From Candidatus Cloacimonas acidaminovorans str. Evry (GTDB lineage Bacteria > Cloacimonadota > Cloacimonadia > Cloacimonadales > Cloacimonadaceae): a DNA stretch of 64,000 nt. Below, piece after piece: positions 1 through 64,000 of this stretch. The stretch spans positions 744,001 to 808,000 of the forward strand of contig NC_020449.1 of the NCBI RefSeq assembly GCF_000146065.2, written 5' to 3'. The stretch's first letter is position 1. Each line of letters begins with the position of its first letter. Under the pieces are notes generated by a model. The model was not told the DNA's origin, made no database searches, and saw only the letters and a list, made by a program, of their open reading frames with translations. Both the position numbers and the translations under genes were made by a program.

Positions 1-63
1 ATCCCTTACCTATTCTCATTTTTAATCTGCGTCATCTGCGAAATCTGCGTGTTTATCTTTTAT
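1..63. repeat. Solo repeat arm (W2 + W1 words)
   Basis: Contains the W2 word (CCTTACCTATTCTCA) followed by W1 words (ATCTGCGTCATCTGCG and a GAAATCTGCGTG end). The same word order recurs five times at 4777-5309. It sits directly downstream of the stop codon of the minus-strand propeller gene. No ORF is present. Confidence 0.8.
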
Positions 64-2538
64 TCAATCGTTGATAATAGCCAGTTTTCCCTTTTTAATA
101 TTTCCAGCATCATCTGCTACCACAAAAAAGTAAATTCCGCTACTGCATTGTTTACCTGCAGCATTTTTTCCGTCCCACTGAAAACGGCAAAGGGCATTTT
201 CTTCCAGTTTAATTACTAAAGCACCCGAACTATCATAAATTCTACATTCTGCTTTTCCCGCAGGCATATTATCCACAGGCATATTTACAATCTGCAAATA
301 GGGCTGAACAGAAGGTCTGAAAGGATTGGGAAAGGCCTTTAAATTCTGTAAAGTTGTAGGAATTTTAACCGTTCTTCCGATTTTTAAGGTATTATAACCA
401 TCCGGAGTTCCGATAATTAAATCCCCAGCAACAGGATCAAAACCCAGACAAGTTATGTAATTGGAAATTAAAGGATAATTGGGATAAAAATAATTGGTAA
501 ACCTTTCTGTATAAGGATCATACAGAGAAAGTCCGTTTTCCATACTTCCCAGCCAGATACGATTTTGGGCATCCAGAAAAATACAGGTAGGAGTAGTTCT
601 TACTGAGCCAAAAAGACGTTCCTCATTCACATAATAGAGAAGATCGTTTTCCCATAAGTTGGAAATAATGTTATATTTATATCGTTTTATCATAGTGTCA
701 TAGCGATACCAGTTAACTTCATTCCACATAAAAACACCTGTGCTGGCTGCAATCCAATGCTGTTTTCCTTCATAAGGTGTATCAATTGTAACTACTCCAT
801 AGACCACACAACTACTTAAATCTGCAGGGGGAGGAATTAGCCAATGCTCTCCTCCTGTAACAGGAAGAGAATTATGATTCCAGATAGTAAGTCCGCGATC
901 ATCATTAGTTCCAATAAAATATTTTTCTCCGTTATAATAACCATAAAGGAGATGATTAAAAACAGTATTGGGAGGCGAAAAACGAGCCACAATTTGGAAA
1001 TTCATATCCAAAACATTTACTGCGCCATCATAACACATCACCATCATTAATGAATCTCCGGCAGGATAAATACCTCCAATTGTGCTGGTGGTTAAACGAT
1101 AGGAAGGATTAGGATTATAAGCACCCCAGGATTGTGTTTCATTATTATAATAGCGGATACCATCTTTCGTGATATGCACCCAGATATTATTATCCTCATC
1201 AAAAACACTGAGACCTTTTTCCCAACCTTCAGGACTATTGGTATTATCCCAGGTGGCAAACCATTTTCTGTTCAAAGGATCAATGGCAATCCCCAAAATA
1301 TTATCCGTATGGATAGGACTGTTATGAATGTTCAAAGTAGACCAGTTGCCATCGGCTAATTTACTTACACCCATTGAACCCTTACGCACCGGAAGGTTAG
1401 AAATATAACCACTGGCAAACCACAAGTTATAGTCATTATCAGTAATAACTTGAGCAATTCTGGGAAAGCCAATTCCGGTTGGATCATAATTACTCCAATA
1501 GTTTTCTTCCTTATGATAGATACCTTCTCCCCAGCTGCAAAGATAAATTTCACCGTTCAATTCTACTATTCTACTGATTGGACTATAACCAAGTCCATTT
1601 GTTTCTTTTAAAATATGGGTATAGGTATTATTTTCTATTAAGGTTAAAAGTGAATCGCTTGTATTTGTGTAACTTAAGATTGCTTCATCCCAATCGGCAT
1701 AAGAAATCCATAATCGCGATTGTGAATCCAACAGAACTGAAGAGACATTTTTTCCGGTTAGCATATTAGACACATTATAAGTTGTCCAGGGACCGCTATC
1801 CATATCCAAAGGATGCACATAGACCTCTTTATATAAGCCAATTGCAATGTTTTCAGAATTGGCAGAAAGTTTTGGATTTCCACCACTTAGAAGAGGACTA
1901 CCAGGTCCACTAATTGTTTTCCAGGCAGAATCATTATCCAATTGCTCCAGTGGAATATAGCTAACTCCATTAGTTGTAGCCACAAAAAGAGTTCCTGTCT
2001 CGGTTAATAACATATCTACAATATTATCTCCAACCAGTCCTCCGGAAGTATTGGCAACAGTATATTGATGAAGCATCAAAGGAAAAGCAACACCTGGAAG
2101 ATAATAGAAAACGGCAAGTCCAGATGAAGTTGCCACAAGAATTGTTGATTCGTGTTCAATGATCCTGGTTACCTTTAGTGAAGGCAATCCCAATGCACTT
2201 CCCAGGTCCTGAAAGCCAAGCTGACTTAAAATTGAAATTCCATTATCCGAAGAGCCCATCCATAAACTTTCGGAAAAATCAATATAGGAAAGGGTTCTAA
2301 TATCATTAGAAACCAATCTGTTACCTTTATGGTAAATTTCTTTTTCGGTATAAACACTTAAATTATTAGAATTATCTATGGGACTAATTTTTAACACACC
2401 ACCCCAAGTAGCAACATAAAGATTATTATCCTTCATACATAAATCGTAAATATGATTTGTATTGGTAAATGTTTTCCAGTTCTGTGCAGGTAAAAAAACA
2501 CTTATCAGTAAGGTTACAAGCAGAAAAAACCTTTTCAT
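64..2538 (-). CDS. Secreted beta-propeller protein with FlgD-like C-terminal sorting domain
   Basis: 824 aa. An N-terminal signal peptide (MKRFFLLVTLLISVFLPAQ) is followed by many repeats of the two-component-regulator propeller type, recognisable as N-R-x-W-[IL/F]-[GA] blades such as NRIWLGSMENGLSLYD and NRKWFATWDN. The last ~90 residues carry a PNPF motif, a basic/hydrophobic strand pair and SSGIYFFVV, the FlgD-Ig-like or type-IX-like C-terminal sorting module. Function is unknown; export to the surface or medium is inferred. The start overlaps the end of the WecA-like gene by 4 nt (ATGA), so it is the last gene of a minus-strand operon. Why a secreted propeller follows polysaccharide genes is not evident. 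Confidence 0.85.
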   Translation of the reverse strand: MKRFFLLVTLLISVFLPAQNWKTFTNTNHIYDLCMKDNNLYVATWGGVLKISPIDNSNNLSVYTEKEIYHKGNRLVSNDIRTLSYIDFSESLWMGSSDNGISILSQLGFQDLGSALGLPSLKVTRIIEHESTILVATSSGLAVFYYLPGVAFPLMLHQYTVANTSGGLVGDNIVDMLLTETGTLFVATTNGVSYIPLEQLDNDSAWKTISGPGSPLLSGGNPKLSANSENIAIGLYKEVYVHPLDMDSGPWTTYNVSNMLTGKNVSSVLLDSQSRLWISYADWDEAILSYTNTSDSLLTLIENNTYTHILKETNGLGYSPISRIVELNGEIYLCSWGEGIYHKEENYWSNYDPTGIGFPRIAQVITDNDYNLWFASGYISNLPVRKGSMGVSKLADGNWSTLNIHNSPIHTDNILGIAIDPLNRKWFATWDNTNSPEGWEKGLSVFDEDNNIWVHITKDGIRYYNNETQSWGAYNPNPSYRLTTSTIGGIYPAGDSLMMVMCYDGAVNVLDMNFQIVARFSPPNTVFNHLLYGYYNGEKYFIGTNDDRGLTIWNHNSLPVTGGEHWLIPPPADLSSCVVYGVVTIDTPYEGKQHWIAASTGVFMWNEVNWYRYDTMIKRYKYNIISNLWENDLLYYVNEERLFGSVRTTPTCIFLDAQNRIWLGSMENGLSLYDPYTERFTNYFYPNYPLISNYITCLGFDPVAGDLIIGTPDGYNTLKIGRTVKIPTTLQNLKAFPNPFRPSVQPYLQIVNMPVDNMPAGKAECRIYDSSGALVIKLEENALCRFQWDGKNAAGKQCSSGIYFFVVADDAGNIKKGKLAIIND

Positions 2539-3581
2539 TTTTTTCGCTCCTGTCGCATAATTAAATAGGCAATTACTACCATCAACGCAAAAAGCCCTAA
2601 AAGTAAGGAAAAAACAATCTTTTTGGAGGAAAAAGAAAAGCCAATGGCAATAAGTCCAAAAAGCAAGGTTACTAAATATATTATAATCGCAATTGCTCTT
2701 TGAGAAAAACCAATATCCAACATCGTATGATGAATATGCTCTTTATCGGAATGAAACATATCCCTATAATGCAGACGCCGAAAAACAGCCAAAACAAAAT
2801 CAATTAGAGGCACAGCCATAACTGCTAAAGGAACCATCAGGGTGATAGAAGTTATTCCCTTATATTGGGAAGTTCCGGCAGTGGAAATTGCAGCTATATT
2901 CAACCCGATAAATAAAGCACCGGTTTCACCCATAAATATCTTTGCTGGATAAAAATTATAGCGCAAGAAAGCTAAATTTCCTGCCAGCAAAAAAGAAGAA
3001 ATGGTGATTACCAGTTCATTCTGTTCCTTGATACCGATTACGATTAAAACGGCACTAACAATAATCGTTATGCCACAAGCCAAACCATCCAGACCGTCTA
3101 TAAAATTGATCGCATTGATTACTATTAAATACCACAAAACGGTTACAGGAAAAGATAACCAACCCAAAATAAAATGTTCTCCGAATGGATTGGTCAGATA
3201 CAAAACCCGGTAACCAAACAAATACATAATAACGCCTAAGCAAATCTGCCACACGAGCTTATAAGGAGGAGGACTTTCAAAACGATCGTCCCAAACCCCG
3301 AAACATAATGCCAGAAATCCTACTCCGGAAAGTTCTAAAAGCATTTTACCCATCTCTGTATTTCCACTAAACAAACCAAAAGTTGCCTGGGCTAAAATAA
3401 TTGGCAAAGCAAAACATAAGCCCCCTGCTTCTGGAATCGGTATTTTATGAATTTTGCGCTCACTTGGATAGGCAATGAGCTTCAGTTTTTTAGAAATTTT
3501 CCAATTCAGCGGAAAAAGCAAATGGGTGCAAAGGTGAATCAACACCGCTTCAATTATTATCAGTAAGTATATATTTATCAT
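2535..3581 (-). CDS. WecA/MraY-family undecaprenyl-phosphate phosphoglycosyltransferase
   Basis: 348 aa integral membrane protein with about ten hydrophobic segments. Family motifs are all visible: WDDRFE after the third segment, the NAINFIDGLDGLA aspartate motif (Mg and catalysis), MGETGALFIG (the MGDxGS position, with Glu for Asp) and the cytoplasmic HIHHTMLDIG histidine loop typical of WecA/TagO/WbpL rather than MraY. The family transfers a HexNAc-1-phosphate from a UDP-sugar to undecaprenyl phosphate, starting a polysaccharide repeat unit at the inner membrane. The upstream GT ends 12 nt before its start and the propeller gene overlaps its end. A second, unrelated initiating enzyme lies at 56582-58180. 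The exact sugar cannot be read from sequence. Confidence 0.9.
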   Translation of the reverse strand: MINIYLLIIIEAVLIHLCTHLLFPLNWKISKKLKLIAYPSERKIHKIPIPEAGGLCFALPIILAQATFGLFSGNTEMGKMLLELSGVGFLALCFGVWDDRFESPPPYKLVWQICLGVIMYLFGYRVLYLTNPFGEHFILGWLSFPVTVLWYLIVINAINFIDGLDGLACGITIIVSAVLIVIGIKEQNELVITISSFLLAGNLAFLRYNFYPAKIFMGETGALFIGLNIAAISTAGTSQYKGITSITLMVPLAVMAVPLIDFVLAVFRRLHYRDMFHSDKEHIHHTMLDIGFSQRAIAIIIYLVTLLFGLIAIGFSFSSKKIVFSLLLGLFALMVVIAYLIMRQERKK

Positions 3582-3593
3582 TATGCTGCTCTG

Positions 3594-4709
3594 TTATTTT
3601 GCTGATAGATAAAGTTCTCTGTAAGCATTAACCATCCTCTCATAAGAACAAATTGCGGCTATCTTTTTTGCCGCTTTTTTGCCTTTCTGATAAGGCATTT
3701 CAAAATCACTTGCTATTTCCCTGAAGGTCTGAATCAAATTAGCACTATCATCTAAAGGAACAATATAACCTGTTTCACTATCTACCAATTCTGAAAGAGA
3801 AGGCAGGTCTGAAACAATTACTGCCAGCCCTGAATGCATTGTTTCAATGATACTAAAAGGCATCGCTTCCCAACGGGAATATAAAATAAAGACATTGAAA
3901 ACTTTCAACCAAGGCAAAACATCTTTATCCCAACCCGGAAGTATAATGCGTTCTTCCAAACCGTAACTGTGAACGATTGCCTTACAAAGGTCAAAATATT
4001 CACCCTCACCCAGATAGATGAATTTTAATTTTGGCTCCTGCAAACAGGCATTACACGAAGCAGTTATTAAATTGATCACATTTTTTTGGAGACAAAAACG
4101 CAAAGTAGAACCAATAATAATTTCTTTCTCCGGTTTTTTGCGGTTTTGGGCAATTTCCTGTAAAGCAGAAGCTAATGTTGGAGGAAGTGCATTGTAAATA
4201 GTGATTGCTTTTTCCGGCTTGATTAAACCCATTTTTAAGGATTTTAGCCGATCGGAATTATTCACAAAAACATTGTAATCACCCAATCGGTTGCCTATCT
4301 TTTCCAAAGTGGTAAAAAACTTGTAGGTAACCGGCTTTTGATGCTCCAGAAAAGGAAAAGTATGTGTGGTATGAATAATTAAAGGAACTTTACCTAAACG
4401 AGCAGCTAAACGACCTAATAATCCAGGTTTGGAAGCATTGGTATGCACAATATCAAAATGGTGCTTTTTAATTAAGTAAAGCAAGTGGAAAAAGGTAAAG
4501 ATGTCCCAAACACATATCTGATGACGAAAAGTGGGTAAGGGTAAATAACGATAACCCCTAACTTTTATTTCGTCCACAAATTCTCCACCTGGTTTGCAGG
4601 CAATCCAGATTTCAAATTCATTTCTATCCAAGCCATCCAAAAGATGCAAAGAAAATCTCTGCACCCCAGATAGTATTGGTAGTAACTGTATATGTAACAC
4701 CTTTTTCAT
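3594..4709 (-). CDS. GT4-type glycosyltransferase
   Basis: 371 aa, two Rossmann-like halves of GT-B fold. The N-terminal half has an acceptor loop (PILSGVQRFSLHLL, comparable to the GGxE/xxR region of GT4 enzymes). The C-terminal half has the donor-binding region FILYSRWEAMPFSIIE, with the E-x7-E type glutamates, followed by HSGLAVIVSDLPSLSE. It probably adds one sugar to the lipid-linked unit started by the adjacent WecA-like enzyme, cytoplasmic side. It is the first gene of the three-gene minus-strand operon; its upstream side is the composite repeat. Donor and linkage are unknown. Confidence 0.88.
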   Translation of the reverse strand: MKKVLHIQLLPILSGVQRFSLHLLDGLDRNEFEIWIACKPGGEFVDEIKVRGYRYLPLPTFRHQICVWDIFTFFHLLYLIKKHHFDIVHTNASKPGLLGRLAARLGKVPLIIHTTHTFPFLEHQKPVTYKFFTTLEKIGNRLGDYNVFVNNSDRLKSLKMGLIKPEKAITIYNALPPTLASALQEIAQNRKKPEKEIIIGSTLRFCLQKNVINLITASCNACLQEPKLKFIYLGEGEYFDLCKAIVHSYGLEERIILPGWDKDVLPWLKVFNVFILYSRWEAMPFSIIETMHSGLAVIVSDLPSLSELVDSETGYIVPLDDSANLIQTFREIASDFEMPYQKGKKAAKKIAAICSYERMVNAYRELYLSAK

Positions 4710-4733
4710 CTTTTAATCCTTGGAAGACGATTT

Positions 4734-4768
4734 CCCCGTCGTTATTATCTGTCGTTCCTCCAGAACTT
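4734..4768. repeat. REP-like remnant
   Basis: CGTCGTTATTATCTGTCG followed by TTCCTCCAGAACTT matches, with few changes, the end of the REP copy at 61116-61160 (CGTTGTTAGTACCTGTCG then TTCCTACAGAACTT). The hairpin half of the REP is missing. It is therefore an eroded copy of the family linked to the transposase at 58663. Confidence 0.55.
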
Positions 4769-4776
4769 ATATTCTA

Positions 4777-5309
4777 AATCCTGTAAATCTCTTTCATCCT
4801 GTTCATCCCCTACCTATTATCTCTCTGCCCTAAGCTCTCTGCCCTCTGCCCAAATCATCCTGTTCATCCCCTACCTATTCTCATTTTTAATCTGCGCCAT
4901 CTGCGAAATCTGCGTGAACTCCTTTTTTTCTCTCTGCCCTAAGCTCTCTGCCCTCTGCCCAAATCATCCTGTTCATCCCATACCTATTCTCATATTTTAT
5001 CTGCGTTATCAGCGAAATCTGCGTGAACCCTTTCTCAATCTCTAAAATCCTTTTCATCCTGTTCATCCCCTACCTATTCTCATTTTTAATCTGCGTCATC
5101 TGCGAAATCTGCGTGAACCCCTTTTTTTCTCTCTGCCCTCTGCCCAAATCATCCTGTTCATTTCCTATCTATTCTCATTTTTAATCTGCGCCATCTGCGA
5201 AATCTGCGTGAACTCCTTTTTTTCTCTCTGCCCTCTGCCCAAATCATCCTGTTCATTTCCTATCTATTCTCATTTTTAATCTGCGCCATCTGCGAAATCT
5301 GCGTGAACC
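4777..5309. repeat. Five-copy tandem composite repeat (W3-W2-W1)
   Basis: Five direct copies of a composite end (GCGTGAAC) near 4919, 5029, 5119, 5213 and 5309, so the period is about 90-110 bp. Each contains W3 (TCTCTGCCCT repeats, variable number), W2 (ATCCTGTTCATCCC then TACCTATTCTCA) and W1 (ATCTGCGCCATCTGCG, GAAATCTGCGTGAAC). Within each word there is a short internal periodicity of about 7-12 nt. There is no ORF of note and no spacer diversity, so it is not CRISPR. It fills the whole gap between two minus-strand genes. Confidence 0.9.
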
Positions 5310-5311
5310 CT

Positions 5312-6976
5312 TCATTTTCCTTCCAACACTATCACCGCTATAGAATCCGCTTTAATATTAGAGAACTGTATCTGATTCCCTTTCACTTTTGCCGGCATTT
5401 CAGCCACCTCTTTAATTTTCGGATTTCCCAATAAAAACAGCGTAAAATTATCCAAATCATCCGGAAACATCAGTCCAATCTGATCTTCGCTTTCATTAAT
5501 CGTTACCCGATTTCGTTTTTCCCACCAGTCAACTAATTCCCCTGCCGTAGTCAGATAAGTATTACTACTTTTAATCAGTGCCAGTAAATAAGGATAAAGT
5601 TTATTCATATAGCTGATATTGCTGAAGCTGGCAATCGTAAAATCAGTGCTGAAGATACTATGAGTGCGCAAAGCATTTTGGAAGAACTTTTTCAGTTGGT
5701 GTTTAGCATCTTCCAGTTGCAGATAGTTATGTTTATTAATCTTCAAATATTCATCACGATAAATTGTAGGCAGTTCCCAATAATCCATTTTTGTTCCATT
5801 TACCCAAGGTTGCCAAGGTAAGGACATTCCGTTTTTGTATCCGGGAAGTGATTGAAACGCTGTGCTCTGGCTAAAAACAGGAGATATTTTGTTCTGCAAT
5901 TCACGGATAGTATTATTGCTTTTATAGTTCAGTTGACGAATTCCCAGTTTTTCTTTACCCAACAGATGCAGGAGAATTTGTTTGCGGGTTAAATAATCGT
6001 CCTGCGTAAGTTTATCTGCAGTTGCCAATAGACCTATATCATTTCCGTTATGCAAAATTTTCTGAATTTCTTCCTGCAGATCAGGGTCCTCCAAAGAATA
6101 ATCAATTTCCTCATTTGCTTCAGTAGCCAGAAAATAAGTGCTGCGGCAATTGGAATCTTTTTCATATTTCAGAAATTCGTCAAAGTTCCAGTTAAGTTCA
6201 TAGTTGGTAAATAGATACTGAATTTTTCCAGTTAAAGTATGTGCCAGTTGTTTCCAGCGAAAAGTAAAAAACATTGCCAAATCATCAGGAATGGAAAGAA
6301 TTAAAGATGAGGCATCCCACTTTTGCAAATCGTCAATACTATGTGAAAGAAGAACGGCTGCTTGCTGAGCAAGGGGCCAATATAGCTTTTGCACAATGCA
6401 GTTATTTTTAGCTCGGCAGTGTTCTTTAATCAATGAATCCATCAGCCACAACAAATTATCCACAATAGGGGTTTCCCGATAATTATAAAAGGCACTTGCA
6501 CTATCAGGATAAAAGCCCTTTTCCATTGAACCGGCATCACTACTTTCTTCCAGATTGCTTAAGTGCAAAAAGAGATTGCCAACCAAATCAAAATTGATCT
6601 TTCCACCACTGATGTCACTTTCGGTATAATTTTCCGCAGGATATTCAAATTTGCGGTTGGACACAACAGGCGTAATGTTCAGCAATTTTATTTCCCGCAT
6701 ACATCTTCTTAAACGGTCTGCACTATATGCTTTAGCATCAAAGAAATCCGGATCACAAGGAATGAAAAAAGTGATATAATGCTTTGCCAAACTTTTTAGC
6801 TCTTCAGGAGTTGGCTCTGTATAACCATATACCAGCAAAATATCATTTGCTTTCAAATCTTCCAGTTCTTCCAGAAAACGAAAGTTATAACCCAGGGTCT
6901 GGAAAATAAAGCCAAACACATATTTTATTTCCCTTGTCCAACGAGTCACTTTACTGTCTATTACTATTGAAATCAT
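5312..6976 (-). CDS. Degenerate polysaccharide deacetylase-like protein
   Basis: 554 aa. The region from about residue 205 resembles the NodB/CE4-like domain of large polysaccharide deacetylases, preceded by an extra N-terminal domain. The motif-1 position reads LLSHSIDDLQKW (family T-H-D-V-D), then CRSTYFLA. The zinc-histidine position reads DIGLLATADK instead of E-I-G-x-H, and the G-x-R-Q-H region reads LGIRQLNYKS. The usual zinc-ligand histidines are therefore missing and the protein is probably not a deacetylase in the classical sense. It is cytoplasmic or peripheral, with no signal peptide. The long intact frame argues against simple decay. The W1 array begins right after its stop. Confidence 0.6.
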   Translation of the reverse strand: MISIVIDSKVTRWTREIKYVFGFIFQTLGYNFRFLEELEDLKANDILLVYGYTEPTPEELKSLAKHYITFFIPCDPDFFDAKAYSADRLRRCMREIKLLNITPVVSNRKFEYPAENYTESDISGGKINFDLVGNLFLHLSNLEESSDAGSMEKGFYPDSASAFYNYRETPIVDNLLWLMDSLIKEHCRAKNNCIVQKLYWPLAQQAAVLLSHSIDDLQKWDASSLILSIPDDLAMFFTFRWKQLAHTLTGKIQYLFTNYELNWNFDEFLKYEKDSNCRSTYFLATEANEEIDYSLEDPDLQEEIQKILHNGNDIGLLATADKLTQDDYLTRKQILLHLLGKEKLGIRQLNYKSNNTIRELQNKISPVFSQSTAFQSLPGYKNGMSLPWQPWVNGTKMDYWELPTIYRDEYLKINKHNYLQLEDAKHQLKKFFQNALRTHSIFSTDFTIASFSNISYMNKLYPYLLALIKSSNTYLTTAGELVDWWEKRNRVTINESEDQIGLMFPDDLDNFTLFLLGNPKIKEVAEMPAKVKGNQIQFSNIKADSIAVIVLEGK

Positions 6977-7004
6977 CTTCTCTATTTACCATTATTACTT
7001 TTTA

Positions 7005-7232
7005 TACCTTTTTCTTACTACCCTAATCTGCGTCAAGCTAAATCCTTTTTTGCCCTCAGCCCTCAGCTCTCTGCCTTCAGCCCTCATCCCTCACCCCTCA
7101 TTTTTTTTTAATCTGTGTAAATCCGCTTAATCCAGTTATCTGTGTTCCATTATTTTTTATCCCCAAAATCCCTTTCCTCCTGTTCATCCCAGACCTATTA
7201 TATTTTTTTCTTTGCGTAATCGGCAAAATCTG
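7005..7232. repeat. Degenerate W3/W1/W2 repeat chain
   Basis: A looser version of the composite array: AATCTGCGTCAAGCTAAATC, a run of GCCCTCAGCCCTCAGCTCTC-type words, ATCTGTGTAAATCCGC, then CTCCTGTTCATCCCAGACC and a terminal GGCAAAATCTGCGTGAGC. It has no convincing gene. Confidence 0.75.
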
Positions 7233-7793
7233 CGTGAGCTATAGATATTTTTCCACAACCCTAACCCCTTATCTTTTCACCTGTTACCTCCTTTCTCGCT
7301 TTATCTATCTTGCCTCTATCTACTTTTACCTGCAAAAAATGATTGACAACCCAAACCCGATTTTCAACAGTGCGCTCAATTATGAAAATTATAAACGAGA
7401 GTATTATAAAACTATGGCTTTCATACCGATAAAATACTGGACAGTAAAGAACTTTAACCCTAAACCCATTGACTTCTCAGTTACCCTTTTAACGGGTGAT
7501 TTGGAAGTCAATTTTTATATTTGTACTGTTTTTTGTCCTCCTGCTTCTGTTTTTTGTCATTCCGCACTTCCTGCGGAATCCATTCCTTATTAAAATATAA
7601 TACTCTAACAGCCATATTATCAATGTCTTATGTAGCATAGAATGCATAAGCCACGGGGCGAAGCTATAATCAGTGCTGGAGTTCAAAGTTCAAAGTGCAG
7701 GAGTTAAAAAGTAATTATAGAAGCATATATTAACTTGTAACGATTTTTTTAAGAGCAAATGTTAATTTCATTTATGGAGAATAGAGAGTAAAT
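7233..7793. other. Intergenic region with two small repeats
   Basis: No convincing gene. A small palindrome lies at 7556-7582 (GTCATTCCGCACTTCCTGCG then GAATCC), a relative of the ones at 27546-27570 and 63400-63425. A W4 word pair lies at 7675-7707 (GGAGTTCAAAGTTCAAAGTG). A 119-codon frame from GTG 7234 has no start signals or family resemblance and was not accepted. Confidence 0.6.
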
Positions 7794-7907
7794 ATGAAAC
7801 AAAAAACTGCATTAATTACTGGAATTACTGGTCAAGATGGATCATATTTAGCTGAAGAAGAAATAATACTTGCCTATATAGCTGTCGTGCAGATGAAGTG
7901 CTGTTGA
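7794..7907 (+). pseudogene. Fragment of gmd (GDP-mannose 4,6-dehydratase), 5' end only
   Basis: ATG 7794 with GGAG upstream (7777-7780) opens a frame reading MKQKTALITGITGQDGSYLA, which is the N-terminus and NAD-binding TGxTGQDGxYL motif of GDP-mannose 4,6-dehydratases. After about 22 codons the resemblance stops and the frame ends at 7905-7907. It is a relic of a deleted or replaced dehydratase gene, marking an old recombination edge of the sugar-nucleotide cluster. The rest of gmd is not present in the window. Confidence 0.75.
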
Positions 7908-8133
7908 TTGGCTTTTTTCCTGTTTGTGCCATTTCAATTGCACCGTATGTTACTTTGCTATATATGCAAGAAGTAAAACCCCAATTTTCTGATTTTAATT
8001 TCTTTTAATTATCCCTATAGAATTATCAGCTAAGCTCAAAATAAATATTTTTTTAACGATTGTATCTGTTTGTGTTTAAGGAAGTTGGTAATTTTTTTGG
8101 CTAATTGTAACTACTTATCCCAAAAATATTTCT
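7908..8133. other. Intergenic, nothing recognised
   Basis: AT-rich sequence between the gmd fragment and the hairpin leader of the 148-aa gene. I see no gene, repeat word or clear promoter in it. Confidence 0.5.
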
Positions 8134-8237
8134 CATTTTTGTCACCGCTATCTCATTTTGTCATTCCTAATATAAGTGAAGGGTCAAAAAAAAATAAATG
8201 ATCCGACCCTTAATAAAAATATAGGAGTGACAAAATG
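8134..8237 (+). promoter_or_regulatory. RBS-occluding two-tier hairpin leader, copy 1
   Basis: The outer stem pairs 8154-8168 (CATTTTGTCATTCCT) with 8223-8237 (AGGAGTGACAAAATG): 15 bp with one G-U, burying the Shine-Dalgarno AGGAG and the start codon. The inner stem pairs 8179-8185 (AAGGGTC) with 8205-8211 (GACCCTT). A second left-arm-like sequence, CATTTTTGTCACC, lies just upstream at 8134-8146 and could pair alternatively. The homologous gene at 26987 has the same arrangement with a different inner-stem sequence. Such a leader would keep translation off unless opened. Pairing was found by eye; no folding energy was calculated. Confidence 0.7.
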
Positions 8238-8681
8238 AAAGCAACAGTAAAACTTGCTTTGCCCGGTTATACCGGAAATATGGATGATGTGGTAATCTAC
8301 TATAATTCCAAGCTGAATAAGTTGATTGCCAGGAAAAAGGGAAAATCTGATTTTGTTCCCGACAATACTATTACCAAAGAGATTTATGCTTTTGCCCGGC
8401 GGATTAACTTGTCTGCTGACTACAAGAAGGATTGTGACAAGTATATCAATGCTTACAATTCCAAAAATCGGCGCAATGGAAAAGCGATGAGTTCCTGGCC
8501 CTCTGTCTGGATGAAAGTAATGAGAGCACAAAAGAAACTTTTACCCGAACTTGACTTGAATACCTTAACAAGGGAACAAGCTATTGAAGCTAATTTGGGT
8601 TGTATATCAATTGCCAAAGCTGTAGAAGCTGGCTTTCTGGAAAATGTTCCAGGACACCAAAAACTAACTAACCTGATTTAA
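8235..8681 (+). CDS. Unknown basic 148-aa protein, copy 1
   Basis: Not recognised. 148 aa, basic, no signal peptide or membrane segment. It is roughly half identical, without gaps, to the protein at 26987-27433. Conserved blocks are LPGxTGNMDDVVIYYNS at the N-terminus, NRxNRR near residues 75-80, MSxWPxVxMKVMRA, and LDLxTLTRE. AGGAG is 5-6 nt before the ATG but lies inside a 15-bp stem. The repeat block of the four-helix-bundle gene follows its stop directly. High conservation of the N-terminus and the basic NRxNRR patch would fit a nucleic-acid-binding protein, perhaps acting on its own leader, but that is speculation. Confidence 0.85.
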   Translation: MKATVKLALPGYTGNMDDVVIYYNSKLNKLIARKKGKSDFVPDNTITKEIYAFARRINLSADYKKDCDKYINAYNSKNRRNGKAMSSWPSVWMKVMRAQKKLLPELDLNTLTREQAIEANLGCISIAKAVEAGFLENVPGHQKLTNLI

Positions 8682-8690
8682 AGTACAGAA

Positions 8691-8770
8691 GTGCGGGAGT
8701 TCAAAGTTCAAAGTGTGGGAGTTCAAAGTTCAAAGTGCGGGAGTTCAAAGTGCGTGGGTGCAGGAGTTGA
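8691..8770. repeat. W4 inverted-repeat arm, left of four-helix-bundle gene
   Basis: Repeated words GTGCGGGAGTTCAAAGTTCA / AAGTGTGGGAGTTCAAAG in direct orientation. The reverse complement of the same words is found at 9149-9199, so the gene at 8774 lies between two complementary arms. The arm also supplies the AGGAG just before the GTG start. Confidence 0.85.
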
Positions 8771-8773
8771 AGG

Positions 8774-9148
8774 GTGAAGATAGATAGTTTCACTGATATT
8801 GAAGCATGGAAACAAGCACGACTTTTTGTGGTTAATGTCTATAATATCTTTTCCCAAGGTAATTCACAAAAGGACTTTGGTTTTAGAGATCAAATTCAAA
8901 GAGCATCTGTTTCTATTATGTCCAATATAGCTGAGGGTTTTGATAGTGGCTCTAAAAAGTCCTTTATTCAGTTTTTAACATACTCATATCGTTCTGCTTC
9001 AGAAGTTGAGTCCCTTTTATTTGTTGCCTTAGATATTAATTACCTAGATGCAAATCAACATAATGAACTTATGTCTCAGTTAAATAGCATCAAGAAATTA
9101 ATTGGCGGTTTTATCCGCTATCTAAAAAACACTCAACATCCCAACTAA
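8774..9148 (+). CDS. Four-helix-bundle protein (23S rRNA intervening-sequence type)
   Basis: 124 aa. The sequence matches the four-helix-bundle family first known from intervening sequences in 23S rRNA genes: FTDIEAWKQARLFV near the start, then FGFRDQIQRASVSIMSNIAE and the SxSxxEVESLL region. The biochemical role is unknown; the fold forms small homo-oligomers. The start is GTG 8774, with AGGAG from the repeat arm; no in-frame ATG is suitable. It sits between W4 inverted arms (8691-8770 and 9149-9199), much as the rRNA intervening sequences sit inside a stem, here outside rRNA. A second family member is at 23698. Confidence 0.9.
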   Translation: MKIDSFTDIEAWKQARLFVVNVYNIFSQGNSQKDFGFRDQIQRASVSIMSNIAEGFDSGSKKSFIQFLTYSYRSASEVESLLFVALDINYLDANQHNELMSQLNSIKKLIGGFIRYLKNTQHPN

Positions 9149-9199
9149 GAACTTTGAACTCCCGCACTTTGAACTTTTTAACTCCCGCACTAAGAACTT
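9149..9199. repeat. W4 inverted-repeat arm, right of four-helix-bundle gene
   Basis: GAACTTTGAACTCCCGCAC, TTTGAACTTTTTAACTCCCG and CACTAAGAACTT are the reverse complement of the words at 8691-8770. The arm starts at the stop codon of the gene. Confidence 0.85.
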
Positions 9200-9217
9200 A
9201 AAAACAAAGGAACTATT

Positions 9218-9988
9218 ATGAAAGTTATAATATTAGCTGGAGGGATGGGAACAAGATTAGGTTCTCTTGGTGAATTAATGCCAAAACCAATGATTGAAAT
9301 TGGAGGTAAACCAATTATTTGGCATATTATGAAGATTTTTAGTCATTATGGTTATAATGATTTTATCGTATGTTTAGGTTATAAAGGAAATGTGATTAAG
9401 GATTACTTTTATCATTATTATACTTATAACAGTGATTTCACAATAAATTTAGCTTCCGATGAGATAATATTTCATAACTCAAATGATGATAATTTTAATG
9501 TTACTTTAGTTGATACTGGCTTAAAGAATCTAAAAGGATCCCGTTTAAAACAGGTGGAAAGATATCTGGAAGATAATTTAAATTTTATAACTTATGGAGA
9601 TGGAGTGGCAGATATTAACATTTCTTCTTTAGTAGAATTTCATAAATCTCATAATAAGCTTTTAACAATAACTGGTGTAAAACCTCCTTCTATGTTTGGT
9701 GAAATGATTGAAAAAGATGGTCTTGTTTTATCTTTTGAAGAAAAACCGCAAACCAGCAAGGGGCTTATAAATGGTGGTTTTATGGTATTTCATCGGGATC
9801 TTATGAATTATCTTTCAGAAGATCCTCAATGTGATTTTGAATTTGGTCCTTTAGAGGATTTAGCAAAGAAGGAGGAAATTATGACTTATAAACATAAAGG
9901 TTTTTGGGAATGTGCAGATACTGTGAGAGATCTGGAGCATTTAAACAAATTATGGAATGAAAATAAAGCATTTTGGAAAATATGGTAG
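9218..9988 (+). CDS. rfbF: Glucose-1-phosphate cytidylyltransferase
   Basis: 256 aa, the usual length. The N-terminal nucleotide-binding signature is LAGGMGTRLGSLGELMPKPM, followed by GGKPIIWHIMKIFSHYG, both typical of RfbF/AscA. Further family features are LVDTGLKNLKGSRLK, the YGDGVADI catalytic aspartate region and GGFMVFHRDLM. It makes CDP-glucose from CTP and glucose-1-phosphate, the entry to CDP-3,6-dideoxyhexoses. It is the first gene of a tightly packed run (rfbF, rfbG, epimerase, rfbH, E3). An A/G-rich AAAGGAACT lies 8-14 nt before ATG 9218. Confidence 0.95.
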   Translation: MKVIILAGGMGTRLGSLGELMPKPMIEIGGKPIIWHIMKIFSHYGYNDFIVCLGYKGNVIKDYFYHYYTYNSDFTINLASDEIIFHNSNDDNFNVTLVDTGLKNLKGSRLKQVERYLEDNLNFITYGDGVADINISSLVEFHKSHNKLLTITGVKPPSMFGEMIEKDGLVLSFEEKPQTSKGLINGGFMVFHRDLMNYLSEDPQCDFEFGPLEDLAKKEEIMTYKHKGFWECADTVRDLEHLNKLWNENKAFWKIW

Positions 9989-9992
9989 TAGT

Positions 9993-11054
9993 ATGTTTTT
10001 ATTAGATAAATATAACGACAAAAGGGTATTAATTACAGGTCATACAGGTTTTAAGGGCTCTTGGTTATCGCTGATGCTTTTTGAACTTGGTGCTAAGGTT
10101 ACCGGTTATGCATTAGACCCTGTTAATTGTGAAGATCATTTTAATTTAATAAAGCTGAGTGAAAAAATTGAAGATATTAGAGGAGATATACTTGATTTTA
10201 ATAAGCTTTCCAAAGTATTTGAAGATTTTAAACCCGAAATAGTTTTTCACTTAGCAGCTCAAACGATAGTTTTAGAAAGTTATCAGAATCCCAAGGATAC
10301 ATTTGATATTAATGTTCAAGGTACGGTAAATATCTTGGAATGTTGCAGGAATAGCAATTCCGTAAAGGCCTGCATTATTGTAACAAGTGATAAGTGTTAT
10401 GAAAACAAAGAATGGCTTTGGGGATATAGAGAAATTGATAGATTGGGCGGTAAGGATCCTTATAGCGCAAGTAAAGCATGTGCTGAATTTGTTACATATT
10501 CTTATTTGACATCATTCAGGCAATTAAATTTGGCAAGTGTTAGAGCCGGTAATGTTATAGGTGGTGGAGATTGGGCTAATAATAGAATTGTACCTGATTG
10601 TATGAGAGCATTGATAGCCAATGAACCTATTATTATTAGAAATCCTTTATCAATTAGACCTTGGCAACATGTTTTAGATGCTCTATATGCTTATTTGTTA
10701 TTAGCTATAAAACTTTCTGAAGATAAAAACACTTATCAAGGCGTATGGAATGTGGGACCTAATCTGGATTCAATGAAAACAGTAGAAAAATTGGTAGAAA
10801 AAGTAATTTTTTACTGGGGGAAAGGTAAAATGAAAATTGAGCAGAAAACAAATGCAAATCCCGAAGCAAAATATCTTTTTCTGGATACGACAAAAATAAA
10901 AGAAATCCTTCATTGGAAACCTTCCTGGAATTTTGATGAATCTGTCTTTTATACCGTAGAATGGTATAAGAATTATCAGGCAGGTGAAAATATGGCAGAA
11001 ATTTCAAGAGATCAAATTAGAAAATTTCTTAAAGGCAATGGATATGAAAATTGA
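9993..11054 (+). CDS. rfbG: CDP-glucose 4,6-dehydratase
   Basis: 353 aa from ATG 9993, 4 nt after the rfbF stop; an ATG at 9957 is in frame but inside rfbF, and the protein from 9993 starts as the family does (FLLDKYNDKRVLITG). It is an extended SDR: GHTGFKGSWLS nucleotide-binding loop, catalytic YSASK, and the VRAGNVIGGGDWANNRIVPD segment characteristic of CDP-glucose dehydratases. It converts CDP-glucose to CDP-4-keto-6-deoxyglucose with bound NAD. The next gene overlaps its 3' end by 11 nt, indicating translational coupling. Confidence 0.95.
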   Translation: MFLLDKYNDKRVLITGHTGFKGSWLSLMLFELGAKVTGYALDPVNCEDHFNLIKLSEKIEDIRGDILDFNKLSKVFEDFKPEIVFHLAAQTIVLESYQNPKDTFDINVQGTVNILECCRNSNSVKACIIVTSDKCYENKEWLWGYREIDRLGGKDPYSASKACAEFVTYSYLTSFRQLNLASVRAGNVIGGGDWANNRIVPDCMRALIANEPIIIRNPLSIRPWQHVLDALYAYLLLAIKLSEDKNTYQGVWNVGPNLDSMKTVEKLVEKVIFYWGKGKMKIEQKTNANPEAKYLFLDTTKIKEILHWKPSWNFDESVFYTVEWYKNYQAGENMAEISRDQIRKFLKGNGYEN

Positions 11055-11607
11055 AGAAACCTCATTAGAAGGTGTATTAATCATTCATCTTGATCCAAAA
11101 ATAGATAAGAGAGGGTATTTCTTAAGGTTTTGGGATGAAACTATACTATCTGCATATAATCTTCCCCAAAGATGGTGTGAAGAAAGTATCTCATATTCCA
11201 AATATAAAAATACCCTTCGTGGTTTACATTTTCAATATCAGCCATTTGCCCAATCAAAATTCATTTCTCTAATTAAAGGTTATATAAGCGATGTTGTTGT
11301 AAACATAGATCTTGATTCTCCTAATTATGGAAAATGGCAGCTGTTTGAGCTATCAGATAAAGAGCCATTAGCGTTATTTATTCCGGCAAATTATGCCCAT
11401 GGTTTTGTAACAAGAACGGAAGATTGCTATCTTATTTATAAAATGGATAAACCTTATAATCCCCTATTTGAAGATGGAATTATTTGGAATGATAAGGACT
11501 TAGGGATAAATTGGAAGGTATCTGCTCCTATTTTATCTCAAAGAGATAGTGGATTTAAAACTTTAAATGAAATTACAACAAAATTAAGGATGTTAAATGA
11601 TAAATAA
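11044..11607 (+). CDS. RmlC-like NDP-4-keto-6-deoxyhexose 3,5-epimerase
   Basis: 187 aa from ATG 11044 (ATG 11038 is also possible), overlapping rfbG. It has the cupin fold of the dTDP-4-dehydrorhamnose 3,5-epimerase family: KIDKRGYFLRFWDE, then TLRGLHFQ with the catalytic histidine, VVVNIDLDSPNYGKWQLFEL and IPANYAHGFVTR. In a CDP-dideoxyhexose operon the closest precedent is AscE of the ascarylose pathway, which inverts C5 of the 3,6-dideoxy-4-ketohexose to give an L sugar. It overlaps rfbH by 11 nt. No ascF-like ketoreductase follows, so the final sugar is unsettled. Confidence 0.88.
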   Translation: MKIEETSLEGVLIIHLDPKIDKRGYFLRFWDETILSAYNLPQRWCEESISYSKYKNTLRGLHFQYQPFAQSKFISLIKGYISDVVVNIDLDSPNYGKWQLFELSDKEPLALFIPANYAHGFVTRTEDCYLIYKMDKPYNPLFEDGIIWNDKDLGINWKVSAPILSQRDSGFKTLNEITTKLRMLNDK

Positions 11608-12913
11608 TAGTGAAACTCTTAAAGAACAGATATTAGATTTATGTAAACAATATTATGAATTGAAACATAAGCCCGACGATTTTAATATAAATAAAGATAA
11701 AGTGTATTATGCGGGTAGGGTGTTTGACTATTCAGAAATTCAAAATCTTGTTTCCGCTAGTTTGGATTTTTGGCTTACTGCAGGTCAATATACAGAAGAG
11801 TTTGAATTCAATCTGGCAGAATTTCTTGGCTTATCCAATGCTATAACGGTAAATTCAGGATCATCAGCAAATCTTGTGGCTATTACAGCTCTTACTTCTT
11901 CAAAGCTTAAAGATAGAAGATTAAAAACGGGAGATGAAGTTATTACAGTTGCTGCGGGTTTTCCATCTACAGTTGCTCCTATAGTCCAAAACCGGTTAAT
12001 TCCTGTTTTTGTAGATATTGAATTAGGTACCTATAATGTAAATGCCGAACTGGTTGAAAAAGCTATATCACCTGAAACAAAGGCAATTTTTTTAGCGCAT
12101 ACTCTGGGTAATCCCTTTAATTTGGATATTATTATGCATCTTGCAAAAAAATATAATTTATGGTTAATTGAAGATAATTGTGACGCTTTAGGAAGCAGAT
12201 ATAAAGAAAAGTTGACAGGAACATTTGGAGATTTGGCTACCTGTTCTTTTTATCCGGCTCATCATATAACTACCGGTGAAGGAGGAGCAGTAGTATGTGA
12301 AGATGAAGAATTGGCAAAAATTTGCAAATCTGTTAGGGACTGGGGTAGAGATTGCTATTGTGTCGGAGGAGAAAGTAATACTTGTGGAAAAAGATTTAGC
12401 CAGCAATATGGAACTCTACCTTATGGTTACGACCATAAATATGTATATTCAGAAATTGGCTATAATCTTAAAATGACAGACCTTCAATCCGCAATTGGTT
12501 GTGCTCAAATTAAAAAGTTAAATGGCTTTATTTATAAAAGAAGAAATAATTTCAGTTATCTACTATCAAGGTTGAAACAGTTTGAAGATTTCTTGATTTT
12601 ACCCCAAGCTACAGAATTTAGTGATCCGGCTTGGTTTGCATTTCCTATAACGATAAAAAATAATAAGGGTATTACTCGTAATCAAATTACCACTTATTTG
12701 GAAGAGAATAGAGTTGAAACCAGAAATTTATTCAGTGGTAACTTACTCAGACATCCCGGTTTTCTAAATATAGAACATAGAGTAAGTGGAATGCTTACGA
12801 ATTCTGATATTATAACCAACGATACTTTCTTTATAGGTTGTTATCCTGGTTTAGATGAAATCAGATTAAATTATATTTGCGATGTTTTTTCTTCCTTTTT
12901 CAATAGTTTATAG
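11597..12913 (+). CDS. rfbH: CDP-4-keto-6-deoxyglucose-3-dehydrase E1 (PMP and [2Fe-2S])
   Basis: 438 aa, usual length for RfbH/AscC. Aspartate aminotransferase-like fold, with His222 in SFYPAHHITTGEGGA at the place where aminotransferases have the PLP lysine; this is the hallmark of E1. The unusual iron-sulfur ligand spacing C-X57-C-X1-C-X7-C is exactly present (C195, C253, C255, C263). It removes the C3 hydroxyl from the CDP-4-keto-6-deoxyhexose using PMP and electrons delivered by E3. It overlaps the epimerase and is followed 14 nt later by the reductase. Confidence 0.96.
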   Translation: MINNSETLKEQILDLCKQYYELKHKPDDFNINKDKVYYAGRVFDYSEIQNLVSASLDFWLTAGQYTEEFEFNLAEFLGLSNAITVNSGSSANLVAITALTSSKLKDRRLKTGDEVITVAAGFPSTVAPIVQNRLIPVFVDIELGTYNVNAELVEKAISPETKAIFLAHTLGNPFNLDIIMHLAKKYNLWLIEDNCDALGSRYKEKLTGTFGDLATCSFYPAHHITTGEGGAVVCEDEELAKICKSVRDWGRDCYCVGGESNTCGKRFSQQYGTLPYGYDHKYVYSEIGYNLKMTDLQSAIGCAQIKKLNGFIYKRRNNFSYLLSRLKQFEDFLILPQATEFSDPAWFAFPITIKNNKGITRNQITTYLEENRVETRNLFSGNLLRHPGFLNIEHRVSGMLTNSDIITNDTFFIGCYPGLDEIRLNYICDVFSSFFNSL

Positions 12914-12927
12914 ATAAAAATATTATA

Positions 12928-13647
12928 ATGTCGGTTGTAGTAAAATCTCCTTGTGTGGTAACATATTTAAAAAGGATTACTGAAACATTAACGGTAATTG
13001 AATTGCAACCACTTAAGCGTCTTCCTAAATATAAACCGGGTCAGTTTTTACATTTAACCCTTGATTATTATGATCCTGCCAAAAACTGGCCTGAATCCAG
13101 AGTATTTTCCATTGCTAATTATGATCCTGAGGTAAAAACACTAAGGATAATTTACAGTGTAAAAGGGAAATATACGAAACTTATGAATGATAATTTACAA
13201 GAAAATCAACAGGTTTGGGTGAAGATGCCCTACGGTGATTTTACTTTTAATTCAATAACCGATAATATGATATTTATTGCAGGTGGAACTGGAATTACAC
13301 CTTTTTTATCATATCTTGAAAGTATCAAATACAAGATTCCGGATAAGAACATTTGGCTCTTTTATGGCGCTAAAGAGAAAAATTGTATGGTAGGTGAAGA
13401 ATTGATTGATAATATTGTTTTAGTTAATCCCCGATTTAAAGTAAAAAAGTATCTGGAATATAAAAGTGGCAATGAGCGCTATGAAATGGGTAAATTAGAA
13501 GCTGACAAAATCTTAGAAGAATTACAATCTATTGGGGAAGCTGATTTTTATATTAGTGGTCCACCGGAAATGATACAATATTTCAAACAATCTATAATAG
13601 ATGCTGGAATAAAACAGGAATTTATTCATATAGATGCCTGGGAATAA
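12928..13647 (+). CDS. E3-like FAD/NAD(P)H reductase lacking the ferredoxin domain
   Basis: 239 aa. Ferredoxin-NADP reductase fold: KPGQFLHLTL and RVFSIAN for FAD, MPYGDFTF, IAGGTGITPFLSYLES for NAD(P), DFYISGPPEMI and a C-terminal HIDAWE. Position after rfbH identifies it as the E3 partner (AscD/RfbI role), donating electrons to E1. Classical E3 proteins are about 330 aa with an N-terminal plant-type [2Fe-2S] domain; that domain and its CxxxxCxxC cysteines are absent here. Either a separate ferredoxin serves, or FAD passes electrons directly to the E1 cluster. No strong SD sequence is visible. Confidence 0.9.
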   Translation: MSVVVKSPCVVTYLKRITETLTVIELQPLKRLPKYKPGQFLHLTLDYYDPAKNWPESRVFSIANYDPEVKTLRIIYSVKGKYTKLMNDNLQENQQVWVKMPYGDFTFNSITDNMIFIAGGTGITPFLSYLESIKYKIPDKNIWLFYGAKEKNCMVGEELIDNIVLVNPRFKVKKYLEYKSGNERYEMGKLEADKILEELQSIGEADFYISGPPEMIQYFKQSIIDAGIKQEFIHIDAWE

Positions 13648-13657
13648 GGAGAAACTT

Positions 13658-14791
13658 ATGAATATTAGATTATTTAAACCCTATGTCGGTCAAGAAGAAC
13701 TGGACAGTATCAAAGATACATTTGAAAGAGGATGGATTGGTTTGGGTGCTAAAGTATCTGAATTAGAACAAAAATGGAGCAATTATATCGGAGGTTCTTT
13801 TTCATTAGCAGTAAATTCTGCCACTGCCGCTTTACATCTTGCTGTAACAGCTTTTAATTTTCCCAGGGGGAAAAAAGTTCTTGTTCCTGCTATTACTTTT
13901 GTATCAACAGCAAACGCTGCACTTTATAATGGATTGAAACCTGTGTTTGTAGATGTTGATCCAATTACTTTGCAAATGGACTTATGCGATTTGAAAAAAA
14001 AGTATGATAATGATTGTGTAGCAATTATTCCTGTACATTTAGGAGGTTATCCTGTAGATATTGAAAACATCTTAGATTTTGCTGAGGATAAAGGTCTAAA
14101 AGTTATAGAAGATTGTGCCCATTGCGCCGGAGGTGAATATAAGGGTAAAAAACTTGGAACCTGGGGTCATATTGGTTGTTTCAGTTTTGAGGAAAAGAAA
14201 TTAATGACTACCGGTGATGGAGGTATGATCTGCTCTAATGATGAAGAAATTATTGAAAAGTTGAAACCATATAGATGGGTAGGAATTGATAAAGACACCT
14301 GGAGACGGGCAATTGAATTCCGTGATGAAGCTAATAATGATGCATATCATTGGCACTATGTTATTTCAGTTTTGGGGTATAAATATAATATGAATGACTT
14401 GGCAGCATCAATTGGTCTGGTGCAGTTAAAGAAATTAGATTATATGAATATGACCAGATCACAACATATAAATTTATATTTAAATAAAATTAAAGGTTTG
14501 AAAGAAATTAAACCATTGTTACCGTATAATACGGAAAGAGATGTATATTGGATGTTCGGCGTGAGAACGAAAAGGCGTGATGAACTCATTATTTACTTAA
14601 AAGAAAAAGGAATATCTACAGGGGTTCATTTTTATCCTCTAACTTTACATCCTTTATTTAAGAATTTCTATGTTCCCTGTAAAATAGCAGAAACCGTTTG
14701 GAAAGAATTTATTACTCTTCCTCTCTTTGTGGAATTAACAAATGAGGAAATAGATTATATTGCAAAAGTACTCTATGATTTTGAGGGCTAA
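13658..14791 (+). CDS. DegT/DnrJ/EryC1-family sugar aminotransferase
   Basis: 377 aa from ATG 13658 (AAGGAG 7 nt upstream; an upstream in-frame ATG 13634 lies inside the E3 gene). PLP enzyme of the PerA/ArnB type: AVNSATAALHLAVTAF, VPAITFVSTANA, EDCAHCAGG, and the Schiff-base lysine in FSFEEKKLMTTGDGG. It would transaminate a 4- or 3-keto sugar nucleotide. Being in the CDP-dideoxyhexose operon, its substrate may be the 3,6-dideoxy-4-ketohexose made by E1/E3, which would give a 4-amino-3,4,6-trideoxyhexose; a perosamine-type substrate is the alternative, noting the gmd relic at 7794. Confidence 0.9.
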   Translation: MNIRLFKPYVGQEELDSIKDTFERGWIGLGAKVSELEQKWSNYIGGSFSLAVNSATAALHLAVTAFNFPRGKKVLVPAITFVSTANAALYNGLKPVFVDVDPITLQMDLCDLKKKYDNDCVAIIPVHLGGYPVDIENILDFAEDKGLKVIEDCAHCAGGEYKGKKLGTWGHIGCFSFEEKKLMTTGDGGMICSNDEEIIEKLKPYRWVGIDKDTWRRAIEFRDEANNDAYHWHYVISVLGYKYNMNDLAASIGLVQLKKLDYMNMTRSQHINLYLNKIKGLKEIKPLLPYNTERDVYWMFGVRTKRRDELIIYLKEKGISTGVHFYPLTLHPLFKNFYVPCKIAETVWKEFITLPLFVELTNEEIDYIAKVLYDFEG

Positions 14792-14800
14792 ACCACTAAA

Positions 14801-15706
14801 ATGCATCCATCTGTATTAGTATTGATACTAAGCTATAACGGTAAAGAACTTTTAATAGATGCAGTGCAATCTTATCTTGATTGTGAATACCCGAATTTTG
14901 CTGTGGCAGTTATTGATAATGGTTCAACTGACGGAACGGAGGATTTTATCAGGAATAATTATCCCAATGTTGTTTTTATGCGTTCTGAAAAGAATCTTGG
15001 TTATTCCGGAGGTATGAATATTGGTTTGGCTTATGCTTTTGAACAAAATAATTATGACTATGTTCTAATTACAAATAATGATGTTATAGCTGATAAACAA
15101 ATTATTACTGCTCTGGTGGAAACTGCGGAAGCAAACCCGGGAACGGCATTTACTACTGGAAAGGTCTATTATTATGAAAGACCGGATGTTTTCCAAACAT
15201 TAGGGAAAAGTTCTCACCCTACTCTTGTAAGAGGGGAGCATTTGGGAAGAGGGGAGAAAGATTTAGGACAATATGATAGGGATACAGAATTAGCATTTTG
15301 TGATGACATATTTTGGTTGGTCTCCAGAGAAGTATATTTAAAAACAGGGGGATATGACACGGAGTTTTTTCTTCAAGCAGAGGATTTTGATTGGCAATTG
15401 CGAGCTAAAAAAGCTGGGTTTAAGATAATGTATTCTTATAAAGCCAAATTATGGCATAAGGAAAGTATGACAATAGGTAAGTCATCACCGTTAAAAGCTT
15501 ATTATGACGCCAGGAATCCAATGATTGCAATTATGAAAAATTGTGAACCAAATGTCGTTAAAATATTTTGTAGAAACAGGATATTTAATGTTATGTTACC
15601 AGCTATTGCACGCAATATTATAAAGGGACACATAGCATTGTCTTATAGTATGACTAAAGGTCTCTTATCAGTTTTAATATGGAAAATAAAACATCATAAT
15701 CGGTAG
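14801..15706 (+). CDS. GT2 glycosyltransferase (rhamnosyltransferase-like)
   Basis: 301 aa GT-A enzyme. Features in order: VLILSYNGKELLIDAV, VIDNGSTDGTEDF, EKNLGYSGGMNIGL, the metal-binding LITNNDV (DxD variant), EDFDWQLRAKKAGFKI and a C-terminal hydrophobic/basic tail that may touch the membrane. Similar to O-antigen rhamnosyl- or deoxyhexosyltransferases (WbbL type). As the last gene of the dideoxyhexose operon, 10 nt after the aminotransferase, it is the likely transferase for that sugar; this is inference from position. Confidence 0.88.
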   Translation: MHPSVLVLILSYNGKELLIDAVQSYLDCEYPNFAVAVIDNGSTDGTEDFIRNNYPNVVFMRSEKNLGYSGGMNIGLAYAFEQNNYDYVLITNNDVIADKQIITALVETAEANPGTAFTTGKVYYYERPDVFQTLGKSSHPTLVRGEHLGRGEKDLGQYDRDTELAFCDDIFWLVSREVYLKTGGYDTEFFLQAEDFDWQLRAKKAGFKIMYSYKAKLWHKESMTIGKSSPLKAYYDARNPMIAIMKNCEPNVVKIFCRNRIFNVMLPAIARNIIKGHIALSYSMTKGLLSVLIWKIKHHNR

Positions 15707-15748
15707 TAATAAGCAGAAACAGGATTTCAAAATAGTAGGAACATATAA

Positions 15749-15788
15749 TTAATTTAGTTTTAATATTCACATCTCTATACTAAATTAA
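15749..15788. other. 10-bp inverted repeat in intergenic gap
   Basis: TTAATTTAGT (15749-15758) and ACTAAATTAA (15779-15788) are perfectly complementary, with a 20-nt loop. No T-run follows, so it is not a classical terminator; it could be an AT-rich operator or chance. It is the only structure I see between 15707 and 15841. Confidence 0.35.
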
Positions 15789-15841
15789 GATGATATTTAT
15801 TAATATTTATTGAAGGTGCCTTAACAAAAACAAGGGTGAAT

Positions 15842-16831
15842 ATGATATACGAAAAAGCAATATTAGAATTGACAAAATCAGAGATAGATTTATGCAATAA
15901 TTTGCTGATGAATTCTCCGGATAGGCATATTTTTAATGATATTCGGTTACATCTAAGAATTCAAGATTATTATGAAGATACAGTTGAAGGGAATGTTCTT
16001 TTCTTTAGCAGTAATGGTAATATAGCAGCTTATATAATTATCTATCATATAATTGGAAGAAAACCAATATATTTTTTATCACCTTACCAAAAATCATTAA
16101 TAACATACGGAGGAATAGTTTGTCCTGAAGGTAGAAGTCAACAAAAAATATATCTTAAAGAGCTAAAAAAATTTTTAAGAAGAAGAGCAATTTATATTAA
16201 ATCTATTCCTGGTATTGATATTAGCATATACTATGAATTAGGATTCAAAATAATAGAAAAACAAACTCTTTACATTAATACTCAAAAATCCGAAGATGAG
16301 CTATGGAATGAAATACAAAATAGAATTAAATGGAATATTAAAAAAGGACATCAATCTAATATCAGGGTTAATATAATAATTCCCAAAGTCATTGAAGATA
16401 TAGAGCCATTATATGAAATATATAGTGAACTTTGTGCAAGAACCGGTTTGTATCTTCATAGTAAAAGTTATTATTTTTCTATCCTTGATAATAATAATTT
16501 TGAACATTCATTGATATTTTATGCTTACCAAGGGGTTCAAGTTGTTTCGGCGATGGCAGTTCTACAATATGATGGAATTATAATGTCATGGTTTGGTGGA
16601 ACTTTTGATAAATATAGAAATACTAATGCTGGTTCACTAATATATTGGGAAATTATAAAATATGCTTGTTCTCACAAATTAGAATGTTTTGATTTATTAG
16701 GACTTGACATTCAAGATATTGCTTTTTTCAAGAAAGGTTTTGGGGGTTATGAAGTACCTGTATATCATATAACATATAAATCATTATCTTTTAAAGTATT
16801 TAATGTAATTATAAAATTATTAGGAAAATAA
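15842..16831 (+). CDS. FemAB/GNAT-like acyl- or aminoacyltransferase
   Basis: 329 aa from ATG 15842 (AAGGG 5 nt upstream; GTG 15836 is an alternative). The tandem GNAT-like fold of FemAB/BioF2-like proteins is suggested by the C-terminal region: an N-terminal half with ISFLSPYQKSL-like strands, IKWNIKKGHQ (basic helix), then SAMAVLQYDGIIMSWFGGTF and YWEIIKYACSHKLECFDLLG, the last being typical of FemAB-like proteins in polysaccharide loci. Such proteins may transfer amino acids or acyl groups to sugars. Precise substrate is unknown. It is followed 2 nt later by the broken acetyltransferase. Confidence 0.75.
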   Translation: MIYEKAILELTKSEIDLCNNLLMNSPDRHIFNDIRLHLRIQDYYEDTVEGNVLFFSSNGNIAAYIIIYHIIGRKPIYFLSPYQKSLITYGGIVCPEGRSQQKIYLKELKKFLRRRAIYIKSIPGIDISIYYELGFKIIEKQTLYINTQKSEDELWNEIQNRIKWNIKKGHQSNIRVNIIIPKVIEDIEPLYEIYSELCARTGLYLHSKSYYFSILDNNNFEHSLIFYAYQGVQVVSAMAVLQYDGIIMSWFGGTFDKYRNTNAGSLIYWEIIKYACSHKLECFDLLGLDIQDIAFFKKGFGGYEVPVYHITYKSLSFKVFNVIIKLLGK

Positions 16832-16833
16832 AT

Positions 16834-17433
16834 ATGTTAATCAAAAAGATAATTGTTAGATATTTTATTAAACCTTATATGAATAAAACTATTATGCATT
16901 TGAAGCATAGCAAGATTGGTAAAAACTCAATTATTGGTAATGGGGTTGTTATCGGAAAGAATGTAGCTATTGGTAGGAATGCAATTTTGAGAAAAATTAC
17001 TATCGGAAATCATTCCGTAATTGAATCTTTTGTGAAGTGTGTCGGAACCGAAAAAGGATGTATATTTATTGGTTCCAATAGTTATATTGGAATTTCCAAT
17101 ATTTTGGATAATAGTGCAAACATTACGATAGGAAATTTTGTTCATATTGCAGGACCTACAACTGCATTGTGGACTCATTCTAGCGCTAAAATGTGTATGA
17201 ATAGCATACCTCTTAATAAAGCAAATGAAAAATAGAGACCAACAGCTTCTATTACTATTGAAGATAATGTTTATATAGGATGTAATTGTACAATATATCC
17301 GGGAATTAGAATAGGACATCATTCTATTGTGGCACCAAATTCTGCAGTTACAAAAGATATTCCTCCTTATTCAATGTTCGGTGGTGTTCCTGCCAAATTT
17401 ATCAAATCAACTTATGAAATGATTGAAAACTAA
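16834..17433 (+). pseudogene. Hexapeptide-repeat acetyltransferase interrupted by an in-frame TAG
   Basis: Frame from ATG 16834 encodes left-handed beta-helix repeats (IGKNSIIGNGVVIGKNVAIG, then IFIGSNSYIGISN, ITIGNFVHIAG) and stops at TAG 17233-17235, codon 134. The same frame then continues without shift through SITIEDNVYIGCN, TIYPGIRIGHHSIVAPNSA, VTKDIPP and GVPAKFIK to TAA 17431-17433, which is the normal C-terminal half including the acetyl-CoA-binding coil and closing motif. A single nonsense change thus splits a 199-codon O-acetyltransferase. The other features are undamaged, so it is recent, a polymorphism, or a sequencing error. The TAA overlaps the start of the next gene (TAATG). 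Confidence 0.88.
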
Positions 17434-18929
17434 TGAATAATCATATTGATAATAAAATAAAAGTATATCCCATCTGGTCAAGAGATAATACTAAACTTAT
17501 ATTGGTATTTATATTAACAGTAGTTGCTATATATTTTTTTCCGAAATTAGGAGTTCCTCAAATTCTTATTAAATTATCGTTTTTATTTCTATTATTTATT
17601 ATATTTTATTCTAAGGATGATGTTTTCTGGATTAGTTGGTTTTTTGTTATTACAAATGCCCCGGGTAGATTATTCACAGTTACTTCAGGTAGTACTATTT
17701 ATAGATTACCTATGTATACACTAATGTCTGGTGTATCTTTGGGCTTTAGTGAATTATTTTTGATTATGTATATTATAAAATATCTTTCAAGGAAAACAAA
17801 AGTATTTTCATTATTTAATAAATACGCTAAACTGATTATAATATATGGGATATTTACGATTGCCTACTCATTTATTTTGGGAATAAGCCAATCTACTCTT
17901 ATATGGTCAATCAGGTTAATTTTACCTTGGTTTTGGCTCCTAATTTTACCTGCATTTATATCTGATCCGAAAAGAATAGAGCATTCATTTAAATTAATTG
18001 CACCATTTGTTTTTATTTGCTTTATCTTATCTATTCAAGCGCAAATAACAGGAGAATACTTGCATAATATTCTTTCAGGTGAATCTGTGTATGGCTTTTT
18101 AGGGGAAGAAGAAACAGATATTGTGAGGGTAAGCCATGCTGCACATTTACTATTTATTTTAGTATTTTTTGCACTATTTTATCTTAGTATAGAAAGAAAA
18201 ATATTTAACAATACTTATTTAAATCTAATAATAATAATTGGTTTTATCACAATCTTGCTGTCGGCTACTAGGGGTTGGATAATAGCAATCTTAATATTAT
18301 TCGCTTCGGTGTTCTTTATGAAGGGATATAATTTGATGAAACAATTTATCAGAATGTTTGTTATAATGGCTTTCTTAATATATATAGTCCAAGTTTTTTA
18401 CCCATCATTTTTGTTTCAAATATCAAAATCGTTTGAAAGATTGAATACACTGGAGGCATTAACAAAAGGTGATTTAACTGCAGGGGGAACTTTAGCGCGT
18501 TTAACTGAACGTGGTCCAAGAGTAATGAGCGAATTTTACAAAAGCCCTATAATAGGATGGGGTTTTTCAAATTATTATTTTGCACATAGTGATATGCATG
18601 TTGGAAACCAAAGTATATTATTACAAGGAGGAATTATTGGATATTTATTTTGGATAGGCATTTTTCTATTAATTATTTATAATATATTGACCTATGGTAG
18701 GCTATATTATGTTAAACTATCTATTGGAAGCGGTATATATGTTATACTATTTGCACTAATAGCAACTTTTGCTATTCATAGCAGTTCTATGCAAATGTGG
18801 GGATTTTATGGCTCTAACCAGGCAACAATTTTTCATTGGACTTATCTACTTACGGTTGCTAATGCTTATATTAGTTATTGTAAATCTTATGTTAACTCAT
18901 ACAAATTAAAAAATACGGTATATGCTTAA
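17433..18929 (+). CDS. wzy: O-antigen polymerase / ligase-family membrane protein (Wzy)
   Basis: 498 aa, about 11-12 hydrophobic segments, with a large periplasmic loop region around residues 330-390. The Wzy/O-antigen ligase signature region is LSATRGWIIAILILF followed by the loop and PIIGWGFSNYYFAH, with VGNQSILLQGGIIGYLFW. It would polymerise lipid-linked repeat units in the periplasm. Neighbouring Wzx (8-nt overlap) supports Wzy over WaaL ligase. It starts at the A of the preceding TAA (TAATG). Confidence 0.85.
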   Translation: MNNHIDNKIKVYPIWSRDNTKLILVFILTVVAIYFFPKLGVPQILIKLSFLFLLFIIFYSKDDVFWISWFFVITNAPGRLFTVTSGSTIYRLPMYTLMSGVSLGFSELFLIMYIIKYLSRKTKVFSLFNKYAKLIIIYGIFTIAYSFILGISQSTLIWSIRLILPWFWLLILPAFISDPKRIEHSFKLIAPFVFICFILSIQAQITGEYLHNILSGESVYGFLGEEETDIVRVSHAAHLLFILVFFALFYLSIERKIFNNTYLNLIIIIGFITILLSATRGWIIAILILFASVFFMKGYNLMKQFIRMFVIMAFLIYIVQVFYPSFLFQISKSFERLNTLEALTKGDLTAGGTLARLTERGPRVMSEFYKSPIIGWGFSNYYFAHSDMHVGNQSILLQGGIIGYLFWIGIFLLIIYNILTYGRLYYVKLSIGSGIYVILFALIATFAIHSSSMQMWGFYGSNQATIFHWTYLLTVANAYISYCKSYVNSYKLKNTVYA

Positions 18930-20418
18930 ACAGCGTTTTCTTGTTCATTTCGGGACAAACTTTATTACACATTTTTTAGGTATAATAGCAGGTATAGTAG
19001 TTGCTAGAATTGCAGGACCTTCGGTAGTTGGCGTTTTATCGTATGGAACTGCTTATGTATCTATTCTCGCATTTATTACTGGTATTTTTGGTTCTGCTCA
19101 TATCAAACTTGTATCTGAAGGCCGAGATCAAAGTTCTTGTTTAGCTGTATATAGAAGATTACGAGGCATTAGTGCGATAATTTATTTTTTAGCTACACTG
19201 GCTATGTTCCTTATTCAAAAATACTTACTTAATTATCAGTTTGAAAGCAAAGAAATTCAAATTGTTATATTATTATCTCTTTTAGCTCATTTTCTCAGTT
19301 TATATGAAGGGTATACCAATGTAATTTATACAGCTAATTTGAAGCAGGCAAAGGCAAATTTACCCAACTTCTACCGTAATATTGCCTGGCACGTTGGTAG
19401 GGTTGTAATAGTAATATTAGGTTTTCGTGCAGTTACCTTAGCATCCTATAATTTAGCTCTTTCTTGTTTAGTTACCTTATATTGCGCATATTTACTTAAA
19501 GAATTTCCCAGAGGTAAATATGATAAAAAGCTAGCAAAGGATTATATCCGTATCAGCATACCTGCTCTAATAATTGTAATAGTAAACAATATTACCCATT
19601 ATGCTGATAAATTGCTTCTTGCCCATTATACTAATACAACTCAATTAGGTTATTATTCAGCTGCATTTTCCCTTGGTGGGATGTTTATGCTTATAGCTAT
19701 GCCTGTTAGCAATATTTTCTTTCCTCTTTTTTCCAAAATGATTAGTATGAATAATTGGGAAGGAGTGAATATCAATATTTTCAAATATCAAGAGTTTATC
19801 ATCCTTTTTCTTTTCCCTATTATGTGCATTCTTGCCATAACCGTAAAAGACCCGTTACTATTAGTATTGGGGAATCGTTATAAGCCCAGTGTAACACCTT
19901 TGATCATCCTTCTTTTTTCTACTTATGTAGTTTTGCTCGGGTTACCTTATGGTAATGTCATTACAGGAATGGGAAAATTCTATATATACGCCTGGACAAA
20001 TGTAATAAAATTAATAATATTCATTATATCAATTACATTTTTTGTGTCTCCCAGGTTTTTAAATTTGGGAGCTACCGGTTTAGCGTGTAATCAACTCGTT
20101 TTAAATCTAACCGGAAATTTGATTTATCTCTTTTACACAATGAATTATGGCAAAGTAAGGTTATTTATGAAAAATAATATCCGGCATTTGGTAATTATTT
20201 TGATATCGTTTATTGCCTTCTTAGGATCAAGATATGTTAAAAACATTTATGAATATTGGTGGTTATTTTATATTCCTTTATATTTAATAGTTTGCTATGG
20301 AATTCTGATTACATTTAAACTGATTGGAAAGGAACATTGGTTACTTTTAACAGAGGCATTAAACCTAAAAAAGACCCTAAATTATGCAAAAGACGAGATG
20401 AGTAATAGAGATGTTTGA
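18922..20418 (+). CDS. wzx: Polysaccharide flippase (Wzx, MOP superfamily)
   Basis: 498 aa with about 14 hydrophobic segments. The N-terminus reads FGTNFITHFLGIIAGIVVAR then GPSVVGVLSYGTA, the pattern of Wzx/RfbX flippases; YYSAAFSLGGMFMLIAMPVS is the internal half repeat. It translocates undecaprenyl-PP-linked repeat units across the inner membrane. It overlaps the wzy-like gene by 8 nt, so the two are translationally coupled. Confidence 0.92.
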   Translation: MLKQRFLVHFGTNFITHFLGIIAGIVVARIAGPSVVGVLSYGTAYVSILAFITGIFGSAHIKLVSEGRDQSSCLAVYRRLRGISAIIYFLATLAMFLIQKYLLNYQFESKEIQIVILLSLLAHFLSLYEGYTNVIYTANLKQAKANLPNFYRNIAWHVGRVVIVILGFRAVTLASYNLALSCLVTLYCAYLLKEFPRGKYDKKLAKDYIRISIPALIIVIVNNITHYADKLLLAHYTNTTQLGYYSAAFSLGGMFMLIAMPVSNIFFPLFSKMISMNNWEGVNINIFKYQEFIILFLFPIMCILAITVKDPLLLVLGNRYKPSVTPLIILLFSTYVVLLGLPYGNVITGMGKFYIYAWTNVIKLIIFIISITFFVSPRFLNLGATGLACNQLVLNLTGNLIYLFYTMNYGKVRLFMKNNIRHLVIILISFIAFLGSRYVKNIYEYWWLFYIPLYLIVCYGILITFKLIGKEHWLLLTEALNLKKTLNYAKDEMSNRDV

Positions 20419-20466
20419 GCTTATTAATTTATAAATATAAAAGGTATAATAGGATAGTTTGCTTAT

Positions 20467-21729
20467 ATGATAAAAATAATATTTGTAATTCCATTTTCCC
20501 CTAAATATGCTGAATATGCTGATAAACCAAAGCCCAAATATAATTGGGATACAAAAGATGGTCAGTGGGTTGGTATTTGGGGATATGATTGGGGTGATCT
20601 TCATTTAAAATCTCTTGTGGAGTATTATAATAATTATGATTGTGAGGTCTGGCAACCAGACCTTAGAGCTGATAAAATATACTCAGCTGAGCTATGTAAT
20701 AAATTAGTTCATAGAAATTTTCCTGCTAAAATGATCAAAAGATTTAGTCGCTTTAAATTCAGGGAAGAAATATATTCTCAAAGTATTATTGAAAAATTGA
20801 AAAATTATAATGATATTAATACTGTTATTATGTTGCCTGCTACAGCTCGGACAAAATGGATGGTTTCAATTCTTGAGTCCACAAGAAATGCAAAACATTT
20901 ATATTATAACTATCTAAATGACGCATTATTATTGCCTTCTAAAATTAATACATTTAATCCTTTTAAAGCATATAATAGATATCTTCTTAATAAAGAAAAG
21001 CTAAAATGGTTGAAAAAGATGAATGTATTACTAACCGGTTATTCAAATCCGGATGCTCTAAATAGAGCCGAAGAGATTAACCCTATGCTTAAGGCAATTA
21101 GAGTTAAATTGGGTTTAGACCTTGATTTTTGGTATCCTGTAATTGATAAAGCAGCAGCAAGAAGAAAGCTAAATATTCCCAATGAAACATTTGTAATCCT
21201 TTTATCTCAACGCATAGTTCCAGAGTATCAAGTTGATCGTTTTATTGAAGTCATTGCAAAAATCAAACCCGAAAGAATATTTGTTTGTTATATTACTGGC
21301 TTTGGATTACCTGACTATAAAAGTTACTTACAGGGTTTAGTAGATTATTATAAATTAAATGATAAGATATATTTTGTTGGTTATATTAGTGATGAAGAAT
21401 TAAGGAATTATATGATTGCCTCAGATCTTTTTGTAACTATACCAACAATGTCTGCAGGTTCTGGAGGAGCAGTAAAAGAAATGACAATAGGAAGGCCAAT
21501 ATTTACCTCAAGTTATGGTTCAACTTATAATTTCCTGAAAGAAAATAATGCAGGTATTTTTGTTAATCCCACTGACTATGATGATTGGGCACAAAAATTA
21601 GAATCCATAATCAATGGAGAGATAATTGTGAAAACCGTTAATAGAGAAATAGTTGCCGATTATTATTCTTGGAAAAATACTGCTGAACAGACAAAAAAAG
21701 CTATTGATTTATTATTTGAGGAAAACTAA
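20467..21729 (+). CDS. GT4-like glycosyltransferase
   Basis: 420 aa GT-B protein. The N-terminal half is divergent (FVIPFSPKYAEYADKPKPKY; then WGYDWGDLHLKSLVEY). The C-terminal half is a standard glycosyltransferases-group-1 domain: FVILLSQRIVPEYQVDRFIE, KIYFVGYISDEELRNYMIAS, then SGGAVKEMTIGRPIF carrying the conserved glutamate. Cytoplasmic assembly of the repeat unit is inferred. It is linked to the next gene by a TAATG overlap. Confidence 0.82.
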   Translation: MIKIIFVIPFSPKYAEYADKPKPKYNWDTKDGQWVGIWGYDWGDLHLKSLVEYYNNYDCEVWQPDLRADKIYSAELCNKLVHRNFPAKMIKRFSRFKFREEIYSQSIIEKLKNYNDINTVIMLPATARTKWMVSILESTRNAKHLYYNYLNDALLLPSKINTFNPFKAYNRYLLNKEKLKWLKKMNVLLTGYSNPDALNRAEEINPMLKAIRVKLGLDLDFWYPVIDKAAARRKLNIPNETFVILLSQRIVPEYQVDRFIEVIAKIKPERIFVCYITGFGLPDYKSYLQGLVDYYKLNDKIYFVGYISDEELRNYMIASDLFVTIPTMSAGSGGAVKEMTIGRPIFTSSYGSTYNFLKENNAGIFVNPTDYDDWAQKLESIINGEIIVKTVNREIVADYYSWKNTAEQTKKAIDLLFEEN

Positions 21730-22424
21730 TGAAAGCAGTAATTTTATCTGGTGGTCTCGGTTCTCGTTTAAAACCCTTCACCGAAGTAATTCCCAAACCA
21801 CTTTTACCTATTGGGGAAAAAGCGGTTTTAGAAATTCAAATAGAGCACTTAAAAAATAATGGGTTTGATCATATTTTTTTAGCTACGAACTATAAATCTG
21901 AATATATTGAAAATTTCTTTGGTAATGGCAGTAAATACGGAGTCAAATTAAGTATCAGTAAAGAAGAAAAACCCTTAGGAACTGCTGGTCCGGTAAAACT
22001 ACTGCAGAATCAATTAAATAATGAGCCATTTTTAGTGATGAATGGTGATATTCTTACTTTGTTGCCTTATAGGAAACTTTATGAATTTGCCTGCAGTAAA
22101 GAGACATTATTAACTATTGCTACCAAGGATATATATACTCCTTTCCAGTTTGGAAATATTCATACTGAAGGTGATTTTGTTACTGGAATAGAGGAAAAGC
22201 CCAATATTAAAACCACTATTCTTGCCGGAATCTATATTTTCAAACCGGAAATACTTAATTTAATACCCGATAATACAATGTATGGGATGGATAAATTAAT
22301 AATTGATATGCTTGAAAGGCGCTTACCAATTTCTCATTATCCGATTCAGGAATATTGGCTGGATATTGGACAAGTTGGGGATTATGAAAAGGCACAGGAA
22401 ATCTATAAGGAACATTTTAAGTAG
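21729..22424 (+). CDS. Sugar-1-phosphate nucleotidyltransferase (PtmE/HddC-like)
   Basis: 231 aa. Signature LSGGLGSRLKPFTEVIPKPL, then IGEKAVLEIQIEHLKNNGF, EKPLGTAGPVKLL and VMNGDIL (Mg-binding Asp), ending EYWLDIGQVGDYEKAQE. This is the short-form nucleotidyltransferase of the HddC / mannose-1-P guanylyltransferase / PtmE group. Placed before LegB and LegC, it may make the GDP- or UDP-activated HexNAc used by them, as in the GDP route to legionaminic acid in Campylobacter. No CBS domains, unlike PtmE. Nucleotide specificity cannot be read here. Confidence 0.88.
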   Translation: MKAVILSGGLGSRLKPFTEVIPKPLLPIGEKAVLEIQIEHLKNNGFDHIFLATNYKSEYIENFFGNGSKYGVKLSISKEEKPLGTAGPVKLLQNQLNNEPFLVMNGDILTLLPYRKLYEFACSKETLLTIATKDIYTPFQFGNIHTEGDFVTGIEEKPNIKTTILAGIYIFKPEILNLIPDNTMYGMDKLIIDMLERRLPISHYPIQEYWLDIGQVGDYEKAQEIYKEHFK

Positions 22425-22427
22425 AAC

Positions 22428-22632
22428 CCAGTCCACTAATTCAGTCCACAAATTTACACGAATTTACACAAATAAAAGGTTGAGATGGTTGAGATGGTTG
22501 ATAGGGTTTAGAGGGTTGAGTGATTTTAATAGCGAATTATATTATAAACTTGGCAATTATAAAATAAATAATTCGTGATAATTTGTGAAAATTTGTTGAC
22601 TAAATTCGTGTAAATTTGTGAAAATTCGTGGA
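22428..22632. repeat. Empty inverted-arm block (W7 - W6 - W7 reversed)
   Basis: Left arm: CAGTCCACAAATTTACACG / AATTTACACAAAT words (W7). Then GGTTGAGATGGTTGAGATGG words (W6). Right arm: AATTCGTGTAAATTTGTG / AAAATTCGTGGA, the reverse complement of W7. No ORF lies between the arms. The same W7-W6-W7rc order recurs at 26713-26880. Confidence 0.85.
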
Positions 22633-22649
22633 TAAAGAAAAGGGAAAAT

Positions 22650-23627
22650 ATGAAAGTTCTTGTTACCGGTGCTGATGGTTTTATCGGTTCCCATCTTACA
22701 GAAGCATTATTGAAAGAGGGATACAAGGTAAGAGCTTTGTCTCAATACAATTCTTTCAATTATTGGGGTTGGTTGGAAGATATTAAACCAAGTTCAGGTT
22801 TGGAAATTGTATGTGGAGATGTCCGAGATCCTAATTTTTGCAGAGAAATAAGCAAAGACATAGATGTTATTTTTCATTTGGCTGCTTTAATAGCTATTCC
22901 TTATTCTTATATTGCACCGGAAAGTTATATTGAGACGAATGTAAAAGGGACTTTAAATATTTGCCAGGCAGCTAAAGATAATGGAGTGAAAAGAATTTTA
23001 GTTACTTCCACCAGTGAGGTTTATGGTACAGCACAATATGTCCCTATTGATGAAAAACATCCTTTGCAACCTCAATCACCTTATAGTGCCAGTAAAATTG
23101 GGGCTGATGCAATAGCGATGAGTTTTTATAATTCCTTTAAACTTCCTTTAACTATTGTGCGTCCTTTTAATACTTATGGTCCCCGACAATCTGCCAGAGC
23201 AGTGATTCCTACAATAATAACTCAAATTGCGAGTGGTGTAAAAGAAATTAAATTGGGAGATGCATCTCCAACTCGTGATTTCAACTATGTAGAAGATATT
23301 TGCCGGGGCTTTATTTTATTAGTCCAATGTGATAAAGCAATTGGCGAGACAGTGAATATTGGTTCCAACTATGAAATTTCCATAAAAGAGACCTTTGAAT
23401 TGATTAAGGATATAATGCATAGTGATGTTAAACTTATTACTGATGAACAGCGTATAAGACCTGAAAAATCAGAGGTCTTTCGTCTGTGGTGTGATAATAG
23501 AAAAATAAAGGCATTAACTGGTTATGAACCCAAATATAGCATCAAAGAAGGATTGGAAAAAACGGTGGAATGGTTTATAAATCCACAAAACCTGGCAAAA
23601 TACAAACCGGGAATCTATAATCTTTAG
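22650..23627 (+). CDS. legB: LegB-type NDP-HexNAc 4,6-dehydratase
   Basis: 325 aa extended SDR: VTGADGFIGSHLTEALLKEG, FHLAALIAIPYSYIAPESY, STSEVYGTAQYVPI, YSASKIGADAIAMSFY (catalytic Tyr-Lys) and RPFNTYGPRQSARAVIPTII. The LIAIPYSY and PTRDFNYVEDI stretches are characteristic of the LegB subgroup, which makes a 4-keto-6-deoxy-HexNAc nucleotide with retained C5 configuration. LegC lies two genes downstream. The four-helix-bundle insertion unit now separates the pair. Start ATG 22650 has AAAAGGGAAAA just upstream. Confidence 0.9.
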   Translation: MKVLVTGADGFIGSHLTEALLKEGYKVRALSQYNSFNYWGWLEDIKPSSGLEIVCGDVRDPNFCREISKDIDVIFHLAALIAIPYSYIAPESYIETNVKGTLNICQAAKDNGVKRILVTSTSEVYGTAQYVPIDEKHPLQPQSPYSASKIGADAIAMSFYNSFKLPLTIVRPFNTYGPRQSARAVIPTIITQIASGVKEIKLGDASPTRDFNYVEDICRGFILLVQCDKAIGETVNIGSNYEISIKETFELIKDIMHSDVKLITDEQRIRPEKSEVFRLWCDNRKIKALTGYEPKYSIKEGLEKTVEWFINPQNLAKYKPGIYNL

Positions 23628-23638
23628 TTCACGAATAA

Positions 23639-23695
23639 TAAAGGTTGAGAAGGTTGAGAGGGTTGAGAGGGTTTAGAGGGTTGAGAAGGTTGAGA
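23639..23695. repeat. W6 inverted-repeat arm, left of second four-helix-bundle gene
   Basis: AAGGTTGAGAAGGTTGAGAG and GGTTGAGAGGGTTTAGAGGG words; the reverse complement lies at 24057-24114. The arm ends 2 nt before the ATG and provides the purine-rich ribosome-binding region. Confidence 0.88.
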
Positions 23696-23697
23696 TA

Positions 23698-24120
23698 ATG
23701 AGAGAATATGGTTTTGAAAAGTTAAGTGTATGGCAGAATTCCAGAAAATTGGTTAAACAAGTTTATTGTCTTACAAAACAATTACCTTCCGAAGAAAAGT
23801 TTGGTTTGAGCTCACAAATGCAACGAGCTATTGTATCAGTTAGTTCAAATATTGCTGAAGGTGCATCAAGAGCTGGCAATAAAGATCAGAGTCATTTCTA
23901 TCAGACAGCTTATGCAAGTTTGATGGAAGTTCTTTGTCAGCTTATGCTTTGTTTTGATTTAGGGTTTATAAAAGAAGAGAAATATAATAACATCAGAGAG
24001 GCAATTGATAAAATCTCTTATCAAATCAATCAACTTCGCAATTCCGCTTTAAATAAACCTTCTCAACCCTCTCAACCCTCTCAACCATCTCAACCCTCTA
24101 AACCCTCTCAATCTAAATAA
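23698..24120 (+). CDS. Four-helix-bundle protein with repeat-encoded C-terminus
   Basis: 140 aa. Family features: YGFEKLSVWQNSRKLVKQVY, LPSEEKFGLSSQMQRAIVSV, SSNIAEGASRAGNKDQSHF, ASLMEVLCQLML. It is related to the gene at 8774 but not close. The last ~20 residues are SQPSQPSQPSKPSQSK-like, which is simply the W6 arm read in frame, so the arm is part of the coding sequence. The gene lies between legB and legC with inverted W6 arms, which suggests insertion of the whole unit between two functionally linked genes. Role unknown. Confidence 0.9.
   Translation: MREYGFEKLSVWQNSRKLVKQVYCLTKQLPSEEKFGLSSQMQRAIVSVSSNIAEGASRAGNKDQSHFYQTAYASLMEVLCQLMLCFDLGFIKEEKYNNIREAIDKISYQINQLRNSALNKPSQPSQPSQPSQPSKPSQSK
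24057..24114. repeat. W6 inverted-repeat arm, right (inside the gene's 3' end)
   Basis: CCTTCTCAACCCTCTCAACC and CTCTCAACCATCTCAACCCT words, reverse complement of 23639-23695, translated as a Ser-Gln-Pro repeat at the C-terminus of the four-helix-bundle protein. Confidence 0.88.
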
Positions 24121-24121
24121 T

Positions 24122-25339
24122 ATGGTCTATCAATATATAATCGACTTCATCCGTTCCCTCTATCCCAATAGAGAAACCGTTCCTCTTCACGAACCCTATT
24201 TTGGGGGTAATGAAAAGAAATATGTTCTGGATTGTATAGAAAGCACTTTTGTTTCTTCCGTCGGTAAATATGTGGATCGTTTTGAAGAGATGATCAAGGA
24301 TTTTACCGGTGCTAAATATGCCATTGCTACAGTGAATGGAACTTCTGCTTTGCATATTGCTTTAAAACTTGCCGGTGTCCAAGAAGGTGACCTGGTAATA
24401 ACTCAACCACTTACTTTTATAGCAACTTGTAATGCTATATCCTATTGTGGTGCAGAGCCAATTTTTGTAGATATTGATCCTGATACCTTAGGAATGTCTC
24501 CTGATTCATTAGCAAACTGGCTACAAGAAAATGTGGAGTTAAAGGTTGAGAGGGTTGAGGAAGGTTTAGAAGGTTTAGACCCTCAACCCTCTCAACTCTC
24601 TCAACCTTCTCAACCTTATAAACCCTATCACAAAATTAATAAAAAACGCATATCTGCTTGCGTTCCTATGCACACTTTTGGTCATCCCTGCAAAATGGAT
24701 AGTATTGTGGAAATATGCAATCGCTATCATATTCCCGTTGTGGAAGATGCTGCAGAATCAATTGGCAGTTACTATAAGGGTAAGCATACAGGCACTTTTG
24801 GGAAATTGGGAATATTAAGTTTTAACGGAAATAAAACAATAACTACAGGTGGTGGAGGGATGATTTTAACTGATGATGATGAACTTGGTCCCCTGGCAAA
24901 ACATCTTACCACAACTGCGAAAAAACCACATCCCTGGAAGTTTGAACATAATATGATCGGCTATAATTATCGTCTGCCAAATATAAATGCTGCTTTGGGT
25001 TGTGCGCAAATGGAAATGTTACCGGAAATTCTTAAAAACAAAAGAGAAACGGCGCATATTTATCAGGACTTCTTTCAAACAATTACTGATATTAATTTTA
25101 TTACAGAACCCGAAGATTGCATTTCTAACTATTGGCTAAATGCTATTCTCCTAAAAGATATGAAAGAAAGAGATGCTTTTCTGGAACAAGCAAATGCACA
25201 AAAAGTTAGGTGTCGTCCTGCTTGGATTCTGATGAACAAACTGGAAATGTTTAATCATTGCTTGACAACAGAAATTCCAATATCAGAAAAGATTGAATCC
25301 AAATTAGTTAATGTCCCAAGCAGTTATAGAAATAACTAA
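24122..25339 (+). CDS. legC: LegC-type aminotransferase carrying an in-frame repeat insertion
   Basis: 405 aa. LegC-family PLP aminotransferase: PLHEPYFGGNEKKYVLDCIE, STFVSSVGKYVDRFEE, ATVNGTSALHIALKLAGV, EDAAESIGSYYKGKHTGTFG and the Schiff-base lysine in SFNGNKTITTGGGGM. It aminates C4 of the LegB product. Residues ~140-170 (EGLEGLDPQPSQLSQPSQPY) are encoded by a W6 foldback sequence (24541-24632) and have no place in the family; without them the length is about 375-380, near the usual value. The insertion keeps the reading frame, in the loop between the 'DPDTLGMS' strand and the next beta strand, so activity may survive. Confidence 0.92.
   Translation: MVYQYIIDFIRSLYPNRETVPLHEPYFGGNEKKYVLDCIESTFVSSVGKYVDRFEEMIKDFTGAKYAIATVNGTSALHIALKLAGVQEGDLVITQPLTFIATCNAISYCGAEPIFVDIDPDTLGMSPDSLANWLQENVELKVERVEEGLEGLDPQPSQLSQPSQPYKPYHKINKKRISACVPMHTFGHPCKMDSIVEICNRYHIPVVEDAAESIGSYYKGKHTGTFGKLGILSFNGNKTITTGGGGMILTDDDELGPLAKHLTTTAKKPHPWKFEHNMIGYNYRLPNINAALGCAQMEMLPEILKNKRETAHIYQDFFQTITDINFITEPEDCISNYWLNAILLKDMKERDAFLEQANAQKVRCRPAWILMNKLEMFNHCLTTEIPISEKIESKLVNVPSSYRNN
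24541..24632. repeat. W6 foldback element inserted inside legC
   Basis: Left half 24542-24579 (GGTTGAGAGGGTTGAGG, AAGGTTTAGAAGG) and right half 24580-24624 (CCTCAACCCTCTCAAC, CTCAACCTTCTCAACC) are complementary, an almost loopless inverted repeat of W6 words. It is roughly 90 nt, a multiple of three without stop codons on the coding strand. Confidence 0.88.
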
Positions 25340-25375
25340 ATAATATATTTTGAATATTTAAATTACGAGGTTGTT

Positions 25376-25900
25376 ATGTTAAAATATAATAATATTTATT
25401 TAAGACCTATAGAAAAAGAAGATATTCCAAAAAGGACAAAGTGGCTTAATGATGAAGAAATATCCTCTATGCTTATAATTCAATATCCAGTATCGCTTAT
25501 AAGTGGTTATTATTGGCTTGATAGAATACAAGGCGACGAATCAAGGACTGATTTTGTAATATGTATATCTGATAATAATGAAGCAATTGGAGTAATTGGA
25601 TTAACAAATATATCTAAATTTAACAAAAATGCAGAAATGTATATATATATTGGTGATAAAGATTATTGGGGACAAGGATATGGTAAAATTGCAGTTAATT
25701 TATTATTACAATATGCCAAAAGTGTATTAGGTTTGAGAAAAATTTATGTATATACTTTGGATATTAATGTTAAAGCTAGATCTTTATATTCTAAACTTGG
25801 ATTTATCACAGAAGGTAAATTAGTAAAGCATATATATAAAAATGGAGAATATAGAGATTTAATAATACAATCAACATTTTTTTCGGGTTTCAATGAATAA
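25376..25900 (+). CDS. GNAT-family N-acetyltransferase
   Basis: 174 aa, RimJ/RimL/PseH-like GNAT: NIYLRPIEKEDIPKRTKWLN at the start, IGLTNISKFNKNAEMYIYIG, the acetyl-CoA loop KDYWGQGYGKIAVNLLLQYA (Q/R-x-x-G-x-G/A), and LDINVKARSLYSKLGFITEG. It probably N-acetylates an amino sugar nucleotide made by LegC. The following PglD-like gene overlaps it by 8 nt, so two candidate acetyltransferases are coupled. Confidence 0.88.
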   Translation: MLKYNNIYLRPIEKEDIPKRTKWLNDEEISSMLIIQYPVSLISGYYWLDRIQGDESRTDFVICISDNNEAIGVIGLTNISKFNKNAEMYIYIGDKDYWGQGYGKIAVNLLLQYAKSVLGLRKIYVYTLDINVKARSLYSKLGFITEGKLVKHIYKNGEYRDLIIQSTFFSGFNE

Positions 25901-26555
25901 TGTTATCATAGTTGGAACTGGGCAGCAATCCATAGTAATTCATTATAATATAGTTTGTCAGAATGAATATAAGATAGCTGGATTTTTTGATATAGATAAT
26001 CGAAAATGGGGCATTGAATATTTAGGTTCAAAAATTCTTGAAGGATATAAAGATTTTGATATATCCTATCTAAAAAAGATAAGAAAAGAAAAAGATGTAT
26101 CTAAATTCTTTATAGCTATTGGAAATATGGGACAAAGAAAAAGGTTATATAATTTTTTTATTGAAAATGATTGGGAACCAATAAATATAATACATCCTCA
26201 TGCTGTTATTTCTAATTATGCTGAAATAGGCAAAGGAGTTTTAATAGAAGCAGGTTGCTTAATAACTCCTAATCCTATTATTGGCAATAATGTAGTTATT
26301 AATACTGGTTCTCAAATTAATCATGATAATTATATTGCTGATCATTCCTATATCGCTTCTGGTGTGGTTCTTTCTGGAGGAGTAAGAATCGGAGAATGTT
26401 CTCTGATTGACGATGGTGTTATTGTGACTTTAGGTAAAAAGATTGGTAGTAATTGTATAATTGGAGCTGGAAGTGTAGTTACAAAAGATATACCTGATAA
26501 TGTTATTGCCTATGGAAATCCTTGTAGAATAATAAGGGAAAATGACAGATATTGA
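25893..26555 (+). CDS. PglD/NeuD-type UDP-amino-sugar acetyltransferase
   Basis: 220 aa. An N-terminal Rossmann-like nucleotide-sugar domain (NVIIVGTGQQSIVIHYN, IAGFFDIDNR) is followed by left-handed beta-helix hexapeptides with the catalytic histidine region TGSQINHDNYIADHSYIA and the acetyl-CoA end IGAGSVVTKDIPDNVIAYGN. With LegB and LegC this gives the three-step route to an NDP-2,4-diacetamido-2,4,6-trideoxyhexose (bacillosamine type). LegG, LegI and LegF-type genes for legionaminic acid are not in the window. Confidence 0.9.
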   Translation: MNNVIIVGTGQQSIVIHYNIVCQNEYKIAGFFDIDNRKWGIEYLGSKILEGYKDFDISYLKKIRKEKDVSKFFIAIGNMGQRKRLYNFFIENDWEPINIIHPHAVISNYAEIGKGVLIEAGCLITPNPIIGNNVVINTGSQINHDNYIADHSYIASGVVLSGGVRIGECSLIDDGVIVTLGKKIGSNCIIGAGSVVTKDIPDNVIAYGNPCRIIRENDRY

Positions 26556-26712
26556 TGATAATAGCTCTAATATTAAAATTGAGAGTATATCAAAAAAATA
26601 CCTCTCAATGCTTATGAAATAGGTAGTAGCATATTTGATTGTGATAAATATTTGTTTGCGATATTTGGCAATTTGCCGAGAGAGGTTAGCGTATAGCTAC
26701 CGCAAACAATAA

Positions 26713-26880
26713 TCCAGTCCACGAATTCAGTCCACAAATTTACACAAATTGTCACAAATGAAAGAAGAAAGGTTGAGAAGGTTGAGAGGATTGAGATTTT
26801 TTCCGTATTTTTCATAGAAGCAATCTCTTGATAGATAATACATTATAATAATTAGTGAAAATTCGTGTAAATTTGTGGAC
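26713..26880. repeat. Empty inverted-arm block, second W7 - W6 - W7 reversed
   Basis: CAGTCCACAAATTTACAC and AAATTGTCACAAAT (W7), GGTTGAGAAGGTTGAGAGG (W6), then GTGAAAATTCGTG and TAAATTTGTGGAC (W7 reversed). It has the same composition and orientation as 22428-22632, so legB-4HB-legC-GNAT-pglD lie between direct copies. No gene in 26556-26908. Confidence 0.85.
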
Positions 26881-26890
26881 AAAAAACTAT

Positions 26891-26989
26891 AGATTTGTCA
26901 CACTTTTTCATTTTTGTCACCACCTATATAATTAGAGAGCAGAAAAAAATCTATCTGTTCTCAAAGAAATATATAAGGAGACAAAAATG
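26891..26989 (+). promoter_or_regulatory. RBS-occluding two-tier hairpin leader, copy 2
   Basis: The outer stem pairs 26909-26918 (CATTTTTGTC) with 26980-26989 (GACAAAAATG), and continues after a small internal loop with TATATA 26925-26930 pairing TATATA 26970-26975; AAGGAG and the ATG are enclosed. The inner stem pairs 26935-26943 (GAGAGCAGA) with 26954-26962 (TCTGTTCTC), 9 bp with one G-U. A second ATTTGTCACAC lies upstream at 26893-26903. Same design as 8134-8237, with an unrelated inner stem. Confidence 0.7.
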
Positions 26990-27433
26990 AAAGCGTATGT
27001 AAAACTAATGCTTCCCGGTTTCACGGGAAATATGGATGATGTAGTGATATACTACAATTCACATTTGAATAAGTATATTGCCCGCCGGAAAGTGATACCC
27101 AAATATACACCTTCCAATGATATTATTAAAGATATCTTTGCCTTTGCCAAACGCATAGAATTGAGTGAGGGCTATTTAAATGACTGCCGTGAATATATCT
27201 TTCAGTTCAATCGTAAAAATCGTCGGCAAAATAGAGCAATGAGCACCTGGCCCAATGTTTTTATGAAAGTTATGCGTGCTACAATGAAGTCCTACCCCGA
27301 TCTTGATCTGAAAACCCTTACCAGAGAAGAAATAATAGCAAAGAATTTACCCTGCAGGTCTATTTATGAGTCCATCAATGTAGGATATCTGGAAAAGGTT
27401 CACGGATATGATAAACTAGATAATGTTCTATAA
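26987..27433 (+). CDS. Unknown basic 148-aa protein, copy 2
   Basis: Not recognised. Same length as, and gap-free alignable with, the protein at 8235 (LPGFTGNMDDVVIYYNS, FNRKNRRQNRAMSTWPNVF, LDLKTLTREE). Both copies stand alone, next to blocks of repeat words and beside polysaccharide genes, and both have the occluded leader. AAGGAG is 6 nt before the ATG. No membrane or signal segment. The paralogy plus conserved leader suggests a self-contained unit that moves or duplicates together with its control region. Confidence 0.85.
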   Translation: MKAYVKLMLPGFTGNMDDVVIYYNSHLNKYIARRKVIPKYTPSNDIIKDIFAFAKRIELSEGYLNDCREYIFQFNRKNRRQNRAMSTWPNVFMKVMRATMKSYPDLDLKTLTREEIIAKNLPCRSIYESINVGYLEKVHGYDKLDNVL

Positions 27434-27728
27434 TTCAATATATTATATATGTCTGCTTAAAGAAAAACTGCTTTTTAATCAATTAAAATTATAAGTAATA
27501 TAATTATCATATTGAAAATGCAGTTATTTTGTTAAAATATATTTAGATTCCTGCTTTCTCAGAAATGACAAAGGATAATTCATTCAAGAAATGATTTAAC
27601 CTTATTTTTAACAAGATGAAAAAGGAAAGATTTTTGTTGGAGCAGATAAGTAAACAGATTATGAATACTTTTAACCTTACCGCTGGGTTTATATTAACAG
27701 GATAACTAAAAATAAATAAAGGAGAAAG
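27434..27728. other. Intergenic region with small palindrome
   Basis: AT-rich. Contains the short palindromic sequence 27546-27570 (GATTCCTGCTTTCTCAGAAA then TGACA), related to those at 7556 and 63400. An AGGAG at 27719-27723 serves the next gene. Nothing else recognised. Confidence 0.5.
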
Positions 27729-29036
27729 GTGGTGAAAATATCTATATTTGGTCTTGGATATGTTGGTTGTGTCAGTTTAGGATGTTTAGCTCAGAACGGA
27801 TTTGAAGTAATTGGAATAGATGTTAATAAAGTTAAAGTAGATTTAATCAATAGAGGGCTTCCTACAATTATTGAAAAAGACATTGATATAATCTTAAAAG
27901 AACAGCATAAAGCAGGTAGAATTAGAGCAACTACAGATTATATGGAAGCCGTATCTAATAGCGAGGTATCCATAATTTGTGTAGGGACACCTTCTACGGA
28001 AAAGGGGCATCTGAATTTGGATTATATTTTTGAAACTGCGAAACAAATAGGCGAAGCATTAAAGCAAAAAAAATCATACCATACAATAGTGATTCGGAGT
28101 ACTGTTCTTCCCGGAACAAATTGCCAAGTGGGAGAAATTATAGCTCAAATATCAAATAAAATTCGTAACAGGGATTTTTCAGTGGTTTCTAATCCTGAAT
28201 TTCTCAGAGAGGGTTCCGCCGTTCAGGATTATTATAATCCGCCCTACACATTAATTGGTTCTGATGATAATAAAGCTGTTGATATTATGAGGGAATTGTA
28301 TTCAAAAGTCAATGGAGAATTTTTTACAGTTGATATAAAGACAGCAGAAATTATAAAATATGTAAACAATAGCTATCATGCCCTTAAAGTTACATTTGCC
28401 AATGAAATTGGTAGAATATGCAAGACATTAAATATTGATTCTTTTAAAGTAATGCAGTTATTTTGTCTGGATACTCGCCTAAATATTTCTCCTTATTATT
28501 TTAAGCCAGGATTTGCTTATGGAGGATCCTGTCTACCTAAAGATCTTAAAGCATTAAGTACTTTGGCAAAAGATTGTAGTTTGGACACACCTTTACTTGA
28601 TTCTATTGAAGATAGTAACCAGAACCATATTAACTATGCCATAAAGACAATAAAAAATAAGGGGAAAAGAAAGATAGGTATATTTGGCATTGCCTTTAAA
28701 GAAGGAACGGATGATTTGAGGTATAGTCCAATAATTAAAGTGATTGAGGATCTAATTAGACAAGATTTAGAAGTTCTTGTTTACGATAATTTTGTAAGCA
28801 ATGCACTACAATTTGGTGCAAACAAAGAATATATTGATAAAATATTACCATATTTACAAAATATATTAGTAAGCACTGAAGATGAATTAATAGAATGGGC
28901 TGAACTTATTATATTTAATCACAAATATCCTGATTATCAGAATTTAATAAAAATACATACTGATAAGATATTTATTGATTTTATTCATATTTCTGAATCA
29001 ATTACCGATAATAACTATGAAGGACTTTGCTGGTAG
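27729..29036 (+). CDS. AlgD-like GDP-mannose / UDP-sugar 6-dehydrogenase
   Basis: 435 aa. UDP-glucose/GDP-mannose dehydrogenase family: FGLGYVGCVSLGCLAQNGFE (NAD loop), VGTPSTEKGHLNLDYI, RSTVLPGTNC, SNPEFLREGSAVQDY, YVNNSYHALKVTFANEIGR and the catalytic cysteine in FAYGGSCLPKDLKAL. The PGFAYGGSCLPKD context and SPYYFKPG match AlgD (GDP-mannose dehydrogenase) better than Ugd. It oxidises C6 to a uronic acid. Start is GTG 27729 (or GTG 27732), with GGAG upstream. Confidence 0.9.
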   Translation: MVKISIFGLGYVGCVSLGCLAQNGFEVIGIDVNKVKVDLINRGLPTIIEKDIDIILKEQHKAGRIRATTDYMEAVSNSEVSIICVGTPSTEKGHLNLDYIFETAKQIGEALKQKKSYHTIVIRSTVLPGTNCQVGEIIAQISNKIRNRDFSVVSNPEFLREGSAVQDYYNPPYTLIGSDDNKAVDIMRELYSKVNGEFFTVDIKTAEIIKYVNNSYHALKVTFANEIGRICKTLNIDSFKVMQLFCLDTRLNISPYYFKPGFAYGGSCLPKDLKALSTLAKDCSLDTPLLDSIEDSNQNHINYAIKTIKNKGKRKIGIFGIAFKEGTDDLRYSPIIKVIEDLIRQDLEVLVYDNFVSNALQFGANKEYIDKILPYLQNILVSTEDELIEWAELIIFNHKYPDYQNLIKIHTDKIFIDFIHISESITDNNYEGLCW

Positions 29037-29043
29037 TTTTTGA

Positions 29044-30222
29044 ATGGATGTAGTAGTATTTGCCTTCAGTCATGAAGATAATATATTTGCATATACTAAT
29101 GCATTATGCAAATATACAGATATCTCGGTTACGGTAATTTTATTCTCGTATGGAGAAGTATGTTCAGCAAGTTCTTTTACTAAAAACATTAGGAATTTTC
29201 ATTATGGTTTAACAACTAATAATGTAAGAGAAAGAATGCTCCCTCCAGAATTAAATAATGAATTAGATCAACGTCTTAAAATTTGGTTGTTACATTTAGC
29301 TCCGAAGAAAATGTCTATACAAAATGTAATAATTAGTAGTATATATTTGTTCTTATCTTATATAAAAATTAAAAATAAATTTCAAATATATCATTTTAAT
29401 GGAGTAGGTTGGCACTCATTATTTTTGAGTTATCTTTTCCGTAAAGCAAAGAAAGTGTTAACTATACATGATTATATTTCCCATTCTGGAGAAGGGGGTA
29501 AATATACAAGTAAAATGAATAGAAAATTGGTAAATAATTTTGATTATTATATTCAGCATTATGATTATTTAGCAAATGAATTTTCTAGATATTATTCCGT
29601 AGAGAGATCAAAAGTTTTTACTATCAGATCTGGGACTTTTGATCATTTTAAAGCATTTGTTGGAGTAACACCTGAATATAAAAATTATATCCTTTCTTTT
29701 GGCAGAATATCTCCATATAAAGGATTAATATATTTGGTAAACGGGTTTAGGGAATATTGCAAGGAAAATAATGATCTTCATCTTGTGATTGCTGGAGAAG
29801 GAGATGTATCCGATATTTTAGATATTATTAATAATGAACCTAAAATACACTTGATTAATAAACGCCTCTCAATTTATGAGCTGGTAGGATTGATAAAAAA
29901 TTGTTTATTTACCGTTTGTTCCTATACGGATGCTACTCACAGTGCAGTAACAGTTACTTCCTATACTTTTAATAAACCTGTTTTAGCTCATAATATTGGA
30001 GGACTTTCAGAAGTAATTAACAATGGTGAAACAGGTATTTTGATTCCAGATCTAAGAGCTGCAACAATAAAAGAAGGAATAATTAAAATGCTGGAATTGA
30101 TACATTCAAATAAAACGCAAAAGGGGATTTCATATCTTACTAATCAAGGAATAATGAATTGGCATCAAATTGCAAACCAATATGAAATGCTTTATAATAT
30201 TATTGGATTAACTAATAAGTAA
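29044..30222 (+). CDS. GT4-type glycosyltransferase
   Basis: 392 aa GT-B. N-terminal VVVFAFSHEDNIFAYTNALC and FNGVGWHSLFLSYLFRKAKK; C-terminal YILSFGRISPYKGLIYLVNG, LHLVIAGEGDVSDIL and AHNIGGLSEVINNGETGILI, standard group-1 features. It follows the dehydrogenase by 7 nt and could add its uronic acid. Donor and acceptor are not determined by sequence. Confidence 0.85.
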   Translation: MDVVVFAFSHEDNIFAYTNALCKYTDISVTVILFSYGEVCSASSFTKNIRNFHYGLTTNNVRERMLPPELNNELDQRLKIWLLHLAPKKMSIQNVIISSIYLFLSYIKIKNKFQIYHFNGVGWHSLFLSYLFRKAKKVLTIHDYISHSGEGGKYTSKMNRKLVNNFDYYIQHYDYLANEFSRYYSVERSKVFTIRSGTFDHFKAFVGVTPEYKNYILSFGRISPYKGLIYLVNGFREYCKENNDLHLVIAGEGDVSDILDIINNEPKIHLINKRLSIYELVGLIKNCLFTVCSYTDATHSAVTVTSYTFNKPVLAHNIGGLSEVINNGETGILIPDLRAATIKEGIIKMLELIHSNKTQKGISYLTNQGIMNWHQIANQYEMLYNIIGLTNK

Positions 30223-30276
30223 ATAAATGAACATCAATTAATGTTTATAATTATTTATGATAAATAATAGAAAGAA

Positions 30277-31314
30277 ATGCTAGTCGGTATTCATATTAAT
30301 CATAAAAAGAGTTTAACACCATTTAGTAAAGGATATATAGATATTCTTGAATATAATAATATTGATTTTAAAATATTGGATATTCAAGATGATCAATTCT
30401 GGAAAAAATTTGAACGACTTGATGCTTTTATTTTTCAGGTTGGGCACACTTCTGATATGTTACAAATAGCTGATTCATTTATGCCAATCATCTATAATTA
30501 TGTCAAGATTCCAGTATTTCCTAATTTTAATACTTTATGGCATTTTGATAATAAAATTAAGCAACATTATCTTGCTAATTACTTTAATTTGAAATTTGTT
30601 GATTCCAAGGTATTTTGGGACAAAAAGTTAGCAATAAACTGGATAAAAGAAACAAATTTTCCATTGGTTATGAAATTACGAGGCGGTGCTGGTTCTACTA
30701 ATGTAACCATATTACGGAATCCTAACCAAGCCAGGCATTTAATTAATAAAGCATTTTCAGAAGGAATAAAGGATTCATCTTTTCCTGGAACTTGGAAAGT
30801 GAAATATTTTCCCATAAAAAAATATATACATAATAGGATGATTTGGGCTAAAAGAAAACTTTTAAGAGAAGACACAAGTTCATATTGGATGATAAGTAAG
30901 AACTATGTATATTACCAAAAATATTTGCCCAATAATAATTTTGATACAAGGGTAACAGTAATTGGAGATAGGGCTTTTGCTTTTAGAAGATTTAATCGTA
31001 CTAGAGATTTTAGAGCTTCTGGAAGTGGAAAAATTGATTATGATATGGATTCCATTGATAAAAGAATGATTAAAATTGCTTTAGAAACATCAGAAGAATG
31101 CGGATTTCAGTGTATGGCTTATGATTTTTTATATGATGATGAAAATCCTGTTATTTGTGAAATTAGCTATACTTATGTAGATCATGCTGTATATAAGTGT
31201 CCAGGATACTGGGATAAAACTTTAATCTGGCACAGCGGGCATTATATGCCTCAATATTTTATCTTGAAAGATTTGCTTAATGTAAATCTGGTTCATCCTA
31301 ATAATCAATATTAG
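30277..31314 (+). CDS. ATP-grasp ligase-like protein (first of three)
   Basis: 345 aa. ATP-grasp fold of the RimK / tubulin-tyrosine-ligase-like type: PLVMKLRGGAGSTNVTIL (ATP lysine and glycine-rich loop), YYQKYLPNNNFDTRVTVIG (beta strand and DxR) and the metal-binding PVICEISYTYVDH near the end. Such enzymes form amide bonds between a carboxylate and an amine through an acyl phosphate. In a polysaccharide cluster it could link amino acids to uronic acids or amino sugars; inference only. A related but distinct gene is at 32487. Confidence 0.82.
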   Translation: MLVGIHINHKKSLTPFSKGYIDILEYNNIDFKILDIQDDQFWKKFERLDAFIFQVGHTSDMLQIADSFMPIIYNYVKIPVFPNFNTLWHFDNKIKQHYLANYFNLKFVDSKVFWDKKLAINWIKETNFPLVMKLRGGAGSTNVTILRNPNQARHLINKAFSEGIKDSSFPGTWKVKYFPIKKYIHNRMIWAKRKLLREDTSSYWMISKNYVYYQKYLPNNNFDTRVTVIGDRAFAFRRFNRTRDFRASGSGKIDYDMDSIDKRMIKIALETSEECGFQCMAYDFLYDDENPVICEISYTYVDHAVYKCPGYWDKTLIWHSGHYMPQYFILKDLLNVNLVHPNNQY

Positions 31315-31340
31315 AATTATTCGTGGATTATTTTATTGAT

Positions 31341-32393
31341 ATGCATAAAGTAATTCATTTCGTAAGTTCTCTTAAGCAAGGGGGGGCAGAAAGACAAGTA
31401 GCCACGATAATAAATTATTCAAAAGGGATAAATAATAATTTATGTACTATACATGAATTGGAGAGTAATTATTTGGTTGATACTAATAATAAGGTGATTA
31501 AATTAAAAAGTAAATATAATTTAGCAAGAATCATAGAATTACATAAAATTATCAAATCAGAAAAACCAAATTTTATTTATGCTTGGGGTGTTTTACCTTT
31601 TATTATATCTTCATTTTCAATTATTGGCACTTCTACTAAAGTTATTAATGGTAGTATTAGACACGGTATATTCAAAAAAACATTTAGTGGTTATTTAAGA
31701 ATGTCTTTATTACATATATCCAAATATATAATTGCAAATTCATACGCAGGATTAAAAGCAAATAGATTGCATAGAGGTTATGTTTTATATAATGGAGTTG
31801 ATCCAAAATTTGATAGAAGTCGTTGGAAAAATAGGAATCAAGCTAATAATTTTACAGCAGAAATAATATTAATTTCTATCGCTAATTTAGTTCCTTATAA
31901 GGATTATTTAACTGTTTTTAAAGTATTGAAACTTTTGAAGGAGGAAGGATATAAGTTCAAATACCAAATAATTGGAGATGGACCTTTAAGGTCAAAATTT
32001 GATTTGGCTGTTAACGATATGGAACTTAAAGAAAATATTGAATTTTTAGGAAAAGTAGATGATCCTGAGAAATACTTATTTCAAGCTGATATATTCATAC
32101 ATTCATCTAAAGGAGAAGGATGTTCAAATGCTATTTTGGAAGCGATGTATATGGGATTACCTATTATTGCTTCTAATACTGGTGGAACTTCTGAAATTGT
32201 AAAAAATAATGCAATTTTATTTGAATACAAAGACATTAATTCCTTATATTGTGGTTTAAAAAAATTAATTCAAAATCCAGAGCTTAGGTTCCTAATGGGA
32301 AATCAGTCCTATAATATAATCCAACAAAGATTTACTACAGAAGTAATGGTTGCTAACTATGAGAATATAATCCGCAACATAGTTATTAAGTAA
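31341..32393 (+). CDS. GT4-type glycosyltransferase
   Basis: 350 aa from ATG 31341, where the protein starts in the usual way (HKVIHFVSSLKQGGAERQVA); GTG 31323 is an alternative. Group-1 domain features: GYVLYNGVDPKF, ISIANLVPYKDYLTVFKVL, KYQIIGDGPLRSKF, then SKGEGCSNAILEAMYMGLPI carrying the donor-binding glutamates, and IASNTGGTSEIV. Probably cytoplasmic, building the repeat unit. It lies between two ATP-grasp genes. Confidence 0.88.
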   Translation: MHKVIHFVSSLKQGGAERQVATIINYSKGINNNLCTIHELESNYLVDTNNKVIKLKSKYNLARIIELHKIIKSEKPNFIYAWGVLPFIISSFSIIGTSTKVINGSIRHGIFKKTFSGYLRMSLLHISKYIIANSYAGLKANRLHRGYVLYNGVDPKFDRSRWKNRNQANNFTAEIILISIANLVPYKDYLTVFKVLKLLKEEGYKFKYQIIGDGPLRSKFDLAVNDMELKENIEFLGKVDDPEKYLFQADIFIHSSKGEGCSNAILEAMYMGLPIIASNTGGTSEIVKNNAILFEYKDINSLYCGLKKLIQNPELRFLMGNQSYNIIQQRFTTEVMVANYENIIRNIVIK

Positions 32394-32486
32394 CTTCAAA
32401 ATATATTGGAAAACGGGAAAAGGAAATTTATCAGTAATACATAGGATTTTACTCATTTATTAGCTAATAAGCTATATGGAGACATA

Positions 32487-33542
32487 ATGACAAATATAAA
32501 AGTTGGTATAATTAGAAATGAACTATCCAATACTGCCGATGATTGGATTATAGCTTGTAATAATAGAAATATTGATTATCAAGTAATTGATCTAAGCGCA
32601 AATAATTGGTTGGAACAAGTGAGAAAAGATAATTTTGTTTTTTACCTAATACAACCTCCTGGTTCTTATGAAAGATTTAAAACAATGTTTGATGAGCGTC
32701 TGTATATAATTTGTAATGAGTTTAGATTAAAAACATTTCCCAGTTTTACAGAAAGTATTATTTATGAGAATAAGAAGATGCTTAGTTATTACTTAAATGC
32801 TCATAATATACCACATCCGGAAACATTCATATTTTATAATTATGATGAAGCAAAAAACTTTGTAGATAATACTGAATTGCCATTTGTAGCAAAAACTTCT
32901 ATTGGTGCTTCCGGCTCAGGTGTAAAAATTATTAGAAAATATAATGAAGCATTACGATATATAAATGATGCTTTTAAAAGTAAAGGAATTAGAAGAAGAT
33001 TTGGACCCAACAGGGTTACAGGTTCACCTCAGAAATGGGCAAAAAAATCAATAAGAGAACCAAGTTATTTTTTAAAGAGATTAAAATATTATCTTGAGAT
33101 AAATAGAAATACTCAGTTTGGATATGTAATATTTCAAACCTTCATTCCCCATAATTATGAATGGAGAATAGTTAAAATAGGTGAGTTCTATTTTGCTCAT
33201 AAAAAAATTAAAATTAAAGATAAAGCAAGCGGTGCCAAAGTAAAACAATTTGGATTTCCTGATATTTCTGTAATGGATTTTGTAGAGGATTTATGTAATC
33301 AGAATAATTTTAATTGCGTTTGTTTGGATATTTTTGAATCTGGCACAGGATTTCTTGTTAATGAAATACAATGTGTTTTTGGGATACCTTATGGTTATTT
33401 AAGTAAAGTAAATGATAAGATAGGAAGGTTTGTTAAACATCAGGGAACTTGGACCTTTGAAGAGGGTGATTTCACCCAAAATAATTGTTGTGATCTAAAA
33501 CTTGAAATTGCACTTAAATTGTATTTTGAAAATAAGCTATAA
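32487..33542 (+). CDS. ATP-grasp ligase-like protein (second of three)
   Basis: 351 aa. ATP-grasp: PFVAKTSIGASGSGVKII (ATP lysine and loop), IFQTFIPHNYEWRIVKIG and FLVNEIQCVFGIPYGY near the end. It resembles the protein at 30277 in domain order but only weakly in sequence, and has a longer basic middle (FGPNRVTGSPQKWAKKSIRE). GGAG lies 7 nt before ATG 32487. Likely amide-forming ligase acting on a sugar or amino acid carboxylate; substrate unknown. Confidence 0.82.
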   Translation: MTNIKVGIIRNELSNTADDWIIACNNRNIDYQVIDLSANNWLEQVRKDNFVFYLIQPPGSYERFKTMFDERLYIICNEFRLKTFPSFTESIIYENKKMLSYYLNAHNIPHPETFIFYNYDEAKNFVDNTELPFVAKTSIGASGSGVKIIRKYNEALRYINDAFKSKGIRRRFGPNRVTGSPQKWAKKSIREPSYFLKRLKYYLEINRNTQFGYVIFQTFIPHNYEWRIVKIGEFYFAHKKIKIKDKASGAKVKQFGFPDISVMDFVEDLCNQNNFNCVCLDIFESGTGFLVNEIQCVFGIPYGYLSKVNDKIGRFVKHQGTWTFEEGDFTQNNCCDLKLEIALKLYFENKL

Positions 33543-33561
33543 TTGTATATTAGGTTATCTT

Positions 33562-34575
33562 ATGAAGGACAGCAGAAAAATTTATAAATTTATAAGAGCT
33601 CACATCGGGAGCACACAAAAAGCATATTTAAGCAAAGCCGTTTTTGATTTTTCTAATAAACCTTTTGTCTATAAAAAGAATGAAAAAGAAAATAATAATT
33701 TTCCTGCTGATTTTGAAGGTGGATTATGTATATCTGCCGATTTTGAAATGGCTTGGGCTTTCAGATATTCAAAAAGAAAAGTTGATCCTTTGAAAATGGC
33801 AAACAAAGAACGAGAAAATATTCCAGTGCTACTAAAACTTTTTGCTAAATATAATATACCAATAACTTGGGCAACAGTTGGTCATCTTATGCTTGAATCC
33901 TGTAATAAAGGCGATCATAATTGGATGCATAGAATTCCATACTTTGACGATCATTGGCGTTTCTCTTCCGGTGATTGGTTTGACGATGATCCATATTCTA
34001 ATTATCAAAAAGATAGCGCTTGGTATGCTCCAGATTTAATGGAATTGATATTAAAATCTGATGTGAAACATGAAATCGGGTGTCATACCTTTTCTCATAT
34101 TGATTGTTCATATAAGAACTGTCCTCCTCAAGTGTTAGATGATGAATTAACTGCTTGGAAAAAAGCTGCTTCTAAATGGGGGGTGGAGCTAAATTCTTTT
34201 GTATTTCCAGGGGGAACAGCTGGAAACTATGAAATTCTTAAGAAACACAATGTTAAAATATATCGCAGGAATATGAATTTTGATCTTGCATATCCTATTA
34301 TTGATCAATATGGTTTACTTTTTTTACCTTCTACTTCGTCATTTGGGAAAAGTTATAATTGGTCAGCTGATTATTATATATACAGATATAAGAAAATGAT
34401 TGATAAAGCGATTAAAACAAAAACAATTGCTCATATCTGGTTCCATCCCTCTATTGATTCCTGGACGATTTCAGAAGTTATGCCGTCTGTATTGATATAT
34501 GCAGCAGATCTCAGGGAAGCTGGTAAACTTTGGATTGGGACGATGAATTCTATGGCTAACTTATTGGGAAATTAA
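33562..34575 (+). CDS. Polysaccharide deacetylase (CE4/NodB) family protein
   Basis: 337 aa from ATG 33562 (an earlier in-frame ATG lies inside the previous gene). NodB features: LCISADFEMAWAF (motif 1 acid; ADFE in place of FDDG), ITWATVGHLML, the zinc histidines in HEIGCHTFSHIDCS, SFVFPGGTAGNYEIL, and a late IAHIWFHPSIDSW. No signal peptide, so it acts in the cytoplasm or on a lipid-linked intermediate. It may N- or O-deacetylate a sugar of the repeat unit. Encoded with two ATP-grasp genes, deacetylation could expose an amine for ligation (inference). Confidence 0.88.
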   Translation: MKDSRKIYKFIRAHIGSTQKAYLSKAVFDFSNKPFVYKKNEKENNNFPADFEGGLCISADFEMAWAFRYSKRKVDPLKMANKERENIPVLLKLFAKYNIPITWATVGHLMLESCNKGDHNWMHRIPYFDDHWRFSSGDWFDDDPYSNYQKDSAWYAPDLMELILKSDVKHEIGCHTFSHIDCSYKNCPPQVLDDELTAWKKAASKWGVELNSFVFPGGTAGNYEILKKHNVKIYRRNMNFDLAYPIIDQYGLLFLPSTSSFGKSYNWSADYYIYRYKKMIDKAIKTKTIAHIWFHPSIDSWTISEVMPSVLIYAADLREAGKLWIGTMNSMANLLGN

Positions 34576-34580
34576 TAAAT

Positions 34581-36419
34581 ATGGCTGGAATTATAGGAAT
34601 TGTGTCGCTTAAAGGTGAGTTATTATTTAAAGAAGAGAAAATGCTTAACCGTATGCTTGATATTTTAAAAACTAACAAAAAACAAATATATGAATTATAC
34701 CGGGACTTATATGTTTTTTGTGCTACGGTTCTTCCTTTATCATCATCTGAACCAGATCATTTAATAATAAACGAAGAACTTGAAATAGTTTTAGCTCTTG
34801 AAGGTTATATATTTATACCGAAAGAAATGAAAAATGAACTAAATACCATATACTCAACTTTAAATAAAAATAATGATTATGAATATATACCCTATCTATA
34901 TAAAAAATATGGCAATAAAATATTAGAAATTATTAATGGAAGTTATAATCTTTTTTTATATGACAAGAAATCCGGAAAATGTCTTTTAGCTAATGATCGC
35001 TTTGGCTTTTATCCCCTATACTATTATTATAATAATAAATATTTAATCTTCAGTTCAAAAATAGAAGGCATATTATCATCTGGTTATATGTCTAAAATTG
35101 AGTTTGATAATGTTACTATAGCAGAACATTTATTTTTTGGTTATCCTATAACTGATAACACATATATAAAAGATGTGTTTACTCTTCCTAATGCGACGTT
35201 ATTAGAAATTGAATATGGCAAGATGAAACAGAGTAAGTATTGGCAAATAGGTAACGATTATAACACAAGTCATTTATCCAAAAATCAAAGTTTTGAAGCA
35301 ATTAATTTTGCCTTAGATAATGCTATAAAAAAATATTCCTCTTTAAGTAACAAAATTGCCTTCTCAATTACTGGTGGTTGGGATACCAGAGTTGTTTTAT
35401 CATATTTGATGCCCGATTATAGAGATCAATTATATTGCTATTCTTTTGGATCATTAGATTCATTAGATATTATTGTTCCCCAATTAATAACCAAAGCTGA
35501 GAACTTGCAATATACACCTTATATTTTAGATAATCAATATTTGGAAAGAAACTTTCTAACTGAAGCAAAGAACACAATTGAACTTTCCAGCGGAACCAGG
35601 AATTATAAACGAACTCATTATTTATATACAATTAAAAATTTAGCTATACATTCAAAATATTTATTATCAGGCATTTTCGGAGACGAAGTGTTAAAATATG
35701 GTAGACCAAAAGGCGGAACAGTTATTAACGAAAATGCAATAGCTATGATAACAAGTAATTTTTCCAGTGAATTAGTAGGGCAAAATTATGCAAATTCACC
35801 AATCTTTGAAATACCCGTTTTTTCCAATTTGCAATGTCTAAAAGATTTTAAATATAGAATTGATCGCGTAAAATGTTTGTTTGAAGATTATGATCAATTA
35901 CAGGATAAATATTTGGCTTTCCGGTTTGAAATAAATCTCAGAAAATATTTTGGCAATGAAGCTAGTAGTTATAACGATTATTTTTTATGCCTTTCTCCTT
36001 TTATAGATTATGAATTTATAAAAACCTGGTTAACAACTATCTATGCGGGAAATTTATTCCCTTTTAAAAAACCATCTTTAAAAACCAAACAACTATCTAT
36101 AGAATTATATACAAAATTGGTAATGAATAATTATCCTTCATTATCTGTCTACCCCTCAACCAGAGGTTTTAGTATAGCAGATTATTTATCTTTAAAAGGT
36201 AAATTGAAGATATTTTACCTTAAATATATCAAAAAATCTAAATATAGCGTAGATGCTTTTTTTACGAGAGATACTGATAGTATATTTTATAATAATCTGT
36301 TAAAGAACATTCCGTCTGAAATTAAATACATTAATAATATTCCGAAAGAATCTTATTTCTCTTCTGATATTCTCTCTCTAACTTATTGGATAAATACAAT
36401 TAAAGAACGTTATTTATGA
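34581..36419 (+). CDS. Asparagine-synthase-like protein without the glutaminase cysteine
   Basis: 612 aa, length and two-domain layout of AsnB. N-terminal Ntn-like domain starts MAGIIGIVSLKG: residue 2 is Ala, where the glutamine amidotransferase nucleophile Cys should be. It retains NGSYNLFLYDKKSGKCLLAN and DRFGFYPLYYY. The C-terminal synthetase domain has a PP-loop variant SITGGWDTRVVLSYL and SGIFGDEVLKYGRP. It would adenylate a carboxylate but could not take ammonia from glutamine; it may use another amine, like beta-lactam synthetase-type relatives. It overlaps the next GT by 4 nt. Confidence 0.85.
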   Translation: MAGIIGIVSLKGELLFKEEKMLNRMLDILKTNKKQIYELYRDLYVFCATVLPLSSSEPDHLIINEELEIVLALEGYIFIPKEMKNELNTIYSTLNKNNDYEYIPYLYKKYGNKILEIINGSYNLFLYDKKSGKCLLANDRFGFYPLYYYYNNKYLIFSSKIEGILSSGYMSKIEFDNVTIAEHLFFGYPITDNTYIKDVFTLPNATLLEIEYGKMKQSKYWQIGNDYNTSHLSKNQSFEAINFALDNAIKKYSSLSNKIAFSITGGWDTRVVLSYLMPDYRDQLYCYSFGSLDSLDIIVPQLITKAENLQYTPYILDNQYLERNFLTEAKNTIELSSGTRNYKRTHYLYTIKNLAIHSKYLLSGIFGDEVLKYGRPKGGTVINENAIAMITSNFSSELVGQNYANSPIFEIPVFSNLQCLKDFKYRIDRVKCLFEDYDQLQDKYLAFRFEINLRKYFGNEASSYNDYFLCLSPFIDYEFIKTWLTTIYAGNLFPFKKPSLKTKQLSIELYTKLVMNNYPSLSVYPSTRGFSIADYLSLKGKLKIFYLKYIKKSKYSVDAFFTRDTDSIFYNNLLKNIPSEIKYINNIPKESYFSSDILSLTYWINTIKERYL

Positions 36420-37369
36420 ATATCTTGTTTGTATGTAGCGGAAATTCTCCAAAGTTTGATATTTCTCCTTTTATAAATGCACAGGCAGAATCATTAAGAA
36501 AATTGGGGCACACAATAGATTATTACCTTATTAAAGGGAAAGGTATTGGGGGATATATCTCAAATATTCCAAAATTAAAAAGTTTTATTAATAAGGGTAA
36601 TTATGATATTATTCATGCTCATTATTCTTTTTGTGGAGTTGTAAGCTCATTATCAACAAAGAAAAGAGTTATTTGCTCACTAATGGGAAGTGATGTAAAA
36701 GAATCCGGGTTATGGAGATTATTAATTAGATATTTTATCAAGCATAAATGGCAGAAAACAATTGCTAAGTCCGAGGATATGAAAAAAGAAATGGGAATTG
36801 ATAAAATTGTAGTAATTCCTAATGGAGTTGATTTGGAAATTTTTAAGCCATTGGACAAAAATGAATGCAGAAAGAAAATTGGCTGGAAGCAGGACGGTAA
36901 AATCGTTCTTTTTGGTGCCGATCCCAACAGAAAAGTTAAAAATTTCTCACTGGCAAAATCTTCTTATAATATGCTTATAGAAAGAGATCCAAAACTTATA
37001 TCAATGAAAATTGAATTGATTACACTAGGTTCTATTGCACACGAAATTATTCCCCTTTATCTAAATGCTTGTGATGTGCTTTTGTTGACATCAAAATGGG
37101 AAGGTTCACCGAATATAATTAAAGAAGCGAAGGCGTGTAATATTCCTATAGTATGTACCGATGTTGGGGATGTTAGATGGCTTCTTGATGGAGTGGATGG
37201 CTGCTATATAACTTCTCAAAATCCTAATGATATTGCAGATAAATTACATAGAGCTTTAAGTTTTAATAAAAGAACTACAGGACGAGAGAAATTAATACAG
37301 CTAGGACTGGATTCCACAATTATTGCCCAAAGAATCATAGAAATTTATGAGAATGTTCTTAATAAATAG
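36416..37369 (+). CDS. GT4-type glycosyltransferase
   Basis: 317 aa, short GT-B. NILFVCSGNSPKFDISPFIN with EAxSLRKLGHTIDYYLIKGK at the start; IIHAHYSFCGVVSSL; VVIPNGVDLEIFKPL; LLTSKWEGSPNIIKEAKACN followed by IPIVCTDVGDVRWLL. It is coupled to the AsnB-like gene by an ATGA overlap. The gap that follows contains an eroded IS end pair. Confidence 0.87.
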   Translation: MNILFVCSGNSPKFDISPFINAQAESLRKLGHTIDYYLIKGKGIGGYISNIPKLKSFINKGNYDIIHAHYSFCGVVSSLSTKKRVICSLMGSDVKESGLWRLLIRYFIKHKWQKTIAKSEDMKKEMGIDKIVVIPNGVDLEIFKPLDKNECRKKIGWKQDGKIVLFGADPNRKVKNFSLAKSSYNMLIERDPKLISMKIELITLGSIAHEIIPLYLNACDVLLLTSKWEGSPNIIKEAKACNIPIVCTDVGDVRWLLDGVDGCYITSQNPNDIADKLHRALSFNKRTTGREKLIQLGLDSTIIAQRIIEIYENVLNK

Positions 37370-37380
37370 TATAATAGTTA

Positions 37381-37515
37381 GAGGTGTTCTGAAACTAAAA
37401 TATGGTTATCAGACAGTTCATATAAGCCAATCTATGAAGCGATCTTCCATAGAGGATACATTTTTGTATATCTGAAATCAGCAAGAATGGAGTTTTTTAT
37501 AGTTGTGAGAAACAA
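37381..37515. mobile_element. Eroded IS1182-like end pair (MITE-like remnant)
   Basis: 37381-37402 (TGTTCTGAAACTAAAATA at its core) matches the left end of the IS at 59158 (CTGTCCCGAAACTAAAATA) at 18 of 22 positions by eye. At 37493-37512, TTTTTTATAGTTGTGAGA resembles the right end (TTTTTTAGTTGTGAGACAG). The ~135-bp interval has no coding capacity. It is interpreted as a deleted or miniature derivative. The rest of the gap to 37615 shows nothing recognisable. Confidence 0.5.
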
Positions 37516-37615
37516 TCATCGTCTTGGATGAAATAAAATTAATAATAAAGACAATATTGAGATAAGTAATTTATATATTTTATGATTAAAACAGAAAGAT
37601 AAGGTAGAATATAAA

Positions 37616-38767
37616 GTGCAAAAAAAACCTGGTGCTTTAATTATTGAAGGGCATGTTCAGGGATTAGCAAATACCCGACTTTTGGGACAAGCTGACATCC
37701 CTGTAATTGTCGTAGATAAAGAAAATTGTGTTGCTAAATATTCAAAATATTGTAAAGCATTTTATAAATGCCCCGATTATCTTAGTGATGATTTTATTGA
37801 TTTCTTGATCCGCTTAAACAAAGCATTTAATTTAACTAATTGGCTTTTGCTCCCCTCCAATGATCATGCAGTTTATAATATATCTCAACATAAAGACACT
37901 CTTTCCCAGTATTATAAAGTTATTACAGAAAATATAGAAGTAATAGAAAATATTTATAATAAACGAAAGCTTCTTCAAATTGCCGATAAGGCGGGAATTC
38001 CTATTCCTGCAACAATTATGCCAGAATTGGAAAATCCCAGGATAGTGGACTTAAGATATCCTATTCTGATAAAAGGTAATCAAGGACTTAATTTCTATAA
38101 GCGGTTTAAACACAAGGCGTTTATTATTAAAACTCCGGATGAATTAATCAATATTTGGGAAAAGGAACTGAAAGAAGCTAAACCAGAAGAATATTTAATT
38201 CAAGAAGTTATCCCTAATGTACATAAGACCGTTTCTGTAACTGTTTTTGCAGAAAAAGGAACTGTCTATACATATTGGATGGGGGTTAAGGTTCGTGAAC
38301 ATCCTGTAACTTTTGGAACTGCTACTTGTGCAAAGAGTGTCTTTGATGAAGAAATGTTGAACCTTAGTAAACAACTTATCCAAGCATTAAATTATACGGG
38401 AGTCTGTGAGATTGAATGGCTAAGAGATAGTAGGGATAAAATTCCTAAACTTATTGAAATTAATGCCAGAACTTGGCTGTGGGTAGGACTCTCAGCTAAA
38501 TGCGGTATTAATTATCCCAAAATTATATATGATTATATGTATGATGGAAAGATCCCTCAGGTAACAGATTATTTAAAAGATAAAATATGGCTTAATATCT
38601 ATACTGATTTCGTCTACTCTGTAATAAATATCTTTAAAAAACTTGATAAACCTATAAATGTCTTAAAAACATACAGACATTTTCAGGAAGCATGTTGGGA
38701 TATTAAAGATCCTATTCCTTTCGTAAAGTATGGACTTATGATAAATAAGTTTATAAAAAATAGATGA
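37616..38767 (+). CDS. ATP-grasp carboxylate-amine ligase (third of three)
   Basis: 383 aa, start GTG 37616. ATP-grasp of the carbamoyl-phosphate-synthase / D-aspartate-ligase-like type: ALIIEGHVQGLANTRLLGQA (N-terminal Rossmann-like), LPSNDHAVYNISQHK, PILIKGNQGLNFYKRFKHK, YLIQEVIPN, and the metal-binding ExN pair in PKLIEINARTWLWVGLS. Better conserved catalytically than the two earlier ATP-grasp proteins. Probably forms an amide on a sugar or amino acid. It overlaps the aminotransferase gene by 4 nt, so the product may be the acceptor amine. Confidence 0.85.
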   Translation: MQKKPGALIIEGHVQGLANTRLLGQADIPVIVVDKENCVAKYSKYCKAFYKCPDYLSDDFIDFLIRLNKAFNLTNWLLLPSNDHAVYNISQHKDTLSQYYKVITENIEVIENIYNKRKLLQIADKAGIPIPATIMPELENPRIVDLRYPILIKGNQGLNFYKRFKHKAFIIKTPDELINIWEKELKEAKPEEYLIQEVIPNVHKTVSVTVFAEKGTVYTYWMGVKVREHPVTFGTATCAKSVFDEEMLNLSKQLIQALNYTGVCEIEWLRDSRDKIPKLIEINARTWLWVGLSAKCGINYPKIIYDYMYDGKIPQVTDYLKDKIWLNIYTDFVYSVINIFKKLDKPINVLKTYRHFQEACWDIKDPIPFVKYGLMINKFIKNR

Positions 38768-39954
38768 TACCTTACTATTCTCCTCATTTTTCTGTAGCTG
38801 ATCTTTTAAAAACGATATTTTGTAAAAATGCCGAAGATAAATTATGTAATTATTTTAAAAAATTGACTGGTAAGAAATATGTATTGATTACTTCATCCTG
38901 TAGGAGTGCACTATATTTAGCTTATCAATCTATTGAGAAAAAAGGTATTGTTCATACCTCACCTTTAACCTGTAAAGTTTCATTATTACCAATTATAGCT
39001 TCAGGGAATCAAATATATTTTAATGATATAAAAAAAGATGATTGGACAATTGATCCATCAACAATCCCAGCGTCTATATCAAAAAAAAGCGTAGCAATTC
39101 AAGCTATACACTTCGGAGGTTTCCCTTGTGATATGCGTTCATTAAGGAAAATAGCTAACGATTATAAACTTATTCTTATTGAAGATTGTGCTCAGGGTTT
39201 TGGCAGTTTTAATAATAAAATAATTTCAGGAAGTTTTGGTGATATTTCTTGTTTTTCTCTCACAAAAAATCTTTATGGGATAGGTGGAGGTATATTTGCA
39301 ACTAATAATGAAGAATGGTTTAATAAAGCACAAAAAATACAAATGTCATTTCCTAGAGAAAAATATTATAAAATATTTTATAGAATACTTTCTAGTGCTT
39401 TATTATCCTCTAATTTATTTATTATATATAATGTGTTAAAAAAAATAAATTATATTTATGTGAGTATTTATCACCATTTAAATAATAATATAAAAAATCA
39501 AATGTCTGTAGAACTTCGTAAAGAATTAATAAAACCCCCTAGACTTTATTCAAAATATTTTGTCGTTAGATTACAAAAAATGTTAAAATTAATTGACAAA
39601 CGAAAATCTATAGCTAATTTAATTAAAATACAATTAAATAAATCAAAATATATTTTTCAATATTCAGATAATAATATATCGTCTTACGCTAAATTATATA
39701 CAGTAAATCAAGATTATCAATCTGTTAATCTTATTAGGTTATTAAGAAAAGATGGGATTGAGTGTATGCATTTATCTCATAAGTTTGGTGAATTATATCA
39801 AAAAAAATTAATTCCCCAATTTGAAATAGATAGAAAAGCTTATAAAAATTACTCTTTAATACATGATAATTTGCTTAGTATTCCTTTGAATGAGAGCATG
39901 ACTGCTGAACTATTGAATAAAATGATTTCAATTTTAAAAAGAAGAGGCATCTAA
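38764..39954 (+). CDS. DegT/DnrJ/EryC1-family aminotransferase
   Basis: 396 aa. YYSPHFSVADLLKTIFCKNA, LITSSCRSALYLAYQSIEKK (phosphate-binding region), SPLTCKVSLLPIIASGNQI, LIEDCAQGFGSF and the Schiff-base lysine in CFSLTKNLYGIGGGIFAT. A divergent member of the sugar aminotransferase family with a long variable middle. It should make an amino sugar (or a related amine) used with the coupled ATP-grasp ligase. Substrate not identifiable. Base composition is very AT-rich here compared with the flanks. Confidence 0.86.
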   Translation: MIPYYSPHFSVADLLKTIFCKNAEDKLCNYFKKLTGKKYVLITSSCRSALYLAYQSIEKKGIVHTSPLTCKVSLLPIIASGNQIYFNDIKKDDWTIDPSTIPASISKKSVAIQAIHFGGFPCDMRSLRKIANDYKLILIEDCAQGFGSFNNKIISGSFGDISCFSLTKNLYGIGGGIFATNNEEWFNKAQKIQMSFPREKYYKIFYRILSSALLSSNLFIIYNVLKKINYIYVSIYHHLNNNIKNQMSVELRKELIKPPRLYSKYFVVRLQKMLKLIDKRKSIANLIKIQLNKSKYIFQYSDNNISSYAKLYTVNQDYQSVNLIRLLRKDGIECMHLSHKFGELYQKKLIPQFEIDRKAYKNYSLIHDNLLSIPLNESMTAELLNKMISILKRRGI

Positions 39955-41043
39955 TTGAATAATCATATTATGATTGAAATTGGACATCCAGCTCATGTTC
40001 ATTTATTTAAACATCTATGTTGGGAATTAGAAAAAAAGGGGTGGAAAGTTTTATTTATTACTCAAGACAAGGATTGTGCAATATCACTATTAAAATATTA
40101 TAGATTGCCTTATTTAATATTTGGAGTTAATCAAAAAGAAATATATAAAAAAATTATCTCTCTTCCTAAATTAACATTAAAGATGATAAAAATTGCACAA
40201 AATTTTAAACCGGATATTTTTTTTAGTAGAGTATCCCCTTATTCAGGGTATACGAGTTTTTTATTAAAGAAACCGCATATAACATTGACTGATACCGAGA
40301 ATGTGAGATTACTTGATTTAATTTCTGAGCCTTTTGCTACTGTAGTTTTAACATCAGATTCCTATTATCGTAATCATGGATCAAAACAAATCAGATTCCC
40401 TGGCTATAAGGAACTCGCATATTTACATCCTAATGTATTTACTCCGGATGAAAGAGTATTAGAAATGTTAGAAGTAAAAAAAGGAGAAAAATATGCAATT
40501 GTACGATTTGTTGCCTGGAATGCCCATCATGATATAGGTCATAAGGGTATTTCTTATGAGAATAAAATCAAATTAGTTAATACATTATCAAAACACTTAC
40601 GAGTTTTTATATCTTCAGAAACGGAATTACCAGATGAGTTAAAAAAGTATAAAATTAATATTCCTCCCGAACAAATGCATAATGCTTTAGCTTTTGCTCA
40701 TCTATTTATTGGAGAAAGTAGTACAATGGCTTCTGAGAGTGCAGTTCTCGGTACCCCTTCTTTTTACATAAATGATAGCCAATTAGGCTATACAAATGAT
40801 TTAGCTAAATATGAATTGCTATACACTTATACAGAATCAGAACAAGATCAAATACAAGCTATAGAAAAAGCAGAAGAAATTGCTACGAACATTTATGCTA
40901 AACAAGAACTTATAACCAAAAGAAATAATTTACTTGCCGATAAAATTGATGTTACTGAATTCTTGGTTTGGTTTGTGGAAAATTATCCTGAATCGGTAAA
41001 AGAGGTTAAGGCAAAGGATTTTGATTTTGGTAGATTTAAATAA
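39955..41043 (+). CDS. DUF354-family glycosyltransferase-like protein
   Basis: 362 aa from TTG 39955 (AGAGG upstream); ATG 39970 is an alternative. The GT-B-like DUF354 family is recognised by MIEIGHPAHVHLFKHLCWEL at the N-terminus, RVSPYSGYTSFLLKKPHITL, the C-terminal LFIGESSTMASESAVLGTPS and FYINDSQLGYTNDLAKYELL. These proteins occur in polysaccharide and teichoic-type clusters and resemble UDP-GlcNAc 2-epimerase/MurG-like folds; activity is unproven. The W5 arm begins right after the stop. Confidence 0.82.
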   Translation: MNNHIMIEIGHPAHVHLFKHLCWELEKKGWKVLFITQDKDCAISLLKYYRLPYLIFGVNQKEIYKKIISLPKLTLKMIKIAQNFKPDIFFSRVSPYSGYTSFLLKKPHITLTDTENVRLLDLISEPFATVVLTSDSYYRNHGSKQIRFPGYKELAYLHPNVFTPDERVLEMLEVKKGEKYAIVRFVAWNAHHDIGHKGISYENKIKLVNTLSKHLRVFISSETELPDELKKYKINIPPEQMHNALAFAHLFIGESSTMASESAVLGTPSFYINDSQLGYTNDLAKYELLYTYTESEQDQIQAIEKAEEIATNIYAKQELITKRNNLLADKIDVTEFLVWFVENYPESVKEVKAKDFDFGRFK

Positions 41044-41090
41044 AGCCACCGAAGCCACCGAAATCACCGAAACCACAGAAACAAACGAAA
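41044..41090. repeat. W5 repeat arm
   Basis: GCCACCGAAGCCACCGAAAT and CACCGAAACCACAGAAAC words, directly after the DUF354 stop codon. Solo arm, forward orientation. Confidence 0.8.
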
Positions 41091-41132
41091 AAATATAAAT
41101 AGGGGAAAAGAAATTATAAATTTGGAATGAAT

Positions 41133-41171
41133 ATGAAAATAAGAGCTAAGGAATTTGACAAGGCGTTATGA
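41133..41171 (+). pseudogene. Possible 13-codon antitoxin-gene remnant before wecB
   Basis: A 12-residue frame MKIRAKEFDKAL ends by overlapping the wecB start (ATGA). Its first ten residues resemble the opening of many small CopG-like antitoxins (K-x-x-x-E-F-D-K). It may be a relic or simply a short leader peptide; far too short to be sure. Confidence 0.25.
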
Positions 41172-42316
41172 GATTGATTCATTTGATAGTAGGTGCAAGG
41201 CCTAATTTTATGAAAATGGCACCTCTTTATAGAGAATTATCGTTGTCTAGTAATAGATATGAACCCCAGATAATACATACAGGTCAGCATTATGATGAAC
41301 AAATGTCCAAACTCTTTTTTAATGATTTAGCTATGCCTGAGCCATCTGCCTATTTAAATGTAGGTTCAGGAACACAGGGGAAACAGACAGCCAGAATAAT
41401 AGAACGATATGAAGATTTGATTCTAGCAGGAGATAAACCAGATTTAGTTATAGTTGCGGGAGATGTAAATTCTACCATTGCCTGTGCGCTGGTAGCGAAG
41501 AAATTACAGATTCCGGTTGCTCATTTGGAAGCAGGGTTAAGAAGTTATGATGAACAAATGCCAGAGGAAATAAATAGGGTCTTAACGGATAGAATATCTG
41601 ATATTCTGCTAACACCATCTCTTGATGCAAATGAGAATCTAATAAAAGAAGGGATAAATCCAGAGAAGATTCATTTTGTTGGGAATATAATGATTGACTC
41701 TTTAATTAGACACCAAAAGAAAGCAGAATTATCTGATATTTTTGATAAACTAACTATGAGTCAAGATGAAAGTTATGCCTTAGTTACTTTACATAGACCT
41801 TCCAATGTTGATGAATGTGATGGATTAAAGATGCTGCTGACTTCTTTAATAGAGATTGGAAAGCATATAAAGATAATTTTTCCAATGCATCCCAGGACTA
41901 AGAAGAACATTCAAAATTTTGGTTTATCAAATTATGTGAATTCCAGTAAAAATATTATCTTTACCGAGCCCTTGGGATATTTTGATTTTCTTAAATTGGA
42001 AATGAATGCAAAATTGATTTTAACTGACTCTGGTGGAGTTCAAGAAGAATCAACCTATTTTAGAGTGCCCTGTTTAACTTTAAGAGAAAATACAGAAAGA
42101 CCGATCACAATATCAGAAGGAACGAATCAGCTGGTAGATTTGAATGTTACAAGTATTGTGAATAAATCCTTGGAAATTACTGAAGGAAAAGTAAAGCAAG
42201 GGAAAATACCTAAACATTGGGATGGAAAAACGGCTGAAAGAGTAGTAATGGTCTTGGATAAATGGTTTGAGGAAAGAGATAAAGCCACCGATAGCACCGA
42301 AAGCACCGAAAAATAA
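41168..42316 (+). CDS. wecB: Non-hydrolysing UDP-N-acetylglucosamine 2-epimerase
   Basis: 382 aa. Signature motifs: VGARPNFMKMAPLYRELS, IIHTGQHYDEQMSKLFF, VAGDVNSTIACALVAKK, HLEAGLRSYDEQMPEEINR, VTLHRPSNVD, LTDSGGVQEESTYFRVPCLT and LRENTERPITISEGTNQLVD. It interconverts UDP-GlcNAc and UDP-ManNAc in the cytoplasm, supplying the repeat unit. The C-terminal residues ATDSTESTEK are the W5 repeat read in frame, an extension without family counterpart. GT-B fold complete otherwise. Confidence 0.95.
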   Translation: MRLIHLIVGARPNFMKMAPLYRELSLSSNRYEPQIIHTGQHYDEQMSKLFFNDLAMPEPSAYLNVGSGTQGKQTARIIERYEDLILAGDKPDLVIVAGDVNSTIACALVAKKLQIPVAHLEAGLRSYDEQMPEEINRVLTDRISDILLTPSLDANENLIKEGINPEKIHFVGNIMIDSLIRHQKKAELSDIFDKLTMSQDESYALVTLHRPSNVDECDGLKMLLTSLIEIGKHIKIIFPMHPRTKKNIQNFGLSNYVNSSKNIIFTEPLGYFDFLKLEMNAKLILTDSGGVQEESTYFRVPCLTLRENTERPITISEGTNQLVDLNVTSIVNKSLEITEGKVKQGKIPKHWDGKTAERVVMVLDKWFEERDKATDSTESTEK

Positions 42317-42415
42317 TTAACAATGCAAAAGTTTAAGCCACCGAGAACACCGAAGGCACCGAAAAATGATTAACAATACAAAAATTTAAGCCACCGAGAA
42401 CACCGAAGGTACCGA
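42282..42415. repeat. W5 repeat arms (three units), left of GxxExxY gene
   Basis: Three units of GCCACCGAGAACACCGAAGG type, at 42282-42314 (inside wecB 3' end), ~42334-42365 and ~42389-42415, each followed by AT-rich spacer (TTAACAATGCAAAA / TTAACAATACAAAA). Forward orientation. The matching downstream arm of the gene at 42462 is missing. Confidence 0.87.
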
Positions 42416-42461
42416 ATAATTTTTATAATGTTAAAGTAAGGGGAGAGAAGGTAAAAAAAAT

Positions 42462-42830
42462 ATGATATATGAGATGGAGCTGAGTGATAGAATTATTGGT
42501 TGTGCAATTGCTGTTCACAAAGAGCTTGGAGCCGGATATTTGGAAAAAGTATATGAACGAGCTTTATGTGTAGAATTTCAATATCAAGATATTAGTTATG
42601 TTTATCAGGTTCCTATACCAGTTTTTTATAGAGATAAAATTGTTGGAGATTATATTGATGATATTATTGTAAAAGGTAAAATTATACTGGAGCTCAAAGC
42701 TTGTAATATAATTCATTCAATGCATTGCGCACAAATAATAAATTATCTAAGTGCAAGAGGGATCAAAGTAGGATATATCTTAAACTTTGGCAATGAGGTA
42801 AAATTAGAATTTAAGAGAATAGTCCATTAA
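42462..42830 (+). CDS. GxxExxY protein (PD-(D/E)XK-like)
   Basis: 122 aa. Family signature AVHKELGAGYLEKVYERALC (G-x-x-E-x-x-Y), a following IPVFYRDKIVGDYIDDIIV and KIILELKAC, where the D...ExK arrangement is that of the PD-(D/E)XK nuclease-like fold (PDDEXK_3), ending in ARGIKVGYILNFGN. Biological role unproven; a DNA- or RNA-cleaving activity is possible. Very similar to 49829-50197, including the upstream GAGAAGGTAAAAA. W5 arms precede it. Start ATG 42462. Confidence 0.9.
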   Translation: MIYEMELSDRIIGCAIAVHKELGAGYLEKVYERALCVEFQYQDISYVYQVPIPVFYRDKIVGDYIDDIIVKGKIILELKACNIIHSMHCAQIINYLSARGIKVGYILNFGNEVKLEFKRIVH

Positions 42831-42865
42831 ACTATTTTTCAATTACTTTATAATGTAGAGATTTT

Positions 42866-43897
42866 ATGTTTTATCTAAAGAATAATGAAATAGATGAATT
42901 TGTTGAATTTAATAAGAAAATGTATCCTTTGCGTAGAGGATTGGAAGAGAGTATTCTTTACAAATTACATCATCCATATATAAGCAGAACTGATGATACT
43001 TTCTATCCTATAATAGTAGCAAAAGATAAAAATGAAAGATTTATTGGACAGTTTCAAAGAATTCCTTGTAAATACTATATAGATGGAGAACTCTTTGATG
43101 CCTTTTGGGGAATGGATTATATTGTAGAAGAGGCATCAAGAGGAAGCGCTGCAGGTGTGTTTCTTGCTAAAAAAGCACTTAAAGATGATCATTTTGGTAT
43201 GGGTTTATCACCGATATCGTTCAAACTACATTTACTTCTTGGAGAAAAGCATATAAGTGATTATTATAAGTACATACGATTTAGGTCGTTATCTAATCTT
43301 TTGAAATTTGCAATATCTATAGTAATAAAACATCCTTTACGATCTCGTACCATAAGTGATTATTATCCGAATATAATTAATATTGGAGGTGTTTGTTTTC
43401 AAAAGAAAAGTAATCCTTCTGATATAAACTGGGAATTTGAAAATAATAATTATATAGAGTTTTCAAGAGATAAAGAATTTTTGTCTTGGAGATTTGGTTC
43501 TTATCCTAAAGTTTTTACTACATACACTTATGGTGATGAATCAGGAACTAAGGCGTATTTTATTATTAGAAATGTTATCTGGAAAGGATTTCCGTTTTTG
43601 TTACTCGTAGATTATAAGTATAGAGGAAATACTTTACAACCATTGCTGAAGGCAGTTAGTAAGATTTTAAAAAAATCACATAATTATGGGATCATAACTT
43701 TGAGTTCTTTTTCTGATGTTGACAGAGCATTAAAACATAATCATTATATTAAATTTGGCTCTAATGGCCAAATAGTTACTAATGTAAAAATAAATCTTTC
43801 AAAACAACAAATAAAACAGAGGAAATCAATATTTGTAACATTTGCTGATTCCGATGCTGATTTTTTCTATGGTAATAAGGATTGGTATGAATTATGA
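42866..43897 (+). CDS. GNAT-like acetyltransferase
   Basis: 343 aa. An N-terminal GNAT-like region (YPIIVAKDKNERFIGQFQRI, then DAFWGMDYIVEEASRGSAAG as the acetyl-CoA core) and a second half with FLSWRFGSYPKVFTTYTYGD and FPFLLLVDYKYRGNTLQPLL, similar to tandem-GNAT proteins of capsule loci. It overlaps the deacetylase by 4 nt (ATGA). The pair could exchange acetyl groups on one sugar. Substrate not identifiable. Confidence 0.72.
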   Translation: MFYLKNNEIDEFVEFNKKMYPLRRGLEESILYKLHHPYISRTDDTFYPIIVAKDKNERFIGQFQRIPCKYYIDGELFDAFWGMDYIVEEASRGSAAGVFLAKKALKDDHFGMGLSPISFKLHLLLGEKHISDYYKYIRFRSLSNLLKFAISIVIKHPLRSRTISDYYPNIINIGGVCFQKKSNPSDINWEFENNNYIEFSRDKEFLSWRFGSYPKVFTTYTYGDESGTKAYFIIRNVIWKGFPFLLLVDYKYRGNTLQPLLKAVSKILKKSHNYGIITLSSFSDVDRALKHNHYIKFGSNGQIVTNVKINLSKQQIKQRKSIFVTFADSDADFFYGNKDWYEL

Positions 43898-44811
43898 ATT
43901 ATAGTATTGTTGTTATGTTTCACGAAATACATAGTAGCGTATGGTTTAATGAAGTATTAGTGCATTTGGGAAAGAAATATAAATTCGTAAATGCTGATCA
44001 ACTTTATGAAAATATCCATTCTACTGGTTTGTGTCATATTACTTTTGATGATGGACACAGGAGTTTCTTTGAAAATGCTTATCCAGTATTATATGAATTA
44101 CAAATTCCTGCAACTTTATTTGTATCTCCTAAAGTTATAGAAGAAGAAACAAATTATTGGTTTCAAAGTGTAAGAAAATTAAATAATAATGATTTTCATC
44201 AATATGTTTGCAAGAAAGTATCATATAGATTTAGTAACCCTATAACAGATTTTTCGGTTTATTCAATACTAAAATCAATTCCTGTTAAGATTATCCTGGA
44301 ACTTATTGAGAATTATGAAAGTGAGAATAGGATTGAAGAAGAACCATATATGAATATAACAAAAGAACAATTGATAGAACTAAATAATTCCGGTCTAGTT
44401 GAAATTGGCTCTCATACAAATAACCACCCTATCTTAATAAATGAATCAGATAAGGTTTCTGAATTGGAAATAAAAGATTCAATAAAAATGTTAGAAGATA
44501 TGATTGGTCATAATATAGATTATTTTGCTTTTCCCAATGGACAGCCAGGTCTTGATTTTGGAGAAAGAGAGATAAGAATTCTAAATGAAATAGGTATAAA
44601 ACTGGCATTTTCTACTTCTTCCCAAAAAATTTATGGTAAAATTAATAATTATATGGTTCCAAGGATTGGTATATCTAAAGGGAATAACTTTTATATTGAT
44701 AATAAAATTAGATTTGCTAAACAATGGTCACAATTAAGGAGCATAAGCCATAGAAATACGGAAGGTAAAGAAAGAAAGCGCCTTAAGTCAATGTTATTAT
44801 TAGACCAATAG
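43894..44811 (+). CDS. Polysaccharide deacetylase (CE4/NodB)
   Basis: 305 aa. Classical NodB motifs: HITFDDGHRSFFENAYPVLY (motif 1, both aspartates), IPATLFVSP, the zinc histidines in VEIGSHTNNHPIL (H-x4-H), YFAFPNGQPGLDF and a terminal PRIGI. No signal peptide, so cytoplasmic, like other LPS-locus deacetylases. It removes an N- or O-acetyl group. Catalytic residues are intact, in contrast to the protein at 5312. Confidence 0.92.
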   Translation: MNYSIVVMFHEIHSSVWFNEVLVHLGKKYKFVNADQLYENIHSTGLCHITFDDGHRSFFENAYPVLYELQIPATLFVSPKVIEEETNYWFQSVRKLNNNDFHQYVCKKVSYRFSNPITDFSVYSILKSIPVKIILELIENYESENRIEEEPYMNITKEQLIELNNSGLVEIGSHTNNHPILINESDKVSELEIKDSIKMLEDMIGHNIDYFAFPNGQPGLDFGEREIRILNEIGIKLAFSTSSQKIYGKINNYMVPRIGISKGNNFYIDNKIRFAKQWSQLRSISHRNTEGKERKRLKSMLLLDQ

Positions 44812-44924
44812 AAATCATATAAATGAAGGATAAATTTAATTATTCTTGTTATTAGGTTAATGTTATGGTAATATTGTTACAAGGAATCATTATTTATTCT
44901 TCATTTTAAGAGAATAATATTATA

Positions 44925-45290
44925 ATGTTAAATGTTATTTTATATTTATATCTATATATAGCAATTACCTTTCGTTTAGCACCTGAATTTACAAGAGTAA
45001 GTGGACAATTATTATGTTGGGAAGCCGAGGTGTTTGGTCATTTCCCTATATTTTTGACACTTCCCAATAAAATGATAGAAGAAAGTAATAATGATTCAGT
45101 TCATAGAAGTTCTCAGAATCCAATTAGTTACTTATTCGCTGAAAAAATTCGTAGAAAATTGAACTTAATTAACTTGGGTTCTACTGCATTAAAGCTTTAT
45201 ACTGGGCATCTTACATATTTTGTTAAAAAGAATTATGACTTTATTACTTGTAAAGAATATTATGAATCTTGGTTAAAAGACAGTATCTAA
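44925..45290 (+). CDS. Hypothetical protein, possible fragment
   Basis: 121 aa, not recognised. A hydrophobic start (MLNVILYLYLYIAITFRLA), then LNLINLGSTALKLYTG and a last KKNYDFITCKEYYESWLK that looks like the C-terminal end of deacetylase-type proteins ('x-x-F-x-T-x-x-E-Y'). It has no convincing SD sequence. It may be the decayed end of a gene once fused or adjacent to the deacetylase. The frame is intact but the coding status is uncertain. Confidence 0.4.
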   Translation: MLNVILYLYLYIAITFRLAPEFTRVSGQLLCWEAEVFGHFPIFLTLPNKMIEESNNDSVHRSSQNPISYLFAEKIRRKLNLINLGSTALKLYTGHLTYFVKKNYDFITCKEYYESWLKDSI

Positions 45291-45345
45291 GAAAGTTGTT
45301 TTTATTAGCATTCAATTAATAGTAAATACTAAAAATCTAGGAGAG

Positions 45346-45573
45346 ATGATGATTAGCATATTACAAAATATTATCAACAATGTACGAGAAAACAATGGTA
45401 TGCCTCCCTTGGAAAGCATATCAGAAAATATGGATTTAAGAACTGATATTGGCTTTGATTCTCTTGATCTTGCAGAATTAACTGTAAAAATTGAAAAAGA
45501 AACAGGAATAGATGTTTTTGCAGATAGCTTTGTTAATACTGTTGGTGAAATATTGGAAAAGATATCTAAATGA
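45346..45573 (+). CDS. Acyl carrier protein
   Basis: 75 aa. ACP fold with the phosphopantetheine serine at residue 39 in DIGFDSLDLAELTVKIEKET. GGAGAG lies 5-6 nt before ATG 45346 (ATG 45349 also possible). It is overlapped by the acyl-AMP ligase gene (ATGA), so it is its probable acceptor. A dedicated ACP in a polysaccharide locus suggests synthesis or delivery of an unusual acyl group. Confidence 0.92.
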   Translation: MMISILQNIINNVRENNGMPPLESISENMDLRTDIGFDSLDLAELTVKIEKETGIDVFADSFVNTVGEILEKISK

Positions 45574-46784
45574 AAGAAGATATTTTCTTTATTTCTAAAA
45601 ATGGAACAGAGTTTACCTACCATAACTTGATTGAGGACATTAATAATACCACTAAGTTATATAGATACTGCTATAATCCAGATACTTATTCTATATTTCT
45701 ACAGATTATAACCAGCATTATTTTTGGACAAAATCTTATTCTCTTAGATAATGATTTTACTGATATAGAATTAAATTCTTTGGGTATAGATAACAATGAA
45801 CTAAATAGTTATGAGCATATCAACCACCAGCCAATTACAGATTTTCAGAACATACTAAATAAAATAAATAACAATGAAGATTGGAAACTTACCCTCTTCA
45901 CATCTGGAACTACTGGAATACCCAAAAGAGTTACTCATACAATTGGTAATCTTACCAGATTTGTTCGGATTTCTGAAAAGCATAAATCCGATATCTGGGG
46001 TTTTGCTTATAATCCTACTCATATAGCTGGAATTCAAGTTTTTTTCCAAGCACTTTTTAATGGAAATACTATAATTGATCTATTTAATGTAAGTAAAAGC
46101 GAAATTTTTAATAGAATTGAAAAATATCAAATATCCAATATTTCTGCAACACCTACTTTTTATAGAATGTTAATGCCAATAGACAAATATTATCCTAGTA
46201 TTAGGCGAATAACATCCGGGGGGGAAAGATTTGATGCAAACCTATCAAATAATTTACTTAGAGCATTCCCTAATGCAAAACTAAGAAACATTTATGCTTC
46301 TACTGAAGCTGGCTCCGTCTTGGAGTCAGATAATGATCATTTTAGAATAACTAATCCTCAAATATGCAAAATTGAGCATAATAAATTATATATCCATAGC
46401 TCTTTAATTGGATTGGAAGATAATTCTGATTATTGGTATGATACAGGTGATTTGGTTGAAATTGTAGATGAAAATACAGGGGAATTTGTTTTTGTTAGTA
46501 GAGATAATGAAGTGATAAATGTAGGGGGTTATAATGCAAATCCTTCAGAAATTGAAGAAGCATTATGTAATCATCCGGCTGTTGAGCAAGCAAGGGTTTG
46601 GGGGAAACCTAATCCTGTTATTGGGAATATACTAATAGCAGATGTCGTTTGTAGATTTAAATGTACCGAAAAAGAATTGCGTGAGTATCTCAGAACTATA
46701 CTCCAGGATTATAAAATTCCCCGTATAATTAATTTTACAACTACAATTGAGAAAACACGAAGTGGGAAAATAAAAAGGACTTAA
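45570..46784 (+). CDS. Acyl-AMP ligase / acyl-ACP synthetase
   Basis: 404 aa ANL-superfamily adenylating enzyme: LTLFTSGTTGIPKRVTHT (P-loop), IYASTEAGSV, YWYDTGDLVEI (Y-x-T-G-D), VINVGGYNANPSEIEEALC (hinge) and the catalytic lysine in TRSGKIKRT at the end. It is about 100 residues shorter at the N-terminus than typical family members but keeps all catalytic motifs. It should activate a carboxylic acid and load it onto the ACP encoded directly upstream. Confidence 0.92.
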   Translation: MKEDIFFISKNGTEFTYHNLIEDINNTTKLYRYCYNPDTYSIFLQIITSIIFGQNLILLDNDFTDIELNSLGIDNNELNSYEHINHQPITDFQNILNKINNNEDWKLTLFTSGTTGIPKRVTHTIGNLTRFVRISEKHKSDIWGFAYNPTHIAGIQVFFQALFNGNTIIDLFNVSKSEIFNRIEKYQISNISATPTFYRMLMPIDKYYPSIRRITSGGERFDANLSNNLLRAFPNAKLRNIYASTEAGSVLESDNDHFRITNPQICKIEHNKLYIHSSLIGLEDNSDYWYDTGDLVEIVDENTGEFVFVSRDNEVINVGGYNANPSEIEEALCNHPAVEQARVWGKPNPVIGNILIADVVCRFKCTEKELREYLRTILQDYKIPRIINFTTTIEKTRSGKIKRT

Positions 46785-46786
46785 AT

Positions 46787-47512
46787 ATGAAAAATGTATT
46801 GGTTACAGGTATAATGCAAGGTTTAGGCCTACAGATAGCTAAAAACTTGCTTCAAAAGGGATATAATGTTTATGGGGTATCTTTGAAAGAAACTGATACT
46901 TTAAAAGAACTTGAATGTCTTCATCCAAAACAACTTACAAATATTTATTGTGATTTGGGAAATATTGACAATTCTATTGATATAATCTTTAATAAAGTTA
47001 TTGGTTTCAATATCCCACTATATGGATTTGTAAATAATGCAGCAATTGCTTACGATGATATAATAAGTAATTTGCAATATAAACCGCTGTTAAAAATGTA
47101 TCAAATAAATGTTTTTTCTCCTATGATGATTACAAAATATGTGATTCGTAATATGCTTCTACATAGAACTTCTGGGTCTATTGTTCATATCTCTTCTATT
47201 AGTGTTCATACTGGATATAAAGGGCTGGCTATGTATGCCTCTACAAAAGGAGCATTAGAAGCGTTTTCAAAAACCACTGCTCGGGAATGGGGTGAAAAAG
47301 GAATAAGATCTAATGCTTTAGTGGCAGGTTTTATGGAAACTTCAATGAGTAGTACTTTAAGTAAAGAACAAAGAGATAGAATATATAAGAGAACTTCCTT
47401 AAAAATACCTACAACAGTTGAATCAGTAGCAAATATGGTTGAATTCTTATTAAGTGATAATAGCCGTTCTGTTACTGGAGCAAATGTTTTTGTAGATTCC
47501 GGAACAATTTGA
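46787..47512 (+). CDS. FabG-like SDR ketoreductase
   Basis: 241 aa. Classical SDR: VTGIMQGLGLQIAKNLLQKG (T-G-x3-G-x-G), FVNNAAIAYDD, SSISVHTGYKGLAMYASTKG (Ser-Tyr-Lys), AREWGEKGIRSNALVAGFME and SVTGANVFVDSG. Likely reduces a 3-ketoacyl-ACP. It follows the ligase by 2 nt. A second member lies at 53598 next to a FabH-like KS, so the two form one acyl module split by other genes. Confidence 0.88.
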   Translation: MKNVLVTGIMQGLGLQIAKNLLQKGYNVYGVSLKETDTLKELECLHPKQLTNIYCDLGNIDNSIDIIFNKVIGFNIPLYGFVNNAAIAYDDIISNLQYKPLLKMYQINVFSPMMITKYVIRNMLLHRTSGSIVHISSISVHTGYKGLAMYASTKGALEAFSKTTAREWGEKGIRSNALVAGFMETSMSSTLSKEQRDRIYKRTSLKIPTTVESVANMVEFLLSDNSRSVTGANVFVDSGTI

Positions 47513-47592
47513 TATTTGTATTACTTACTTAATTATAATTAGCTTATGGTTTGAAAGGAATACTTCAGATCAAGAAATTAATGATGACTATT

Positions 47593-47628
47593 AATATACT
47601 ATGGTTTGAATATGGAATATAGTATATT
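47593..47628. other. 10-bp inverted repeat in intergenic gap
   Basis: AATATACTAT (47593-47602) and ATAGTATATT (47619-47628) are perfectly complementary, 16-nt loop, then ATTTATTAAAAA. It lies between the ketoreductase and the lipoprotein gene; a terminator or operator is possible, chance AT-rich symmetry also. Flanking TATGGTTTGAA occurs twice (near 47545 and 47600). Confidence 0.4.
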
Positions 47629-47667
47629 ATTTATTAAAAAGTTTGCAAGAGTTAATGGAATGAAATT

Positions 47668-49200
47668 ATGAAAATTAAGTTTTCTTTTATTATTTCAATA
47701 ATATTATGTTCACTATTTATTTTAAGTTGTGACAATGGGACGAAGACACAAAAGGGTATTATATCAGGTGTGATATATTTAGATGGTCAAACAGAGTATT
47801 CTGGAATTATTGTATCTGTTTTTTCTGCTGATGTTGTTCCTATAGAAATAAAAAATGTAAATAGAGAATACCCTCAACTTCCTTATCCTATAAATGATTA
47901 TGTGTATTTTGATCACAGAGCATATAATCCGATTAGAACTGTATATACCGATTCAGAAGGGAAATTTGAGATTTCAGATATTACTTATGGCAACTATATT
48001 ATTGCTTATTATAAAGAAGGTTGGGGGTATAATTATATGTATGATATTGAGTTAAATAGTCCTGAGTATAATATGGAAGAACTCCGTTTATATCCAGAAT
48101 TGGAAGTTCCCCATAGTATCACTAATGAATATATTTTTATTTCAGATAGAACCTATAGAATATCAGGCAATTGTGTTAGTTTACTTGGTTCTAACATAAT
48201 TGCCCAGACAAATACTCGACTTATTATTGATCCTAAAGCTATTTTTCAAATAAATGGAAACTTTATTACCCAGCGGGAAGACAATAATATGGTTATTATA
48301 ACTTCTTCCAATCGTATTTACAACCCCAATTCACAAGTTATAAATGGTCTTGCTATTGAATTTACAGCAAATTCGTCAGTTTCCAATCTGAATAATATCC
48401 TTTTTAGTTATCTTTATGACGGCTTGAAAATTACAAAGAAAAATTTGATAATTGAAAATTGTGGTTTTATAAGGAATATTAATTCTCTTCAAATCTTTAA
48501 TGTTAACAATATAGAAATTCGCCATAATAATTTTTTAATAAACGAAGATATTCAATCCGAAACTGTTTATTGTTATAATACTGACCAAGTTGTGTTAGAA
48601 AGAAATATATTCTATAAAAATGCTTGTTCAATTAAAACAGAAATAGGAAAGAATTCTATTATTCAGAATAATTATTTTATAAATGGTGTTTATGAAATTC
48701 AAACCCTTTGGGAATCTACAGCCATAGCACAATATAATTCATTCAAAGATAGCAAAAATGCTTTATCTAATTCAGGAGCTTCAAATTTGGAAATTTTATA
48801 TAATGAAATAAATTCAGAAACATGCGTTAATATTTTTAATACATCAAATTGGGAAAATACATTTACTCAAGGATGGACAAAAGCAAATAATAATAATTTT
48901 ATGTCCACAGATTATGCTGTTCTATGTAAAGCTGTTTATTTTTATGGTGGTAATCCTATGCCCCTTGATTTTCATAATAATTATTGGGGAGTTACTAATA
49001 GTGACGATATTGCTAATATGATATATGATTATTATGATGCTCCTCCTCATGATACATCCCATGGTGGAAACTGGGGGATAATAGAATATATTCCTTTTAA
49101 AACAAGTCCAGTAACTAATGCTGGAGTTCAATTGAATAATACTTCATTGATAATAAAACCACTGAAAACACCGATATCACAAAAAAAATTTAGCCACTGA
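47668..49200 (+). CDS. Lipoprotein with right-handed parallel beta-helix
   Basis: 510 aa. Lipoprotein signal peptide with lipobox LFILSC at residues ~16-21. A carboxypeptidase-regulatory-like domain follows (ISGVIYLDGQTEYSGIIVSV ... GKFEISDITYGNYIIAYYKE). Residues ~150-450 are repeated short strands with Asn ladders (IENCGFIRNINSLQIFNVNN, IEIRHNNFLINE, IIQNNYFING), a NosD/pectate-lyase-like beta helix. Outer-membrane or periplasmic polysaccharide binding or cleavage is possible. The end (LKTPISQKKFSH) is encoded by W5/W8 repeat words. Confidence 0.85.
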   Translation: MKIKFSFIISIILCSLFILSCDNGTKTQKGIISGVIYLDGQTEYSGIIVSVFSADVVPIEIKNVNREYPQLPYPINDYVYFDHRAYNPIRTVYTDSEGKFEISDITYGNYIIAYYKEGWGYNYMYDIELNSPEYNMEELRLYPELEVPHSITNEYIFISDRTYRISGNCVSLLGSNIIAQTNTRLIIDPKAIFQINGNFITQREDNNMVIITSSNRIYNPNSQVINGLAIEFTANSSVSNLNNILFSYLYDGLKITKKNLIIENCGFIRNINSLQIFNVNNIEIRHNNFLINEDIQSETVYCYNTDQVVLERNIFYKNACSIKTEIGKNSIIQNNYFINGVYEIQTLWESTAIAQYNSFKDSKNALSNSGASNLEILYNEINSETCVNIFNTSNWENTFTQGWTKANNNNFMSTDYAVLCKAVYFYGGNPMPLDFHNNYWGVTNSDDIANMIYDYYDAPPHDTSHGGNWGIIEYIPFKTSPVTNAGVQLNNTSLIIKPLKTPISQKKFSH

Positions 49201-49230
49201 GGACACTGAAAGCACAGAGGACACTGAGAA
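49158..49230. repeat. W5/W8 repeat arm overlapping two genes
   Basis: CCACTGAAAACACCGATATC, then GCCACTGAGGACACTGAAAG and CACAGAGGACACTGAGAAA. The first half is the 3' end of the lipoprotein gene including its stop codon; the second half fills the gap to the VanZ-like gene. Confidence 0.85.
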
Positions 49231-49241
49231 ATAATAGGATT

Positions 49242-49673
49242 ATGTTACAGGAAAATAGGAAAGATGGAGTAAAATGGTTATTTTGGGGATGGTTTATTGT
49301 GGTTTTAGTGTTGAATGTTATCCCTTTGGGAAAAGAGACAAATAGAAGTTTGAGTGGTAATAAGATTTACCAATTTCGGCTGGATTATGTAGTTCATTCC
49401 TTAACTTTCTTAGTGTTTGCCTGGATATGGGTTTTAGGGAAGATAAAGAATGTTTGTTGGTTTGAGGGGAATGAGGTTTTGAAGTTTGGAGGGATTGTAT
49501 TTATTTCTGCTCTGGGGCTTGAATTGCTACAGATTATTATACCTTATAGAACATTTAATCCGATGGATATGATAGCGAATCTCTTTGGAGCGTTGTTGGC
49601 TATGCTGTTTATTTTAATTAGCCACCGAGAACACCGAAGCCACCGAAAAGAGATTTATAATACAAAAATATAA
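49242..49673 (+). CDS. VanZ-like membrane protein with repeat-encoded tail
   Basis: 143 aa. Four hydrophobic segments; VanZ-family features are IYQFRLDYVVHSLTFLVFAW (D-x-x-x-H), LELLQIIIPYRTFNPMDMIA (E...P-x-R-x-x-x-x-D) and NLFGALLAML. Function in VanZ-like proteins is poorly known. The C-terminus SHREHRSHRKEIYNTKI is the W5 repeat translated, so the natural end was probably near residue 126. Arms lie on both sides of the gene. Confidence 0.87.
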   Translation: MLQENRKDGVKWLFWGWFIVVLVLNVIPLGKETNRSLSGNKIYQFRLDYVVHSLTFLVFAWIWVLGKIKNVCWFEGNEVLKFGGIVFISALGLELLQIIIPYRTFNPMDMIANLFGALLAMLFILISHREHRSHRKEIYNTKI

Positions 49674-49788
49674 GCCACCGAGAACACCGAAGCCACCGAA
49701 AAGAGATTTATAGCCACCGAGAACATTGAAGCCACCGAAAAAATATAACCACTGAGGACACTGAGAGCACTGAGGGCACTGAGAAAGT
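49619..49788. repeat. W5/W8 repeat arms, left of second GxxExxY gene
   Basis: Three W5 units (GCCACCGAGAACACCGAAGC and CACCGAAAAGAGATTTATA) followed by a W8 unit (CCACTGAGGACACTGAGAGC, ACTGAGGGCACTGAGAAAG). The first unit is inside the VanZ-like gene. A reversed W5 copy follows the GxxExxY gene at 50202. Confidence 0.88.
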
Positions 49789-49828
49789 CATTTAATATTC
49801 AAAATAAGAGAGGAGAAGGTAAAAAGTT

Positions 49829-50197
49829 ATGATATATGAGAAAGAGCTGAGTGATAGAATTATTGGTTGTGCAATTGCGGTTCACAAAGAACTTGGTGCT
49901 GGATATTTGGAAAAGGTATATGAACGAGCTTTATGTGTAGAATTCAAATATCAAGACATTAATTTTGAATCTCAGGTTCCTATACAAGTTTTTTATAGAA
50001 ATCAGATTGTTGGTGATTATGTTGCTGATATTATTGTAGATAGTAAAATTATACTGGAGCTTAAGGCGTGTAATGTAATTCATCCATTGCATTCTGCTCA
50101 AATAATGAACTATCTAACTGCTACAGGAATTAAAGTTGGCTATATATTAAATTTTGGGAATGAGGCAAAATTAGAATTTAAGAGAATAGTCCATTAA
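49829..50197 (+). CDS. GxxExxY protein (PD-(D/E)XK-like)
   Basis: 122 aa, close paralogue of 42462-42830: AVHKELGAGYLEKVYERALC, GDYVADIIVDSKIILELKAC and IKVGYILNFGNEAKLEFKR. The D...E-L-K motif of the PD-(D/E)XK-like fold is intact. GGAGAAGG is 8-10 nt before the ATG. Inverted W5 arms flank it (49619-49788 and 50202-50224). Role unknown; the recurring arm-gene-arm layout suggests it belongs to a mobile unit. Confidence 0.9.
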   Translation: MIYEKELSDRIIGCAIAVHKELGAGYLEKVYERALCVEFKYQDINFESQVPIQVFYRNQIVGDYVADIIVDSKIILELKACNVIHPLHSAQIMNYLTATGIKVGYILNFGNEAKLEFKRIVH

Positions 50198-50201
50198 ACT
50201 A

Positions 50202-50224
50202 TTTTTCGGTAATTTCGGTGGCTT
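50202..50224. repeat. W5 arm, reversed, right of GxxExxY gene
   Basis: TTTTTCGGTAATTTCGGTGG then CTT is the reverse complement of W5 words. It ends 5 nt before the TTG start of the next gene. At the paralogous site (after 42830) the sequence matches up to CTATTTTTC and then diverges, so the arm is lost there. Confidence 0.85.
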
Positions 50225-50228
50225 AATT

Positions 50229-50993
50229 TTGAAAAGGGATTTTACAGTTAGAAAGTATGGTGAATTGTTGGATGCCTTTACGGAAGCAGGTTATAATTTC
50301 CAAAGAGTAGAAGATTTTATTCAAAAACCAAATGCTCAAGTTGTAGTTTTAAGGCATGATGTTGACCTAAGAAACTGGGCAGCAATTAGATTGGCAAAAT
50401 TAGAAGCCAGTTTAGGTATTAAGTCAACTTATTATTTTAGAATTGGTCCGCAAAGCTATAACCCTAAAATCATTAAACAGATAGTAGATTTAGGGCATGA
50501 AATTGGTTACCATTATGAAGATTTAGCTACTTGTAACGGTGATATTGAGGAAGCAATACATTCATTTGAAAAGAATCTGTCCAAGATACGATATTTTTAT
50601 CCTGTAAAAACAGTTTGTATGCACGGTAGCAGTGGAAGTCCTTATGATAATCGTGATCTATGGAATTATTATAAATTGGAGGACTTTAGCTTAATCTGTG
50701 AACCATATATAAGCTTAGATTATAACAAAGTATTATACCTTTCAGATACAGGCAGAAGATGGAATGGATTCAAAATGTCCTTAAGAGACAATGTTAAGAG
50801 TTCCTATAATTATAACTTTTATAAAACAAAGGATATTATCAAAAATATTGAGACCCTTCCTAAACAGATATTAATTAATGCTCATCCTGAGCAATGGACA
50901 AATAATCTGCCTGAATGGTTATTTGTAAAAATATTTTCAATAGCTCATACTTTCTATAAAATCCATTATAGAAATCCTAAGATTAAAGGATAG
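50229..50993 (+). CDS. Polysaccharide deacetylase-like protein with TTG start
   Basis: 254 aa. CE4-like variant with VVVLRHDVDLRNWAAIRLAK (H-D-V-D motif 1), IKSTYYFRIGP, LGHEIGYHYEDLATC (zinc histidines) and QILINAHPEQW. Family members of this type start MKRDFT..KY..LL; here the matching codon is TTG 50229, and a repeat arm ends just upstream with no SD visible. This suggests that arm insertion replaced the original ATG and RBS. Likely cytoplasmic. A second deacetylase follows immediately. Confidence 0.82.
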   Translation: MKRDFTVRKYGELLDAFTEAGYNFQRVEDFIQKPNAQVVVLRHDVDLRNWAAIRLAKLEASLGIKSTYYFRIGPQSYNPKIIKQIVDLGHEIGYHYEDLATCNGDIEEAIHSFEKNLSKIRYFYPVKTVCMHGSSGSPYDNRDLWNYYKLEDFSLICEPYISLDYNKVLYLSDTGRRWNGFKMSLRDNVKSSYNYNFYKTKDIIKNIETLPKQILINAHPEQWTNNLPEWLFVKIFSIAHTFYKIHYRNPKIKG

Positions 50994-50994
50994 A

Positions 50995-51954
50995 ATAGTT
51001 ATCAGTTACAATAATATTAAAAAGCCATTTTATGCTCTTCTTAGTAATGATGTAGAAACAACATCTATATGGTTTAACGATCTGCGTGATTCTACGGGGA
51101 AAAAAGTTTTACAAAAAGGGATGCCCAAATTATTGGATTTATATGCAAAATATGGAATTAAAGCAACCTTTTTCTATACAGGGTATATTGCAAAACTATA
51201 TCCTGAAGTAGTAAAAATGGCGGCAAATTTGGGACACGAAATTGGCTCTCATGGGAAGTCACATCTAAAAGAAAATGGCTTTGATATTATGCCTTATGAA
51301 AAGCAGGTCAAGCATCTTGAATATTCAAAAAAGCTACTTGAAGATATAAGCGGTAAACCAATAATTTCTTTTAGAGCTCCAGCTTTAAGAGTATCTCCAA
51401 ATACTGCAACAGCGTTGTTAGAAACAGGTTTTCGTATTGATAGCTCAATTGCTTCTCAAAGGTTTGATTTTTTTCTTTCTTTTGGCTCTAAGAAAAAAAT
51501 CAAGTTTTTAAATGCACCTCGTTTACCATATAGAACAAATCGGAATAATATATTTATAAGAGGTCAAAGTAACTTAGTAGAAATTCCTCCTTCGGCAACA
51601 ATTATTCCTTTTGCCGGAACAACAATGAGAATTATGCCTGAAATAACAAGTTATCATCAAAAGATTTTGCACTTGGAAGCAAAATTAAATCGCAAGCCCT
51701 TAGTTTTTATTATACATCCTAATGAAATAATTGATGAAAGCAACGAACCAAGAATTATAAAGCGTCGTTCTGATAATGTTATTGCCTATGTTTTAAGCGA
51801 TTTATTAAGAGCTAAACTTAAAACCAAGAATCTGGGTGAAAATGCTTTGCCATTATATGAACAGCTTGTATTATATTATATTAATAAAGGATATGCATTT
51901 ACTACTATGCAGGAATATGTATCTTTAAATGAAGGTAAAATAAGCAACCTATGA
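50995..51954 (+). CDS. Polysaccharide deacetylase with non-standard (ATA) start
   Basis: 319 codons from ATA 50995. The first in-frame ATG is 51121, but the reading frame upstream to 50944 is open and encodes FYALLSNDVETTSIWFND, the motif-1 region (catalytic Asp in N-D-V-E) that the family needs. No ATG, GTG or TTG lies in that stretch. AAAGGA (50985-50990) is correctly spaced for ATA 50995, so either ATA initiates weakly or an ATG was mutated. Downstream: IKATFFYTGYIAKLYPEVVK, LGHEIGSHGKSH (zinc), SFRAPALRVSP and VFIIHPNEI. Starting at 51121 would remove the catalytic motif. Confidence 0.75.
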   Translation: MVISYNNIKKPFYALLSNDVETTSIWFNDLRDSTGKKVLQKGMPKLLDLYAKYGIKATFFYTGYIAKLYPEVVKMAANLGHEIGSHGKSHLKENGFDIMPYEKQVKHLEYSKKLLEDISGKPIISFRAPALRVSPNTATALLETGFRIDSSIASQRFDFFLSFGSKKKIKFLNAPRLPYRTNRNNIFIRGQSNLVEIPPSATIIPFAGTTMRIMPEITSYHQKILHLEAKLNRKPLVFIIHPNEIIDESNEPRIIKRRSDNVIAYVLSDLLRAKLKTKNLGENALPLYEQLVLYYINKGYAFTTMQEYVSLNEGKISNL

Positions 51955-52583
51955 AAGCATATCTGAAAGTTGAATTTCATCCTCTCCCTTTTCATCAGGA
52001 AAGGTCTTTTTTTAAGGCATTGAAACATACTACAAAAGAACATGGATTTTCGGGTCCTTTTGCACAATGCAGGTTTTTAGCTTCAAGAACTAAAGATCAT
52101 TGGTTACAAGTAATATCAAGAATAATGCCTTTTAATGGTATTCGGGTTAAACTCCAAAAGATGAGAGGTGTTATGATCGCCAGAGATGTTCACATCGGTC
52201 CTTTGGTTACAATTGATGATGTGTATCCTTATTTTGTGTCTATTGGAAGAGGATCATCAATTGCCGGTAATAATTTTATTTTAACTCATTCTAAACCCCT
52301 TGAATATCATAGTGAAGTTAGTAAGGCCTATGTAGCACCTGTTAATATAGGGAAGCATGTTTGGATTGCTATCAATGTAACTATTTTACCAGGCGTAACG
52401 ATTGGTGAGGGTTCTATAGTTGCATCCGGTAGTGTTGTTACAAAATCAATTCCTCCTCTTGTTTTAGCAGCCGGTATTCCTGCTCAGGTGAAAAAGGATC
52501 TAGCTCCGAAATTGAAAAAAAACTATACAGATGAAAATTTCAATGCTATTCTTGAAAAGCGGAAAAAAGAATTTGGATTTTAA
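51951..52583 (+). CDS. Hexapeptide-repeat acetyltransferase
   Basis: 210 aa. An N-terminal alpha-helical part (HTTKEHGFSGPFAQCRFLAS) precedes left-handed beta-helix repeats: GVMIARDVHIGPLVTIDD, YFVSIGRGSSIAGNNFILTH (possible catalytic His), VNIGKHVWIAINVTILPGVT and IGEGSIVASGSVVTKSIPP, with AAGIPAQVKK closing. Sugar O- or N-acyltransferase; in this position next to FabH- and SDR-type genes it could transfer the special acyl group. It overlaps the deacetylase by 4 nt. Confidence 0.88.
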   Translation: MKAYLKVEFHPLPFHQERSFFKALKHTTKEHGFSGPFAQCRFLASRTKDHWLQVISRIMPFNGIRVKLQKMRGVMIARDVHIGPLVTIDDVYPYFVSIGRGSSIAGNNFILTHSKPLEYHSEVSKAYVAPVNIGKHVWIAINVTILPGVTIGEGSIVASGSVVTKSIPPLVLAAGIPAQVKKDLAPKLKKNYTDENFNAILEKRKKEFGF

Positions 52584-52598
52584 ATATTAGAAGGATTT

Positions 52599-53591
52599 AT
52601 GAAACAGTTAGTTAGGAATGTTCATATAATTGGGACTGGTTCTTATACACCTGAAACAGTTTACACAAATGAATATCTTGAAACGATTGTACCTACAAGT
52701 GCCAAATGGATTGAAGAAAATCTTGGTATTAAAGAAAGACGAATTGCTTTACCAAACCAAACAACAAGTGATCTTGCAGTTGAAGCAGGTAAAAAAGCAA
52801 TTGAAAATGCTGGTCTGAAACCTGATGATATAGAACTTATTATAGTTGCGACTGCTACCCCTGATCGCTTAGCTCCCTCTACTGCAGCTATTGTTCAAGA
52901 TAAATTGAAAGCTTATAATTCTGTAGCTTTTGATCTTGCAGCTGTTTGTTCAGGATTTCTTTTTGGTATATCTACAGCTTCTCAATTTATTGCAACCAGT
53001 GTTTATAATAATGCTTTAATTATTGGAGCTGATACTTTTTCCAAGATAATTGACTGGAGTAGAAGAGATTGTGTGTTTTTTGGAGATGGAGCTGGAGCTG
53101 CTGTTTTATCACATACAGAAACAGATGGGGGATTTTTGGCTTTCAGATTATATACAGATGGTAGAGGTAAATGGAATTTCACTATTCCAGGAGGTGGTTC
53201 TGAATTCCCTTTAAGTTATGAAAATGTAGATGCTGGCTATCGCTATTTTCAAATGAATGGCAAAGCTGTATATGAGACAGGTGTAAAAGTTCTTCCTAAA
53301 GCTATATGGCAAGTGTTAAAGGATACGGGATTAAGTATAAATGATATTGATTATATGATACCTCATCAACCAAGTATTAAGATTTTAAAAGATACCGCTG
53401 AAGTTATTGGTTTGCCTTTTGAAAAAGTAATGACTAATATGGATCGTTATGCCAATACATCTGGTGGCACTATTCCTATTTTATTAGATGAAGTGAATCG
53501 GGCAGGGAAATTAAAACCGGGAACTTTGGTTTTATTTGCTGCTGTAGGTTCTGGGTGGACTTATGGTGCTTCCATTATTAGGTGGAGCTAA
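52599..53591 (+). CDS. 3-oxoacyl-ACP synthase III-like ketosynthase (FabH family)
   Basis: 330 aa, full FabH length. Catalytic triad visible: Cys117 in FDLAAVCSGFLFGIS, His in MIPHQPSIKILKD and Asn in RYANTSGGTIPILLDE. FabH-type enzymes condense an acyl-CoA with malonyl-ACP. With the ACP at 45346, the ligase and two ketoreductases it can build a short 3-hydroxyacyl chain, presumably for N-acylation of an amino sugar; inference from context. The general fatty-acid FabH role cannot be excluded, but the location in a sugar cluster speaks against it. Confidence 0.92.
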   Translation: MKQLVRNVHIIGTGSYTPETVYTNEYLETIVPTSAKWIEENLGIKERRIALPNQTTSDLAVEAGKKAIENAGLKPDDIELIIVATATPDRLAPSTAAIVQDKLKAYNSVAFDLAAVCSGFLFGISTASQFIATSVYNNALIIGADTFSKIIDWSRRDCVFFGDGAGAAVLSHTETDGGFLAFRLYTDGRGKWNFTIPGGGSEFPLSYENVDAGYRYFQMNGKAVYETGVKVLPKAIWQVLKDTGLSINDIDYMIPHQPSIKILKDTAEVIGLPFEKVMTNMDRYANTSGGTIPILLDEVNRAGKLKPGTLVLFAAVGSGWTYGASIIRWS

Positions 53592-53597
53592 AAAAAA

Positions 53598-54284
53598 TTG
53601 AAAATCTTAATTGCGGGGGCTTCCGGAGGAATAGGTAAATATTTAGCAGAACAATTTAGTGAAAAAGGTTTTGAGGTTTTTGGAACTTATAATTCACATC
53701 CCCCCAAGCAAAATTTAAAGTATAAAATGGACAAAGTAGATGTTACTAAAGAACCTGAGATAGAAGAATGGATAAATAATGTAGCTAATTGTTCAGATGA
53801 ACTGTCCTTTATATATTGTGTAGGGTTAAATTATAACTGTATTACTCATAAAGCTGAAACAGACAAATGGCTTGAGGTTATCAATACCAATTTAATTGGA
53901 GCTCAGCTTTCTCTAAAACACATTTTGCCTCTTATGAGAAATAAAAGATATGGTAGGATCATATTATTTTCCTCTGTAGTTCCTCAAATTGGAGTTTCGG
54001 GGACAAGTGCATATTCTTCTTCTAAAGCAGGGTTATGGGGATTAACTAAAACTGTAGCTATAGAAAATGCAACTTATGGAATTACTATAAATACTGTCAA
54101 TCTGGGCTATTTTGATATCGGTATGATTAAAGATGTTCCTACTGATTTGCTAAATAAAATAATAAATTCTATACCGATTGGAAAATTAGGAGATCCTGTT
54201 AATATCTTAAAAACGGTTGAATACTTGATAGCTACCGATTATATTACTGGTAGCCAAATTAATTTAAATGGGGGACTTTATTAA
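53598..54284 (+). CDS. FabG-like SDR ketoreductase
   Basis: 228 aa, start TTG 53598, 7 nt after the FabH-like gene. SDR motifs: ILIAGASGGIGKYLAEQF, SSVVPQIGVSGTSAYSSSKA (Ser-Tyr-Lys), LTKTVAIENATYGITINTVN and DYITGSQINLNGG. Probably reduces the 3-ketoacyl product of the KS. Only distantly like the SDR at 46787. The last gene before a repeat-rich gap. Confidence 0.88.
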   Translation: MKILIAGASGGIGKYLAEQFSEKGFEVFGTYNSHPPKQNLKYKMDKVDVTKEPEIEEWINNVANCSDELSFIYCVGLNYNCITHKAETDKWLEVINTNLIGAQLSLKHILPLMRNKRYGRIILFSSVVPQIGVSGTSAYSSSKAGLWGLTKTVAIENATYGITINTVNLGYFDIGMIKDVPTDLLNKIINSIPIGKLGDPVNILKTVEYLIATDYITGSQINLNGGLY

Positions 54285-54513
54285 AAAGGTCTCTTACAAG
54301 TGTCACTTATTTCACGGATAAAAAAATCACACAAATTCCGCTAAAGGGTCTCTCTCAAATTACACACATAGAATAAGTAATGGATAAAGAGGATTATAGG
54401 GATTTAATAGAACGCAGATGACGGGATAGATTGAATTTACTGGCTTTCAATTTGTAGTTTTTTTATATGAGGTTGTTAAAAAGAAAATTATTATTGTTTA
54501 TAATGAATAGGTG
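54285..54513. other. Intergenic, nothing recognised
   Basis: Between the ketoreductase and the mirrored repeat chain. AT-rich; two short similar stretches (AAGGTCTCTTACAAGTGTCA and GGGTCTCTCTCAAATTACAC) but no gene, known element or clear promoter. Confidence 0.45.
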
Positions 54514-54679
54514 TTAGAGTTCAGGGTGCGGGAGTTCAAAGTTCAAAGTGCAGGAGTTCAAAGTTTTTTTTCGGTGGCTTCGGTGGCTTCGGTGGCTGAT
54601 AAAAAAATCCCCAAAATCCTTAAAATCCTGTTCATCCCAGACCTATTAAAATCTGCGCAATCAGCGTAATCTGCGTGAG
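54514..54679. repeat. Left half of mirrored composite inverted repeat (W4-W5rc-W2-W1rc)
   Basis: Order: W4 (GTGCGGGAGTTCAAAGTTCA, AAGTGCAGGAGTTCAAAG), W5 reversed (TCGGTGGCTTCGGTGGCTTC), W2 (AAAATCCTGTTCATCCCAG then ACCTATT), W1 reversed (AAAATCTGCGCAATCAGCG then TAATCTGCGTGAG). Its reverse complement aligns along the whole length with 58185-58321. It lies directly before the epimerase ATG. Confidence 0.9.
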
Positions 54680-54689
54680 AGGATAAAGT

Positions 54690-55619
54690 ATGAAGTATTT
54701 GGTGACAGGGGGAGCCGGGTTTATCGGTTCCAACATTGTGAAAGAATTATTAAAACAAAATCAGGAAGTTCGGGTTCTGGATAATTTTGCAACTGGCAAA
54801 AGAGAAAATATCCTGCCTTTACTGAAAGACCCGAAGTTGACATTGATAGAAGGGGATTTAAGAAGTTTTCATATTGTCCGTTCTGCTGTTAAGGGAGTGG
54901 ATTATATTTTGCATCAGGGTGCTTTACCTTCCGTTCCGCGTTCCATAAATGATCCCATAACTACAAATGATGTAAATATTTTGGGGATGCTGAACATTTT
55001 GGAGGCAGCCAAGGAATTTGAAGTGAAACGAGTGATTTGTGCTTCGTCATCTTCAATTTATGGCAATAGCGAATTCCTTCCCAAAGTGGAAACGATGCCT
55101 GTTAATCCGATGTCGCCTTATGCTTTAACTAAATATACACAGGAGCGGTATTGCCAGATTTTCTATCAGTTATATGGATTGGAAACTGTTTCGCTCAGGT
55201 ATTTTAATGTGTTTGGTCCCAATCAAGACCCTACTTCACAATATAGTGCTGTAATTCCAAAATTTATAAAATTGATGATGCCGGATAAGAGACCTATTAT
55301 TTACGGGGATGGAAGTCAATCCCGGGATTTTACTTATGTGGAAAATAATGTGTGGGCAAATATTCAGGCCTGCACTGCAGAAAAAGCAGCTGGAGAAGTG
55401 ATCAATATTGCCTGCGGGGAGAGTTATACTTTACTGGATTTAGTAAAGCTTTTGAATGAGATTTTGGGGAAGGATATTGAACCGATATTTGAAAAAGAGA
55501 GAGCAGGCGATGTGAAACATTCTTTGGCGGGGATAGATAAGGCAAAAGAGTTGATAGGGTATGAGGTAAGGGTGGATTTTAAAGAGGGATTGCAACGCAC
55601 CGTAGAATTTTATAGATAG
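54690..55619 (+). CDS. WbpP/TviC-like UDP-HexNAc 4-epimerase
   Basis: 309 aa extended SDR. VTGGAGFIGSNIVKELLKQN, LDNFATGKRENI, HQGALPSVPRSINDPITTND (the S-V-P-R-S-I block typical of WbpP/TviC UDP-GlcNAc 4-epimerases), SSSIYGNSEFLPKVE, SPYALTKYTQE (Tyr-Lys) and RYFNVFGPNQDPTSQYSAVI. It interconverts UDP-GlcNAc and UDP-GalNAc (or the uronic acids). It begins the ~4 kb segment enclosed by the mirrored inverted repeat, together with the sugar transferase at 56582. Confidence 0.9.
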   Translation: MKYLVTGGAGFIGSNIVKELLKQNQEVRVLDNFATGKRENILPLLKDPKLTLIEGDLRSFHIVRSAVKGVDYILHQGALPSVPRSINDPITTNDVNILGMLNILEAAKEFEVKRVICASSSSIYGNSEFLPKVETMPVNPMSPYALTKYTQERYCQIFYQLYGLETVSLRYFNVFGPNQDPTSQYSAVIPKFIKLMMPDKRPIIYGDGSQSRDFTYVENNVWANIQACTAEKAAGEVINIACGESYTLLDLVKLLNEILGKDIEPIFEKERAGDVKHSLAGIDKAKELIGYEVRVDFKEGLQRTVEFYR

Positions 55620-55632
55620 AACGCATTATTGT

Positions 55633-55665
55633 CCCACGCAGATTTCGCAGATAACGCAGATTAAA
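55633..55665. repeat. W1 arm, left of tandem GxxExxY pair
   Basis: CCACGCAGATTTCGCAGATA then ACGCAGATTAAAG. The reverse orientation closes the second GxxExxY copy at 56548. Confidence 0.88.
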
Positions 55666-55678
55666 GTACTATAATATA

Positions 55679-56074
55679 ATGAATTTGAACGAGATAAGTT
55701 ATCAAATTAGGGGTGCTGTTTTTGATGTATATAATGAACTGGGACCCGGGCTAATGGAAAATGTTTACGAAAAAGCTCTTATTATTGAATTGCAGAATAA
55801 GAAGTTACAAGTTCAAAAACAAGTTCCAATAGAAGTTCTTTATAGAGGTTTTGATCTTGGTCTTCAATATCGGTTGGATTTATTGGTAAATGAACAAGTG
55901 GTAATAGAATTGAAATCGGTAGAAACATTATTACCTGTTCATCATAAGCAGTTAATAACTTACTTGAAATTAGCAAAGAAACCTTTGGGCTTTTTAATTA
56001 ACTTCAATACTGATTCCATCAAAGACAATATCATAAGAATAGCCAATGACAAAAATCATCCAGACCTTAAATAA
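55679..56074 (+). CDS. GxxExxY protein, tandem copy 1
   Basis: 131 aa. NEISYQIRGAVFDVYNELGP, GLMENVYEKALIIEL (G-x-x-E-x-x-Y), then LQYRLDLLVNEQVVIELKSV (D...E-L-K, PD-(D/E)XK-like core), HHKQLITYLKLAKKPLGFLI and NFN. Same family as, but different subgroup from, 42462 and 49829. Nearly identical to the next copy, 472 bp on; four residues differ in what I compared. W1 arms flank each copy. Confidence 0.92.
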   Translation: MNLNEISYQIRGAVFDVYNELGPGLMENVYEKALIIELQNKKLQVQKQVPIEVLYRGFDLGLQYRLDLLVNEQVVIELKSVETLLPVHHKQLITYLKLAKKPLGFLINFNTDSIKDNIIRIANDKNHPDLK

Positions 56075-56075
56075 T

Positions 56076-56138
56076 AAAATCTGCGAAATCAGCTTTAAGT
56101 GGGTTGCACGCAGATTTCGCAGATAACGCAGATTAAAG
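56076..56138. repeat. W1 tandem junction between GxxExxY copies
   Basis: AAAATCTGCGAAATCAGC (reversed W1) , TTTAAGTGGGTTG, then CACGCAGATTTCGCAGATAA and CGCAGATTAAAG (forward W1). The same junction, with one base changed (TTGAAGTGGGTTG), separates the two copies at 63667-63728. Confidence 0.9.
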
Positions 56139-56150
56139 ATTTATAATATA

Positions 56151-56546
56151 ATGAATTTGAACGAGATAAGCTATCAAATTAGGGGTGCTGTTTTTGATGT
56201 ATATAATGAACTGGGACCCGGATTACTGGAAAAAGTTTATGAACAAGCTCTTATTATTGAATTGCAGAATAAGAAGTTACAAGTTCAAAAACAAGTTCCA
56301 ATAGAAGTTCTTTATAGAGGTTTTGATCTTGGTCTTCAATATCGGTTGGATTTATTGGTAAATGAACAAGTGGTAATAGAATTGAAATCGGTAGAAACAT
56401 TATTACCTGTTCATCATAAGCAGCTAATAACATACTTGAAATTAGCAAAGAAACCTTTGGGCTTTTTAATTAACTTCAATACTGATTCCATCAAAGACAA
56501 TATCATAAGAATAACCAATGACAAAAATCATCCAGACCTTAAATAA
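56151..56546 (+). CDS. GxxExxY protein, tandem copy 2
   Basis: 131 aa, near-identical to the copy at 55679 (GLLEKVYEQALIIEL here; GLMENVYEKALIIEL there; one Ala/Thr difference near the end). Intact D...E-L-K core. The 3' arm at 56548 ends one base before the start of the sugar transferase. The high identity of the two copies, including third positions, shows a recent tandem duplication of the arm-gene unit. Confidence 0.92.
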   Translation: MNLNEISYQIRGAVFDVYNELGPGLLEKVYEQALIIELQNKKLQVQKQVPIEVLYRGFDLGLQYRLDLLVNEQVVIELKSVETLLPVHHKQLITYLKLAKKPLGFLINFNTDSIKDNIIRITNDKNHPDLK

Positions 56547-56547
56547 T

Positions 56548-56580
56548 AAAATCTGCGAAATCAGCGTAATCTGCGTGGGA
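56548..56580. repeat. W1 arm, reversed, right of GxxExxY pair
   Basis: AAAATCTGCGAAATCAGCG then TAATCTGCGTGGGA, reverse complement of the arm at 55633. It abuts the ATG of the sugar transferase (56582), leaving that gene without its own visible SD. Confidence 0.88.
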
Positions 56581-56581
56581 C

Positions 56582-58180
56582 ATGAAGAATAAGATTGCGA
56601 AGTATGCCCTGTTTGCCTTGGACCTGCTGATCATCGTCTTTGCGTTTTTATTTGCCGCAAAGATTAGGCCAGGCACCAAAAGGATAATTCTTACTTATTA
56701 TCGCAGTTTTGTCCCTTTTGCTGTTATTTGGCTTGGTTCCGGACTTTGGGGTCAGAAATACAGTGTTAAAACTATTGGTGGCGGAGCTGACTATGTAAAA
56801 CGAATTTTCAAATGCGATCTGATAGCGGTGGCTTTTATTTTTGGTCTAATGTATCTACTGGGGAAGTTTTATTATTCTCGTTACATTGTTTTCGGAACGA
56901 TATCCCTATCTTTTGTTTTAGAGTTGTTTTTTTACCCTGCTGTTTATTATACTTTTCGTTTTCATAAGGAAAATGAGAGTTATGCATCTACAAATTTGGT
57001 AACGCATTCCAAAGCAATGGAAAATATGCAGAGTCCAAAGTTCTTTCTGGATTCGGCAAATGCTGTTCCCATTATCAGTAATGAACCCTATCATTTACCT
57101 TTTAGCGAGAATATTGATTCCGATTCCATTCTTATTCCGCTCTGGCAACAATATTTGGCTGAGCAACCGCAGTTATTTGAATTCATAAATGACTATCTGG
57201 ACCTGGGTCGTTTCAGCAAAAATGGTACTTTAATCCTTAATTCCGAAAATTATTTCAATATTCAAAATGAGCCGGTGAACAGTCGGCAGATTTTTATCAA
57301 TCTGCATAAAATAAATGATTTACGTCGGCTGAACTATTATTTTATCCGGGTTAACGAATTGCTGATTGAGGGAGGTGTCTTTATCTGTAAAGGACAAACC
57401 ATCTCAGAGAGGCATAATCTTTTTTATAAGCGTTGGACACCTTATCTTGGATCGATCCTGTATGGGATCGATTTTATTTTTAGGCGCGTTTTTCCTAAAT
57501 TGCCAATTTTACAGGGTTGGTATTTTGCCATAACGAAAGGTAAAAATAGAGCCATTTCGGAAACAGAAATGCTGGGACGCTTCTATTTTTGCGGTTTTGA
57601 ACTGATTCATAAACGCGAAATTGACGATATGATGTATTTTATCCTGAAAAAGACAAAAAAACCTTGCACGGATCCCAATCCAACTTATGGACCTCTGATT
57701 CGTTTAAAACGCAAAGGTAAAGACGGTAAAACAATTTACCTAAAAAAACTGCGGACTATGCATCCTTATAGTGAATATCTGCAGGACTATGTGTATCAGA
57801 CCAATGCTTTGCAGGAAGGAGGCAAGTTCTCCAATGATTTTAGGGTAACTTCCTGGGGGAAGGTCTTAAGAAAATTGTGGCTGGATGAATTACCCCAACT
57901 TATCAATTTCCTTCAGGGTGATCTGTCTTTAGTGGGAGTGCGAGCTTTGAGCGATCACTATTTTTATCTTTATCCACCAGAAATGCAAGAACTTAGGATA
58001 AAACTGAAACCGGGTTTGATTCCTCCCTTCTATGCTGATATGCCTAAAAGCTTTGAAGAAATTGTGGAATCGGAAAGAAGATATATTATGAAGAAAATGG
58101 AAAAACCCTTTAAGACGGACTGGGTGTATTTTTGGAAAAGTGTGTGGAATATTGTTGTTAAGGGTGCCAGGTCAAATTAG
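56582..58180 (+). CDS. Polyprenyl-phosphate sugar phosphotransferase (bacterial sugar transferase domain)
   Basis: 532 aa. Four N-terminal hydrophobic segments (residues ~5-120) and a C-terminal bacterial-sugar-transferase domain from about residue 365: [68 protein letters not shown] and LKPGLIPPF. Family members (WcaJ/WbaP) move a sugar-1-phosphate to undecaprenyl phosphate. The middle (residues ~130-360) is unusual; [20 protein letters not shown] and [20 protein letters not shown] resemble the end of a methyltransferase-like fold. The membrane helix usually preceding the catalytic domain is not obvious. Second initiating enzyme of the window. Confidence 0.87.
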
Positions 58181-58184
58181 AAGT

Positions 58185-58500
58185 TCACGCGGATTTCGCA
58201 GATTTGAATAGGTCTGGGATGAATAGGATATTCAGGATTTATGGGATTTTTTATTAGCCACCGAGATCACCGAAGGCACTAAAAAAAAACTTTGAACTCC
58301 AGCACTTTGAACTTTGAACTAATAATAGGTCTGGGATGAACAGGATATTCAGGATTTATGGGATTTTTTATTAGCCACCGAGATCACCGAAGACACCAAA
58401 AAAACTTCTAACTCCAACACTTTGAACTTTGAACTCCAGCACTTTGAACTTTGAACTAATAATAGGTCTGGGATGAACAGGATATTCAGGATTTATGGGA
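58185..58500. repeat. Right half of mirrored composite inverted repeat plus extra units
   Basis: 58185-58321: W1 (CACGCGGATTTCGCAGATT), W2 reversed (AGGTCTGGGATGAATAGGAT, ATTCAGGATTTATGGGATT), W5 (GCCACCGAGATCACCGAAGG), W4 reversed (ACTTTGAACTCCAGCACTTT). This is the mirror order of 54514-54679. Two further units follow (from ~58322 and ~58459), the second partial, as a direct repeat of ~118-137 bp. Confidence 0.9.
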
Positions 58501-58520
58501 TTAATAAATAGAAATATTAA

Positions 58521-58565
58521 GTCCCATCGGGACGACAGGTACTAACAACGGGTTTTAACCCGGTG
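58521..58565 (+). repeat. REP sequence 1
   Basis: GTCCCATCGGGACGACAGGT, ACTAACAACGGGTTTTAACC, CGGTG. It folds at CGGGTTTTAACCCG and at GTCCCATCGGGAC. First of two direct copies before the REP-associated transposase relic. Confidence 0.88.
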
Positions 58566-58599
58566 AAAAGATAAAAAACATATCAACTTTGGGAGCAAA

Positions 58600-58644
58600 G
58601 TCCCATCGGGACGACAGATATTAACAACGGGTTTCAACCCGGTG
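58600..58644 (+). repeat. REP sequence 2
   Basis: GTCCCATCGGGACGACAGAT, ATTAACAACGGGTTTCAACC, CGGTG. Same orientation as copy 1, 79 bp downstream; ends 18 nt before the transposase start. Confidence 0.88.
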
Positions 58645-58662
58645 AATATTATAAGAGAATAT

Positions 58663-59115
58663 ATGCCTAATAGTTTTACTCAGCTTTATATCCACTATGT
58701 CTTTATAGTTCAAGAACGTGAATGTGCTCTCAAGCCAGAGATCCAAGAACGTTTTTACCCATATTTGGTTAGTTTAATCCATCAAAAAAAATGTGTAACA
58801 ATAGCTATAAATGGGACAGAAAATCACATTCATTTACTTGTTAAAATGCACCCGGATGTTTCTATATCAGAATTAGCTAAATTTGCTAAAGCTAATTCCA
58901 GTCATTGGGCTAATGAAATAAGATTATTTCCCCATAGATTTCATTGGCAAGAAGGTTATGGTGCTTTTTCCGTGTCTCAAAGTATGTTTTAGACGGTTGT
59001 AAAATATATAGAAAATCAAGTGGAACATCATAAACATCAGACAGTTCAAGAAGAATATGAGCTTTTCCTCAAAAAACATAAGATAGAATATAATCCTAAA
59101 TATCTTCCTAAATAA
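58663..59115 (+). pseudogene. REP-associated tyrosine transposase (IS200-like Y1), nonsense mutation
   Basis: Start ATG 58663 (an upstream GTG 58642 lies within the REP). FTQLYIHYVFIVQ at the N-terminus and the HUH-type metal motif ENHIHLLVKM near residue 55; SISELAKFAKANSSHWANE and HWQEGYGAFSVSQ are standard for the family. TAG at 58990-58992 (codon 110) interrupts the frame, which continues as TVVKYIENQVEHHKHQTVQE to TAA 59113-59115. The nucleophilic tyrosine (Y115, Y-I-x-N-Q) lies after the stop, so the truncated product cannot cut DNA. REPs flank it: two direct upstream, one inverted downstream. Confidence 0.92.
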
Positions 59116-59125
59116 GTATATATCT

Positions 59126-59157
59126 CACCGGGTTGAAACCCGTTGTTAGTATCTGTC
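59126..59157 (-). repeat. REP sequence 3, inverted and truncated by the IS
   Basis: CACCGGGTTGAAACCCGTTG then TTAGTATCTGTCG is the reverse complement of REP 2. The expected continuation (TCCCGATGGGAC) is replaced by the IS left end, so the IS inserted at or near the REP. Confidence 0.85.
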
Positions 59158-59214
59158 GGGGCTGTCCCGAAACTAAAATAAGATAAAAATCAATAAAAAG
59201 ATATAAGATTTTAC

Positions 59215-59243
59215 TTGACAATATTGAATGCTCTTGGAATATG
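59215..59243 (+). promoter_or_regulatory. Candidate promoter of the IS transposase
   Basis: TTGACA (59215-59220), 17-nt spacer, AATATG (59238-59243). The -35 is perfect, the -10 weak. It lies 27 nt before the start codon. Confidence 0.5.
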
Positions 59244-59269
59244 GTCTCATAAACATCAGGAGTTCAGAA

Positions 59270-60874
59270 ATGAGTTACAGAGAATATAATCAAGAGCAAA
59301 CAGACATCTTCGGTTTGGACATCAATGCCAGAATTCCGGAGCATCATTTAGTGCGTTTTGTTAATGACCTGATTGAGAATATGGATTTAACCAAGCTTCA
59401 TGCTCAATACAGTCCCGAAGGCAGTCCGGCATATAATCCCAAGATGATGTTAAAGATCATTGTTTATGCTTATATGAATGGTATCTACACTTGTCGTAAG
59501 ATTGCCAAAGCAGTAAGGGAGAATATCAATTTTATTTGGTTAACAGGGGATCAGCAACCGGACTTCAGAACGATCAATACTTTTGCCTGGACAAGATGTA
59601 AGGATGTATTGGCAGAGGTTTTTTGTAAGGTCGTTTTAATGGCAGAGGAAAAAGGTTATCTGGAATTGGATTCTTGTTTTATCGATGGCACGACCTTGAG
59701 AGCTAATGCTGGTAAGAATTCCTATATCTGGAAAAAGTCGGCTCTCAGATATCAGGAGCAGGTTAAGACAAGAGTGGATAATTTGTTTTGCCGGATCAAA
59801 AAATTGAATGAAGAGGAACAGCTTCAATATGGAGATCAAGATTTAAGAGAAGTTGGTACTCAGTTAGAATTTTTAAATGAACTCAATGTAGAAGAGGCTG
59901 AGCCGGAAGAGATTGCTCAAGCAGTGGAAAAGGCACAATCAGAACTGCAGAAAGCTGTTGATACTTTGAAAACACACCTTCCTTCTAACGCTCCTGCTAT
60001 AAAAAATATCAACCATTTACTGTCAGAGCTTAATAAGATACAAAAACTGGATGTGCCCAAACTAGAGAAATACGATCAACAAATTGAGATTATTGGTAAA
60101 GATAGAAACAGTGCCTCCAAAACGGATAATGATGCCACTTTTATCCGGATGAAAGACAGTTTATTAGCTCCGGGATATGTATCCTCAATCAGTACTTCTA
60201 ACCAATTTGTCACTGCCGTGCATCTCTATAATGTACCCCGGGAGGCAGTAGAATACACTACACTAATGGATATTCATTATACCAGTTTGGGTACTTATCC
60301 CAAACAGGTAATAGGAGATGCCGCTTATGGCATTTCAGTAAATTTGGATTATACCCATAAGAAGAAGATTGTCAGTTACTTAAAGCCCCCGGATTACAAA
60401 CGGGATTACTGGGATAGTTTATTACCCGGTTTCGTCTATGAGGAAACAAAGGATCAATGGGTTTGTCCTAATGGTAAGACATTGACTTTAGATAATGAGG
60501 AAGTGGTTAGGGCTAATGGACCGGAGAGAACCGTAAAGAGTTATAGATGTGAAGATTGCCAAGATTGTCCCTTTGTGCAGAAATGCATTCCCTATAAGAA
60601 TAAGAGCGGTAAAAACTTGGTCTATGATCCTTATTTGAGTCCTCTGAGGCAAGAAACGGTTCATAACCTTCAATCGAAAGAAGGAAAGAAACTGATGAAA
60701 AAACGATGTATTGAACCGGAAGCGGTGTTTGCCTCTATTAAGTGGAATAGTAAATTTAGTCGCTTTACAGTCAGATCCTTAAGTAAATGTAAAAACCAGT
60801 TGCTGCTGGTCTTGCTTGGACATAACATCCAGAAATTCTATAATGCCTCAATGGCTACAATGACAGGAACATAA
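59270..60874 (+). CDS. IS1182-family DDE transposase
   Basis: 534 aa from ATG 59270 with AGGAG upstream (59259-59263). The N-terminal DUF772-type domain reads IPEHHLVRFVNDLIENMDLT, YNPKMMLKIIVYAYMNGIYT and QQPDFRTINTFAW. The DDE core shows SCFIDGTTLRANAGKNSYIW (first Asp) and QVIGDAAYGISV (second Asp). A Cys cluster CEDCQDCPFVQKC follows and the C-terminus has NQLLLVLLGHNIQKFY. A coiled, Glu-rich insertion (residues ~185-280) lies between the first two acids. All catalytic regions appear intact. Confidence 0.94.
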   Translation: MSYREYNQEQTDIFGLDINARIPEHHLVRFVNDLIENMDLTKLHAQYSPEGSPAYNPKMMLKIIVYAYMNGIYTCRKIAKAVRENINFIWLTGDQQPDFRTINTFAWTRCKDVLAEVFCKVVLMAEEKGYLELDSCFIDGTTLRANAGKNSYIWKKSALRYQEQVKTRVDNLFCRIKKLNEEEQLQYGDQDLREVGTQLEFLNELNVEEAEPEEIAQAVEKAQSELQKAVDTLKTHLPSNAPAIKNINHLLSELNKIQKLDVPKLEKYDQQIEIIGKDRNSASKTDNDATFIRMKDSLLAPGYVSSISTSNQFVTAVHLYNVPREAVEYTTLMDIHYTSLGTYPKQVIGDAAYGISVNLDYTHKKKIVSYLKPPDYKRDYWDSLLPGFVYEETKDQWVCPNGKTLTLDNEEVVRANGPERTVKSYRCEDCQDCPFVQKCIPYKNKSGKNLVYDPYLSPLRQETVHNLQSKEGKKLMKKRCIEPEAVFASIKWNSKFSRFTVRSLSKCKNQLLLVLLGHNIQKFYNASMATMTGT

Positions 60875-60926
60875 AGGAGGAAATTAGGCTAGAAACTTGC
60901 TAAAAAGCGGATTATGAATCGAGTTG

Positions 60927-60956
60927 GGAGGAAACTATATATCTCCTCCATAAATT
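60927..60956 (+). terminator. Weak hairpin terminator candidate after the transposase
   Basis: GGAGGA (60927-60932) pairs TCCTCC (60944-60949), 11-nt loop, followed by ATAAATTTTT. The stem is short and the T-run delayed, so this is tentative. Confidence 0.35.
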
Positions 60957-61115
60957 TTTGGGAAATACTACTCTTTAGTCTCCGTTTTTCATGAAATCTC
61001 CGATTCAAAACCCGGCAAAAATATCTTTATCCCCTTCCTATGGAAAGAATTTTTTAGTTGTGAGACAGCTCCTATTTTCCCCAATAAATATAGTTTTGTA
61101 GGTTCTTTTCTTATC

Positions 61116-61160
61116 GCCGGGTTAAAACCCGTTGTTAGTACCTGTCGTTCCTACAGAACT
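61116..61160 (-). repeat. REP sequence 4, inverted
   Basis: GCCGGGTTAAAACCCGTTGT, TAGTACCTGTCGTTCCTACA, GAACT. Same family as 58521, outside the IS. The fully eroded relative at 4734 shares its TTCCTxCAGAACTT end. The remainder of 61073-61354 holds only the promoter below. Confidence 0.82.
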
Positions 61161-61267
61161 TTTTAAAGGTGTAAGTTTTTAATACTTTCATCTGTTCGCC
61201 GGATCGAAATTTGCCGTAATGGAAATGCCCTACTTAATGGGAGTTTAGATAAAATAAAAATTTGTGC

Positions 61268-61296
61268 TTGACAGTATCGCTATGGACTTGAAAATA
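61268..61296 (+). promoter_or_regulatory. Candidate promoter of the secreted protein gene
   Basis: TTGACA (61268-61273), 17-nt spacer, AAAATA (61291-61296), giving a start around 61303, about 50 nt before the ATG at 61355. Weak -10. Confidence 0.5.
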
Positions 61297-61354
61297 GTGC
61301 TGATTGATAATATTGATAGATATTGCAGGAAAGAAATTAAATTTGAGGATAAGT

Positions 61355-63115
61355 ATGAAAAAGGCAGTAGTAAGTGTATTTGGGTTTGTGTTGATAGCAG
61401 GTATTCTTTTTGCTCAACCTTGGATTTATGATTTTGGCACCGATATAAAATCCTATTCTAACCCTGAACATGGTTCTTTTAATTTTTTACCTCAACCTCT
61501 ATCAGGTGAAGATTTTATTAGAGTAGGTAGTAGTGGCAGTATCAATCTGGAAAATCCTGGTATAGCAGATTTTGGATCAGGTTCCGAATTAAGAATTGTA
61601 GCATCAAATACTGGTAATAGTACTAAGGCATCAATATATAATTATGAAGGTACTAATCTATTCTATATAAGATTTAATCTTCTTCTTGGTGATTTTGAAG
61701 GAGGGAATACAGCTAATTCAGGAACTTTTTATTTTGTTATGGGTAATAATGGTAATAGTAATTTCTCAAGTGATTCGGGCTATAACAGAGATTATTCTTT
61801 CACAATACTATCATTTACTTTTGGGGAATCCGGCTCTATAATAACACAATATCATTGGGGTCTTTCCAGTATTGGAACATTAAGTGGCAATCCAATAAGC
61901 CAAGGGACAAATTATTTAATAGAGATTTGGGGGAATAATACAGAATTTAATAAATCTTATTATAAAAATGGAACTTCTAACACCCTTAACCAAAATTATA
62001 TGCATTTATGGATTAATGGGGTAAAATATAGTTTAAAAAAGGCAAATATTGCTGACAATAAGGTTATAAATTCTTTTATGTTTTATGGTGCTGGCAGTAA
62101 CAATAATGTGGCTAATTGCTTTGTAGATAACATTGTTTATTCCAAAGCGCTTTATTCAAGTCCCTCTAATCAAGCGTCATTTTTTAGCAATCAAAATTGT
62201 TCCTCAAATTCAATTGAGCTAACCTGGACCCCTGGTAATGGTAATAAAAGAATTGTTATTTTAAGCACAAATAGCAATATTATAGCTCCTGAGGATGGAA
62301 CAGATCCGGAGGCGAATTCTGTTTTTGGCAGTAAAGGTCAGCAGGTTGTTTATAATGGCACTGGAAATTCTGTAACTGTTTCCGGTTTATCATCTTCTAC
62401 GACCTATTATGCAAAGGTATTTGAAGTTAACGGTTCCGGATTTGCAACTATGTATAATACAACAGGAAATACTATTCAAATAACTACTGCGGAAGATACT
62501 TTGCCGGTAGAGCTGTCCAATTTTAGGGCAGAATTAGATTATCGGAATAGGATTCAACTTATGTGGGTAACGCAATCGGAAACAAATCTTTTGGGGTATT
62601 ATATTTATAGAAACGATGTAGATGATGTTACAAATGCAGAATTGGTTTCACCTTTAATTGAAGCAACGAATAATACTTCTTTGCAATTGTATATTTATAC
62701 CGATGAAACAATAAACGAGGCAGGTAATTATCATTATTGGCTGCAATGTATTGATTATAACGGGAAGGAAAAGTTATTTGGTCCTTCAATTTGCAAGTAT
62801 GAGTTGCCGGTAACTGTTTCAGGAGCTGAAATTCCTTTGCGGGAAGGAATAACGAGTATTTTTCCCAATCCTTTTAATCCCTGCACCACTATCAGTTATG
62901 ATATGGATAATGCCGGTTTAATGGAATTGGCTATTTATAATATAAAGGGGCAGAAGGTTTGGGGAAAGATATTGGAACATAGCGGAAAAGGGAATTACAA
63001 ATATCTTTGGAATGGGTGTGATGAAAAAGGAAAGGAATGTAGTTCAGGGATTTATACTGTCATAATGCGATGTGGGGAAAGGAATTACATTAGAAAAATG
63101 ACAATACTGCAATAA
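61355..63115 (+). CDS. Secreted fibronectin-type protein with FlgD-like C-terminal sorting domain
   Basis: 586 aa from ATG 61355 (GAGGA 5-6 nt upstream; the frame extends to an implausible ATG 61304). Signal peptide MKKAVVSVFGFVLIAGILFAQ. Residues ~20-270 form a beta-rich domain with LRIVASNTGNSTKASIYNYE and LFYIRFNLLLGDFEG. A fibronectin III-like region follows (IELTWTPGNGNKRIVILS; SGLSSSTTYYAKVFEVNGSG), then ELSNFRAELDYRNRIQLMWV and a C-terminal FPNPFNPCTTISYDMDNAGL ... SSGIYTVIM sorting module as in the 64-2538 protein. Surface or secreted; function unknown. Confidence 0.88.
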   Translation: MKKAVVSVFGFVLIAGILFAQPWIYDFGTDIKSYSNPEHGSFNFLPQPLSGEDFIRVGSSGSINLENPGIADFGSGSELRIVASNTGNSTKASIYNYEGTNLFYIRFNLLLGDFEGGNTANSGTFYFVMGNNGNSNFSSDSGYNRDYSFTILSFTFGESGSIITQYHWGLSSIGTLSGNPISQGTNYLIEIWGNNTEFNKSYYKNGTSNTLNQNYMHLWINGVKYSLKKANIADNKVINSFMFYGAGSNNNVANCFVDNIVYSKALYSSPSNQASFFSNQNCSSNSIELTWTPGNGNKRIVILSTNSNIIAPEDGTDPEANSVFGSKGQQVVYNGTGNSVTVSGLSSSTTYYAKVFEVNGSGFATMYNTTGNTIQITTAEDTLPVELSNFRAELDYRNRIQLMWVTQSETNLLGYYIYRNDVDDVTNAELVSPLIEATNNTSLQLYIYTDETINEAGNYHYWLQCIDYNGKEKLFGPSICKYELPVTVSGAEIPLREGITSIFPNPFNPCTTISYDMDNAGLMELAIYNIKGQKVWGKILEHSGKGNYKYLWNGCDEKGKECSSGIYTVIMRCGERNYIRKMTILQ

Positions 63116-63118
63116 TAT

Positions 63119-63152
63119 TTCACGCAGATTTCGCAGATAACGCAGATTAAAG
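63119..63152. repeat. W1 arm, left of terminal GxxExxY array
   Basis: TTCACGCAGATTTCGCAGAT then AACGCAGATTAAAG, as at 55633. It begins four bases after the stop codon of the secreted protein gene. Confidence 0.88.
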
Positions 63153-63164
63153 AATTATAATATA

Positions 63165-63665
63165 ATGAATTTGAATGAGATAAGCTATCAAATTAGGGGT
63201 GCTGTTTTTGATGTATATAATGAACTGGGACCCGGATTACTGGAAAAAGTTTATGAACAAGCTCTTATTATTGAATTGCAGAATAAGGAGTTACAAGTTC
63301 AAAACCAAGTTCCTATAGAAGTTCTTTATAAAGGTTTTGATCTTGGTCTTATACTATATTTATCTTGAAAAAGACATAAATACATTACTAAACTTATATG
63401 GATTCCTACTTTCGCAGGAATGACAAGTGGCTTTTCTTTCAAGAAATAATATTCAATATCTTCTGGACTTATTTGGTAAATGAACAAGTGGTAATAGAAT
63501 TGAAATCGGTAGAAACATTATTACCTGTTCATCATAAGCAGCTAATAACATACTTGAAATTAGCAAAGAAACCTCTGGGCTTTTTTTATTAACTTCAATA
63601 CTGATTCCATCAAAGACAATATCATAAGAATAGCCAATGACAAAAATCATCCAGACCTTAAATAA
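63165..63665 (+). pseudogene. GxxExxY gene disrupted by a ~102-bp insertion and a frameshift
   Basis: Homologue of 55679/56151. Codons up to VLYKGFDLGL are intact; then ~102 bp of foreign sequence (63350-63451) brings stop TGA 63366-63368. The homology resumes at TTCAATATC (63452) but with local changes (TTCTGGACTTATTTGG for GGTTGGATTTATTGG). A further extra base lies in the CTTTTTTTATTAAC run near 63580. The C-terminal part is recognisable to TAA 63663-63665. The gene cannot make the full protein. Confidence 0.9.
63350..63451. mobile_element. Small palindrome-containing insertion (MITE-like)
   Basis: About 102 bp inserted in a GxxExxY gene, with possible TT duplication at the edges. It carries GGATTCCTACTTTCGCAGGA then ATGACA (63400-63425), a relative of 7556-7582 and 27546-27570, and weakly complementary ends (ATTTATCTTGAAAAAG and CTTTTCTTTCAAGAAATAAT). 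Confidence 0.65.
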
Positions 63666-63666
63666 T

Positions 63667-63728
63667 AAAATCTGCGAAATCAGCTTGAAGTGGGTTGCAC
63701 GCAGATTTCGCAGATAACGCAGATTAAA
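63667..63728. repeat. W1 tandem junction, terminal array
   Basis: AAAATCTGCGAAATCAGC, TTGAAGTGGGTTG, CACGCAGATTTCGCAGATAA, CGCAGATTAAAG: one base different from the junction at 56076-56138. Confidence 0.9.
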
Positions 63729-63741
63729 GATTTATAATATA

Positions 63742-64000
63742 ATGAATTTGAACGAGATAAGCTATCAAATTAGGGGTGCTGTTTTTGATGTATATAATGA
63801 ACTGGGACCCGGATTACTGGAAAATGTTTACGAACAAGCTCTTATTATTGAATTGCAGAATAAGGAGTTACAAGTTCAAAACCAAGTTCCTATAGAAGTT
63901 CTTTATAAAGGTTTTGATCTTGATCTTCAATATCGGTTGGATTTATTGGTAAATGAACAAGTGGTAATAGAATTGAAATCCGTAGAAACATTATTACCTG
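63742..64000 (+). CDS. GxxExxY protein, cut by window edge
   Basis: First 86 codons of another copy: NEISYQIRGAVFDVYNELGP, GLLENVYEQALIIEL, LQVQNQVPIEVLYKGFDLDL, QYRLDLLVNEQVVIELKSVE. The PD-(D/E)XK-like core is intact. It shares QNQVPIEVLYK with the broken copy at 63165 rather than with 55679/56151 (QKQVPIEVLYR), so this array duplicated separately. The 3' end lies beyond the window. Confidence 0.9.
   Translation, partial: MNLNEISYQIRGAVFDVYNELGPGLLENVYEQALIIELQNKELQVQNQVPIEVLYKGFDLDLQYRLDLLVNEQVVIELKSVETLLP

Follow-up and report, generated by a model that had tools for sequence, protein, structure and literature searches.

The gene pair and its leader hairpins

Two paralogous genes for uncharacterised 148-aa proteins lie in the window, that is the whole stretch of 64,000 nucleotides analysed here from the genome of Candidatus Cloacimonas acidaminovorans str. 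Evry (G000; 2.25 Mb, single contig). P0001 (8235..8681, plus strand) and P0002 (26987..27433, plus strand) share 59% identity, in agreement with the gene duplication seen in the initial annotation. P0002 is located within an all-plus-strand polysaccharide gene cluster, the region around both genes is rich in polysaccharide-biosynthesis genes, and several family relatives in other genera adjoin such genes, as judged from ORFs. Two adjacent 131-aa ORFs with matching offsets (55679-56074 and 56151-56546) resemble a tandem duplication in the polysaccharide cluster. Within this analysis the family is confined to Cloacimonadaceae and close relatives. It has nine members in G000 and is multi-copy in most genomes of this GTDB family and nearly missing from the order's other families. 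Copy numbers range from 1 to 21 per matching genome, the 21 matches being found in the 2.7 Mb genome G005.

The family has no worthwhile sequence match in Pfam, NCBIfam, PHROG, PADLOC or PDB, and an AlphaFold model of the protein (mean pLDDT 88) yielded no Foldseek match against PDB and BFVD at E up to 0.001. Lambda-integrase-like and Stl-like folds were set aside as weak matches (TM 0.17; Z at most 3.5), and a possible likeness between the protein's N-terminus and DUF6266 received no support from hmmscan.

Both genes are preceded by leaders in which an outer stem encloses an inner hairpin, all on the plus strand. According to fold and pairing analysis, the outer left arm of copy 1 (TCATTTTGTCATTCCTA, 8153..8169) forms 17 bp with the right arm (TAGGAGTGACAAAATGA, 8222..8238), which contains the SD (GGAG, 8224-8227) and the AUG (8235-8237) and buries both. 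The enclosed inner hairpin (8179..8211) pairs AAGGGTC (8179-8185) with GACCCTT (8205-8211). In copy 2 the outer left arm (TCATTTTTGTC, 26908..26918) pairs with a right arm (GACAAAAATGA, 26980..26990) that contains the AUG (26987-26989) and has the SD (GGA, 26977-26979) immediately 5' of it, while the inner hairpin (26935..26962) is made up of GAGAGCAGA (26935-26943) and TCTGTTCTC (26954-26962). Both inner hairpins are predicted to be 5'-terminal in mRNA from the genes' own promoters. The pairing of a leader arm with the SD-AUG region, proposed for both copies in the initial annotation, is borne out by MFE z-scores of -8.0 (copy 1) and -5.9 (copy 2), with 0/200 shuffles as good. With the arm in the transcript, opening of the start region costs 21.2 kcal/mol in copy 1 and 11.5 kcal/mol in copy 2, compared with a maximum of 7.6 kcal/mol among 40 other gene starts of the window and 9-11 kcal/mol at several unrelated starts. 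The second copy of the left arm described further upstream (8138-8146; 26894-26902) is real as well and able to pair with the SD region, albeit more weakly than the left arm itself (-14.6 versus -24.0 kcal/mol in copy 1, -6.2 versus -15.4 kcal/mol in copy 2).

A direct-repeat module overlapping the outer left arm

The outer left arm overlaps the downstream member of a pair of direct repeats conserved at the DNA level. Together they form a module, TTTGTCACC-N10-TTTGTCACC followed by a -10-like element TATATAAG and a purine start, that precedes many family paralogues; upstream of many same-genus paralogues two direct repeats TTTTGTCACC are followed by CCC, a TATA-rich stretch and a purine tract. 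In copy 1, repeat 1 (TTTGTCACC, 8138..8146) and repeat 2 (TTTGTCATT, 8157..8165, within the outer left arm) are spaced 19 bp start-to-start, as at most G000 loci, and the position profile places a -10-like element TAATATAAG at 8168..8176 with a predicted start at ~8178 (+/-3). The corresponding repeats of copy 2 are TTTGTCACA (26894..26902) and TTTGTCACC (26913..26921), and here a simple scan detects a sigma-70-like promoter, TTTTCA-16-TATAAT (26905..26932), with the outer left arm inside its span. At the copy 1 module the same kind of scan detects no consensus promoter; modules differ in the -35 and in how it is spaced. Over 24 module instances, the positions after repeat 2 are T/A-rich at 4-9 and purines at 13-16, and information falls to about zero by 18-19, which is what a promoter starting at position ~13-16 would show. 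The starts predicted from this profile, 8178-8181 in copy 1 and 26934-26937 in copy 2, coincide with the beginnings of the inner stems.

The genome-wide motif statistics are based on pattern searches. TTTGTCMCC-N8-16-TTTGTCMCC matched 14 times in eight same-genus genomes (reversed control, 0), and 13 of these matches are situated directly upstream of a family gene. The start-to-start spacing of the repeats is characteristic of the genome, namely 19 bp in G000 (one copy 20), 20 in G001 (4/4) and 21 in G002 (6/6), and 3 of 200,000 label permutations were as tight. The half-site also varies by genome (TTTGTCACC, TYTGTCCC, TTTGTCTCC). Such genome-specific spacing points to a DNA-binding factor. 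It is conceivable, if still doubtful, that an undescribed trans-acting factor controls the multi-copy, lineage-specific family of the Cloacimonadaceae via tandem direct repeats that, within each species, have altered their spacing and half-site concertedly at all loci, and that the operator of one subfamily is at the same time an RNA stem arm blocking read-through translation.

Half-site and -10 are also present upstream of a tRNA operon (G000), an MFS gene (G002) and other unrelated genes, in single-site pattern searches that include chance matches and in which the control equals the signal at three mismatches; one match, at 2119408 in G000, appears to fall within a coding region. The tRNA-operon module has no conserved counterpart in G001, G002 and G004, three relatives of the same genus, and therefore serves as supporting evidence only. 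Genome G068 contains 13 copies of a dispersed element of ~120 bp, ending in TTTTGTCACCGTTTTTCGATTTTGTCACCCTATAGATAGTAG, before unrelated or diverse sequences (L152, L154, L156, L159, L161, L163, L164, L165); some are directly followed by a small hairpin. The element looks like a dispersed promoter, and the upstream half of it recurs before a family gene in G069 (L149). A promoter/operator function fits the family, tRNA, MFS and G068 sites; an RNA-only function does not.

Further conserved elements were observed near family genes. All three P0001 orthologues share a conserved block 5' of the module (8057-8092; CGATTGTATCTGTTTGTGTTTAAGGAAGTTGG...), perhaps a regulatory site or an upstream promoter. 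Another subfamily, characterised by VKEGIKGFSGKLDGAIYYYHP (leaders L006, L025, L028, L029, L031-L034, L053, L056 and L063), has promoters of the TTGACA type preceded by a long palindrome (fullest form, CCCCTTAATCAAGCGTTAAT-N-ATTAACGCTTGATTAAGGGG), which is probably a second operator type. In a different subfamily (L008, L093, L094, L097) a conserved hairpin of its own (GAAGGC..TTTCCGGAAA..GCCT) directly follows the -10; 5'-terminal hairpins therefore recur across the regulon. Literature searches on promoters of C. acidaminovorans and on the repeat sequence turned up nothing of relevance.

The module bears directly on the model suggested by the initial annotation, in which an always-transcribed leader RNA controls translation through its hairpin, the upstream arm copy perhaps acting as an alternative partner in a riboregulator or thermosensor. 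The strong fold and an upstream copy able to pair at -14.6 kcal/mol agree with this model, but the left arm is part of a promoter-like module common to loci without such a hairpin, DNA spacing accounts for both repeats, and no Rfam family was matched: the window gave no match at the gathering threshold, and at E up to 0.5 the six loci considered below gave one sub-threshold match only, to a microRNA family on the minus strand. We consider a constitutive leader RNA of this kind improbable. Of the proposed cis-regulatory leader, the RBS burial stands, in P0001 and P0002 as well as in four relatives, while the direct repeats of a promoter/operator module found at many loci account for both the left arm and its second copy.

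Autogenous control, with the basic 148-aa protein binding either the hairpin of its own leader or its own operator, would suit a small, basic family with operators at many of its genes, yet paralogues of only ~30% identity have one operator in common within a genome, other genera possess the protein but not the module, and none of the fold matches points to binding of nucleic acids. Nothing in the analysis suggests that the protein is bound to the leader, as had been speculated, and we regard autogenous control as highly improbable.

Predicted own transcripts and read-through RNA

Burial of the RBS is well supported in P0001, P0002 and four relatives of the same lineage. The six leaders, L001, L010 and L011 (P0001-type) and L002, L142 and L143 (P0002-type), represent two orthologue groups only. 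In all six, pairing of the left arm with its own SD region is stronger than with any of the 40 window gene starts, with p values from shuffling of the SD context of 0.001 (L001), 0.002 (L010), 0.001 (L011), 0.003 (L002), 0.038 (L142) and 0.006 (L143). Among the other module-bearing paralogues this is the case for one in 21 (L062). Orthologues in other genera lack the arms (opening cost 2.5-9.3 kcal/mol). The expectation that homologues keep the outer stem thus fails for the wider family, and the structure is a lineage-specific gain rather than a family feature.

As the initial annotation had it, the inner stems pair in both copies despite their unlike sequences, at the coordinates given above. 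Its reading of this difference as covariation needs correction. The unlike inner stems of two paralogues do not amount to covariation statistics; among the three P0001 orthologues the inner stem is invariant. Modest, suggestive support for matched arms comes from an arm-swap permutation over the six leaders (outer stem 18/720, inner stem 26/720; p ~0.03). In L143, a P0002 orthologue with 91% identity, the base of the inner stem reads GAGG/CCTC versus GAGA/TCTC, as read from the sequences.

Matched arms might also arise at the DNA level alone, if the repeats and an inverted half-site at the RBS (GTGACAAA) were operators and the RNA pairing were incidental, or a quasi-palindrome perfected by template-switch mutation. 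The exact inverted half-site is indeed found before the AUG in L001 and L011, the left arm of L001 approximates the reverse complement of its own right arm, and inverted half-sites are present at the tRNA and MFS promoters. However, L010, L002, L142 and L143 keep the pairing though the half-site at the RBS is not retained, and the lengths of T-run and A-run match in five of the six leaders (4/4 or 5/5; L142 has 5/6). An origin from DNA operators alone therefore appears rather unlikely.

The reading that we prefer, and whose chances we judge to be about even, is that the leader houses a promoter within the 5' strand of a hairpin that sequesters the RBS. A pair of TTTGTCACC direct repeats, with a spacing of 19 bp in G000, and a -10-like element would constitute a shared promoter that serves a lineage-specific paralogous family and is probably under the control of a factor. 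Transcription would initiate downstream of the left arm of the outer stem and upstream of its right arm; a start at this point is probable because repeat 2, and with it the left arm, precedes the -10-like element and the purine start. With such a start, the gene's own message would be devoid of the left arm, carry the inner hairpin as a 5'-terminal stem-loop and leave the RBS open. Transcripts entering from upstream would comprise both arms, enclose SD and AUG in a long stem and be poorly translated. The analysis shows the sequences, the fold energies, how the repeats are conserved and spaced, and whether the RBS is open or closed in silico; where transcription starts, that a trans-acting factor takes part and that the stem insulates the gene are what we infer.

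Folding in silico is consistent with this division. In the own transcripts of all six leaders, assuming the predicted start, opening of the RBS costs 0.1-1.5 kcal/mol, compared with 7.3-21.5 kcal/mol in read-through RNA of the same leaders, the lowest value being that of L142, near the background maximum of 7.6 kcal/mol. The difference between read-through and own transcript amounts to 7-21 kcal/mol in the six leaders and to -1.5 to 5.8 kcal/mol in nine other module-bearing genes. As the left arm is also part of the shared promoter, the hairpin probably silences only messages entering from upstream, acting on read-through RNA rather than serving the gene's own message as a general leader. P0002 is part of a long plus-strand cluster, and no plus-strand terminator-like site was found between it and the plus-strand polysaccharide genes upstream, so read-through is plausible there. 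For P0001, no obvious plus-strand gene is located upstream to supply read-through. Most likely, the structure is a sequestering stem, a read-through insulator built on a promoter, and not a stand-alone riboregulator.

Comparison with known systems

In Pho-box-type operators, tandem direct repeats with a spacing of 11 replace or flank the -35. The modules described here resemble them in having direct repeats of a short half-site just 5' of the -10, and differ in a spacing of 19-21 bp and in the half-site TTTGTCACC. IS10, IS50 and IS200 protect their transposase from read-through by inverted arms around an inner promoter that fold only in read-through RNA, and the predicted arrangement at P0001 and P0002 shares these traits. 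Unlike the transposases of these elements, P0001 and P0002 have no Pfam, PHROG, NCBIfam or PDB match, and an unsystematic look at the ends found neither terminal inverted repeats nor element boundaries.

The closest anatomy is that of phage T4 gene e (lysozyme) and I-TevI, in which the DNA encoding the 5' strand of a hairpin that sequesters the RBS also contains a late promoter, so that long transcripts arriving from upstream are silenced and short ones from the gene's own promoter are translated; in I-TevI, an operator also lies over the late promoter (PMC3014915, PMC2988022). The leaders of P0001 and P0002 are predicted to share this anatomy, including the start and the effect: in silico, SD and AUG are sequestered in RNA carrying the 5' arm, the RBS is open in the short transcript given the predicted start, and a sequence signature of a putative promoter is present within the 5' arm/loop region, as indicated by the module, the copy 2 scan and the position profile. 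In contrast to the T4 genes, those studied here are chromosomal bacterial genes of an uncharacterised family with a sigma-70-like promoter and tandem direct repeats. The trick of placing a promoter in the hairpin is known from phage T4 genes and is probably new in this bacterial group. If our reading is correct, the T4-type device of concealing a promoter within a stem that sequesters the RBS extends to chromosomal genes of a phylum that has hardly been studied, and is tied there to a regulon with distinctive, species-specific operator spacing. This spacing offers a direct way to search for the regulator and to approach the role of the multi-copy, polysaccharide-locus-associated family.

Follow-up and report, generated by a model that had tools for sequence, protein, structure and literature searches.

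The window analysed here, a 64,000-nt stretch of the Candidatus Cloacimonas acidaminovorans str. Evry genome, contains the partner genes legB and legC with a small gene lodged between them. The upstream partner, legB (22650..23627, + strand), encodes an NAD-dependent 4,6-dehydratase (TIGR04180, 516.8 bits), and legC (24122..25339, +) encodes a LegC-family PLP aminotransferase of 405 aa, identified in a profile search by a TIGR04181 score of 542.8 bits against a curated cut-off of 420. The gene between them (23698..24120, +) encodes a 4HB protein of the 23S rRNA-intervening-sequence protein family (PF05635/TIGR02436). It is the cargo of a cassette whose left arm (23641..23695, +) and right arm (24053..24113, -) are inverted arrays of a nonamer, and the right arm also encodes the C-terminal SQP tail of the 4HB protein. 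A single CACGAAT unit at 23630..23636 (+) is likely a relic of a GxxExxY-type arm family, because a related genome (G049) carries more than one of them at the corresponding position. Nonamer arrays also occur without cargo, upstream of legB (22478..22520, +) and, as a short array, at 26771..26795 (+). Shortly after the former comes an ATTCGTG-type array, so that two arm families, with no cargo, lie just upstream of legB (22478-22635).

Otherwise intact, legC carries within it a foldback of the same nonamer units (24542..24628, +; codons 141-169, all open). The foldback consists of GGTTKAGAR units followed by their inverse: the left arm, AAGGTTGAGAGGGTTGAGGAAGGTTTAGAAGGTTTAGA (24542..24580, +), has four GGTTKAG units, one of them at a 10-nt step, and the right arm (24581..24624, -) has CCCTCAACCCTCTCAACTCTCTCAACCTTCTCAACC plus decaying units, its inverted units being of the CTCAACCCT type and reading (Q-P-S)n. 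The legC frame runs through residues 141-168 without a stop, and the peptide that it specifies is Glu/Gly/Leu-rich in its first part and Gln/Pro/Ser-rich in the next. The RNA form of the insert has a folding energy of -40.2 kcal/mol (z = -5.6). An earlier note on this DNA had described an in-frame, stop-free foldback of ~90 nt in legC and the same words flanking the neighbouring 4HB gene. Both observations are borne out: arrays of the same units lie on both sides of the 4HB gene, and the nonamer GGTTGAGARGGTTGAG, at <=2 mismatches, is found 23 times in the window against an expected 0.03, far beyond chance. These matches form four clusters, at 22478-22520, in the 4HB arms (23643-24113), in legC (24544-24624) and at 26771-26795.

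The nonamer family extends over the whole genome, with 274 matches (144+130) to GGTTGAGARGGTTGAG at <=1 mismatch; a reversed-pattern control yielded no match genome-wide at the same threshold, and an Rfam search of the window matched no RNA family. Unit steps and cluster contexts were taken from stretches read around the repeats. Of the 32 nonamer clusters examined in this way, all but those in legC and the 4HB tail fall outside recognisable genes, which suggests that landings of nonamer arms in genes are strongly filtered. The possibility that long open reading frames across other nonamer arrays (194, 147 and 106 aa, and others) are additional coding inserts was rejected; they had no Pfam match and chance-like frames. 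The earlier note had proposed that arms can move without their cargo gene. Cargo-less arrays are indeed common, with 32 clusters against a single 4HB gene with nonamer arms in this genome; the movement is our inference from this distribution, because neither arm movement, nor a target-site duplication, nor a same-species empty-site pair was seen in the genomes compared.

The segment between G124 and M183 of LegC spans 60 residues in the window protein and 36-37 residues in 62 of 80 LegC relatives from several phyla. The net gain is therefore ~23 residues over the usual loop, and 13-16 residues over the shortest relatives of the protein's own family. Where the earlier note counted about 30 added Ser/Gln/Pro-rich residues, there are ~28 codons of repeat and a smaller net gain, because the hairpin lacks some of its native residues. 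The insert as such is absent from most LegC relatives, and a Ser/Gln/Pro loop encoded by non-repeat DNA was not found among the related loops, which are short or hold other repeats. An AlphaFold model of the window LegC, built with 56 sequences in place of a poor model from 10, reached a mean pLDDT of 91.9 and a pTM of 0.90. It has the fold of a DegT-type aminotransferase, the closest solved structures being 7b0m (Foldseek top match, TM 0.81) and GDP-perosamine synthase. The pLDDT falls below 50 solely at residues 147-158, between strands 138-142 and 166-170, and this places the insert, by prediction, at the tip of a beta-hairpin on the protein surface with residues 147-158 disordered, in agreement with the surface loop that the earlier note had raised as a possibility.

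Every unit of the legC left arm has the K base with which a stop is avoided in the frame of that unit. Elsewhere, 222 of the 223 unit steps of <=30 nt, in the stretches read around repeats, are multiples of nine; in the legC left arm one 10-nt step shifts the frame mid-arm. Before this step two units have G at the K position, where T would give TAG, and after it two units have T, where G would give TGA. Given the genome frequencies of the two bases (188 G and 89 T), such a stop-avoiding pattern has a probability of 0.048. In the loop of G049 four decayed nonamer units stand in the TGA-prone frame, and TGA has been lost from all four; the RNA hairpin of this copy is gone (z +0.8) and the frame is still open. 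The choice of K bases, together with a frame kept in G049 without the hairpin, points modestly to constraint at the protein level.

LegC was found, at the cut-off used, in 14 of 125 Cloacimonadota genomes, and at least three unrelated repeat families occupy the same loop across the phylum. Within the LegC family of the window protein, nonamers fill it in the window genome and, decayed, in G049. Foldbacks of CACGAAT (CACGAATNNN) fill it in G034, G023 and G001, with decayed units in G047 and one arm in G006; the contig of G006 stops within the loop, and the loop sequence of G001 is interrupted by N. A third family, of CTCAACNGGRCGNAGYCC repeats, is present in G029 and G030, and the loops of G046, G020 and G033 are short or repeat-free (31-39 residues). 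The alignment shows different points of entry into the hairpin, by codon, for nonamer and for CACGAAT inserts, which are therefore separate events. In a LegC tree whose within-family branching is poorly resolved, G034, with CACGAAT, clusters with the third-family genomes G029 and G030 (support 96/89). The insertion described in the earlier note is real, and it is one instance among several in which this loop has been filled, rather than a single event.

The sharing of words between legC and the 4HB gene also extends beyond the window, as the loop usually matches the cassette beside legC. Upstream of legC lies a 4HB gene between nonamer arms in the window genome, G049 and G023, a 4HB gene between CTCAAC-type arms in G029 and G030, and a GxxExxY gene between CACGAAT arms in G034, G001 and G006 (the GxxExxY protein of G006 matches TIGR04256). 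The loop repeat is that of the neighbouring cassette arms in all of these genomes apart from G023, which is mixed, with nonamer cassette arms and a loop that is mainly CACGAAT with a nonamer-like piece. Genomes without a legC cassette mostly have short, repeat-free loops: no cassette was found beside legC in G046 and G020, both with short loops, and the spacer upstream of legC in G033 has arms without cargo and no loop repeat accompanies it. In G047 decayed CACGAAT relics stand in the loop and no cassette was found beside legC. Summed over loci, each loop and the 900 nt upstream of it have 184 9-mers in common, whereas shuffled pairings average 49 (p ~1e-5, with kinship ignored and some loci picked because repeats were present). 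With the pattern used, the repeat of G029 and G030 was found solely at the legC locus in these two genomes, and genome-wide abundance therefore does not account for the match there.

Similar arrangements occur independently elsewhere. Across the phylum, 4HB loci have their own inverted arms, with units mostly of 7-9 nt that differ by locus; the left and right arms of a locus share a median of 7 9-mers, against 0 between loci, and 11 of 31 loci exceed the 99th percentile for shared arm 9-mers. A second 4HB gene within the window (8795-9106) is flanked on both sides by different inverted arms, of AAAGTTCAAAGTGCGGGAGTTC units, with a total span of 8680-9199. In G051 a second LegC loop is built of (AACCTC)n (L168:1950-2040), and a 4HB gene immediately downstream has arms of the inverse sequence. 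The BREX genes pglX and pglZ of G038 are separated by a 4HB cassette, and pglX (L181:2-1411) contains three in-frame stretches of the arm units of this adjoining cassette, the largest of which is absent from all 6 aligned relatives; at the second pglX insert site a different repeat is found in G010. The pglX of G039 is a counter-example, as it carries these repeats with no 4HB gene within 1.5 kb. Two cases of matching legC-loop repeats were found in Bacteroidota: in the Flavobacteriales locus L076 the legC loop and the gene upstream have a common in-frame (GAACAAC) repeat (the upstream stretch at L076:900-1400), and in Anaerophaga (L053) the repeats of spacer and legC loop match.

We propose, with a probability of roughly 0.7, that the legC insert derives from 4HB-cassette arms copied without their cargo; such arms would spread, often locally, and be kept as in-frame copies in permissive loops. 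The source of the insert would be the inverted nonamer arms of the cassette that lies 0.4 kb upstream, with copying probably directed from cassette to gene. That cassette would be one of a class made up of a small gene, 4HB or GxxExxY, between inverted tandem arrays whose short units vary by cassette. Some copying or insertion step would carry arm sequence to near and far sites, and most landings within genes would be lost. The surface beta-hairpin tip of LegC would tolerate added residues, so that in-frame, stop-free copies persist there, presumably through tolerance rather than benefit. Surviving copies would be translated as a disordered loop and would then decay in the manner of protein-coding sequence.

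Several other explanations were weighed against this proposal. If legB, cassette and legC were inherited or transferred as one block together with both repeats, a few original insertions would suffice and no ongoing local copying would be needed; G029 and G030 are close relatives, and the CACGAAT loops of G034, G001 and G023 have flanking words in common and may go back to a single insertion. Such block movement accords poorly with the different entry codons of nonamer and CACGAAT inserts and with the grouping of G034 with G029/G030; it leaves G051, L076 and pglX as separate cases, and the origin of a first match is not explained by it. We thus regard it as unlikely, though deserving of attention. 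Slippage, by which the repeats would have arisen in place in a weakly constrained loop and independently of any cassette, seems to us improbable. In its favour are the short length and tandem order of the units, the clear tolerance of the LegC loop for length change, and the Bacteroidota loops of L083 and L101, which resemble simple low-complexity sequence; however, the window insert has both unit orientations and uses the exact units of a cassette 0.4 kb away and of ~30 other clusters, and slippage would leave the neighbour-cassette matches in several repeat families and in pglX unexplained.

A selected function, with the insert acting as an mRNA hairpin that controls legC or as an adaptive loop for assembly or substrate handling, would be in keeping with the strong hairpins of the window and of G034 (z -6.9) and with the long loops of many family members. 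The loss of the hairpin in G049 with the frame kept open argues against an RNA role, and loop sequences are unrelated between species, the window loop is predicted to be disordered, and several relatives manage without a loop insert; we consider such a function rather more doubtful still. Repeats often break assemblies, as the interruptions in the G006 and G001 loops illustrate, but the window genome is one contig of 2,246,820 bases and many independent assemblies hold comparable in-frame inserts, so that an assembly or sequencing artefact is hardly credible.

The known systems that come closest include the Rickettsia palindromic elements (RPE), palindromes of ~150 bp found in intergenic and intragenic positions, the latter in frame and contributing residues at non-structured, tolerated positions (PMC10969869, PMC2996958), with about half of the copies inside genes (PMC10969869). 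The likeness in principle to these coding palindromes, noted earlier together with the unrelatedness of the repeat family, is upheld: a palindromic repeat stands in frame within a conserved gene, as it does in RPE and in similar Wolbachia coding palindromes. RPE, compared here by description, consist of a single conserved palindrome whose encoded peptide is conserved too, whereas the legC insert consists of tandem nonamers in two inverted arrays, in another phylum and of another sequence. The loops of relatives are unrelated and the other genome copies lie outside recognisable genes; in place of a genic share of about half, the nonamer family has ~1 of 32 clusters in a recognised gene, the 4HB tail apart. 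Furthermore, the nonamer repeats are the arms of a cassette with cargo, and different species carry unrelated repeat families in this one loop. The legC insert therefore works like an RPE but is not one, because it has no conserved peptide and a low share of coding copies.

The adjacent cassette, rather than the legC insert, resembles the 23S rRNA intervening sequences (IVS), in which an S23/4HB ORF (PF05635) stands between inverted repeats; here the elements lie not in a 23S rRNA helix but in the legB-legC spacer and within legC, the tandem arms are longer, and a cargo-less copy is present in a protein gene. In Coxiella, tandem heptamers (GACAGAT) precede the ORF of the IVS, and such elements have been suggested to be mobile (PMC4990558). 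MITEs and intragenic ERIC/BOX-type elements are short, non-autonomous DNAs with inverted repeats that are able to fuse in frame (PMC10969869); the legC insert has inverted arms as well, with no duplication at its junctions as judged by eye and no terminal inverted repeats of a known transposase. The dispersal of short palindromic repeats recalls REP/REPIN-RAYT systems, from which the nonamer arrays differ in not being REP hairpins. PARCELs, palindromic repeated coding sequences that spread between genes (PMC2996958), form amphipathic domains, largely in membrane and surface proteins, whereas the legC case concerns the loop of a sugar enzyme. In literature searched outside subscription sources, we found no description of arm-bearing GxxExxY or 4HB cassettes, nor of arm-matched loop inserts.

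Descriptions of in-frame coding palindromes have, to our knowledge, come mainly from Rickettsia and Wolbachia and have lacked a source element. In the present case a candidate source element adjoins the invaded gene, and unrelated repeats fill the same loop across species, so that two questions become testable, namely the role of the 4HB/S23 gene family and the entry of repeats into proteins. A loop repeat equal to a neighbouring cassette arm provides a practical signature for finding further cases. More tentatively, and at less than even odds, 4HB and GxxExxY genes might be the cargoes of widespread, undescribed mobile cassettes whose arms are copied preferentially into adjacent genes such as legC and pglX, stamping their own repeats into permissive loops. 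The 23S rRNA IVS would then be a special case, and the 4HB protein, which resembles Avd, a possible helper.

Two other candidate helpers were considered. Matches to Y1_Tnp, the domain of a RAYT helper, number three in the genome, two of them with internal stops; the window match has a repeat other than the nonamer on its flanks, and another has nonamer-like units ~0.2 kb away. The window homologue, a RAYT-like Y1 transposase (58675-59019), has an internal TAG and its own flanking GTCCCATCGGGAC / CGGGTTTTAACCCG hairpins. A reverse-transcriptase route, considered in view of the likeness of 4HB to Avd, was set aside; the genome has one RVT_1 gene, for which no link to the arms emerged. This gene (L214, L131; G000:C1:1390132-1391257, at 1.39 Mb) adjoins a weak 4HB/Avd-like match and probably belongs to a diversity-generating retroelement. 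Finally, positions 55635-56565 of the window consist of two tandem copies of 472 bp that match at 97%; their consensus contains CACGCAGATTTCGCAGAT-type repeats and an apparent start of a GxxExxY gene, and the pair is possibly a duplicated cassette.
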